A stretch of DNA of 33,113 bases from Oscillochloris sp. ZM17-4 (GTDB lineage: Bacteria; Chloroflexota; Chloroflexia; Chloroflexales; Chloroflexaceae). Below are positions 1-33,113 of the stretch, one piece after another (position 1 is the stretch's first letter; each line of letters opens with the position of its first letter). The DNA is taken from the NCBI RefSeq assembly GCF_019599295.1, contig NZ_JAIEWN010000020.1, forward strand, positions 70,767-103,879, written 5' to 3'. Under the pieces are notes generated by a model, which worked only from the letters and a program-made list of their open reading frames with translations, searched no databases and was not told the origin of the DNA. The position numbers were made by a program, and so were the translations under genes.

Positions 1-1489
1 ATCCGAAAAGCCATTTCCATTGCCGACGGGCGGCCTGACTCCGGCGCCCCTCGCCGCGCAGGATGACGCCGTGGTAGGCCAGCACCCCGGCGGCGATGGC
101 GCTGAAGGCGATGGCCTGGGCCAGGTCGGCCAGCAGACTGCCCGGGAGCGGGTCGCCGAGCGCCACGCGCAGCAGGCGGGAGATAATATAGACCAGCCCG
201 CCCAGGATGGTCAGCGTGGCGATGAAGAGAAAGCCATAGAGGTAGATCCGGCGCACCAGCGAGCCGCGCTCGTCGTCGCCGGCGGGGCCGTCGGCCACGG
301 CCGCGCCCTGGGCCCGCCGCCAGATCAGCGCCCACACCGGCAGGCCGGCCAGCAGGGCCGAGAGCGACCAGGCCAGCTGCTCGCGCAGGTCGTTGCCGAG
401 GCCCGCCGCGCCAAGCGCCCGGATCAGGACGCTGAGCACGCCGCCGAGGCCGATCAGCGCGGCGGCCAGGCCGATGCTGCCCACCAGATACCAGGAGAGC
501 CGGCGCACCCCCGCCTGGCGCGGCACCTCGCGGATGCGGGCCGCGTCGGCGCGCAGCGTCATGCTGTGGTAGGCCCAGGCCACCGCCGCAACCAGCACCA
601 CCGGCAGCGGGTCGCGGATGTCGCCCTGCGGGGCGAGCCCGAGGGCCTGGCGCAGCAGGCCGGCCAGCATGAGGGTCGCGCCGCTGACGCCAGCCAGGGT
701 GCTGAAGAAGACCACGGCGTGCAGGTAGAACTTGCGCAGGGCCGACTCGCGCTCGCCGATGTCGGGGCCGTGGAAGAGCGACTGGGCCAGACGCCAGGCC
801 AGCACCCAGAGCGGCAGGCCGACCAGCAGGCCGGCGGCCGGGCTGATCAGAGCGAGGTCGCCCACGACGGTCGTGGCCCCGCCGAGCTGATAGAGCAGCC
901 AGCGCAGCAGCCCGATCGCCGCCTGGGTGGTCATCAGCAGCCCAACCAGGCTGAAGCCCAGCAGGTACAGCCGGCGGAAGAGCGCGCCCTCACCGTCCGG
1001 CGGGACGGTCGCCGCGTCGTCCGAGGCCACCTGCCGGTGATAGAGCCAGAGCAGCCCCAGCACCAGCAGCGCGGCCAGCTCGCCCATCACGCCCTGGGCG
1101 ACGCTGCGCCCGGAGCTGAGCGGGTAGTCGCCGTGCCAGCCGCCGGACGGGTCGAGCAGCAGGCCCAGCAGCCCGCGGAGCAGGGCGTAGGCGCTGCCGG
1201 CCCAGGGCGCCAGCAGCGCGGCCATGTTCGTGTAGAGGTAGAGCCGGCGCAGCGACGCCCCGCGCTCCTCACGGTCGCCCCCGGCCAGCCGCTGCGCCCA
1301 GAGCCAGTGGATCACAAAGACCGGCAGGCCGATCACGATCACCGCGACCTGGAAGGCGATCGCCGCAGTTGAGCCGCTGTTGCCCCAGACCCCCAGCACG
1401 TTGCGCAGCAGCGCGATCAGCGCCCAGGCCACCGACTGCAGGCTGATCGTCGCCACCAGGAAGATATACCAGCGTCGTACGCTATTCAT
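1..1489 (-). CDS. DUF5671-type multi-pass membrane protein, C-terminus outside window
   Basis: Reading the minus strand from the ATG at 1489-1487 gives about 496 open codons running off the left edge. The protein is built of at least six copies of a unit that opens with (V/L)RR(L/I/W)Y(L/I)(Y/F) and continues as a hydrophobic helix ending in LLR..LG. Copies begin near residues 4, 80 and 170 and again further on, each followed by a second helix and a loop rich in charged residues. This is the pattern of DUF5671 proteins, which are common in Chloroflexota; their function is unknown, so only an integral membrane location is supported. The long plus-strand frame over the same bases is Q/A/G/R-rich and looks like the shadow of this gene. 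Start choice: first ATG before the first repeat. Confidence 0.75.
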   Translation of the reverse strand, partial: MNSVRRWYIFLVATISLQSVAWALIALLRNVLGVWGNSGSTAAIAFQVAVIVIGLPVFVIHWLWAQRLAGGDREERGASLRRLYLYTNMAALLAPWAGSAYALLRGLLGLLLDPSGGWHGDYPLSSGRSVAQGVMGELAALLVLGLLWLYHRQVASDDAATVPPDGEGALFRRLYLLGFSLVGLLMTTQAAIGLLRWLLYQLGGATTVVGDLALISPAAGLLVGLPLWVLAWRLAQSLFHGPDIGERESALRKFYLHAVVFFSTLAGVSGATLMLAGLLRQALGLAPQGDIRDPLPVVLVAAVAWAYHSMTLRADAARIREVPRQAGVRRLSWYLVGSIGLAAALIGLGGVLSVLIRALGAAGLGNDLREQLAWSLSALLAGLPVWALIWRRAQGAAVADGPAGDDERGSLVRRIYLYGFLFIATLTILGGLVYIISRLLRVALGDPLPGSLLADLAQAIAFSAIAAGVLAYHGVILRGEGRRSQAARRQWKWLFG

Positions 1490-1693
1490 CGTTGTGCCAC
1501 GCTTTCATCATGTCATACCATTTCAGATTGCAGATTTTGGATTGCAGATTGCCGTGCATGGCGGTCCAACGCGATCTGGCGGCGGCGTGTAGGCGGCTTG
1601 CTCAATTCCAGTTGGTATCATGTAGGCTAGGCCCAATACTTTTCGAGTAACGTATTGCATTTAGGCCCATATACGCGGCGCGCGCGCTACGCT

Positions 1694-1728
1694 CTGCAAT
1701 CTGCAATCTGCAATCTGCAATCTGCAAT
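1694..1728. repeat. Five tandem CTGCAAT heptamers, with an inverted partner at 1524-1551
   Basis: CTGCAAT is repeated five times without interruption. The complementary motif AGATTGC occurs three times between 1524 and 1551, so the two clusters could pair across the 1490-1732 gap. The gap contains no convincing gene. It separates the divergently or independently transcribed neighbours and may carry the terminator of the gene ending at 1733 plus the promoter of the one starting at 1489. Confidence 0.8.
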
Positions 1729-1732
1729 CACC

Positions 1733-2224
1733 CTACTCGCAGGGGCGGCTCTGGCCCCAGCACGAGGCCCAGTACGACTCGGCGCTGATCAGCTGCCAGG
1801 AGTCGCCCTGGCGGCGCAGATTCATGCTGAAGGAGGTGCTGTACTGGCCGCTGCTGAAGAGCCCGCCCTCGGAGAAGCGCGTCTCGCTCACCGTGACCGC
1901 CGCCCGGTCGCCGGTGATGCGCTCATCGCCGACGCTGATCGTGGAGGACTCACGGCTGAAGGACCAGCTGTAGCGCGAGTCGATGTCGGCGACAAAGTCG
2001 TCGACGGTGGGCGGGTAGCCCCTGAGGTCGGGCGACAGATAGCCGTAGGCGCGCGCGCTGTCGCGCTGCTTGATCGCCAGGATGTAGTTGTGGGCGACGC
2101 CGCCGGGCGTCGTGTCGGGCAGGTAGCCCTGGGGCGTGCGGGTCAGGGCCAGGGCCAGGGCGGCCACCACGAGCACCACAACCCCGGAGATGATCGCGAG
2201 CAGAAAGCGGTCGGTCTGTTTCAT
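1733..2224 (-). CDS. Membrane-anchored NTF2-like / DUF4878-like protein
   Basis: This gene of 163 residues opens with MKQTDR and a single hydrophobic helix (about residues 7-27), then a soluble domain. The stretch GGVAHNYILAIKQRD..RAYGYLSPD (about 41-68) is the first helix of the NTF2-like fold: a helix, a short loop and the 'Y..LSP' turn seen in DUF4878-type extracytoplasmic proteins. The beta-rich remainder (ISVGDERITGDRAAVTV, FSMNLRRQGDSWQLIS) fits the same fold. Two cysteines near the C-terminus (SCWGQSRPC) could form a disulfide outside the membrane. The protein is probably a membrane-tethered extracytoplasmic protein of unknown role. Fold assignment is by pattern and is moderately sure; that it is a real gene is likely because codon use matches the flanking genes. 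Confidence 0.65.
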   Translation of the reverse strand: MKQTDRFLLAIISGVVVLVVAALALALTRTPQGYLPDTTPGGVAHNYILAIKQRDSARAYGYLSPDLRGYPPTVDDFVADIDSRYSWSFSRESSTISVGDERITGDRAAVTVSETRFSEGGLFSSGQYSTSFSMNLRRQGDSWQLISAESYWASCWGQSRPCE

Positions 2225-2385
2225 GGCAAATCCCCGATCATAGGTGATGGGACAGGGGGCCCGGTCTCAGGACACTACGCCCTGAGCCCTGCGCTCGATC
2301 ATATCGCAACAGCCGTGCCCGTGATCGCACAGGGGGAGACGATATGGTAGCATAATGTGCGTCCAGCCCGACGCGACCCACCTAA

Positions 2386-2700
2386 TGCATCCACCTGCTC
2401 GGCTGCGGCCGGGCCGAGCTCGCGCTGCTCTCACCGCTGGTTGAGAGCTTCGACAGCAGCGGCCCGCTGCGCGCCGCCGGGTTCGGGTATGGAAATATTC
2501 AGCCAAACTTTTCCCCGCGATACGAACTCTCGCCTGAAAAGCTGAAACGCAGCCGCGAGTCGCGGATCGCCTATTTCCTATGCCAACTGAGAGACCGGGT
2601 CGGCCTACCCTGGGCGCCGGCCGACCCGGCCACGCTGCTCGACGACCCGGAGCACAACGCGATCGAGGCACGCTACCGCCAGCAACAGCTCATCGACTGA
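2386..2700 (+). pseudogene. 3' fragment of a tRNA-guanine transglycosylase-like (possibly DpdA-like) gene
   Basis: A frame of 104 residues ends at the TGA at 2698-2700. It has no start codon near its 5' end, and a TAA at 2383-2385 closes it immediately upstream, so the gene is truncated. The segment HLLGCGRAEL..LSPLVESFDSSGP resembles the 'HL(L/M)Gvg....FDs' end of the TIM barrel of tRNA-guanine transglycosylases and of the phage/island 7-deazaguanine DNA-modification enzyme DpdA. The tail (RIAYFLCQLRDRVGLPW, DDPEHNAIEARYRQQ) looks like genuine coding sequence. The promoter module of the next gene starts directly after the stop codon. The break at about 2385 may mark a junction of the accessory element. 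Family assignment is tentative; truncation is seen directly. Confidence 0.5.
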
Positions 2701-2705
2701 GCGGT

Positions 2706-2765
2706 CGTTTACCGCATTGGGATGCGGAATAATAATTGACAGGCGCTCTTAGTTGTGCTACAATA
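2706..2765 (+). promoter_or_regulatory. Repeated promoter module, copy 1
   Basis: TTGACA (2736-2741) and TACAAT (2759-2764) are separated by exactly 17 bases, with a TGC extended -10. Upstream is a perfect 6-bp inverted repeat, CCGCAT-TGGG-ATGCGG (2712-2727). The same block recurs at 13449 and 20609 with few changes. Transcription should start about 2771 and serve the genes from 2807 on. Confidence 0.85.
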
Positions 2766-2806
2766 TGAGTGGACACAAAGACGGAGACCCGCGTGGAGGA
2801 CACATC

Positions 2807-3253
2807 ATGACCACGACAACCCTGCACGAAGCCGAGACGCTGGAGACACTGCGCCAGTTCGCCGACCTGGAGGGCTGCTTCGACCTGCTCGACGAGCACC
2901 CGAACGCCGCGCCGGCAGCCGCGCACGAGGCGCTGTTCCACGATGGCAGCGAGCTGGCCGTCCGGTTCGCCATCGCCGTCATCCGCGAGCGGATGGGCGT
3001 GGAGCTGCGCGCAGACGAGGAGCTGAGCGAGATGGCGATCATCGAGATCCTCGACCCCGCGAAGGGCTACCCGACGCTGGAGACGCGGGCCTACGCGGCG
3101 CTGATCGCGCTCGCGCTCCCTGGCCCGGACGAGGAGCGCCGGAACAACGCGTACTTCGCCAGCTATCTGCTCCGCTACGACCCCGGTATTGGCCTGGCGG
3201 TCTCGCTCAACGCGATGCGCGCGAGCCACGGCCTCGGCCCGACCGGCTGGTAA
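2807..3253 (+). CDS. Hypothetical protein, first gene after promoter module 1
   Basis: The gene encodes 148 residues starting MTTTTLHEAETLETL. The ATG at 2807 is chosen because it follows a GTGGAGGA ribosome site and lies about 40 bases after the -10 box; a longer frame would start inside the promoter. The product is acidic and alanine/leucine-rich, largely helical by appearance (FADLEGCFDLLDEHPNAAP, ALFHDGSELAVRFAIAVIRERMG), and ends RASHGLGPTGW. I do not recognise a family. The next gene follows after 14 bases, so they are probably co-transcribed. In this position, directly behind a strong promoter, it is expected to be among the most highly expressed genes of the element. Confidence 0.75.
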   Translation: MTTTTLHEAETLETLRQFADLEGCFDLLDEHPNAAPAAAHEALFHDGSELAVRFAIAVIRERMGVELRADEELSEMAIIEILDPAKGYPTLETRAYAALIALALPGPDEERRNNAYFASYLLRYDPGIGLAVSLNAMRASHGLGPTGW

Positions 3254-3267
3254 TTTACGAGGAACCC

Positions 3268-3543
3268 ATGAGCACACCCTCTCGCCCGAACATCCTGTTC
3301 GACCCGCGCATCCCGCCGCTGATCGCCGCCCTCAACGACAACCAGGTCGCCACCGTCCTGCGCCAGATGTGCGAGGCGTGGACGCCCGAGGAAAACCCCG
3401 ACGACCTGGTGGCGGGCGGGCCAGACAACAACCGCGGTCTGCTGCTCGAAGTCGCCGGCATGAACGTGGCGATGGGCGGCGAGCCCGAGTTCGCCACACT
3501 CAAAGCCTTTATCGCCCGCGCGACCGCAGACCCGACCGCCTGA
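3268..3543 (+). CDS. Hypothetical protein
   Basis: This small gene of 91 residues begins MSTPSRPNILFDPRIPPL and is preceded by ACGAGGAA. It contains a helical stretch (IAALNDNQVATVLRQMCEAW) and no recognisable motif. It is followed 26 bases later by a GC-rich hairpin, so it may be the last gene of a short first transcript unless polymerase reads through. Codon use and spacing support a real gene; the role is unknown. Confidence 0.7.
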   Translation: MSTPSRPNILFDPRIPPLIAALNDNQVATVLRQMCEAWTPEENPDDLVAGGPDNNRGLLLEVAGMNVAMGGEPEFATLKAFIARATADPTA

Positions 3544-3568
3544 TCATTGTCGACATCCTGCTGACCTG

Positions 3569-3600
3569 AAGCCCGGCCCACAGTGGCCGGGCTTTGCCGT
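3569..3600 (+). terminator. Terminator-like hairpin between 3543 and 3628
   Basis: AAGCCCGGCC (3569-3578) pairs perfectly with GGCCGGGCTT (3585-3594) around a 6-base loop, followed by a weak T-rich tail. It stands only 33 bases before the next start codon, so it may attenuate rather than fully stop transcription. Confidence 0.65.
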
Positions 3601-3627
3601 TTCAACCGTTCGAAAGCGAGGACACCA

Positions 3628-4446
3628 ATGGTTGCCAAGACCTACGCGGTTTCGACCCAGCACGACCATCCCGCCGTGCAGCAGCTCGCCCGCTGTATCG
3701 AGTGTCTCCGCTCGGTCTGCGACGGCGCCGTGAGCCGCGACTATCAGGGCTTCTCGGCCTTCGACGCGAACCTGGGCCACTACCTGGCCGACCAGCTTGC
3801 CAACCACCAGGGCTGGAGCCGCCAGGATCTCGGTTACGCGGTGCAGCTGGCCTGGCGCTACCGCGAGCAGCTCGGCCGGGCCGGGCTGAGCTTCCCGACC
3901 TACGCGGAGCTGAAGGCCGAGATCGAGGATCTGCCCGAGGCCGAGACGATCGCGGTCGCGCCGACGCCCAGCACGGCTGGCGTGCGGCTCTACCGGCTGG
4001 GGAGCTGGCTGTGCCTGGCCTTCAGCCACTACGACCACGGCAAGCTCGCCCAGCTGATGAGCGCCACGCCGATGGAGGATCGCTGGTGGGACGAGGCCGG
4101 CACCCGGTGGCTGATCAACCCGCGCCACGCGGCCGGGCTGAGCGCGCTGTACGGCGTGGATGTCGAGGATGCTCCGACCGACGTGCTGCCGATCTCCGCA
4201 GACACCCAGCCGGCCGCCCAGCCCACCCCCGCGCCCGCCCGCGCCCGCACGGCCGGCGACGTGGACACGGTGACGATCGCCGACTACGACGCCACCCACG
4301 TTGCTGTGCGCTGCCCGTTCGCCCTGAAGGACACGCTCAAGGCCGCCGTGCCGTGGAAGCACCGCGAATGGGTCGGCGCGACGAAGACCTGGGTCGTCGA
4401 CCGCGTCTTCGAGGCCACGGTGCGCGCCGTCCTGGGGGTGGCCTGA
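3628..4446 (+). CDS. HARP-like double-repeat protein resembling a phage helicase accessory region without the helicase
   Basis: The product has 272 residues. Residues 39-82 (DYQGFSAFDANLGHYLADQ..WRYREQLG) match the 'GF...D...GhsLA.q....a..l..KYR.QL' segment found at the N-terminus of phage-type SNF2/DEAD helicases. Two similar units follow, at about 128-176 (ending RWWDEAGTRWLINP..AAGLSAL) and 224-270 (VRCPFALKDTLKAAVPWKHREWVGATKTWVV). These have the '(R/K).W....k.WvV' signature of HARP/annealing-helicase substrate-recognition modules. No Walker motifs are present, so the protein probably binds forked or single-stranded DNA without being a motor. The two units are joined by a proline/alanine-rich linker (190-208). 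The stop codon overlaps the next ATG. Module assignment is by pattern and moderately sure. Confidence 0.65.
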   Translation: MVAKTYAVSTQHDHPAVQQLARCIECLRSVCDGAVSRDYQGFSAFDANLGHYLADQLANHQGWSRQDLGYAVQLAWRYREQLGRAGLSFPTYAELKAEIEDLPEAETIAVAPTPSTAGVRLYRLGSWLCLAFSHYDHGKLAQLMSATPMEDRWWDEAGTRWLINPRHAAGLSALYGVDVEDAPTDVLPISADTQPAAQPTPAPARARTAGDVDTVTIADYDATHVAVRCPFALKDTLKAAVPWKHREWVGATKTWVVDRVFEATVRAVLGVA

Positions 4447-4697
4447 TGGGCGGCTATATGCTGGCCTTCGGCCACTGTATCAGCTGCGGCGCGTTCTTCA
4501 GCTTCAACCCCGAGCGCGTGCCGTCCATCCGCGCCAACGACGCTGGCCAGCCCGACCCGGCTGGCCGGCGCGAGCCGGTGTGCCGGGACTGCTGGAACCG
4601 CCGGCAGGCCTACCGCCGTCAGCAGGGTCTCCCCGAGGAAACCCTGCTGCCTGGCGCATATGAGCCCGAGCCCGAGCAGTCCGAAGCGAACGAATGA
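4446..4697 (+). CDS. Small zinc-ribbon protein
   Basis: This gene of 83 residues starts at an ATG overlapping the previous TGA (TGATG), which implies translational coupling. CISCG (about residues 11-15) and CRDC (about 46-49) form a four-cysteine zinc ribbon, followed by a basic helix (NRRQAYRRQQ) and an acidic tail (EPEPEQSEANE). Such proteins are common unknowns in phage-like operons and may bind nucleic acid. It is the last plus-strand gene before the inverted, AT-rich defence operon. Confidence 0.75.
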   Translation: MGGYMLAFGHCISCGAFFSFNPERVPSIRANDAGQPDPAGRREPVCRDCWNRRQAYRRQQGLPEETLLPGAYEPEPEQSEANE

Positions 4698-4766
4698 ACA
4701 TCTCTACCAACGCTCAGCTGTATGCGCGCCGCTGGCAGGTTCGATGGATAGGATGTTCGTGTCGTG

Positions 4767-4871
4767 CAGATGGTGGATCGTAGTGGTTTCCTGAGCACCC
4801 CCATGCGACATGCCGCACATCGGTACGGCAGGAAGTCCCTACAGGTGGTGGATCGCAGGGACTTCCTGAGC
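4767..4871. repeat. Two diverged 30-base direct repeats with an 11-bp inverted repeat, in a gene-free stretch
   Basis: The motif CAG(A/G)TGGTGGATCG(T/C)AG..TTCCTGAGC occurs at 4767-4796 and 4842-4871. In addition AGGAAGTCCCT (4830-4840) pairs perfectly with AGGGACTTCCT (4857-4867). The rest of 4698-4942 holds no gene; it marks the junction between the GC-rich element and the AT-rich operon and may carry that operon's terminator. Confidence 0.6.
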
Positions 4872-4942
4872 GAGTGATGTTGGGTAGTTGATATAGAAAG
4901 AGACTGCGTATATACATGTATATTTGGATTGATCATAGCACA

Positions 4943-5599
4943 TTACATTAGATCCCTAAATAAAAGTTCCCACTGCTGTTGATCGTCATTTGTCAAATCT
5001 CTGTAATGCAGTATCTGGAGCCGTAACGGAATACTCGTATTTTCCAACAAAACAGGTATCAGCTTTCGTTGTAATGCACCAGGGTCTTGAGTCTGAGCCA
5101 TTGCATTCTCAAATTTAGACCACTCACTGGAAATATAGTCAGGCGTTAACACTATTAGTACTCGTTTGCAATCTATTACACCTCTTTGCATTTCTTCCAC
5201 GCTAAAACTTCCTGCTTGAAAATCACGAATATCAATTATCACTGAAAACCCTCGCTGCTCTAAGGCAGGAAGCAACTTTTCTCTCACCCATTGGCCATTC
5301 TTGTGACTGTAACTAATAAAAACATCTTTTTTGTAAAGAGTTGACGACAATGGCGTATTTGATCCAATCACACTCATCTTAACTGCCTTTCGATTGACTT
5401 TGGGTTCTAGTACTTGAAGGGTTGTCAATAAGACAAGCACGAGTAGACCACCAAATATCATACTCCATAATAATACCGGATTTGTTTTAATAAAATCAGG
5501 AACATCTACAGACGCATAATTGGTTAAGAGACTTAATACAAATCCAACTATTGCAATCAAAAAACTCATAAGGATAGCAAATGGACGTATTTTTTTCAT
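4943..5599 (-). CDS. Membrane-anchored TIR-domain protein, candidate defence effector
   Basis: The product has 218 residues. Two hydrophobic helices (about 8-27 and 42-62) are followed by a TIR domain from residue 91: KDVFISYSHKNGQWV (strand A and box 1), the helix EKLLPALEQRGF, IDIRDF, then KRVLIVLTPDYISSEWSKFE. E164 in W-S-K-F-E occupies the position of the catalytic glutamate of NAD-cleaving TIR domains. The TIR domain should face the cytoplasm. The start lies 11 bases beyond the stop of the TIR-STAND gene, so the two form one operon with this gene second. In known TIR systems the effector depletes NAD+ or makes or senses a nucleotide signal; which applies here cannot be told from sequence. 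Codon use is AT-rich, unlike all flanking genes, pointing to transfer. Confidence 0.85.
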   Translation of the reverse strand: MKKIRPFAILMSFLIAIVGFVLSLLTNYASVDVPDFIKTNPVLLWSMIFGGLLVLVLLTTLQVLEPKVNRKAVKMSVIGSNTPLSSTLYKKDVFISYSHKNGQWVREKLLPALEQRGFSVIIDIRDFQAGSFSVEEMQRGVIDCKRVLIVLTPDYISSEWSKFENAMAQTQDPGALQRKLIPVLLENTSIPLRLQILHYRDLTNDDQQQWELLFRDLM

Positions 5600-5610
5600 G
5601 TAAAAACCCC

Positions 5611-8355
5611 CTAATCGATGATTGACTTAATAGTTTCTCTAATCGCCACCAAGCTCTCCAGTAGTTCAACTAGAGGCAAGGAGTATTTCAAAGACTTGTA
5701 ATCTTCCAATTTTTGTATTGCGAGATCTGCAATAAGAAGAGCCTGTCCGTATTCATGTTGAGCAAGTTTTGATTGTGCTTCAGCGAGATCTGCCCAGTAT
5801 GCCTCATACAAAGTATAAGGATTACCTGTAGTAAGATAGGGCTGAATACTTCTTCGAGCGTTATACCAATTACCTAGACCACGATATAACTTAGCTGTAA
5901 TAGTAGCAATCACCTCTTCATCACGTTGATTTTTTGGTCTATAACTATTAATGATTTGCAACGCATAATTCAATTGTTCTTCTTTGACGCTTTTGTCTGT
6001 TAATTGCGAAACTTCAGCCCAGATAATATTTGCCAGGCTTAGAACTGCCTGTGTAGCACCATATCGCCTGGCATTTTCGGCGTAAAACCTCGCATCTTTA
6101 TAATTCTCCTTCTTTCGATATATCTCAGCAAGACGATAATTTAATCTACTATCATCAGGATTCTCATCAAGAGCATCGTGTAGCAAAGGCAAAGCACGAT
6201 CCTCAAAGCCTGCTTGAATCAATGCTTCAGCATAAAGACCCAAATGTAGACGATCAAAATAGGAACTACGACGACGAGCCTCTTCAAGCCATCGTTTGGC
6301 TTCACGTGCATTATGACGAATATCATCTTCGGAAAGCAAGGGATTATCTTCTAACTCCCTTAATAGAAGTTGAGCAAGACCAATATAATTCTCGGGATAA
6401 GGGTGCGGACTGTAAACTTCGATCCCCTTACGATACAATTCTTTTGCTTCTTCTAAATTGCCACTATATTCAGCAAGTAATGCTTTTTCACGATACAACC
6501 GGGCAGTAAATCGTTTTCTGAAATCTTTTCTCTCAAGATCTTCTATTATTTTCGATGCTCTTTGCAGGCTTGAGCCAATACGCTTTCGACGATAACTACG
6601 AGCCTGATAAAGCATCACTTCCAGATCATCTGGATTAAGGCGTAACCACTTTTCCGCATAATAGAGAGCCTTATCATTATCTTGTTTTGTTTGATAATAG
6701 AAGAAAACCATTTCTCGCAGTACGCCTTCTATGCTAACAGGCAAACGCTCTGCAAGCGCGTCTTCACCTACAGACCGAAGAAGGCGACCGGCTGGAATGG
6801 CATACCGAAGCACTTCATTTGATTTCCATACAACATTGTTATTTGACAGCCCAGCCTCATGAGAAATATGCAATAGCTCCTGATTAGAGGAAAGTGCCTT
6901 GTCAAATGCAAACTTTCCGTAGTCCCGAGCAATGCTATCCATTAGCTCAGATTGTTCCTCTAATTGGCGCTGGAAGTACGAAACAAGAAACCGATGCATA
7001 TAAACATATTCACCACTTAAATCTAATATCAACTTATTTACAAGTTCAAATCTTGCTTGTTGAACTTGTTCTATAGAGTAAGCTTGTAAGACCTTCACAG
7101 CCATCATATCTTCGATAGACATAGGTTCTTGCACAACAGCAAGTATCTGTAGTATCATGTGTTGAATTTCGCTCAATTGCTCTTGATTGATAGCACGAAG
7201 TATATGTTGTGCAAGGCTAAGCTGTATTCTTTGCCTGGATTGGATCGAAAGCGTTAAGTCTCCAAACTTTATCTGCGAGGCAACTATTTTTGCCACTAGA
7301 GGATAACCTCCTATCATTTGAACAGTATCATCAAAAGCAGAGCCATTGATATCGCTGATTCTTACGGGACTGTCTTCTAATAACAAATCAATGTACTCTC
7401 GAATATATACATCATCAATTTCTCCTAAACGAAAAACATCTGCATTACTAGCGATTAATGCAGAATATTCAGGACGGCGAGTTATTGCAACAACAATACG
7501 GGTATCAATATTTCGTTTGATAAACTTTTCCAGAAACCTCTCAAAGTATGGCAGCACATAATTAGATGCATCTAGCCCTTCTTCAGCATCATCTATAAAA
7601 ACATAATAATCATTTGCTCGTTTAGATACTGCATCAAGTGCCAATTCCACTAAAGTTTCTTTAGAAATACTAGTATCACCCAAGGGTTGAAGAGTGCGCG
7701 CTTCTTTAATAATTTCTCTGGCAAGGCGATCTTCTGAATGACCGCGTGTTAATTCAATAGTCATGGGTCTTCTACTCAGTTTCTCCGAAACAGTCTTTTT
7801 TACAAAAGAAGACTTACCAATACCTGCTAAACCAAGGACAAATACGATCTGATTCCTTCGTGATGTCAAAGAGAAACGATCTCCATCACTGCCTCTATCA
7901 ACATAAAGTGTCTCACGAGATCTAGTAGTGATGGTTTTGTCTATAAGTTCTGCTAAGGCCATAAAATTCCGCTCAATCTCATCTTTGTCTTTCATTGAAA
8001 CATCAATCAGACTGTCTTGGAGAGCTAACTGCAATTGAATTGATAGTTCAGCAGCGTCTAGTCTTATTCCAACCACTCGAAAATCGCTTGCCATCATTGC
8101 ACGAGTAGTTGTCATATTTAATTCTCTTTGCACCCAAGGGGAAATGATAGAGTTGGCACTTAAAAAAACTACAAACCACTTGGCATTTACAACAGCATCA
8201 TCTATAACATTTGATACTAAATCACCAGCAAATAAGTCAAAATCTCTCATCCACACCTGATCACCAGTATAAGCAGTAATGATGTCGCGTAATTGCAACG
8301 CCACATCTCTGTCCTCGGGAGCATAGGACAAGAAGACGGTCTTTGAACTTGCCAC
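5611..8355 (-). CDS. TIR-STAND NTPase-TPR protein, candidate NLR-like anti-phage sensor
   Basis: The product has 914 residues. An N-terminal TIR domain (about 5-140) contains KTVFLSYAPEDRDVA, WMRDFDLFAGD and WVQREL, with E78 at the catalytic position. It is followed by a STAND/AAA-type NTPase: Walker A GLAGIGKSS (K181), Walker B YVFIDDAEEG (D255/D256), a sensor-like RIVVAITRR, and the GGYPL motif typical of NB-ARC-like modules. The C-terminal 350 residues are tandem helical repeats of TPR type (ALYYAEKWLRLNPDDLEVMLYQA; EEAKELYRKGIEVY). The start is GTG at 8355, behind a strong GGAGG six bases away. By analogy with bacterial NLR-like (Avs/STAND) proteins, the repeats would sense a phage component, the NTPase would oligomerise and the TIR domain would act. 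The pairing with a second, membrane-bound TIR protein is the unusual part. Confidence 0.88.
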   Translation of the reverse strand: MASSKTVFLSYAPEDRDVALQLRDIITAYTGDQVWMRDFDLFAGDLVSNVIDDAVVNAKWFVVFLSANSIISPWVQRELNMTTTRAMMASDFRVVGIRLDAAELSIQLQLALQDSLIDVSMKDKDEIERNFMALAELIDKTITTRSRETLYVDRGSDGDRFSLTSRRNQIVFVLGLAGIGKSSFVKKTVSEKLSRRPMTIELTRGHSEDRLAREIIKEARTLQPLGDTSISKETLVELALDAVSKRANDYYVFIDDAEEGLDASNYVLPYFERFLEKFIKRNIDTRIVVAITRRPEYSALIASNADVFRLGEIDDVYIREYIDLLLEDSPVRISDINGSAFDDTVQMIGGYPLVAKIVASQIKFGDLTLSIQSRQRIQLSLAQHILRAINQEQLSEIQHMILQILAVVQEPMSIEDMMAVKVLQAYSIEQVQQARFELVNKLILDLSGEYVYMHRFLVSYFQRQLEEQSELMDSIARDYGKFAFDKALSSNQELLHISHEAGLSNNNVVWKSNEVLRYAIPAGRLLRSVGEDALAERLPVSIEGVLREMVFFYYQTKQDNDKALYYAEKWLRLNPDDLEVMLYQARSYRRKRIGSSLQRASKIIEDLERKDFRKRFTARLYREKALLAEYSGNLEEAKELYRKGIEVYSPHPYPENYIGLAQLLLRELEDNPLLSEDDIRHNAREAKRWLEEARRRSSYFDRLHLGLYAEALIQAGFEDRALPLLHDALDENPDDSRLNYRLAEIYRKKENYKDARFYAENARRYGATQAVLSLANIIWAEVSQLTDKSVKEEQLNYALQIINSYRPKNQRDEEVIATITAKLYRGLGNWYNARRSIQPYLTTGNPYTLYEAYWADLAEAQSKLAQHEYGQALLIADLAIQKLEDYKSLKYSLPLVELLESLVAIRETIKSIID

Positions 8356-8377
8356 TTCTCACCTCCAATATCTTAGG

Positions 8378-8393
8378 CTTTCAGATCTGAAAG
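8378..8393 (-). promoter_or_regulatory. 16-bp perfect palindrome upstream of the TIR operon
   Basis: CTTTCAGATCTGAAAG is a perfect palindrome ending 22 bases before the GTG start of the TIR-STAND gene. It lies in the leader or promoter-proximal DNA and is a plausible operator for a dimeric regulator. No regulator gene is adjacent. A -35/-10 pair further upstream cannot be assigned with confidence. Confidence 0.5.
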
Positions 8394-8696
8394 ACCGTAG
8401 CATTACGTCGAGAAGCCATCCAAGTTACACTCAAACAAAAGTTTCGCAATTACTTAGCATATCAACCTCATACGCAGTAATCTCTTTCACCTACTCTACA
8501 GAAGTATAGCACGAACATCTATAACTGTGAAGCTATCCACACATAGTAGTTCATCGGTAAATGCTCGGCATGGGCTTTCGGGATGCGGCGCCCAACGCCC
8601 ATTCGACGGTGAGCACCCGGCGTCGAGGCGACGCTGCCGATCGTTGGCAAACGCTGGCTGCACCTGGCTACCTCCTGGGCGGCGACTGGTTCACTA

Positions 8697-9213
8697 AGGC
8701 ATGTTTCAAACCAGCTTGACAGTTCGATCTGAGCAACAGATTGTTGCAGCGCATCCTGATGCGGCAGCCAGCTCAAGGTAATCCCATACCGGATAGTTCA
8801 AACTGTCAAGCTGGATCGCCCGATTCTGAAACATGCCTAACGGCACGATCTCCCATGATGTCGAATGGCAACTCGCTCGCGCAATCTTCGGCAAGGGAAG
8901 CGGAAGAAAATACTTGTCCCTTTCGCACCGTCTCGAATCGAAGGCACCTTGCCCTGATGCGGTGGAAGTGCGAAGACGGGATAGATATTTTCTTCCGCTT
9001 CCCCAACATCTTGCGCGCCTCCTGGCTCTATAGCGGTGGGCGAGACGGTTGAGCCAGATGCAAGCGGAAGCAGGAAGGTCTATTCTGTGAAGAACGAAGG
9101 TGCATCCACACGCGGAACCTCCGTCGATATCAGAGAGGCTGCCGCTCATGCCAACTAACTAGATAGGCGCTCATAGAGCGCGGGCTCAACTGATCTGACC
9201 ACCGCTATAAGCC
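8697..9213. repeat. Three consecutive long inverted repeats in a gene-free region
   Basis: Between the TIR operon (8355) and the Mom-like gene (9232) no convincing gene is seen. Instead there are three stem-forming units. First, 8697-8708 plus 8711-8724 pair with 8801-8814 and 8827-8838. Second, 8895-8912 pairs perfectly with 8986-9003 (18 bp), and 8922-8928 with 8968-8974 inside it. Third, 9025-9039 and 9048-9053 pair with 9185-9190 and 9199-9213. These may be remnants of inverted mobile sequences or structured RNA. Positions 8394-8696 hold the AT-rich promoter side of the TIR operon and then GC-rich sequence in which I see nothing. Confidence 0.6.
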
Positions 9214-9231
9214 AGGTGGCGCTTTTCGTCT

Positions 9232-10251
9232 ATGCCAACCTACAGCATCCAGCGCGTGTTCGGCGGCGACTTCCGCCGCGCCGTGCAGCACTACATCGCC
9301 ACGAATCACTATATGCGCTCATCGGGCGGCTCAGGCCAGCTCTTCGCGGTGATGGCCGACGACGAGGTCGCCGGCGCCTGTCTCGTCGGCGCGACCAGCT
9401 CAGAGAACCAGACCCGGAGCCTGATCGCCGGCGCTTGTCTCATCGGCCCGGCCGGTTCGCAGGATGCCGAGCGCAGCATCGCCACCGGCGTATTGGTGCG
9501 GCAGATCAAGCGCCTCGTGGTCGCCGACGATGTGCCGTCAAACGTCATCCCCGAGAGCAAGCTGCTCCGCCACGCGATGCGTGAGGTAACAGACGAATAC
9601 GGCGTGCCGGTGCTGTTCGTCGCCTACGCCGACCAGGCCGCGACGGATCTGCGCACCGGCCACCCGCTCCCTGGCTGGGTCTACCTGGCGGCGGGCTTCT
9701 TCTACGCCGGCGCGACCACATCGCGGCGATCTTGCTGCATCGACCACCACGGCGCGGCCAGGAACACGCGCCAGGGCGAGCAGACCATCAGCCGACGCAA
9801 CCTGCCCCGGGCCGGACAGGTATTCCAGGGCGAACACGTGACAAAGGACTGGCGGATGGCAAAGCTGCCGCCGGCCAGGATCTGGCTGGCCGTCGTGACG
9901 CCATCAAGCTACACCAAGCGGCAGGCCAAGCACGCCTGGCGCGCCGCCTGGGCCAGCCTCGACCCGCGCCGGCGCGTGGCCGCGCGGCAGTGGATAAGCC
10001 ATGTAGCCTGGCGGCGGGCCCAGGCCGCCGGCGTCGTCGCCATCGGCGAGCCCCGGCCGCGCCACCTGCGCCGGCTCGACCGCTTCCAGCCCGCCTGGTG
10101 GCGCGGCCAGCAGCTGACCCGCACCGCCGCGCCGGTCTGGGTGCCGTTTCGCTACCAGCAGCGCATGTTGCTGCTCGACGATGTGCTCGGCGAGGCCACG
10201 GCTGGCCGGGCCTACGCGCCGCTGATCAGCGGCGAAGGAGATCCGCAATGA
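9232..10251 (+). CDS. Mom-like GNAT-fold DNA-modification protein
   Basis: The product has 339 residues. It matches the phage Mu Mom pattern: NHYMRSSGGSGQLFAV...GACLVG, then IKRLVVADDVPSNVIPESKLLRHAMREV, then VLFVAYAD, and GWVYLAAGFFYAGAT. Mom proteins have a GNAT fold and convert adenine in phage DNA to a carbamoylmethyl-type derivative that blocks restriction. A segment is duplicated inside the gene: 9367-9390 and 9424-9447 both encode (V/I)AGACL(V/I)G, so about 57 bp appear repeated in tandem. The C-terminal 120 residues are basic (RRQAKHAWRAAWASLDPRRRVAARQW) and may bind DNA. The ribosome site is weak (AGGTGG). Its stop overlaps the next start. Family call by motif order is moderately strong; activity after the duplication is uncertain. 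Confidence 0.65.
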   Translation: MPTYSIQRVFGGDFRRAVQHYIATNHYMRSSGGSGQLFAVMADDEVAGACLVGATSSENQTRSLIAGACLIGPAGSQDAERSIATGVLVRQIKRLVVADDVPSNVIPESKLLRHAMREVTDEYGVPVLFVAYADQAATDLRTGHPLPGWVYLAAGFFYAGATTSRRSCCIDHHGAARNTRQGEQTISRRNLPRAGQVFQGEHVTKDWRMAKLPPARIWLAVVTPSSYTKRQAKHAWRAAWASLDPRRRVAARQWISHVAWRRAQAAGVVAIGEPRPRHLRRLDRFQPAWWRGQQLTRTAAPVWVPFRYQQRMLLLDDVLGEATAGRAYAPLISGEGDPQ

Positions 10252-10739
10252 AGCCCAAGAAGAAGCTCAGGCTCCTGGAACGCGTGCTGGCTCGGCACAC
10301 CAACGCGCGCTTTGTGCGGTACGCATGCCGCGTTCCCATCCGCATCCGCAATGACGAGCGGCCCGCCTTCGCCGAAGGCCTGCGATTTGGCGCGTTCGGC
10401 GTGGTCGAGGATGGCGATGGTGACGGGTATCGCATCCACCACGTGCCGACGGGGGCGCTATGTTTCTATGCCACGGATCTATGGGAGGCGATCGCGATTT
10501 GCGGCGCGCTGCATATGGTTCCCGTGGACTGGCCAACCATCACGCTCGAAGACGCCCAGCGCCTCCGCAACAACGAGGGCTACATGTCGGGGGTGCGCCA
10601 GATGCATCAGGTGTGCTCCGCGCTGCGCAGAGCCGCCCAGGAGACTGAGGTGGCGGGCATGTCGAGTGGGGCGTGTACGAGTCCTACGGAAATAGTGCAG
10701 AATGTCCACAATGCTGGTCGCAGCAACGCGGTACACTAA
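10248..10739 (+). CDS. Hypothetical protein overlapping the Mom-like gene
   Basis: The gene encodes 163 residues starting MKPKKKLRLLERVLARHTNAR, behind GAAGGAG, with its ATG overlapping the previous stop (ATGA). The first half looks like a compact beta-rich domain (RYACRVPIRIRNDERPAFAEGLRFGAFGVVEDGDGDGYRIHHV), followed by DLWEAIAICGALHMVPVDWPTITLEDA. No family is recognised. Being coupled to the Mom-like gene, it may act with it; in phage Mu a neighbouring gene (com) controls mom translation, but there is no sequence likeness to Com here. The last 40 residues are low in structure. Confidence 0.6.
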   Translation: MKPKKKLRLLERVLARHTNARFVRYACRVPIRIRNDERPAFAEGLRFGAFGVVEDGDGDGYRIHHVPTGALCFYATDLWEAIAICGALHMVPVDWPTITLEDAQRLRNNEGYMSGVRQMHQVCSALRRAAQETEVAGMSSGACTSPTEIVQNVHNAGRSNAVH

Positions 10740-10788
10740 GCTGCGCAGACCCACCATACCCACGCCGGCACAAAGGGCCGACACCGCA

Positions 10789-11157
10789 ATGAACACTTCA
10801 GCTATCGGCCTTGATGCCCGGATCACGACGCTTTCCGCACCCGCCCGCTCCGAGTTCGGCCACGACCACTATGCCTACCAGGATGGCCAGCGCCTCCTGA
10901 TCGGCACCACTCGCACGCTTCGCCCACTCGAGAGTGAGACTGGCAGCGACTTTCGCCACCGCATCAATGCGATCGTGGCCGCGATCAGCGGGTATGTGAC
11001 GATCAGCATTGAGGTGGACGAGGAGATCCGCGCCGGAGTGATTGTGCAGGCAACAATCCGGGTGCGCTACCCGCCCGAGCCAGCCGCCATTCGCACCGAC
11101 GCCCGTACCGCTGGCGGAAGGCCAGCGGGACCACGGGGGAGCAGGGCGCGCGCGTAG
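10789..11157 (+). CDS. Hypothetical protein
   Basis: This gene of 122 residues begins MNTSAIGLDARITTLSAPARSEFG after AAAGGG. Its central part (SDFRHRINAIVAAISGYVTISIEVDEEIRAGVIVQATIRVRYP) alternates helix and strands; the C-terminus is arginine/glycine-rich. No family is recognised. It lies in the same direction as the two genes before it and is followed by a GC hairpin with five T's, so it probably ends that transcript. Confidence 0.55.
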   Translation: MNTSAIGLDARITTLSAPARSEFGHDHYAYQDGQRLLIGTTRTLRPLESETGSDFRHRINAIVAAISGYVTISIEVDEEIRAGVIVQATIRVRYPPEPAAIRTDARTAGGRPAGPRGSRARA

Positions 11158-11221
11158 TGCCCACGCAGCTGGCTCATCGAAGGAGATCTCCGGGCCAGCA
11201 GCGATGTCGCGCGGCCTGTCT

Positions 11222-11252
11222 CGCCCGCTCGGTCTCTCGGGCGGGCGTTTTT
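11222..11252 (+). terminator. Intrinsic terminator after the Mom-like block
   Basis: CGCCCGC (11222-11228) pairs with GCGGGCG (11241-11247) and is followed directly by TTTTT. It would end the transcript of the genes 9232-11157. Confidence 0.8.
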
Positions 11253-11314
11253 GATCGGATCACCATCGTGTCGGGCTGCCCGAAGATTACCCAGGATCGG
11301 GGCACGCATTGCTG

Positions 11315-11374
11315 CCGCTGGTGTCCTCTGCATTGTGCTACAATCATGTAGCACAATGCAGAGGACACCAGCGG
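11315..11374. promoter_or_regulatory. 28-bp perfect inverted repeat with embedded -10 box, directly before a gene
   Basis: Positions 11315-11342 and 11347-11374 are perfectly complementary over 28 bp around the loop ATCA. The left arm and loop contain TTGTGCTACAAT, the same 12-mer that forms the end of the three repeated promoter modules. The right arm ends in GCGG, overlapping the GGAG ribosome site (11373-11376) of the gene starting at 11382. The structure could regulate transcription as DNA or sequester the ribosome site as RNA. Confidence 0.8.
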
Positions 11375-11381
11375 AGATCCT

Positions 11382-11906
11382 ATGCGCCCCGACCCCGACA
11401 TGAGCGACACCACCGACACGCTGGAATGGAAGGCCTGCCCCGACTGCTATGCGGAGGGGCGCGTCCCCTACATCTTGCGTGTCGCCGATCACTTCTACAT
11501 GAAAAAGGCGCCGCGCTACAAGGGCGGCTACCGCGTTAGTGCCTACTGCAAGGAGCATGAGAAGCAGCGGGCGGCGGCGCAGCGCGCGAAGCAGAAGGCC
11601 GAGCGCGCCGAGCTGAAGGCCGAGGAGGAGGCGACGGGCATCACGCCGCCGGCGCTGGCCACGCTACGGGCGAAGTGGCGGGCCGAGTGGAACGGGCGGT
11701 CGCGTGAGCAGCGCCGCATGGCGCACCGCAACACCATCCAGGCCAACCCGGAAACCCATCGGGCCAACGTCCGGCGCTACATCGCCGCGCACCGCGACTC
11801 CGAGCGGGCCAGGAAGGCCGCGTGGTACGCAGCAAACCGCGAGGCGGTGCTGGAGCGGATGCGTCACCGGCGCAGCCGGCTGCGCCTCACCAGCAAGCCA
11901 TCATAA
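11382..11906 (+). CDS. Phage-type zinc-finger/basic helical protein upstream of the terminase
   Basis: The product has 174 residues. The N-terminus has CPDC (about 19-22) and a downstream YCKEH, which together may bind zinc. From residue 60 it is a long, highly charged helix (RAAAQRAKQKAERAELKAEEEA) and then repeated R/N-rich segments (RRYIAAHRDSERARKAAWYAANREAVLERMRHRRSR). This style is common in phage HNH-adjacent and DNA-packaging regions. It lies just before the large terminase and is a positional candidate for a small-terminase or DNA-binding role, but no small-terminase signature is recognised. The ATG at 11382 is chosen because GGAG stands 5 bases upstream; an internal ATG at 11400 is possible. 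Confidence 0.6.
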   Translation: MRPDPDMSDTTDTLEWKACPDCYAEGRVPYILRVADHFYMKKAPRYKGGYRVSAYCKEHEKQRAAAQRAKQKAERAELKAEEEATGITPPALATLRAKWRAEWNGRSREQRRMAHRNTIQANPETHRANVRRYIAAHRDSERARKAAWYAANREAVLERMRHRRSRLRLTSKPS

Positions 11907-11950
11907 CGGTCATCTCACCATGCTATAGTGAGCCAAGAAGGCAGCGACTA

Positions 11951-11983
11951 CGCGCCACCCGCACCCTGCGGTGGCGCGTTTTT
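11951..11983 (+). terminator. Intrinsic terminator before the terminase gene
   Basis: CGCGCCACC (11951-11959) pairs with GGTGGCGCG (11970-11978), followed by TTTTT. It lies within an upstream extension of the terminase reading frame, which argues that the terminase starts at 12024. Confidence 0.8.
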
Positions 11984-12023
11984 GTTGCGCCGTGGGCGGG
12001 TGGCGTCTCCCCTCCAGGACGCC

Positions 12024-13442
12024 ATGACTGCGGCGAGCACGCACTACCACACCGCCCAACTTGAGCTTGCCCGGCGCGAGCTGGAGCGGCGGCGGCGCGC
12101 CACGATCGCCGCCACGCCCTTTGGCGATTGGCTTCCCCAGGTCACCCCCGAGTACACATGGGGCTGGGCGCACCTCGTCTACATCCGCAGCTTCCTCGAC
12201 CGTGTCACCAGCGGCGAGCTCAAGAAGCTGATGATCTTTGTCCCACCACGTCATGGCAAAAGTGAACAGACCACAGTGCGCTATCCGGTGTACCGGATGG
12301 ATCGCGACCCGCGCACCCGCGTCATCGTCGGCTGCTACAACACCGATTTGGCCACCAAGTTCTCGCGCGATGCGCGGCGCATCGCGGCCCGGCGCGGGCT
12401 GACCCGGCACGGCCTCAAGAACACCGAGGCCGAATGGGAGGTGGCCGGCGGTGGCGGCTTCCGCACCGCCGCCGTGGGCGCGGCACCGACCGGGCGCGGC
12501 GCCGACCTGATCATCATCGACGACCCGGTGCGCTCGCGCCAGGACGCCGATAGTGAGACCTACCGCAACGCGGCCTACGCCTGGTACTCGAACGATATGT
12601 ACACCCGCCTGGAGCCGGGCGGGGCGATCATCCTGATTATCACGCGCTGGCATGAGGACGACCTGGCTGGCCGCATCCTGGCCAGCGAGGACGGCCCGAA
12701 CTGGACGGTCTGCTCGCTGCCTGCCGAGGCCGAGGAGGGCGACCCGCTCGGCCGCACGGTCGGGCAGGCGCTGTGCCCCGAGCGGTTCGACGAGGAGGCG
12801 CTGGCCGGCATCCGCGGCGTCCTGGGCATCGACTACTACGCGCTCTACCAGCAGCGGCCGGTCGCCGACGAGGGCGGCCTGTACCAGCGCGACTGGTTTG
12901 TCTACAGCAAGCCGCCGGCGACGGTGCGCGGCGAGCTGCTCTTCGACTACATTCTGCAGGCATGGGACACGGCCTCGTCCAAGCTCGGCGACTACTCGGT
13001 GTGCGTGACCGCCGGCATCACGAATACCCAGGTCTATGTGCTCGATGTGTTCCGTGATCGCCTGGAGAGCCCGGATCTTAAGCGCGAGGTCGAGCGGCTG
13101 GCCGAGTCCTGGGGACCCCGCGCCATCCTGATCGAGGACGCCTCCAGCGGCATCGCCATCCAGCAGATGCTGCGGCGCGAGACGAAGCTGCCCATTATCG
13201 CCGTGCCGCCTCACAAGGCGGGCAAGGTGAGCCACGCCCGCGCCAACGCCGTCTACTTCGAGGGCGGGCGCGTGATCTTCTGCCCCGGCGCCTACCTCCC
13301 CGCCCTGGAGCGCGAGCTGCTCAGCTTTCCTTCTGGCACCCACGACGACCAGGTGGACGCAATCAATGTGCTCATCACCAGGGTCTATGCTGCCGTGGCG
13401 AGTGGCCGGGCTGGCTCGCACAGCGGCTCGGGCCGGGGCTAG
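12024..13442 (+). CDS. terL: Phage terminase large subunit (TerL)
   Basis: The product has 472 residues from the ATG at 12024. The ATPase domain shows Walker A PPRHGKSE (K79), Walker B LIIIDDP (about 162-168) and the coupling motif ITRWHEDDLAGRIL. The C-terminal RNase H-like nuclease shows QAWDTASSKLGDYSVCV, LIEDASSG and THDDQVDAI, which supply the acidic metal-binding residues. All hallmarks are intact, so a working DNA-packaging motor-nuclease is expected. TerL cuts concatemeric DNA and drives it into a prohead through the portal. No portal, capsid or tail gene is found nearby; the next gene block starts with another promoter module. The frame is open back to 11928, but that extension contains a terminator hairpin and no ribosome site. 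Confidence 0.93.
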   Translation: MTAASTHYHTAQLELARRELERRRRATIAATPFGDWLPQVTPEYTWGWAHLVYIRSFLDRVTSGELKKLMIFVPPRHGKSEQTTVRYPVYRMDRDPRTRVIVGCYNTDLATKFSRDARRIAARRGLTRHGLKNTEAEWEVAGGGGFRTAAVGAAPTGRGADLIIIDDPVRSRQDADSETYRNAAYAWYSNDMYTRLEPGGAIILIITRWHEDDLAGRILASEDGPNWTVCSLPAEAEEGDPLGRTVGQALCPERFDEEALAGIRGVLGIDYYALYQQRPVADEGGLYQRDWFVYSKPPATVRGELLFDYILQAWDTASSKLGDYSVCVTAGITNTQVYVLDVFRDRLESPDLKREVERLAESWGPRAILIEDASSGIAIQQMLRRETKLPIIAVPPHKAGKVSHARANAVYFEGGRVIFCPGAYLPALERELLSFPSGTHDDQVDAINVLITRVYAAVASGRAGSHSGSGRG

Positions 13443-13448
13443 AGAGGC

Positions 13449-13508
13449 CGTTTACCGCATTGGGACGCGGAAAAATAATTGACAGGCGCTCTAAGTTGTG
13501 CTACAATA
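13449..13508 (+). promoter_or_regulatory. Repeated promoter module, copy 2
   Basis: TTGACA (13479-13484), 17-base spacer, TACAAT (13502-13507), TGC extended -10, and the upstream CCGC..GCGG element (13455-13470, one mismatch against copy 1). The module begins 7 bases after the terminase stop codon and drives the gene block from 13580 on. Confidence 0.87.
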
Positions 13509-13579
13509 GAAGTGAGCAAAAAAGCGAAAGCCTGTGAGGCGCTGCGTCTCACCAAGCATCACACAGAGGAGCTTCACCG

Positions 13580-14056
13580 ATGGCAACCGCATCCACCACC
13601 GTCCTGTTCGACCGCAACGGCATCCTGGCCTCGATGATCATCGAGCCGAAGAACCCCCGCTTTGAGATCGTGCGCGGCAGCGAGAGCGTGAAGACCGTGC
13701 CGGCCACCAGCGCATGGCGCAGCGAGCAGAAGGCGATCGTCGCCGAGGCGACCGAGCTGGCCGCGGCCGCGGTCACCAACCCGATCCTGACCACGCTGCG
13801 CGAGCGCGGCTGGCTGCTGGGCATCGACGGCCACAAGCCGACCCGCGCCAAGCTGGTTCTGTCCACCGAGGAGAACCCGGACGGCTCGTTCACCCTGACG
13901 TTTGCGGGCGGCAAGAACGCCGCCGCCCGCGACGCCGCCCGCGTGGCGCTGCGCGACTCGATGATCGAGGCGCACCTGAACGTGACCATCGGCGGCGGTG
14001 AGCTGACGGTGAGCGCGATGAGCGCCGACGACGATTGCGCCGAGGACGATAGCTAG
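13580..14056 (+). CDS. Hypothetical protein with PAT.AWRSEQKA motif, paralogue of the gene at 21129
   Basis: The gene encodes 158 residues starting MATASTTVLFDRNGILASMII, behind AGAGGAG. Residues 38-52 (VPATSAWRSEQKAIV) closely match a segment of the protein encoded at 21129-21611. Both proteins begin with a short beta-rich section and both lie close behind a repeated promoter module, so the block was probably duplicated with its promoter. The C-terminal half (ENPDGSFTLTFAGGKNAAARDAARVALRDSMIEAHLNVTIGG) is not shared. Function is unknown. A strong terminator follows after 19 bases, so it may often be transcribed alone. Confidence 0.75.
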   Translation: MATASTTVLFDRNGILASMIIEPKNPRFEIVRGSESVKTVPATSAWRSEQKAIVAEATELAAAAVTNPILTTLRERGWLLGIDGHKPTRAKLVLSTEENPDGSFTLTFAGGKNAAARDAARVALRDSMIEAHLNVTIGGGELTVSAMSADDDCAEDDS

Positions 14057-14075
14057 GATCTGTTCGCTGACGGAT

Positions 14076-14104
14076 GAGCCGGCCCATTGCGGGCCGGCTC
14101 TTTT
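14076..14104 (+). terminator. Intrinsic terminator after 14056
   Basis: GAGCCGGCCC (14076-14085) pairs perfectly with GGGCCGGCTC (14091-14100) around ATTGC and is followed by TTTTGTATTTT. The next ribosome site (TCGGAGG) starts only about 10 bases after the T-run. Confidence 0.85.
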
Positions 14105-14124
14105 GTATTTTCGGAGGTGCCGCA

Positions 14125-14724
14125 ATGTCTCGTCTCTGGTTCTGCTCCAAGGCCTGCCGCGAGGCGGCTGACTCGACCCCGCGTCCCTGGCCATTTGCAG
14201 TTCACAACGACCGCTGCGTGATGTGCCACGCGCCCAAGCCCAACGTGGATGCCTTTCTCATCGCCAAGGCGGACATGAGCAATGGCTACTACTGCTTTAC
14301 CGCCGAGCCGCTGATCATTGTCGGCGACTATGTCATCGTGCGGGTGGACGCCGCCTGGAAGCATGCGGCCTGGGAGCACATCTCCAGCGGCCTGCAGCTC
14401 GGCGCCGCCGAGATCTACGACCGCGTCGCTGAGGCGCTGGCGGCCGCGCAGGAGCTGGCTGCGTGTCGCCCGACCCCACGGCCTTTTACGTGGGAGGCCA
14501 TTGCCCGTGGCGTGGACGGGGATCTCGTGCTGGCCCGCAGCGCACACGGCGCGCTGCCACTTCACGCCACAACCTTCACCTTCCGTCCCACCAACCCCAA
14601 ATGGGGCATACGCCGTGGGAGCGCCCTGGATTTTTCAGAGCTCCGCTCGTCCGTGGGGGACGCCTTCCCCGGCCGCTTTCGTGCCGCCCTGGCCAACGCC
14701 TGGGTCAGCCTGGGCCTCGCCTAG
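14125..14724 (+). CDS. Hypothetical protein with N-terminal zinc ribbon
   Basis: The product has 199 residues. CSKAC (about 7-11) and CVMC (about 31-34) suggest a four-cysteine zinc site. The following section (EPLIIVGDYVIVRVDAAWKHAAWEHISSGLQLGAAEIYDRVAEAL) mixes strands and a long helix. The C-terminal third includes a small domain (NPKWGIRRGSALDFSELRSSVGDAFPGRFRAALANAW). The family is not recognised. The start is fixed by CGGAGG 7 bases upstream. It is followed 19 bases later by the radical-SAM gene and the two are likely co-transcribed. Confidence 0.65.
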   Translation: MSRLWFCSKACREAADSTPRPWPFAVHNDRCVMCHAPKPNVDAFLIAKADMSNGYYCFTAEPLIIVGDYVIVRVDAAWKHAAWEHISSGLQLGAAEIYDRVAEALAAAQELAACRPTPRPFTWEAIARGVDGDLVLARSAHGALPLHATTFTFRPTNPKWGIRRGSALDFSELRSSVGDAFPGRFRAALANAWVSLGLA

Positions 14725-14743
14725 TTGAGAGGGTTCACCGCCC

Positions 14744-16216
14744 ATGCAGGTGATCGAACACACCGCCAAGTCCATCCTGTCCGCCCAATCCAGCGGCTTC
14801 CTGGTGCAAGGGCCGTACCCGTTCACCCACACGCTCAGCCCCTACACCGGGTGTCAGTTTGGGGGAACCACATGTGGGCTCTACTGCTACGCCCAATTGC
14901 TGCCGAACTGGCGCTACCGGCCCGAGGGGCTCAAGCCCACCCGCTGGGGCGAGGGGATCGCCGTTAAGGTCAACGCGGCCGAGCTGCTGTCCGACTATCT
15001 GGCCGGCTGCACCGCCGCCCAGCGCCGCCAGTTGCGGATCTTCATGTCCACGACGACCGACCCCTACATGCCGCTGGAGAAGCAGCGCGGGCTCACCCGG
15101 CGTCTTGTCGAGGTGTTCGCCCGCTACGACGACCTGGACCTGCTGGTCATCCAGACGCGCAGCCCGCTGGTGGCCCGCGACTTCGATGTGCTCAAGCACA
15201 TCCCCTACGCCTGGCTCAGCTTTACCATCGAGAGCGATGACGAGGCCCAGCAGCTTCGAGGTGGGCCGGCGTACACCACCCGGTTCAAGACGGTGGCGGC
15301 GGCCGTCCACGCCGGCGTTCGCACGCAGGTGGCCATCAGCCCCTGCCTGCCCCACAGCCCTCGCTTTGCCGACAAGCTCGTCGAGACCGGCGCGCAGCGG
15401 TTTGTCATCGATACGTTTACTGCCGGCGACGGCGGGGGCGGATCGCGAACCGCCCAGCTCCCCTACTCCCGGCTCGTCCCAGCCTGGGATGAGGACGGGC
15501 CGGCCCAGCTCCTGGCCCAGCGCCTCGCCGAGGCTGGCGTGGATGTGGGCTGGTCGGCCGATGGCTTCGGCGGCATCCCCTACCGCACCGAGGACGCTCG
15601 CAAGGGCCACCCGGATCGTGCCCACGCGCAGGGGGATGATATGCAGCTGCGCATGTTTACCCCCGACCCGCCGCCCGAGGGGGCGATGGTGCTCACCCTG
15701 GGCCAGGAGGGCGCGCCGCGTCGCCCGCTGCCCGGGTTTCCCTACTTCTGGCTCAAGTACGTCAGCGGGTTCGACGCCCGCTTTCACTGCGCCCAGTGCC
15801 TTGTGGGACCCTTCCACAAGGGCATCTGGTCGACCGTGCGCGTCCCGTCCGCCCACGTCCTCACCCAGGCCCAGGGCTGGCGCTTCGCCTACCTCTGCGG
15901 TGTGGCCGAGACCCAGTGGGCCGACAACCTGCACGTCCCGGTCGCGCATGCGCTGGGGCAGGAGGTTGAGGTATTTACCTACAACGGAATCCGCGTCCAC
16001 ATCACCAACGCCCGCCGCGTGGAGATCCCCTGGATCGACGACGGATGGCAGGGTTTCCCGCGCAGCTATACCACCTGCCGAAATTTCCAGTTCGGCGTCC
16101 ACCATTTCGGCTACGACGGCGCGACCCGGCCCAGCCAACCGGAGTTTACCAACCCCAAGAACGGCCGCTCGCTGGACACGCTCCAGCGCCGGCAGCGGCG
16201 GAGGAAGAACCAATGA
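14744..16216 (+). CDS. Radical-SAM protein of the spore-photoproduct-lyase-like group with unusual cysteine spacing
   Basis: The product has 490 residues. The cluster-binding region is SPYTGCQFGGTTCGLYCYAQ, with cysteines C37, C44 and C48: spacing C-x6-C-x3-C instead of the classic C-x3-C-x2-C. The context (PYTGC...CYA) is that of SplB-like radical-SAM proteins. Further features fit the TIM-barrel: IFMSTTTDPYMPLEKQ, LLVIQTRSPLVARD, WLSFTIESDDE, VAISPCLPHS. A separate C-terminal domain (from about 345) has HCAQC, RVPSAHVL and FAYLCG. The enzyme should bind a [4Fe-4S] cluster and cleave S-adenosylmethionine; the substrate, perhaps modified DNA or RNA, is unknown. Its stop overlaps the start of the next gene. 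Confidence 0.8.
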   Translation: MQVIEHTAKSILSAQSSGFLVQGPYPFTHTLSPYTGCQFGGTTCGLYCYAQLLPNWRYRPEGLKPTRWGEGIAVKVNAAELLSDYLAGCTAAQRRQLRIFMSTTTDPYMPLEKQRGLTRRLVEVFARYDDLDLLVIQTRSPLVARDFDVLKHIPYAWLSFTIESDDEAQQLRGGPAYTTRFKTVAAAVHAGVRTQVAISPCLPHSPRFADKLVETGAQRFVIDTFTAGDGGGGSRTAQLPYSRLVPAWDEDGPAQLLAQRLAEAGVDVGWSADGFGGIPYRTEDARKGHPDRAHAQGDDMQLRMFTPDPPPEGAMVLTLGQEGAPRRPLPGFPYFWLKYVSGFDARFHCAQCLVGPFHKGIWSTVRVPSAHVLTQAQGWRFAYLCGVAETQWADNLHVPVAHALGQEVEVFTYNGIRVHITNARRVEIPWIDDGWQGFPRSYTTCRNFQFGVHHFGYDGATRPSQPEFTNPKNGRSLDTLQRRQRRRKNQ

Positions 16217-16440
16217 GCGCACTCACCTTTGAGAATCTGCTGCGACACATCAGCCACACCATCGTGTGCCGCGCCCACGGCACCCCACCGCAGAATGTGG
16301 TCATCCACTGCGCGACCTGCGACGAGGTGATCATTGACCTTGACGCCGACGGCGAGAGCCTGTTCGGCCTGGTTCCGCTCAAGCCCGAGCCGCCGGTTAT
16401 GCCGCCCGCGGTCGCCGCTGTTCCCGTCGCTGCGGATTGA
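16213..16440 (+). CDS. Small hypothetical protein with possible zinc site
   Basis: The gene encodes 75 residues with the ATG overlapping the stop of the radical-SAM gene (ATGA), which implies coupled translation. CRAHG (about 19-23) and CATC (about 33-36) could bind a metal. A proline/valine-rich tail ends the protein. No family is recognised; the coupling suggests it may assist the radical-SAM protein or simply share its transcript. Confidence 0.65.
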   Translation: MSALTFENLLRHISHTIVCRAHGTPPQNVVIHCATCDEVIIDLDADGESLFGLVPLKPEPPVMPPAVAAVPVAAD

Positions 16441-16461
16441 CCGCAGCCTGTCCCAGAAGCT

Positions 16462-16490
16462 GAGCCGCCGGCATCGCTGGCGGCTCTTTG
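16462..16490 (+). terminator. Terminator-like hairpin before the ligase gene
   Basis: GAGCCGCC (16462-16469) pairs with GGCGGCTC (16479-16486), followed only by TTTG. With a weak T-run and the ligase ribosome site (AGGAG, 16498-16502) close behind, it may attenuate rather than end transcription. Confidence 0.6.
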
Positions 16491-16508
16491 TATGCCCAGG
16501 AGTATGTG

Positions 16509-17873
16509 ATGCCCGCGAACCTGATCGGCTTCCTCGGCGGCGTGGCCGCGAGTGGGGCCAGGTACAAGATCGAGATCCGTGACCTCGGCGGCGGCGCGTT
16601 CGAGGCCACGGCCCTCAATGCCGGCGGCGCGACCGGCTGGTCGCGCCCGACCCTCATCAAGGCCGGGGCGATCGCCGAGGTCATCAAGGCAGCCTCGACG
16701 AAGTTTGCTGAGAAGACCAGGCCCGGCCGCGACCGCATGTACACCCGCCCGTTTGGCGGCGGGCCGCTCGCTGAGCCCTTCCCTAAGGGCGTGACCAGCC
16801 TGCCGGATCACCCCCTGTGCTGGCGCGTCGGCGACCCGCTCGGCCGGCTGCCTGCCGAGCTGCATGCCGAGGCCTCCGGCAGCGCCGGGCCCGGTGCCGT
16901 GGCGGCACCGCTGACGGTGCCGCCGGCGACGCCAACCTTCGGCCAGGTCGTGATGCTCTGCGAGACCGTCCCGAGCTGGGACGACTTCCTGCCGTATCTC
17001 ACCAACGCGGACTGGATCCTCACCGAGAAACTGGAGGGCGATCGGGGCCAGCTGCACCACCACACCGACGGGCAGGTCTACCTGACCAACCGCTCGGGCG
17101 AGATCATAAACTGCCCGGCCCACATCGCGAAGGCCATGCGCGACGGCACGACGCCGGGCACATCGCTAGACGGCGAGGTGATCAGCGTGGACCGCGACGG
17201 CCGGGCGCAGCTCTACGTCGGCGCCCAGGCTGACATCCAGCTGTTTGTGGCCTTCGACCTGCTGGCGATCGACGGGCGCAGCATGCTCCACGAGCGCCAG
17301 TGTACCCGCCTGCGCCGCCTGGAGGGGCTGCTGCCGACGTTTGAGCCGCCGATCCAGGGCTGGTACAGCCCGGTACGCGCGGTGCGCTGGTCGAGCCAGG
17401 ACGCCGGCAAGTCCCTGATCGTGGACGAGGTGCGGCAGCGCCAGGGCGAGGGCTGGGTGCTGCGCCAGGCCGACGCCCCCTACGAGGGCAAGCGCAGCAG
17501 GAACTGGCTGCGCTTCCGCGACCGCGAGAAAGAGATGGATGTGGTGGTGATCGACTACCGCGAGGGCACTGGTCGGCTCAAAGGCACCGTCGGTGCGATA
17601 AAGGTTGGCCTGTACGAGGGGCGCAGCCTCTACGCCATCGGCTGGGTCGGCTCGGGCTGGGACGACACACAGCGGCGCACGTTCTGGGAGGCCTGGCACT
17701 GCCGGGAAGCGGGCCAGGTGGTCGTGATCAAATCCTTCGGCCTGAGCTTCGCTGACCAGGTGATCCGGCCATCCGGTGTGCGGGTGCGCGCCGAGGGCGA
17801 TAAGCAGCCGGTCGAGTGTCAGTTTTCAAGCGAGGTCGGTCGCGACCGCGTGTCTGCGCCAAAGGTGCTCTGA
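16509..17873 (+). CDS. ATP-dependent DNA ligase
   Basis: The product has 454 residues. Motif I is EKLEGDRG with the adenylated lysine at K174; here the usual K-x-D-G reads K-L-E-G. Motif III is SLDGEVIS, followed by LFVAFDLLAIDG. Motif IV is EGWVLR, then EGKRSRNWLRFRDREKEMDVVVIDY leads into the OB-fold (GRLKGTVGAIKVGLYEG). The N-terminal 75 residues (ARYKIEIRDLGGGAFEATALN..WSRP.LIKAG) may be a divergent WGR-like DNA-binding domain, which is inference. A ligase of this kind seals nicks during phage replication or repair. The ATG at 16509 is used because AGGAG lies 6 bases upstream; an in-frame TTG at 16488 is less likely. Confidence 0.87.
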   Translation: MPANLIGFLGGVAASGARYKIEIRDLGGGAFEATALNAGGATGWSRPTLIKAGAIAEVIKAASTKFAEKTRPGRDRMYTRPFGGGPLAEPFPKGVTSLPDHPLCWRVGDPLGRLPAELHAEASGSAGPGAVAAPLTVPPATPTFGQVVMLCETVPSWDDFLPYLTNADWILTEKLEGDRGQLHHHTDGQVYLTNRSGEIINCPAHIAKAMRDGTTPGTSLDGEVISVDRDGRAQLYVGAQADIQLFVAFDLLAIDGRSMLHERQCTRLRRLEGLLPTFEPPIQGWYSPVRAVRWSSQDAGKSLIVDEVRQRQGEGWVLRQADAPYEGKRSRNWLRFRDREKEMDVVVIDYREGTGRLKGTVGAIKVGLYEGRSLYAIGWVGSGWDDTQRRTFWEAWHCREAGQVVVIKSFGLSFADQVIRPSGVRVRAEGDKQPVECQFSSEVGRDRVSAPKVL

Positions 17874-17881
17874 GGAACGCC

Positions 17882-18112
17882 ATGAATACCACTTCGGCGC
17901 CACCCATACCTCCTAACGAGCCGGCATTCGTGGCCGCGTGGCGGCAGCTCAGCGAGGAAACCCTGGCCCAGATCATTCCCGGCACGAGGGTCGGCCAGGA
18001 GCGCGCCACTGAGGAGCTGCGCGCACGGTTTATCCGCCAGCGGCATGACTATCACCGCGCCCGCGCCTTCGCAGGCTGCCCGGCATGGCCGGGCGTGGAG
18101 GAACGCCGATGA
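17882..18112 (+). CDS. Small hypothetical protein
   Basis: The gene encodes 76 residues starting MNTTSAPPIPPNEPAFVAAWRQLSEETLAQ, 8 bases after the ligase stop and behind GAGGAA. It is mostly helical with a basic C-terminal half (RATEELRARFIRQRHDYHRARAF). No family is recognised. Its stop overlaps the next ATG. Confidence 0.65.
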   Translation: MNTTSAPPIPPNEPAFVAAWRQLSEETLAQIIPGTRVGQERATEELRARFIRQRHDYHRARAFAGCPAWPGVEERR

Positions 18113-18384
18113 TCGCGGTGATGCTGCGAGACGGTACGAGTGGCGAGCCGCTCGGAAGCTGGACGGTGCAGGACTGGGTCGCCGACGCCGATGCGCTGCA
18201 GGCGCTGGCCGACGATGCCGGCTGCGTCGTGACCGTCGTGCCGCTGGCCAAGATTCAGCCCCTCGACCCGACCGAGCTGGTACGGCGCGCCAAAAGCCGC
18301 CTGGCTGACCAGGTGATCACCATCGTCACCTATCGCCCAAGAGGCGGCCAGCCGCCGCCTGAACACGAGGAGCTTCCGCTATGA
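18109..18384 (+). CDS. Small hypothetical protein
   Basis: This gene of 91 residues begins MIAVMLRDGTSGEPLGSWTVQDW at an ATG overlapping the previous stop, with GTGGAGGA upstream. Alternating strands (TVVPLAKIQPL, ITIVTYRP) and one helix suggest a small alpha-beta fold. The stop overlaps the next start, so the genes from 17882 to 19552 form a tightly coupled chain. No family is recognised. Confidence 0.65.
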   Translation: MIAVMLRDGTSGEPLGSWTVQDWVADADALQALADDAGCVVTVVPLAKIQPLDPTELVRRAKSRLADQVITIVTYRPRGGQPPPEHEELPL

Positions 18385-19145
18385 CCGCGACAACGCGGCG
18401 CGCCCCGGCCGGCCTGGCCGGGGCGCTGCTCTTTGCCCTGCCCGATGCGGCAGGCACCACCCGGCGGATCGCGTTGCACCCGCCGTCACACTATGCCATT
18501 GACGATCGCTGGCACACGAGCAGCCTGATGGTTGGTCCGCCCGATGGCTCGGTCGAGCTGGCCGCGCCGGCCAATGACGACCCACTGGCGAAGCTGCGCT
18601 TCCCGCACCTCGGCAGTTGGGATGCCCGGTACCTGGGCTATGAGAACCTCTGGATGCTGCTGTCGCACTACCCGCGCGAGACAACCCGCGACGGGCAGGG
18701 CCATCGCCTCGCGCTGCCCGGGCTGGCTGGCCAAAGCCGCTGGCTCACCGTGCAGCGCGAGCGCGGCGACGACCTTGTCGAGCCGATCACCGCTGTCGGG
18801 CCTGACCCTGCGGCCGCGATGGAGCTGCTACGCGCCTGGATGCGCGACCGGGCCGCGCCGCAATGGACGGGCGGCGACGAAGATCCGGCCCTGGGCCGCA
18901 CCCCGCTTTGGGTCGAGCGCGACCTGGGCGTGACGATCACGCTCAGCCGCATCACCATGCCCGCCGACGATCCGCGGGCGCTGCTCAGCCCAACCTGGTG
19001 GACGGTCACGCGGCGCTGGCCACGGCCGACCATGCTGCCACTGGTTACCACGCGGTGGTTCAAGACTGGCACCGCTGCCGAGACCGCGGCGGCGATACGG
19101 GCCTTCACCGGCCTCGTCGCCGGCGCTGGGCCGCATTGGCGATGA
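18381..19145 (+). CDS. Hypothetical protein
   Basis: The gene encodes 254 residues starting MTATTRRAPAGLAGALLFAL, overlapping the gene before (ATGA) and after it. The sequence is rich in tryptophan and arginine (RWHTSS, SWDARYLGYENLWMLLSHYPRETTRDGQGH, WWTVTRRWPRP), with hydrophobic strands between. There is no clear motif or membrane helix. The role is unknown; its place in an unbroken overlapping chain argues that it is real. Confidence 0.65.
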   Translation: MTATTRRAPAGLAGALLFALPDAAGTTRRIALHPPSHYAIDDRWHTSSLMVGPPDGSVELAAPANDDPLAKLRFPHLGSWDARYLGYENLWMLLSHYPRETTRDGQGHRLALPGLAGQSRWLTVQRERGDDLVEPITAVGPDPAAAMELLRAWMRDRAAPQWTGGDEDPALGRTPLWVERDLGVTITLSRITMPADDPRALLSPTWWTVTRRWPRPTMLPLVTTRWFKTGTAAETAAAIRAFTGLVAGAGPHWR

Positions 19146-19552
19146 GCCACTTTCGCGAGCTGTACCGCCGTCCGGTTCAGGAGTGGCGGCGGGATCAGCT
19201 CGACCACCTGACCGCCGAGGATCTGGCAGCACTCTGCCAGCTCTTCGGCGTGGCCTTTAGCGGCACAAAGCCGCAGCGCGCCGAGCGTCTCTGGCAGGCG
19301 CGCCACCTGCGGCTCGTGCTGGCCGGCTACGCCAGCGATCGGGCCGGCGTGGAGGCGCTGGCCGGCAGCTACCGCGCTCACGAGCTGCTGGCGCTGTGCC
19401 GCGCCGCCGGCGTCTACGCCGGCCCCACAAAGTACGCCCGCGCTGCCGCGCTGCTCAAGTGGCGCGACGAGTGCCGCCGCAAGGGGCAGGAAGCCCTTCG
19501 CACCGCCCGCTCCGCCGTGGCCGGGCAGCCACGACAAGCACGTCTCTTTTGA
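19142..19552 (+). CDS. Double SAP-like DNA-binding protein
   Basis: The product has 136 residues, starting MSHFRELYRRPVQEW at an ATG overlapping the previous stop. Residues about 22-50 (DHLTAEDLAALCQLFGVAFSGTKPQRAERLWQA) match the SAP helix-turn-helix pattern 'L...eL..lc...Gl..sG.K..li.rl'. Residues about 79-108 (SYRAHELLALCRAAGVYAGPTKYARAAALLKW) repeat it. SAP domains bind DNA or chromatin-like structures. The C-terminus is basic. Two tandem copies suggest a DNA-tethering role in replication or packaging. Assignment is by motif only. Confidence 0.6.
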   Translation: MSHFRELYRRPVQEWRRDQLDHLTAEDLAALCQLFGVAFSGTKPQRAERLWQARHLRLVLAGYASDRAGVEALAGSYRAHELLALCRAAGVYAGPTKYARAAALLKWRDECRRKGQEALRTARSAVAGQPRQARLF

Positions 19553-19565
19553 GAAAGGAACAACC

Positions 19566-19877
19566 ATGAAACCGCAACGCATCATCACCACGTCCGCCCA
19601 CCGCCCCTTTCGCGCAGTCGCTTTGAACGCCTTCTTCCTCGGCCTACTGCTGGCATTCCTCCTCCACTATGCAGAGCAGGCATACCCGATACGACCAAGG
19701 TGGATATTCCTCGAGGTGGTCGTTGGCGTCGTGTTCGCGCTCACGCCGGTAGCGCTGGCGGCCAGGCGCTGGAAGATCAGCGACTGGAGCGTCTATGAGC
19801 GCCTGGTCTACGTTGGCTTTGTCGCCGAGGGTCTGCCGATCATCATCTGGCAGCTCGTTGCGTACTGGCCAAAGTAA
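19566..19877 (+). CDS. Small multi-pass membrane protein
   Basis: The gene encodes 103 residues behind AGAAAGGA. Three hydrophobic segments are visible: about 20-38 (ALNAFFLGLLLAFLLHY), 47-64 (WIFLEVVVGVVFALTPVAL) and 80-98 (LVYVGFVAEGLPIIIWQLV). A basic N-terminus (MKPQRIITTSAHRPFR) suggests it faces the cytoplasm. In a phage-like block this could be a holin-like or superinfection-exclusion protein, but no endolysin lies next to it, so the role is open. Confidence 0.7.
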   Translation: MKPQRIITTSAHRPFRAVALNAFFLGLLLAFLLHYAEQAYPIRPRWIFLEVVVGVVFALTPVALAARRWKISDWSVYERLVYVGFVAEGLPIIIWQLVAYWPK

Positions 19878-19897
19878 GCCACGGTAGGGCTGCCAAA

Positions 19898-20587
19898 ATG
19901 AACTGCGGATCGGATCCGGTACATCGCGCGCTGCACGCCGCCGGCGTGTGCCTGTGCGCGCTCTCCACGAACAAGCCGCCGATGCAGCAGCTCAGCGTCG
20001 AGGAGGCCGGCCAAATGGCCGGCCTCTTCGGATTCACGCTGCACCAGCTTAGCAACGGGCGATGGGTCGCCCGCGATGAGGCCCGCGGACTCCAGACGCC
20101 TGACGGCGCGGGCATCAGCACCGCGCACGCTACCGACGACCTCGGCAACCTGGTGGTACGCGCCCGCTGCGCGGACTCGCTGGCCGGGCCGATGACGATC
20201 GCCGAGGCCACCGAGCAACTGGCCCGCCTGGGCTTTGAGCTGCGTGGAGGGCACCACCGCACGTTCGGCCAGGAATGGTGGGCGACGAGCCAGGCACGTG
20301 AGGTTTCGACCGGAACCTGGCTGAACCTCAAGAGAGTTCTTAGCGCAGCGCGGGCGATCGTGGTCGCCGATGGACTGGTCGAGCGGCGGCAAGAGCGGAT
20401 GGTTGACCTCACGCTCCAGCTCCAGCCGCTCGACCTCGACCCGCGGCCGCGGCTGCGGCCGATTGCCAGCGCACGTGAGGAGGCCGCCGCGCGGCCGGCA
20501 GCCGGCGCAGCCGAGCAGCTCAGCTTGGGCCTCGATGTAGCGGACGCGCTGCCTGCGCCGTGGAGGCCGAGGCACCGAAAGCGTTGA
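19898..20587 (+). CDS. Hypothetical protein
   Basis: The product has 229 residues. The ATG at 19898 follows GGTAGGG; an ATG at 19982 (MQQLSVEEAGQMAGLFGF) is an alternative, and a 10-bp perfect hairpin (20003-20026, loop AAAT) lies just after it inside the gene, similar to the terminators found before other genes here. Two related sections, about 34-55 and 105-124 (TIAEATEQLARLGFELRGG), suggest an internal repeat of a small helix-turn module. The C-terminus is alanine/arginine-rich. No family is recognised. Confidence 0.55.
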   Translation: MNCGSDPVHRALHAAGVCLCALSTNKPPMQQLSVEEAGQMAGLFGFTLHQLSNGRWVARDEARGLQTPDGAGISTAHATDDLGNLVVRARCADSLAGPMTIAEATEQLARLGFELRGGHHRTFGQEWWATSQAREVSTGTWLNLKRVLSAARAIVVADGLVERRQERMVDLTLQLQPLDLDPRPRLRPIASAREEAAARPAAGAAEQLSLGLDVADALPAPWRPRHRKR

Positions 20588-20608
20588 CAGGTTGGGGCCG
20601 GTGAAGGG

Positions 20609-20669
20609 CGTTTTACCGCATTAGGACGCGGAATACTTATTGACAGGCGCTCTAAGTTGTGCTACAATA
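20609..20669 (+). promoter_or_regulatory. Repeated promoter module, copy 3
   Basis: TTGACA (20640-20645), 17-base spacer, TACAAT (20663-20668) with TGC extended -10. The upstream CCGC..GCGG element is at 20616-20631. The spacer is identical to that of copy 2. It drives the block from 20707 on. Confidence 0.87.
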
Positions 20670-20706
20670 TGCGTAGGAAAAAGCGGAAAGCCCACGGAGG
20701 AACACC

Positions 20707-21087
20707 ATGCAGACAATCACCAACCCCATCCTGGACGTGGCCGACGAGGTCGAGGCCGCAGCGTCGATCAGCCAGACATGGCATTACGCGATGGAGTGCG
20801 GCGCGGGACCGGATATGCTCACGGACGTGGCCGCGTACCTGCGCCAGATCGGCACACCCGAGGCGATGCAGTGCGTCCGCGACATCGAGGCCAGCCGGCT
20901 GGCCCTGGTCGAGCTGCAGCTGACCCGCTGGATGAATGCAGGCATCACCTTCCACTGCATCAACGCCGATGTGACCCGCCTGGCTGTCGAGCACGCGCTG
21001 CCGGCCGACCTCAACGAGGCCGCCGCTCAGGAGGCGCTCGACCAGCTGAGCGAGGCCGAGCGCCTGCCCTACTGGATGTACCGCTAA
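20707..21087 (+). CDS. Hypothetical protein, first gene after promoter module 3
   Basis: The gene encodes 126 residues starting MQTITNPILDVADEVEAAASISQTW, behind a strong CGGAGGAA. It is acidic and almost entirely helical in appearance (GPDMLTDVAAYLRQIGTPEAMQCVRDIEASRLALVELQLTRWMN). No family is recognised. Like the gene at 2807 it is a small acidic helical protein directly behind the shared promoter, although no sequence likeness between the two is evident. Confidence 0.75.
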   Translation: MQTITNPILDVADEVEAAASISQTWHYAMECGAGPDMLTDVAAYLRQIGTPEAMQCVRDIEASRLALVELQLTRWMNAGITFHCINADVTRLAVEHALPADLNEAAAQEALDQLSEAERLPYWMYR

Positions 21088-21128
21088 TCGCCGTCGGCGT
21101 CACCGTCATCACACCCAGGAGCATCCCA

Positions 21129-21611
21129 ATGAGCACCACACCCACCACCGTTTTCGAGAAGCGCGTCGGCGGCAAGACCGCCCAGGTCGTCATGTATCCG
21201 GCGGCGGCAAAGGTCGCAGCCCACTTCGCCATCACCTGCGACGGCAGTGCGCCGGAGATCATCCCGGCCACCCGCGCCTGGCGCAGCGAGCAGAAGGCCG
21301 CGATCGAGCGGGCCTGCGAGCTGCTCGGCGTGCCGGTCTCGGTGTTCGAGGAGCTGAAGCCGTCGGCCCCCACCGGGGTCAGCGGCGCGCGGATCACAAA
21401 GATGGCCGCGCTGGTCGCGCAGAACATCCGCGAGAGCGGCTCGGCTGCCTCACCCGATGCGCTACTGAATCTGGGCCGCGAGCACGCCGAGCACTGGGCC
21501 GCGCTGGGCCGCGAGGCCTTCAGCAACGAGATGGCCCGCCTGGAGGCTGAGGCGAACGAGCTGTGCGAGGCCTGGGACATGGCGGCCCGCGAGAAGATAA
21601 CGGTCTACTAG
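21129..21611 (+). CDS. Hypothetical protein, paralogue of the gene at 13580
   Basis: The product has 160 residues from the ATG at 21129, behind CCAGGAG. The region EIIPATRAWRSEQKAAIERACEL (about 41-63) matches the 13580 protein, and the preceding VVMYPAAAKVAAHFAITCDGS occupies the same place as its beta-rich start. The rest is helical (NIRESGSAASPDALLNLGREHAEHWAALGREAFSNEMARLEAEANELCEAW) and may form a coiled coil. Function is unknown. The two paralogues differ completely in the second half, so the shared part is probably a portable N-terminal domain. Confidence 0.75.
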   Translation: MSTTPTTVFEKRVGGKTAQVVMYPAAAKVAAHFAITCDGSAPEIIPATRAWRSEQKAAIERACELLGVPVSVFEELKPSAPTGVSGARITKMAALVAQNIRESGSAASPDALLNLGREHAEHWAALGREAFSNEMARLEAEANELCEAWDMAAREKITVY

Positions 21612-21627
21612 AAAGCGAGGCGTGGCG

Positions 21628-21969
21628 ATGAACTACTCCGTCAACGACATCCTGCTGGCCAGCGCGAACCGCGAGATCGTGGTGTGGCGCCGCATGGGCG
21701 GTACCAACCCTGGCTACGGGCTCGACGTAGATGGGAAGACGGCCCAGTTCGTCGGCAGGGGACTGACGGCGCTGAAGGCGGTGGCCAACGGCCTGGCGAA
21801 GGATCGCGGCCTGAAGCTGTCCAGACCCGCAACCACGCCAATTCCCATTGCGGGCTCGGGTGCGACCGCCACCCACACCGACACCGAGACGTCGGCCATG
21901 CTCGGTCGCTTCTACAGCGACGACACCGAGTACGCCTGGGGCGAACGCATGGAACCACAGGGCGAATAG
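21628..21969 (+). CDS. Hypothetical protein with C-terminal MLGR.Y motif
   Basis: The gene encodes 113 residues from the ATG at 21628, with GAGG 7 bases upstream; a GTG at 21622 is an alternative. Residues 1-60 look like a small alpha-beta fold (EIVVWRRMGG, YGLDVDGKTAQFVGRGLTALKAVANGLAKDRGL). The C-terminus ETSAMLGRFYSDDTEYAWGERMEPQGE matches the end of the protein encoded at 22937-23218. The shared tail may be a docking or recognition element. A terminator follows at 21989. Confidence 0.65.
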   Translation: MNYSVNDILLASANREIVVWRRMGGTNPGYGLDVDGKTAQFVGRGLTALKAVANGLAKDRGLKLSRPATTPIPIAGSGATATHTDTETSAMLGRFYSDDTEYAWGERMEPQGE

Positions 21970-21988
21970 ATCCCAGCAAGCCGATCGG

Positions 21989-22027
21989 GCGCCGCGCGAA
22001 TGCTTCGCGCGGCGCTCTTTCGTTTCA
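21989..22027 (+). terminator. Intrinsic terminator after 21969
   Basis: GCGCCGCGCGAA (21989-22000) pairs perfectly over 12 bp with 22004-22015 around a 3-base loop, followed by TCTTTCGTTT. The ribosome site of the next gene (CAGGAG) follows at once. Confidence 0.8.
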
Positions 22028-22038
22028 GGAGCACCACC

Positions 22039-22281
22039 GTGGACATTGCACGATTGACTACCGACCTCGACCTGATGGTCGAGAAGATCAACGCCATACG
22101 TAGCCAGATGGAGACAATGATCGCCATCACCAGGCCGACCCTCGCAGACCCCGATGCAGTCGAGAGGCTACGCGCCCTCAAGACACAGATCGACCGCACC
22201 CGCGCCGGCGCGATCGCCGCCCGTGAGGCCGCCAGGAAGATCGCGCCGAAGGCGTACGCCACGGAGGCCGCCGGCCTCTAG
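22039..22281 (+). CDS. Small coiled-coil protein
   Basis: The gene encodes 80 residues. GTG at 22039 is chosen because AGGAG stands 7 bases upstream and the terminator lies before it; an ATG at 22000 would start inside the hairpin. The sequence (DIARLTTDLDLMVEKINAI.SQMETMIAI...DAVERLRALKTQIDRTRAGAIAAREAARKI) shows heptad spacing of hydrophobic residues and is probably a coiled coil. It is followed 15 bases later by the SWIM-type gene. No family is recognised. Confidence 0.6.
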   Translation: MDIARLTTDLDLMVEKINAIRSQMETMIAITRPTLADPDAVERLRALKTQIDRTRAGAIAAREAARKIAPKAYATEAAGL

Positions 22282-22296
22282 CGCCAGGAGATTGTG

Positions 22297-22803
22297 ATGA
22301 GCGCCCTGATGGGAAAATTAAGCGGCCAACAGATTGCGCTGGCGCTCGTGCTCAAAGAGCTGCACCACGGCGACGACGCGGCTTCCCGCGCCGTCGATCG
22401 CCTGCTCAAAGATCCGCTGGTGCCGCCGCTGATCTCCTTCGACGGCGTCGAGGCCATCTTCCAGTCCGGCAGCGAGCCTGAGGTGCAAAACGTCACCACA
22501 GCTGAGGGCTGCTCCTGTCGCGGCGGTCGCCACCCCTGGTGCGTGCATCGCGTCAGGTTCCGCATCCTGATGGCCGAGATGGCGCTGCGCGACCCGCTGG
22601 GGCTGCTGAGCGCGTTCGTCGAGCACACGCCGGACGACCTGCGCCGGCCGCAGCCATACCCCTGGCCAAGCCCGGCGCGCTTGACGAGCTCTATCCCAGA
22701 GCTATCATTGCCCGACAGCCTGCCACCAGCGCGCCCCCTGCCCAGAGTCTCGCCGCCGTCTGTGGATCTCCAGCGCGAGATTGATGAGCTGTTCCCCGAT
22801 TAG
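22297..22803 (+). CDS. SWIM-type zinc-finger protein
   Basis: The product has 168 residues from the ATG at 22297, behind CAGGAG (GTG at 22294 is possible). Residues about 70-82 (CSCRGGRHPWCVH) give the C-x-C-x(n)-C-x-H signature of SWIM zinc fingers, which mediate nucleic-acid or protein contacts in MuDR-type transposases, SNF2 proteins and recombination factors. Before it lies a helical region (LSGQQIALALVLKELHHGDDAASRAVDRLLKD), after it RILMAEMALRDPLGLLSAFVEHTPDDL and a long proline-rich tail. A decayed copy exists at 23836-24248. Finger assignment is good; the role is unknown. Confidence 0.7.
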   Translation: MSALMGKLSGQQIALALVLKELHHGDDAASRAVDRLLKDPLVPPLISFDGVEAIFQSGSEPEVQNVTTAEGCSCRGGRHPWCVHRVRFRILMAEMALRDPLGLLSAFVEHTPDDLRRPQPYPWPSPARLTSSIPELSLPDSLPPARPLPRVSPPSVDLQREIDELFPD

Positions 22804-22936
22804 GGAGGGGAATACGGACACGTTGATAGCGTTTCAACGTCGGGTGTCGCATGCCCCAGGAGCGGATCACACGCTCATCTTTGCCCTGGCCCAAATCCTC
22901 TACGAGGAGAGCTCGACCCGATTCCGCGAGGCGATT

Positions 22937-23218
22937 ATGGACAAGATCGTCTACAACGGCGAGACAGTCTGGTTCCGCCCGCCGACCCGTTACCAGTGGC
23001 GCAAGGATCGCGCCGACGCCATCGCGATGGTCGAGGCGATGGCCGCCGACCTCGGCGTCACGGTGGCCCCGCCCGCCAAGCCGAAGCCGATTGCCGTCCA
23101 GGGCAAGGCTCCGCGCGGCCCGGAGAGCCGAGAGCACCTGACGATGCTGGGCAGGCTCTACGGTGAGCACGTCGAGGTCGGGTTTGGCGAAGAGCCGGAA
23201 TCGCACCGGAACCGCTAA
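22937..23218 (+). CDS. Hypothetical protein with C-terminal MLGR.Y motif
   Basis: The product has 93 residues from the ATG at 22937 (GAGG five bases upstream). The frame is open back to 22781, where it overlaps the SWIM gene, so a longer form is possible. Residues 1-45 (MDKIVYNGETVWFRPPTRYQWRKDRADAIAMVEAMAADLGV) resemble a small single-strand or nucleotide-binding fold, but no family is recognised. The tail REHLTMLGRLYGEHVEVGFGEEPE matches that of the 21628 protein. It is the last convincing gene of the phage-like block. Confidence 0.6.
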   Translation: MDKIVYNGETVWFRPPTRYQWRKDRADAIAMVEAMAADLGVTVAPPAKPKPIAVQGKAPRGPESREHLTMLGRLYGEHVEVGFGEEPESHRNR

Positions 23219-23273
23219 CCAGCGTTCTTCAGGCTGCTCCAGCGGTGTCAGGTGCGAGCGCAATTAGGCAGTA

Positions 23274-23301
23274 TAGACAGGACGCTAATCTGTGCTATAA
23301 T
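23274..23301 (+). promoter_or_regulatory. Sigma70-type promoter, diverged relative of the repeated modules
   Basis: TAGACA (23274-23279), 16-base spacer, TATAAT (23296-23301), with TGC extended -10. The surrounding ACAGG.CGCT..TGTGCTATAAT resembles the repeated modules but lacks the upstream inverted repeat. Expected start of transcription is about 23308. Confidence 0.8.
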
Positions 23302-23412
23302 GGTAGTAGTTTATGGTTCAGGGGTGGGGTTTCCCGCTTGGGTGCGAAAGCCGGTTCGACTCCGGCTTGTGAACAGCTGGTCCGCAAAGAGGGCTTTCGA
23401 AAGGAGGCTCCT

Positions 23413-23595
23413 ATGCGGATAGAGTGGCTTGCTGGTCTGCTGAGTATGTCGGCGGAGTTAATTGATCACCTGCTCGTGCTGATAGGCACTACGTCTGTGA
23501 GTTGGTTGGTGTTGACTCAACTGGTTCTCTCTGCGGTTCAGTTGGTTTGCATGGTCCTCGGCCGGTCGCGCCCTGTATTTTACAGTACCCCCTAG
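23413..23595 (+). CDS. 60-residue hydrophobic membrane peptide
   Basis: ATG at 23413 follows AAGGAGG by 6 bases. The product is MRIEWLAGLL at the start, then almost continuous hydrophobic sequence with one or two membrane helices (about 3-24 and 29-49), and a basic end (GRSRPVFYSTP). Size and layout fit small membrane toxins of the Hok/TisB/AapA kind, but there is no sequence match I recognise. It is encoded inside the fold-back transcript and has a private promoter and terminator. Other options are a holin-like or small regulatory membrane protein. Codon use is less GC-rich than in the genes upstream. Confidence 0.6.
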   Translation: MRIEWLAGLLSMSAELIDHLLVLIGTTSVSWLVLTQLVLSAVQLVCMVLGRSRPVFYSTP

Positions 23596-23608
23596 AGCCA
23601 TAAACTAA

Positions 23609-23648
23609 AAGGAGGATTCGCTAACTATAGCGAATCCTTCTTTTTTTG
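23609..23648 (+). terminator. Strong intrinsic terminator
   Basis: GGATTCGCTA (23614-23623) pairs perfectly with TAGCGAATCC (23628-23637); the stem extends outward by about five weaker pairs and is followed by a run of T's up to 23647. This is the most canonical terminator in the window. Confidence 0.92.
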
Positions 23649-23835
23649 TTGGTAATTTTTCTGGGTAGGCGCTCACGCAAAAACATCCGCCCATCCTCCT
23701 CTGTATGTATTTCTCCCTTGCCTTATCTTCACCCACAACACCTCCTCGCCACGTGTAGTCTAATCGTACTTCTCATCGACACCCCTGGCGCGAACATATC
23801 CCAATGTGATGCTGTTGTAATACTTGGAGACTCTT

Positions 23836-24248
23836 ATGGTGACTACCAAGCCTGCCGCGGCTGCGCCAGCCTTGTATATCCCTCCTCCCTCGACGCTGGC
23901 CGCGCTGCCCGACCCGCAGGTCGGCCTGGACGAGGTGCTCAAGCTGCTGTTACCCGACGATGCCGCGCTTCACCGCGTCATCGCCTAGCTGTGCCGCATG
24001 CGCTACGTCCACCCGGCCTTGGCGTTCGACGGCATGGATGCCACTTTCCAGTCATCGTCGCAAGGGGACGCAGAGTATCACCATGTTGGCCTGGACAACG
24101 ATGGCCAGGAGCCGATTGTCCAGGCCGAGGCCACCCTTGGTGCATTTACCGCCTGCGCTTTCGCCTGGAGTTGGCCGAACTGGCGCTTTGCGACCCGCTG
24201 AGGCTGCTGAGCGCGTTTGCGGAGCATATGCCGGATGACCTGCGGTGA
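23836..24248 (+). pseudogene. Decayed paralogue of the SWIM-type gene
   Basis: The frame from ATG 23836 (MVTTKPAAAAPALYIPPPSTLAALPDPQVGL) is stopped by a TAG after VIA (about 23986). It resumes in the same frame as RMRYVHPALAFDGMDATFQSSS and then shifts frame before RGHPWCIYRLRFRLELAELALCDPLRLLSAFAEHMPDDLR. The last part matches the intact 22297 protein (RHPWCVHRVRFRI.MAEMALRDPLGLLSAFVEHTPDDLR). The C-x-C half of the zinc finger is lost at the frameshift. This is an old duplicate of the SWIM gene with at least one nonsense and one frameshift change. Positions 23649-23835 hold no gene. Confidence 0.75.
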
Positions 24249-24303
24249 CCCACAACAGGTGGAGGAAGAAGTCCGGGAGAGGAGGGGGGAAGCCGTCGCA
24301 CGA

Positions 24304-24354
24304 TGACACAAACCCGCCCCCGCCAAGCTGCTCGGCAGGGGCGGGTTTGTGTCA
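24304..24354. terminator. 17-bp perfect hairpin at the end of the PIN gene
   Basis: 24304-24320 pairs perfectly with 24338-24354 and the stem continues for three more pairs inside. The hairpin contains the stop codon of the PIN gene. There is no clear T-run on either side, so it may protect the 3' end or act as a bidirectional stop. Confidence 0.65.
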
Positions 24355-24864
24355 GGGCGTCTCTTCAGGGGCTTCCAATTGTTCCAAGCGCAGTTGGACA
24401 CCCGCAGGTTCTCCAATAGGGCGTCCTATCAAAACGGTATAGCGCGGCCACTTATCATCGTATGTATGCACCTCACTTGCTTGCACATATTGCGCGGATG
24501 CCAAATGTATTGCATCAGCGGCACGAAAACCAGTCCACCCCTGATCAAGGGCAGCGCGGCGCAACGCTCGGCTCTGGCGCATAATGCCTTCGTGTGGCTC
24601 CACAAGCTCGATTAAGGTGCGATCGGCCCAGAGCGTATCGATGCGCGATTCGGTGTCGGGCATCAGGCGCCCACGGGTGCGCTCTTCTGCGGTGAACACG
24701 ACTTCGGCAATCGTCAGCGTTGAGGTGACGATCTTTACTCGGCCAGCATTATGGCGGATTTGTGCAAACCACGCCTCAATCATATCTACACGTACCGGCT
24801 CTTTTTGAAGGTACGCAAGAAAGACCGATGTGTCCCAGTAGATGAAGTCGGGTCTAATCGCCAT
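24352..24864 (-). CDS. PIN-domain ribonuclease, VapC-like toxin
   Basis: The product has 170 residues. The PIN-domain acidic residues are in place: D in YWDTSVFLAYL (about residue 11), E in STLTIAEVVF (about 54), D in FRAADAIHLASA (about 116) and D in HTYDDKWP. PIN toxins cleave RNA, often tRNA or rRNA, with Mg2+ held by these residues. The gene overlaps the end of its upstream partner by 11 bases, the usual arrangement of toxin-antitoxin pairs with the partner first. The partner is much longer than ordinary VapB antitoxins. A hairpin covers its stop codon. Confidence 0.85.
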   Translation of the reverse strand: MAIRPDFIYWDTSVFLAYLQKEPVRVDMIEAWFAQIRHNAGRVKIVTSTLTIAEVVFTAEERTRGRLMPDTESRIDTLWADRTLIELVEPHEGIMRQSRALRRAALDQGWTGFRAADAIHLASAQYVQASEVHTYDDKWPRYTVLIGRPIGEPAGVQLRLEQLEAPEETP

Positions 24865-25609
24865 CCCGTAGACTCCTGACTAGTTTTTCTGCAGGAGGAT
24901 CGCCTTCGCCAAAGGGAAGTGCACCACGAGCCTGGCGATATGCGTCGGGCGCGACCGGCTCGGCAATGGTGACATGGGTGATATGTCGAACGGCAAGCGG
25001 CCTCCAGGTTTCAGGATCGCGGGTAACGACTCCTTCAACAGTCGCATGTTTGCCCCAGGCATTGCGCATTAAATCTTCATCGCGCTCGCTTAAGTAGCAC
25101 GCCACCGGACGATCGAATAGCGTGTCGTATAAGATAAAGCGCAGACCCCGGCGATTAGTGAGCGTTTGAATGGTTCCACGAACAGTACTGATCGCGGTTG
25201 GCAGTTCGCGAACCGGTTCTTTTGCACGCGGTGTGATAGCAAAATCCCCAAGGTGGGTTTGAAACCGTAGGCGCTGGACTGATGGGCGCTCGGCAACATC
25301 GGCTAATGCCTGAGCCGCCTTTCGAATCTTTGGGCCATAGGGAACGTGGGTCTTAGCGGCAAGTGCCTCGCCGACAGAATGATAGGCGCGCACAAGTAGC
25401 GGCCCTGCATCAGGAGTGCGTGCGTTTACTGCAAATGTGCTAATAGCACTGCTCGCCTCAAGTTCTGCAACGCTATAGGACACATCATCTTTGGGCGCAA
25501 GATCAGTTGCGAGCTGCCGCAGTAGCTCGGAAAGCCGGCGTATGCCAAGGCTAAAATCTTCTAGGCTGATGTCGCCGTCAAGTGCAAGTGTAACACTTGT
25601 GTCAGCCAT
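24854..25609 (-). CDS. Partner of the PIN protein, possible long antitoxin of unknown family
   Basis: The product has 251 residues from ATG 25609 (GGAGG six bases upstream; GTG at 25612 also in frame). Its N-terminal part (SVTLALDGDISLEDFSLGIRRLSELLRQLATDLAP) and SVAELEASSAISTFAVNART suggest a small alpha-beta domain. The centre (GTIQTLTNRRGLRFILYDTLFDRPVACYLS) and HATVEGVVTRDPETWRPLAVRHITHV look like an OB-fold-type barrel. There is no ribbon-helix-helix or AbrB motif, so it is not a normal VapB. The 11-base overlap with the PIN gene argues for a functional pair. It could be an antitoxin or a substrate-binding partner. Confidence 0.65.
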   Translation of the reverse strand: MADTSVTLALDGDISLEDFSLGIRRLSELLRQLATDLAPKDDVSYSVAELEASSAISTFAVNARTPDAGPLLVRAYHSVGEALAAKTHVPYGPKIRKAAQALADVAERPSVQRLRFQTHLGDFAITPRAKEPVRELPTAISTVRGTIQTLTNRRGLRFILYDTLFDRPVACYLSERDEDLMRNAWGKHATVEGVVTRDPETWRPLAVRHITHVTIAEPVAPDAYRQARGALPFGEGDPPAEKLVRSLRDGD

Positions 25610-25683
25610 CACCCACCTCCCCTACGTTCTGCTCATCGTAGAGGTATATCGTAACACGCGACTGGGTCATCTGCTGTCCTGAT

Positions 25684-25911
25684 TTAGCCCTGTGGGTCTT
25701 CGTCCTGCTCCTCAACGATCCAGTACCGCACATCGGCCAGCCGTTTCGCCGTCGGAGCGTCGACGCGCAGGTCGTCGATGATCCGCTCGGCCTCGCTCCA
25801 GTCGACGATGGTCACCAGATCGCTAACCATCGCGCGCAGGCTCGTTTCGTCGCCGGATTGCAGGGCTTCGGTCAGTTGGTCATTATGGCAATCAAGGTCA
25901 TCACTATCCAC
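25684..25911 (-). CDS. Small acidic hypothetical protein
   Basis: A frame of 75 residues (VDSDDLDCHNDQLTEALQSGDETSLRAMVSDLVTIVDWSEAERIIDDLRVDAPTAKRLADVRYWIVEEQ...) starts with GTG at 25911. That codon overlaps the stop of the gene upstream (GTGGATAG), suggesting coupled translation. The product is acidic and helical with no known motif. The same frame is open further upstream, but that part looks like the shadow of the neighbouring gene. Confidence 0.5.
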   Translation of the reverse strand: MDSDDLDCHNDQLTEALQSGDETSLRAMVSDLVTIVDWSEAERIIDDLRVDAPTAKRLADVRYWIVEEQDEDPQG

Positions 25912-26125
25912 CTGGTTTATCGTCAGGCACTTGCTGATATCGTTCCTGTGCGACCCTGGCTTCCTGGAAGATCTGCGCCCACACCGCGGCGGCGCGCATC
26001 TGATCGGCAAGAGAGGGTGAGAGTGTGGGCCGTCGGGGAGCTGCGATGCAGCAGATGCGGTGCATCGCCGGGGCGATGGCAGTAGTCTCCTCGGCTGGCG
26101 AAGCGGTGGGTATTGCATCATTCAT
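25904..26125 (-). CDS. Small hypothetical protein
   Basis: The frame encodes 73 residues from the ATG at 26125 (GTG at 26137 is an alternative), starting MNDAIPTASPAEETTAIAP. The C-terminal half (SLADQMRAAAVWAQIFQEARVAQERYQQVPDD) is a plausible helix pair. Its stop overlaps the start of the next gene downstream. No family is recognised. The region upstream (26126-26233) is AT-rich and probably holds its promoter, but no confident -35/-10 pair was assigned. Confidence 0.45.
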   Translation of the reverse strand: MNDAIPTASPAEETTAIAPAMHRICCIAAPRRPTLSPSLADQMRAAAVWAQIFQEARVAQERYQQVPDDKPGG

Positions 26126-26233
26126 TGTTGCGATCACTCTTTGTTCATCAGATAACTCTTCTTTGTATAATACTACAAATTGTTCTCCACAACAACGGCA
26201 CTTGAGGTCACGGTTGGTCTACCGAACATAGAG

Positions 26234-26547
26234 CTACATCGTATAGAACCCGCGACTCACCTTGCGAATCCGCCCGCGGTGGACTAGGCGCTGCAGGTTG
26301 ACGGACACCTGCGTTGGTAGCGTACGTAGCACCCGGCCCGCTCCATCACCGCCACAATCTGGTGCGGCTGCATCGCTCCATTAGCGGCGCGCAGGATCGC
26401 GAGGATAGTTGCCAGCTGCGAGAGATCAGAAAGCTCCAAGGTCAACAGCTCATCAATGTTCGCCGCCCGTCTGGTGAGCGGCGGTTTGGGGAAGGCTGGA
26501 GGCAGCAGGTTCAGATCGCGATGTTGTGCGGTCTCAAGCGCGACCAC
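26234..26547 (-). pseudogene. Winged-helix protein gene broken by a frameshift
   Basis: The first frame, from GTG 26547, reads MVALETAQHRD...LELSDLSQLATILAILRAANGAMQPHQIVAVMERAG and then becomes nonsense (CYVRYQRRC) before a stop. A shift of one base at the G-run near 26330 restores VLRTLPTQVSVNLQRLVHRGRIRKVSRGFYTM and a stop at 26234-26236. Together these form a normal winged-helix module: helix, recognition helix TQVSVNLQRLVHRG, and wing RIRKVSRGFYTM. One base lost from a G-run explains it. A second shift near the start is possible, because another frame upstream reads HAELADLEARWSRL. The ancestral gene was probably a small transcription factor. Confidence 0.65.
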
Positions 26548-26639
26548 CTTGCTTCGAGATCGGCCAGTTCAGCGTGGTGCGTTCCACATAAGCCTATAGT
26601 ATTCCGGAAAAGTCCCTTTATAAAGAACGTGCCGCACGC

Positions 26640-26668
26640 TTGACAGGTATATATGAGCGTGCTAATGT
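26640..26668 (+). promoter_or_regulatory. Promoter of the XRE regulator gene
   Basis: TTGACA (26640-26645), 17-base spacer, TAATGT (26663-26668) preceded by an extended TGC. The TTGACAGG...GTGCTA framework is shared with the repeated promoter modules. Confidence 0.65.
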
Positions 26669-26696
26669 GTACCTGTGATCAGGAGGAGGCAACTCA

Positions 26697-26969
26697 ATGG
26701 GGAAGATCATTAGCAGGGCGCGCCAGATCCGCTTCAATTTGCAGGCGAAGCTGGGACGTGAAGTAACGATCGAAGAAGTTGCCGGAGCCATCGGGGTAGA
26801 TCGGCGCGCAATCATGCGCGTCGAACTTGGACGTGCCCGCCAATATGATGTGGAGATGATGCAGCGATTGGGGGACTACTACCACGCCGCAGGTATCGAT
26901 ACCACGGACTTGCTGAGGTACGATCCAAATAACAGACAGGCGTCTGAGTTAGTGGGCCTTGCGGCCTAA
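26697..26969 (+). CDS. XRE/Cro-CI-type helix-turn-helix regulator
   Basis: The product has 90 residues behind a strong AGGAGGAGG. Residues about 10-60 (RFNLQAKLGREVTIEEVAGAIGVDRRAIMRVELGRARQYDVEMMQRLGDYY) form a typical five-helix XRE domain with the helix-turn-helix VTIEEVAGAIGVDRRAIMRVE. It likely binds DNA as a dimer and controls its own or neighbouring genes. The related TTGACAGG..TGCTA framework in its own promoter and in the repeated modules makes it a candidate regulator of the element, which is inference. A large hairpin overlaps its stop codon. Confidence 0.85.
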   Translation: MGKIISRARQIRFNLQAKLGREVTIEEVAGAIGVDRRAIMRVELGRARQYDVEMMQRLGDYYHAAGIDTTDLLRYDPNNRQASELVGLAA

Positions 26970-26988
26970 CTCAGACGCCTGTCTGTTT
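26931..26988 (+). terminator. 22-bp perfect hairpin over the end of the XRE gene
   Basis: 26931-26952 pairs perfectly with 26966-26987; the stem has an inner GGCC/GGCC pair and is followed by TTTGT. It includes the TAA stop codon (26967-26969). A terminator is likely, though the T-run is short. Confidence 0.75.
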
Positions 26989-27212
26989 GTGGGTGCGCTG
27001 CTAAGTTTACGAGGCAGAACAGCGCTTCCACATGTCACCCGCCGACCCACGCTTTAACGCGATGGATCGTCGGTATCTGCTGAACTCATCATAACCTGCA
27101 CCAGTGACACCTAGCGACGTTCTGGCGGCTACGACGGCACCTTAACAACTCGACGGTTTCAATGTGAGCGCCGCTTTTCCGGCGGCAACTCTGGGTTCCC
27201 AAGATTTAGTGG
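26989..27212. other. Gene-free stretch before the tRNA genes
   Basis: I see no gene, promoter or repeat here that I can support. It probably contains the boundary between the accessory region and the tRNA cluster, but no copy of a tRNA 3' end or other attachment-site duplication was found. Confidence 0.5.
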
Positions 27213-27299
27213 CGGGGAGGGAGAGATTCGAACTCTCGATGGGATTGCTCCCATAGCGGTTTAGCAAACCGCCGCACTAGGCCACTATGCGACCTCCCC
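27213..27299 (-). tRNA. tRNA-Ser (anticodon GCT)
   Basis: The acceptor arm GGGGAGG pairs with CCTCCCC, with discriminator G. The anticodon loop reads TTGCTAA (anticodon at 27265-27263), there is a class II long variable arm (TGGGAGCAATCCCA) and the T-loop is TTCGAAT. The CCA end is not encoded. Confidence 0.95.
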
Positions 27300-27362
27300 G
27301 TGCGACTTACCGGCAGATTGTACCATAGCCTCGCCAAATTGCCAACTGTAAGAATTGAGTGG

Positions 27363-27449
27363 AGGGGGCGGTGGGATTCGAACCCACGAGGCTTTGCAGC
27401 CTTGCGCTTTTCAAGAGCGCCGCGTTCAACCGGGCTCCGCCACACCCCC
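27363..27449 (-). tRNA. tRNA-Ser (anticodon TGA)
   Basis: The acceptor arm GGGGGTG pairs with CGCCCCC including one T-G pair. The anticodon loop is CTTGAAA (anticodon at 27413-27411), a long variable arm (AGGCTGCAAAGCCT) is present and the T-loop is TTCGAAT. The discriminator position reads T rather than the usual G of tRNA-Ser, which is odd. The CCA end is not encoded. Confidence 0.92.
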
Positions 27450-27454
27450 TTATG

Positions 27455-27946
27455 TTAACTTGAATTCTTAGTACCTCTCTTTGAGTGCTCTACCCCGTAG
27501 AAGTGAATTTCTGCGTGGCAGTTAGGGCAGAGAAGCTCAAGGTTCTCTAGTTCGTTGCTACCGCCGTCGCTCCGCCGCACAATATGATGGACGACGAGAA
27601 TATCCTGGTTCGCATACGCACATCGCTGACATTGCGGTCCCCTGGCAAGGATGAGTCGTCGCTTGAGAGCCTGCGAGTCCTTGACTTTGTCTTTGACCAG
27701 AGCTCCAGGCTGACGGTATTTCATCCCCGCCCGGTGCTTATTGGCGCATGCCCTGCTACAGGTCTTGGAGTGGCGACTCCCCAGGATCTCCGTTCCACAG
27801 ACGACACAGGGCACCGGTCTTCGACAGGCCTTCCCGTAGCACTCCTGGCTACAATAGACATTGCCGTTATTCCGGGCGAGATCCCGAGGCCGCCGATAGA
27901 CAACCTTGCCGCAAACAAGACACGTGCAGTTAGGTGTACGAATCAT
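27455..27946 (-). CDS. HNH endonuclease with several zinc ribbons
   Basis: The product has 163 residues. Three cysteine-rich ribbons come first (CLVCGKVVYRRPRDL..GNVYCSQECYGK; CVVCGTEILGSRHSKTCSRACANKH), then the HNH nuclease: CQRC, HHIVRRSDGGSNELENLELLCPNCHAEIH (about 113-150), with the double histidine HH, the N of NELENL and the final H. It probably nicks or cuts DNA. It lies between two tRNA-Ser genes and tRNA-Trp on the same strand and is likely a free-standing homing-type or defence nuclease. Its start follows GTGGAG by about nine bases and it has its own promoter. Confidence 0.88.
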   Translation of the reverse strand: MIRTPNCTCLVCGKVVYRRPRDLARNNGNVYCSQECYGKACRRPVPCVVCGTEILGSRHSKTCSRACANKHRAGMKYRQPGALVKDKVKDSQALKRRLILARGPQCQRCAYANQDILVVHHIVRRSDGGSNELENLELLCPNCHAEIHFYGVEHSKRGTKNSS

Positions 27947-27978
27947 ACAGGCGTCTCCACGAAAGCGGATACGCCTGT

Positions 27979-28007
27979 ATTGTAATACACAAGAACACTT
28001 GTGTCAA
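27979..28007 (-). promoter_or_regulatory. Promoter of the HNH gene with operator-like inverted repeat
   Basis: On the minus strand TTGACA (28007-28002) and TACAAT (27984-27979) are 17 bases apart, both near consensus. The spacer contains the perfect inverted repeat ACACAAG-AACA-CTTGTGT (27987-28004), which overlaps the -35 box. A repressor bound there would block transcription. Confidence 0.85.
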
Positions 28008-28013
28008 TAATGG

Positions 28014-28087
28014 CAGGCGGGACAGGAATCGAACCTGCAACCTGCGGATTTGGAGGCCGCTGCTCTGCCTAATTGAGCTACCCGCCT
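28014..28087 (-). tRNA. tRNA-Trp (anticodon CCA)
   Basis: The acceptor arm AGGCGGG pairs with CCCGCCT, with discriminator G. The anticodon loop is CTCCAAA (anticodon at 28053-28051), the D-arm is AGCTCAATTAGGCAGAGC and the T-loop is TTCGATT. The CCA end is not encoded. Confidence 0.95.
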
Positions 28088-28199
28088 TCGGACCGCGAAA
28101 TAATACCATACCCCCGCCGCCTTTGCAACACTGAGGTGATGAGGCGCTGAGGCACTGAGCGTGTGTCTCAGTGCCTCAGTGATTCAGCGCCTCAGCGAT

Positions 28200-29174
28200 C
28201 TACACCGCCGTGATCAGATGGTCGGCGTGCATGCTGCGGCGGGTGCGCGTCTCGCAGCGCAGGATGAGCGAGTTGGTGGAGGCGCGGTCGTGGGCGAAGC
28301 TGACGCCCGCAAGCAGCAGGCCGGAGGTGATCCCGGTGGCCACGAAGAAGATCTGGTCGCCGGCGACCATATCCGCGCAGCTGAGGATGCGCCTGGTCTC
28401 CACGCCGGCCTCGGCCAGCGATGCGCGCTCCTCGGGGCTCTGCGGGGCCAGGCGGGCCAGCATCTCGCCGCCGAGGGCCTTCACGGCGCAGGCGGCGATC
28501 ACGCCCTCGGCGGCGCCGCCCACCCCGATCAGCAGGTCTACCGGGCCGTCGGGGGTGGCGGCCAGCACCGCCCCCGAGATATCGCCGTCGTCGGCGAGCA
28601 CCACGCGGGCGCCGGCGGCGCGGATCTCGTCGAGCAGGTCGTGGTGGCGCGGCCGGTCGAGCAGGAAGACGGTCAGGTCGCGGACGGCCTTGCCCTTGGC
28701 CCGCGCGATCAGGGCCAGGGTCCACGCGGCGGGGGCGTCGAGGCACTCGGGCACGAGGGCGGCGGCGGCGGCCCGGTTGACCACCAGCTTCTCCATGTAG
28801 GCGGCCGGGCTGGGCGACCACATCGAGCCGCGGGTGGCGACGGCGGCCACCGAGACGGCCCCGGCGCGGCCCTGGGCCAGCAGCCTCCGCCCGTCGATCG
28901 GGTCGATCACCACGTCCACGGCGATGCCGCGCCCGGTGCCCACGGGCCGCCCGGCGTGCAGCTCGGGCGGGCCATCCACCCGGCTGTCCTCGCCCAGCAC
29001 GATCCGCCCGTCCATCTCCAGCTTGTCGAGGGCGCGCAGCATCTCTGCGCTGGCCGCCCGGTCGGCCTCGTCGCGCTGGCCCAGCCCCATCCAGCGGGCC
29101 GCGCTGATCGCCGCCGCCTCCGTCGCCCGCACCATGTCCAGCCCGGTGTTCCGGTGAAGCCTCGCCTCGCTCAT
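28200..29174 (-). CDS. glpX: Class II fructose-1,6-bisphosphatase (GlpX family)
   Basis: The product has 324 residues from ATG 29174 (GAGG upstream), starting MSEARLHRNTGLDMVRATEAAAISAARWMGLG, which is typical of GlpX. The metal and phosphate sites are visible: GEDSRVDGPPEL (usually GEGE.DEAPML, so diverged), VVIDPIDGRRL (usually DP.(D/E)GT), and IGVGGAAEGVIAACAVKALGG. The enzyme removes the 1-phosphate of fructose-1,6-bisphosphate in gluconeogenesis or the Calvin-type cycle. The changes around the acidic motif make a shifted substrate, for example sedoheptulose bisphosphate, possible. A longer start at 29225 would run into the hairpin upstream and is rejected. It lies downstream of the SulP gene on the same strand. 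Confidence 0.85.
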   Translation of the reverse strand: MSEARLHRNTGLDMVRATEAAAISAARWMGLGQRDEADRAASAEMLRALDKLEMDGRIVLGEDSRVDGPPELHAGRPVGTGRGIAVDVVIDPIDGRRLLAQGRAGAVSVAAVATRGSMWSPSPAAYMEKLVVNRAAAAALVPECLDAPAAWTLALIARAKGKAVRDLTVFLLDRPRHHDLLDEIRAAGARVVLADDGDISGAVLAATPDGPVDLLIGVGGAAEGVIAACAVKALGGEMLARLAPQSPEERASLAEAGVETRRILSCADMVAGDQIFFVATGITSGLLLAGVSFAHDRASTNSLILRCETRTRRSMHADHLITAV

Positions 29175-29190
29175 AGACGCCTCACATGAT

Positions 29191-29241
29191 TTTCTATTGC
29201 TCAACAATGCCAGCGAAGCTGGCATTGTTGAGCAATAGAAA
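29191..29241 (-). repeat. 24-bp perfect hairpin between sulP and glpX
   Basis: 29191-29214 and 29218-29241 are perfectly complementary over 24 bp around a 3-base loop. No T-run follows on the minus strand. It lies in the gap between the SulP stop and the glpX start and may stabilise RNA, attenuate transcription or be a small repeat insertion. Confidence 0.85.
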
Positions 29242-29249
29242 GATATTAT

Positions 29250-31370
29250 TTACACCTCCACCGCCGTCAGCAGGGCGGCCGCCTCCCAGGCCAGCATGCC
29301 GCCCTGGACGATGCTGATATTCGTGTGGCCCTGGGCGATCAGGTGGGCGGCGGCCCGCGCGCTGCGCCGGCCGCTGCGGCAGACCAGGGTGATCGCCCGG
29401 TCGCGCGGCAGGTCGTCGGGTCCAGACAGGATGACCGGCAGCGGCGTGAGCGTCGCCTCGGGGATGTGGGAGAGCCGGTACTCGCGCGGCTCGCGCACAT
29501 CCACCACCAGGGGCGGGTCGGCGCCGCGCAGGCGCTCCCACAGCGCGCGGGCGGACAGCTCGGGCGCCGGCGGGGTCAGCCCGTGCCCGCCGAGGGCGAC
29601 CATGCCGTTCACCAGCCCGCGCTTGGGCAGGTCCTGGCACTCGCGGAAGGCCCGCACCTCACACTCGTAGATGCAGATCGCCGGGTCGAGCGTGTGGTGG
29701 AACAGCTGGCCCAGCGCCTCGTCCTCATCGAGGAAGGCGTCGTCGCCGAGCAGCTGGACGAAGCCGGTGCTGCGCATCACCTGCATCACCGGGTCGCGCA
29801 CGCGCACCAGGAACATCCCGCCGCCGCGCTCCCGGCAGATGCGCAGAATGTTCTCCATGGCCCGGATGCCGCTGATGTCGCAGTGCTGGACGCTGTGCAT
29901 CCGCAGCATCAGGAAGCGCTGCTCCGGGACGCGCGCGAGCATATCGTAGAGGCTCTCCTCGATGTGGTTGGCCGCGCCGAAGTAGAGGTCGCCCAGCAGA
30001 TCGACCACCGCGAGCTGCGGGCAGCCCGGCTTGCCCGGCTGGTAGGCCCAGTGGCGGAAGGTGTCGTCGGGGAGGACGGCCAGCACCCGCGGGGCGCTGG
30101 TCTTGAGCAGGTAGTAGCCCAGCGACATGAGCACGCCGATCAGCACGGCGAACTGGAGCGGCAGGGCCAGGGTGGCCGCCAGGGTGACGATCATGATCAC
30201 GGTGTCGCCGGGCGCGCCGCGCCAGATCCGCGCCATGGCCCGGCGGTCGATCATGCTGTAGGCGGTGATCACCAGGGTCCCGGCGAGGGCGGGCCGCGGC
30301 AGGTGGGCGATCAGCGGGGTGAGCAGGAACATCGCCGCCAGCACGAAGATGCCCGAGAAGGCGTTGCCCAGGCCGGTCTGCGCGCCGGACTGGAAGCTCA
30401 GGGCCGAGCGGTTGAAGGAGCCCGAGGTGGGGTAGCCGCTGAAGACCCCGGCGGCGATGTTGGCCAGCCCCTGGCCGACAAACTCCTGGTTGCTGTCGAG
30501 GCGCTGCCGCGAGTGGCTGGCCACCGCCCGCGCGATGGCCACCGCCTCCACGAGGCCGATGATCGCCAGGGCCAGGGCGCCGTTGGAGAGCTGCCCGATC
30601 AGGTCGATGTCGAGCAGCGGCAGGCTCGCCAGGGGCGGCAGGCTCTGCGGCAGCGCGCCGAGCACCTGCACGCCCAGCGCCTCCATGCCCAGCCCCCACG
30701 AGGCTAGCCCGCTCGCCACCACGCTCAGCAGCACCGCCGGCAGCCTGCGCTGCACGCGCGGCAGGATCAGCAGCAGGCCGATCGTTCCCAGGCCCAGGGC
30801 CAGCGATGGCGGGTGCAGCTCGCCGATCTGCGCCGCCGTGGAGCGCAGCGTGTCGAACAGGCTGGCCGTGCTCTGGAGATCGAGCCGCAGCACCGGCTCG
30901 ATCTGGTTGGACATGATCAGAATGCCGGCCCCCGCCGTGAACCCGACCGCCACCGAGTCCGAGACGAAGTTGACCAGCAGGCCCAGGCGGGCCACGCCCA
31001 TCAGCAGGCGCAGCAGCCCGGCCATCACCGCGATCAGGCCGGCGGCGGCGATGAACTCCGGGCTGCCCGGCGCGGCGATCGGCAGCAGCACCGAGAGCGT
31101 CAGGATGGAGGCGGTGTTGGTCGGCCCGCTGTGCAGGTGGCTCGACGAGCCCCACAGCGCGCCGATCACGCTGGCCAGGATGGCCGCGTACAGCCCCATC
31201 GTCGGCGGCAGCCCGGCCAGCAGCGAGAAGGCCAGCGACTGCGGCAGCAGCACGACCCCCACCGACGCGCCGGCGATCAGGTCGGCGCGCAGGGCGGCCC
31301 GCGAGTAGCCCCGCAGCAGGCGGGCGGGCTGGGTGAGCAGGGTGGACGTGCCGCGTAGATAGGTCAGCAT
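29250..31370 (-). CDS. SulP-family anion permease with STAS and C-terminal rhodanese domains
   Basis: The product has 706 residues from ATG 31370 (MLTYLRGTSTLL). The frame is open further upstream, but that part is an arginine/proline-rich shadow of the ABC fragment. The membrane part has the SulP signature (DLIAGASVGVVLLPQSLAFSLLAGLPPTMGLYAAI; GPTNTASILTL; FSGYPTSGSFNRSAL) and about 12 to 14 helices. A STAS domain follows (AVVDLLGDLYFGAANHIEESLYDML...LRMHSVQHCDISGIRAMENIL). The last 100 residues are a rhodanese domain (LVVDVREPREYRLSHIPEA, active-site loop CRSGRRS, GGMLAWEAA). It probably takes up sulfate or a similar anion; the fused sulfur-transferase domain may link transport to sulfur handling. 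A SulP-STAS-rhodanese fusion is uncommon but plausible. Confidence 0.9.
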   Translation of the reverse strand: MLTYLRGTSTLLTQPARLLRGYSRAALRADLIAGASVGVVLLPQSLAFSLLAGLPPTMGLYAAILASVIGALWGSSSHLHSGPTNTASILTLSVLLPIAAPGSPEFIAAAGLIAVMAGLLRLLMGVARLGLLVNFVSDSVAVGFTAGAGILIMSNQIEPVLRLDLQSTASLFDTLRSTAAQIGELHPPSLALGLGTIGLLLILPRVQRRLPAVLLSVVASGLASWGLGMEALGVQVLGALPQSLPPLASLPLLDIDLIGQLSNGALALAIIGLVEAVAIARAVASHSRQRLDSNQEFVGQGLANIAAGVFSGYPTSGSFNRSALSFQSGAQTGLGNAFSGIFVLAAMFLLTPLIAHLPRPALAGTLVITAYSMIDRRAMARIWRGAPGDTVIMIVTLAATLALPLQFAVLIGVLMSLGYYLLKTSAPRVLAVLPDDTFRHWAYQPGKPGCPQLAVVDLLGDLYFGAANHIEESLYDMLARVPEQRFLMLRMHSVQHCDISGIRAMENILRICRERGGGMFLVRVRDPVMQVMRSTGFVQLLGDDAFLDEDEALGQLFHHTLDPAICIYECEVRAFRECQDLPKRGLVNGMVALGGHGLTPPAPELSARALWERLRGADPPLVVDVREPREYRLSHIPEATLTPLPVILSGPDDLPRDRAITLVCRSGRRSARAAAHLIAQGHTNISIVQGGMLAWEAAALLTAVEV

Positions 31371-31417
31371 GACCCTGTCCTCGATGACATGTGATGTGGG
31401 ATTATGGTAGCACGTTT

Positions 31418-31654
31418 TTAGGCGAGGGGCGGGCCTACGGCGACGAGGATGTACATGCCGGCCGCGCCCAGCATGTCTGATGAGGGCCCGCCGGCCTGGG
31501 CGGCGTCGATGAAGCGGCGGACGATCTGCGGGCTGAGCAGCTGGAGCGCGGCGCCGCCGAAGATCAGCAGGGCCAGCAGCCCCAGCTGGGCGCGCCGGGG
31601 CGCGAGGTAGGCGGTCAGCAGCCGCCAGTAGCGGTGAGGGGCGAAGGGCATCAT
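31418..31654 (-). pseudogene. N-terminal remnant of an ABC exporter
   Basis: The frame of 78 residues (MMPFAPHRYWRLLTAYLAPRRAQLGLLALLIFGGAALQLLSPQIVRRFIDAAQAGGPSS) matches the first helix and following loop of type I ABC exporters of the MsbA/LmrA kind (YL.p.r....LL.....LQLL.PQI.R.FID). It ends after a second short hydrophobic stretch with a stop, so the remaining membrane helices and the ATPase are missing. This is a truncated remnant or at most a short expressed peptide. A GAGG-type ribosome site precedes it. Confidence 0.75.
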
Positions 31655-31831
31655 ATGAGTGTCTCCTCAAAGCGCAGGGTATCACGCGGCCCCCCGGCGC
31701 TAGATCGGCCCTCGGGCGGATTCTCCGCCCGCTGTAACCTCCGCCCGGCCCCGCGCATCATATGCGGTGAGGCAGGGCGCACGCCCCTGTCCCCTGTCCC
31801 CTGTTCTCTGTTCTCTGGAGGTCATTGCTCT

Positions 31832-32035
31832 ATGCCGCTCTACGAGTACCAGTGCCCCGACTGCGACGCGCGCTTCGAGCGCCTCGTCCGCAGCAGCGAT
31901 TCGGCGCCGAAGATCGCCTGCCCGACCTGCGGCGGCGAGCGGCCCGAGCGCCTGCTCTCGATGTTCGCCACCTCCGGCCCGCGCTCCACGGGCTCCGCGT
32001 CCTCAGCGGCGTCCGACTGCGGGCCGGTTGGCTGA
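31832..32035 (+). CDS. FmdB/CxxC-type zinc-ribbon protein
   Basis: The gene encodes 67 residues starting MPLYEYQCPDCDARFERLV with a second cysteine pair in IACPTCGGERPERLLSMFAT. This is the standard FmdB-type putative regulatory zinc ribbon (MP.YEY.C..C...FE...). Function is unclear in the family. The start follows CTGGAGG. A low-complexity run of CCCTGT/TCTCTG units (about 31786-31818) lies just upstream. The 31655-31831 gap has no other gene. Confidence 0.88.
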   Translation: MPLYEYQCPDCDARFERLVRSSDSAPKIACPTCGGERPERLLSMFATSGPRSTGSASSAASDCGPVG

Positions 32036-32089
32036 GGGCTCAGGCCGCGGCCGTGAGCCGCGCATCGTCTTTGTGTGGGCCGGGGGCGC

Positions 32090-32095
32090 TATAAT
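32090..32095 (+). promoter_or_regulatory. -10 box placing the transcript start at the glycosyltransferase ATG
   Basis: TATAAT ends 6 bases before the ATG at 32102, so transcription would begin at or next to the start codon and the mRNA would be leaderless. No ribosome site precedes the ATG and no good -35 box is seen. Confidence 0.55.
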
Positions 32096-32101
32096 ACAGC
32101 C

Positions 32102-33113
32102 ATGAACACCCCCCTCGCCAGCGAGTCGCCGCCCTGGGCCGCGTACGGCCCCGTCGAGGATGCGCCCGCGCCGATCATCGGCGACCCCGCGCTGCCCCTG
32201 GTCAGCGTGGTGACGCCCTCGTTCAACCAGGGCCGCTACCTGCGGGACACGATCGAGAGCGTGCTCGGCCAGGGCTACCCGAACCTGGAGTACCTCGTCA
32301 TCGACGGCGGCAGCGCCGACGAGAGCCTGGACGTGCTCAGGGACTACGCCGGCGAGCTGCGCCTGCGCTGGCTGAGCGAGCCGGACAGGGGCCAGAGCGA
32401 CGCGATCAACAAGGGCTGGGCCCGCTGCCGGGGCCAGGTTATGGCCTGGCTCAACAGCGACGACACCTACCTGCCGGGGGCGATCGCCGGCCAGGTGCGG
32501 GCGCTGCTGGCGCACCCCGAGGCCGGCGCGGTCTACGCCGACGCCCAGTACACCGACGCCGCCGGCCGCCCGCTCACCCGGCTCTACGGCCGCCCCTACT
32601 CGCCCCTGGCCCTGCTGCGCCTGGAGCTCCCCGCCCAGCCCACGGTCTTTCTGCGCCGCGAGATCGTGGCCCGCGTCGGCCCGATCAGCCTCGGCCGTCG
32701 CTACAGCATGGACACCGACTACTGGGCGCGGGCCGCCCGCCTTGCCCCCTTCCAGCAGGTGCGCGCCCTGGTGGCCACCTACCGCCTCCACGCCGAGTCG
32801 AAGACGGTCGGCCAGTTCGCCGGCTTCTACCGCGAGTGGCTTGCGGTGGCCGAGGCCTTCTTCGCCGAGCCCGGCCTGCCCGCCGAGCTGCGCGCCGGGC
32901 GCGGCCCGGTGCTCGCCGACATCTACGCGGCCATGGCCAACCTGGAGGCCCGGGGCGGCCGACCGGCCGACGCCCTGCGCTACCTGGCCTACGCCCTCCA
33001 GTGCGGCGGGCCGCGCCCGCGCATGCTCAAGCTGCCCCTGTCTCTGGCCGAGCGCCGCCTGCCCCTCGGGCTCGCCGCGCGCGCCAGCGCGATCTGGGGG
33101 CGCTGGCGTCGCG
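32102..33113 (+). CDS. Family 2 glycosyltransferase, C-terminus outside window
   Basis: At least 337 residues are encoded before the window ends. After a proline-rich start, the GT-A fold begins with LPLVSVVTPSFNQGRYLRDTIESVLGQGYPNLEYLVIDGGSADESLDVLR, followed by WLSEPDRGQSDAINKGWARCRGQVMAWLNSDDTYLPGAI (the DxD-type motif is SDD) and VYADAQYTD. The section RRYSMDTDYWARAARLAPFQQV supplies the acceptor-side acidic motif (MDTDYW). It transfers a sugar from a nucleotide donor, likely for surface polysaccharide. The long minus-strand frame over it is a shadow. The -10 box directly upstream suggests a leaderless transcript. Confidence 0.88.
   Translation, partial: MNTPLASESPPWAAYGPVEDAPAPIIGDPALPLVSVVTPSFNQGRYLRDTIESVLGQGYPNLEYLVIDGGSADESLDVLRDYAGELRLRWLSEPDRGQSDAINKGWARCRGQVMAWLNSDDTYLPGAIAGQVRALLAHPEAGAVYADAQYTDAAGRPLTRLYGRPYSPLALLRLELPAQPTVFLRREIVARVGPISLGRRYSMDTDYWARAARLAPFQQVRALVATYRLHAESKTVGQFAGFYREWLAVAEAFFAEPGLPAELRAGRGPVLADIYAAMANLEARGGRPADALRYLAYALQCGGPRPRMLKLPLSLAERRLPLGLAARASAIWGRWRR

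What the first reader, a model, noticed from the sequence alone, without database searches (positions are those of the whole stretch)
23307..23648. Self-contained fold-back transcript encoding a 60-residue membrane peptide: candidate new type I toxin
Promoter, predicted start, ribosome site, hydrophobic ORF, stop and terminator all fit within 375 bases. The first 18 transcribed bases pair with the last 19 before the terminator, burying the stop codon, as in hok- and AapA-type mRNAs. The peptide has the size and hydrophobic layout of such toxins.
Basis: partly seen in the sequence, partly recalled or inferred. Interest (0 to 1): 0.8.

Follow-up and report, generated by a model that had tools for sequence, protein, structure and literature searches.

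The report
Fold-back mRNA for a membrane peptide
A small gene in a phage-like island of a Chloroflexales-type bacterium makes an RNA whose two ends are predicted to zip together and whose start site is predicted to be hidden, and it encodes a short greasy peptide; one distant relative keeps both the zip and the peptide, so the unit is very probably real and resembles bacterial self-poisoning (type I toxin) genes, but it has not been shown to be one.

Summary
A promoter matching 11 of 12 consensus bases (predicted start 23308), a 16-pair terminal helix (23308-23323 with 23590-23606), a Shine-Dalgarno (SD) hairpin, a 60-codon ORF (23413-23595) and a terminator (23607-23644) form one unit. No Rfam, Pfam, NCBIfam or PHROG model fits. 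A covariance model of the window sequence alone found one accepted relative in 158 class genomes (G033:C1193, locus L047, a Chloroflexales MAG): own promoter, a terminal helix of different sequence (11 of 12 pairs kept, 5 by changes on both sides), the SD hairpin (17 of 17 pairs kept) and the peptide (54 codons without a gap, 18 identical residues, codon-position differences 29/23/37). Not supported: the buried stop is not conserved (in L047 the frame runs through helix and terminator). In energy models the SD is hidden by its own hairpin, not by the terminal helix, unlike AapA. No antisense promoter is shared. The peptide is predicted as two helices. Best reading: a type I-toxin-like, translation-silenced membrane-peptide cassette on a mobile island. 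Toxicity and antitoxin are untested.

The parts
23274..23301 (+). promoter, TAGACA-16-TATAAT, extended -10; predicted start 23308
   Evidence: L047 has TTGACA-17-TATAGT at 1463-1491
23308..23323 (+). 5' strand of the terminal helix P1
   Evidence: compensated in L047
23324..23337 (+). G-rich hairpin GTGGG-GTTT-CCCGC; in L047 a GGG..CCC hairpin at the same place appears in the 40-, 60- and 70-nt nascent folds, not in the full-length fold
23348..23368 (+). T-loop-like hairpin, loop TTCGACT 23355-23361 (L047 loop TGAAAAC); inner 5 pairs shared, one by a change on both sides; 2 outer pairs not kept
23380..23420 (+). SD hairpin: GTCCGCA..TGCGGAT outer stem, inner stem pairing CTTTC with GGAGG; covers SD and start codon
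   Evidence: 17 of 17 pairs kept in L047, 6 with one-sided changes; 32 of 41 aligned bases identical
23400..23407 (+). Shine-Dalgarno AAAGGAGG
23413..23595 (+). 60-aa hydrophobic ORF; residues 1-54 align without a gap in L047, C-terminus not conserved
23574..23592 (+). 19-nt stretch absent from L047 in the alignment; it shifts the frame so that the stop falls in P1
   Evidence: alignment A7
23590..23606 (+). 3' strand of P1, holding the stop codon TAG 23593-23595
23607..23644 (+). intrinsic terminator, 17-bp stem plus T run, directly next to P1

Best explanation
A mobile, self-contained gene for a roughly 55-residue two-helix membrane peptide whose mRNA is made in a silent, long-lived form. 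Supported by comparison of two sequences: own promoter, end-to-end helix kept by compensating changes, SD hairpin kept, peptide kept. Inferred: the terminal helix plus terminator shields both ends from exonucleases and holds the RNA compact; the SD hairpin (GGAGG against an upstream pyrimidine-rich strand, start codon at the outer stem) keeps ribosomes off; a trigger (end trimming, nuclease cleavage or loss of a partner RNA) opens the start site, and the peptide inserts into and disturbs the inner membrane, as an addiction or abortive device of the phage-like island. It would work like a type I toxin mRNA with local SD sequestration.
For: Relative L047 with the same parts in the same order, 141 of 277 aligned bases identical, BLOSUM62 peptide score 80 against a maximum of 58 in 5,000 shuffles of its sequence, codon-position differences 29/23/37. 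P1 11 of 12 pairs kept, 5 by changes on both sides; SD hairpin 17 of 17; RNAalifold returned these helices without being told. Slid controls drop from 95.8% to at most 55.6% paired cells. Hydropathy maxima 2.16 and 2.17 over 19 residues; two predicted helices 2-25 and 31-50. Mobile setting: terminase and other phage-type genes around the window copy, a phage-integrase gene (Pfam E 1.5e-18) just upstream in L047, and a relative (G027) in which the two flanking genes are separated by 181 nt instead of 617. Review: membrane type I toxins are generally under 60 aa and hydrophobic (PMC8309996 passages).
Against: Only two sequences. No toxicity, RNA or antitoxin data; no shared antisense promoter. 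The terminal helix does not alter predicted SD pairing. RBS opening cost (21.9 and 20.7 kcal/mol) lies within the range of 18 other ORF starts in the window (6.4-33.9) and under the 95% point of 300 random positions (25.6). Codon adaptation 0.352 is near that of random synonymous codons (mean 0.298, 5-95% range 0.24-0.37), though also near that of the PIN pair (0.389, 0.366). End duplexes as strong as the window's occur at 3.6% of same-geometry positions when the ends may slide. A chance frame in L065 (antisense to what reads by eye as a NADH dehydrogenase gene) scores 72 with the peptides after a search of 400 genomes, so peptide score alone would not suffice. In L047 no stop precedes the terminator, odd for a working gene. 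L047 is in a MAG with 7% contamination. The relative was found with a model that contained the helix, which favours relatives that have it.
Confidence: 0.42

Rival explanations
1. A phage-type accessory ('moron') peptide that is not an addiction toxin: superinfection exclusion or holin-like, with a structured mRNA that limits its dose.
For: Own promoter and terminator between two phage-island genes that lie side by side in a relative; two predicted helices, as in small holins and some exclusion proteins (recalled).
Against: No lysis protein among the 20 window proteins scanned with Pfam (other window ORFs were not scanned); no PHROG match of the peptide; the effort spent on silencing translation seems more than a constitutive exclusion protein needs (inference).
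Confidence: 0.25
2. An RNA-sensor-controlled small membrane protein: the T-loop hairpin and the junctions form a receptor (ligand, tRNA or temperature) that opens the SD hairpin; the peptide is a stress or transport factor, not a toxin.
For: 5' domain with a T-loop-like hairpin in both members; SD helix with several G-U pairs.
Against: No Rfam family at its gathering score in the window element, and below gathering only low-scoring matches, in the window element and in L047; the 5' domain between P1 and the SD hairpin is less conserved (27 of 50 bases).
Confidence: 0.18
3. Primarily a structured noncoding RNA (tRNA-mimic, Y-RNA-like or phage ornate RNA) with an incidental ORF.
For: Perfect T-arm motif GGTTCGACTCC: the pattern GGTTCGANTCC has 27 hits in the genome against 2 for the reversed control (of 6 hits looked at, 4 besides this one are in tRNA, tmRNA or tRNA-like sequence and 1 is not); strong fold.
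Against: The ORF is kept without a gap over 54 codons, with the fewest changes at the second codon position and an SD; the relative's loop is TGAAAAC, not a tRNA T-arm sequence; the genome's tmRNA lies elsewhere.
Confidence: 0.1
4. Chance fold and ORF.
For: 2 of 60 random segments fold as well or better relative to shuffles; 238 of 6,543 same-geometry positions have as strong an end duplex.
Against: Recurrence of promoter, helix, SD hairpin and peptide in L047.
Confidence: 0.03

Closest known systems
aapA/IsoA type I toxin-antitoxin (Epsilonproteobacteria)
   Same: Short toxin ORF, pairing between the two mRNA ends, SD held in hairpins (PMC6733600 passages)
   Different: There the end-to-end pairing itself supplies an anti-SD and 3' trimming gives the active form; here the SD hairpin is local and independent of the end helix in prediction. 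AapA3 ORF 90 nt; here 180 nt. No antisense RNA found. No profile or Rfam match.
hok/Sok
   Same: Stable fold-back mRNA with hidden SD, activated by 3' processing (PMC6733600 passages; further details recalled)
   Different: No sok-like antisense promoter shared by the two loci, two predicted helices, no family match. A mok-like frame was not searched for.
MsoT1/MsoA1, Microcystis (type I TA outside the classical phyla)
   Same: Precedent for an unrelated type I locus in another phylum (PMC12390103 abstract and passages)
   Different: Growth effect tested there, not here; relationship to this peptide not examined
Small phage holins or exclusion peptides
   Same: Two predicted helices, phage setting
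   Different: No PHROG match, and only a weak Pfam match taken as chance; elaborate predicted mRNA fold

Membership tests
Type I toxin-antitoxin system | antisense RNA that pairs with the toxin mRNA | tested here: inconclusive
   Only promoter scans with home-made weights: window - strand best 9.3 (start ~23570), its -10 lying in the stretch absent from L047; L047 - strand best 5.5 at another place; + strand promoters score 13.9 each. A trans-encoded RNA cannot be excluded.
Type I toxin-antitoxin system | peptide toxic when expressed alone | not testable with these tools
   needs induced expression
Type I toxin-antitoxin system | small hydrophobic helical membrane peptide, generally under 60 aa (PMC8309996) | tested here: met
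   60 aa in the window (78 in L047 if read to its stop), GRAVY 1.05 (0.46 for the long L047 form, 1.17 for its first 54), 19-residue maxima 2.16 and 2.17; at the edge of the size range, and two helices predicted at mean pLDDT 68.5
hok/AapA-type fold-back mRNA | conserved pairing of 5' and 3' mRNA ends | tested here: met
   11 of 12 pairs kept in L047, 5 by changes on both sides; two sequences only
hok/AapA-type fold-back mRNA | removing the 3' end frees the SD | tested here: not met
   Predicted mean SD unpairedness 0.375-0.377 in 9 full, trimmed or nascent forms, 0.382 in a tenth cut inside the anti-SD strand; prediction only
hok/Sok family, AapA family | sequence similarity to known members | tested here: not met
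   No Pfam, NCBIfam, PHROG or Rfam match at cut-off; no direct alignment with Hok or AapA was made
Bacterial Y RNA / tRNA-like RNA / tmRNA | tRNA-like fold or covariance match | tested here: not met
   No gathering-score match at the element; tRNA-Sec 16.9 bits against a cut-off of 47; genome tmRNA at C115

The most novel reading that the evidence does not exclude
A new family of mRNA-silenced membrane toxins carried by mobile elements of Chloroflexota, a phylum for which my two paper searches found no described type I system, in which end clamping and SD hiding are done by two separate RNA modules and a T-loop hairpin adds a third, possibly sensory, module.
Probability: 0.3. Interest if true: 0.78.

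Novelty: new variant of a known kind. Interest (0 to 1): 0.6.

Why it matters
Type I toxins are hard to find by sequence and, according to a 2025 paper (PMC12390103, abstract start and passages), had been reported only in Proteobacteria, Firmicutes and Tenericutes before its cyanobacterial case. This locus was picked out by RNA architecture, and a relative supports that architecture with compensating changes. If it is a toxin, it extends the kind to Chloroflexota and shows that end-to-end pairing recurs in unrelated toxin-like mRNAs with a different division of labour. If it is not, it is still a two-member family of structured mRNA for a conserved membrane peptide, ready for bench testing.

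Tried and rejected
Relatives sought without success: blastn in phages and plasmids; tblastn of the window peptide in phages and plasmids and of the L047 peptide in phages; DNA in 61 and 158 genomes and, with the wider flank, 82 genomes, own included; peptide patterns in viral and genome collections; DNA patterns; model R2 in 400 phylum genomes; model R3 in 158 and 400 (one search finds L047 again); peptide profile A4 in 400 phylum genomes. The phylum draw evidently did not contain G033, which R3 would have hit; the same probably holds, so the peptide-profile search had no positive control but the window itself. Model R1 was built and never searched with.

33 of 400 genomes, own included, hit at E<=0.1, 34 places; 20 places had loci. 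Of these, one is the window; the other 19 (L065-L083) were compared with the two peptides, L065 was read and searched with R3, L080 and L081 were read in part, and L066-L083 were searched with R3 (only L081 10.8 bits and L077 8.9 bits at E<=0.1, taken as chance). The hits lie in open frames of 34 to 1,041 aa; none was accepted, L065 (score 72) being antisense to another coding frame. The 14 places without loci were not looked at.

Rows rejected after looking: L046, L048, L049 (R2 hits); L056-L063 (R3 hits), judged by eye as coding or unrelated DNA without SD hairpin and peptide. The short DNA hits (L004-L014) were only glanced at. One search gave 5 stretches: L051 is the same record as L047, the other 4 begin other proteins. 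One search gave L050, a glycine-rich stretch. One search gave 3 (L084-L086), none with the peptide. One search gave 20 stretches: 19 begin unrelated proteins or a 12-codon frame; L096 looked like a 61-aa relative (scores 38 and 35), but by eye it is the end of a longer in-frame membrane ORF, and R3 does not match it.

Ideas rejected: tmRNA or permuted tmRNA (own tmRNA at C115; no tag-like end by eye); tRNA attachment-site remnant (the exact T-arm word otherwise occurs only in the tmRNA and in a stretch of C106 without a T-stem); Y RNA (no covariance match). The weak Pfam hit to a viral family (E 0.0066, below cut-off) and the NCBIfam hit (E 0.013, below cut-off) of the window peptide are taken as chance. 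PDB sequences: no match to A4.

Full report
What was checked. The window lies at G000:C96:70767-103879 in a 6.69-Mb genome of 182 contigs. The order is Chloroflexales by inference: a same-family genome, G033, contains a record titled as a Chloroflexales MAG. The stretch 23274-23644 holds an 11-of-12 promoter with extended -10, a predicted start at 23308, a terminal helix beginning on that very base, a SD and 60-codon ORF, and a 17-bp terminator that abuts the helix. The fold has z -6.5 with terminator and -5.3 without; 2 of 60 random segments of the window were lower. End duplexes as strong as the observed one occur at 238 of 6,543 same-geometry positions when 26x33-nt ends may slide and at 20 of 10,938 + strand positions, itself included, for 19x19-nt ends. 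The window alone is therefore suggestive, not decisive. The ORF by itself shows no excess structure (z 0.03).

The relative. A covariance model of the window sequence alone (R2) run over 158 genomes of the class gave, besides itself, four weak hits. Three were judged chance by eye and do not match the later model R3 at E 0.1. The fourth, G033:C1193:4532-4820 (18.2 bits, E 0.028; locus L047 1501-1789), carries a TTGACA-17-TATAGT promoter, a predicted start at about 1498, helix GATTGGTGCTTTTCGGGTG / CACCCGAAAGGCACGGATC, SD hairpin GATCCGCAAAG...AAGGAGGTTCTTATGCGGAT, an ORF beginning MRISW, and a terminator-like hairpin at 1794-1830 with a weak T run (the terminator by eye and fold only). The peptide aligns over 54 residues without a gap, 18 identical, score 80 against at most 58 in 5,000 shuffles; codon positions differ 29, 23 and 37 times. 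For scale, the best chance frame brought up by the peptide-profile search of 400 genomes scores 72 (L065), but L047 was reached through the RNA model, not by searching for the peptide. BLAST had not found it in the DNA searches of 61 and 158 genomes, both of which list G033.

The structure test. On the MAFFT alignment A7, RNAalifold without a given structure returned 67 pairs, among them P1 (11 of 12), the inner T-loop stem and the whole SD hairpin. Counting the named pairs: P1 11 of 12 kept, 5 with both sides changed, 1 with one side changed, 1 lost; SD hairpin 17 of 17 kept, 6 with one side changed; T-loop hairpin 5 of 7 kept, 1 with both sides changed; overall 95.8% of cells paired, against 35-56% when partners are slid; 9 of 500 shuffles reach the observed value, which by my reckoning is about the least that two sequences can give. 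The relative's end duplex is reached by no other of 7,710 + strand positions and by 0 of 7,710 - strand positions of its 8-kb locus at the same spacing; its fold has z -5.1, 0 of 150 shuffles lower. Caveat: the model that found L047 contained the helix, so a relative without it could have been missed; the peptide-profile search (400 genomes) brought up no accepted relative of either sort, but probably did not include G033 and so had no positive control besides the window.

The stop codon lies in P1 only in the window. A 19-nt stretch (23574-23592) is absent from L047, whose frame runs on through P1 and the terminator hairpin to a stop at 1849-1851; either its terminator is leaky or the full-length RNA has no stop. 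The SD is predicted to be about equally buried in full, 3'-trimmed, 5'-trimmed and nascent forms (mean unpairedness 0.375-0.377 in 9 forms; 0.382 when the cut falls inside the anti-SD strand). In AapA3 the end-to-end interaction supplies the anti-SD and 3' truncation gives the translated form (PMC6733600, passages seen). The opening cost of the start region, 21.9 and 20.7 kcal/mol, is high next to starts 13580, 19566 and 20707 of the window (7.7, 7.0, 6.8) but within the range of all 18 ORF starts compared (6.4-33.9) and below the 95% point of 300 random positions (25.6). No antisense promoter is shared.

The T-loop hairpin. The window sequence has a full T-arm word, GGTTCGACTCC; the pattern GGTTCGANTCC occurs 27 times in the genome against 2 for the reversed control. 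I looked at 6 of the 27: this one, the tmRNA, two tRNAs of the window, a tRNA-like stretch at C172 and a stretch at C106 without a T-stem. In L047 the loop is TGAAAAC on a 5-bp stem, so what is shared is a 7-base loop opening with U and with R-A at positions 4-5, which fits the general U-N-N-R-A T-loop pattern (recalled). A tRNA or Y-RNA identity is not supported. Its role is unknown; docking within the RNA or binding of a partner are inferences.

Setting. Around the window copy lie a terminase (11928-13439), an ATP-dependent ligase, and a protein with a PHROG match of unknown function and a DUF5131 match below cut-off. In G027 the counterparts of the genes on both sides (window 22781-23218 and a frame-broken gene from 23836) are separated by 181 nt instead of 617, and none of three pieces of the window's gap resembled the G027 gap more than shuffles did (39, 59 and 163 of 200 shuffles reached the score). 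The cassette was therefore gained here or lost there, or the gap diverged beyond recognition. In L047 the cassette follows a phage-integrase gene (Pfam Phage_integrase, E 1.5e-18). Both suggest a mobile accessory unit.

Verdict. Structured mRNA plus conserved membrane peptide: about 0.9. Membrane toxin or toxin-like silencing as the working principle: about 0.4. Formal type I system with antisense antitoxin: about 0.25. Literature seen: PMC6733600, PMC8309996 and PMC12390103 (passages), PMC12654330 (passages; it counts orphan toxins in Chloroflexota, without a named type I family in what I saw); other papers only as listings. Searches for a type I system in this phylum: 'type I toxin-antitoxin' with 'Chloroflexi', 0 papers; 'type I toxin' with 'Chloroflexota', 1 paper, the one just named; open-licence full texts only.

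Noticed in passing
G000:C172:138765-139518 (locus L019 1212-1965): A TROVE (Ro60-type) domain fragment (46 bits, positions 1-161 of 442) with a tRNA-like sequence just upstream (tRNA-Sec model 24.2 bits, below cut-off): a possible bacterial Y RNA and Ro pair, apparently truncated.
   Followed up: partly
window 23836-24250 and 22294-22803: A frame-broken gene right of the cassette holds a diverged copy of part of gene 22294-22803 (128-nt repeat, 76% identity); in G027 its counterpart reads by eye as an intact ORF.
   Followed up: partly
window 24352-25612 (-): PIN-domain protein overlapping a 252-aa unknown ORF, both with low codon adaptation (0.389, 0.366); possibly a toxin-antitoxin-like pair.
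   Followed up: no
window 4943-8355 (-): TIR protein with a hydrophobic start (by eye) next to a TIR-STAND-TPR protein, resembling defence proteins (PADLOC hits bSEFIR, ThsB, PDC-S66).
   Followed up: no
L047 1615-1851: The peptide frame crosses the predicted terminator with no stop before it: a possible non-stop message, comparable in principle with arfA (recalled).
   Followed up: no
window 24304-24354: Long inverted repeat that matches its own reverse complement (51 nt, 90%).
   Followed up: no
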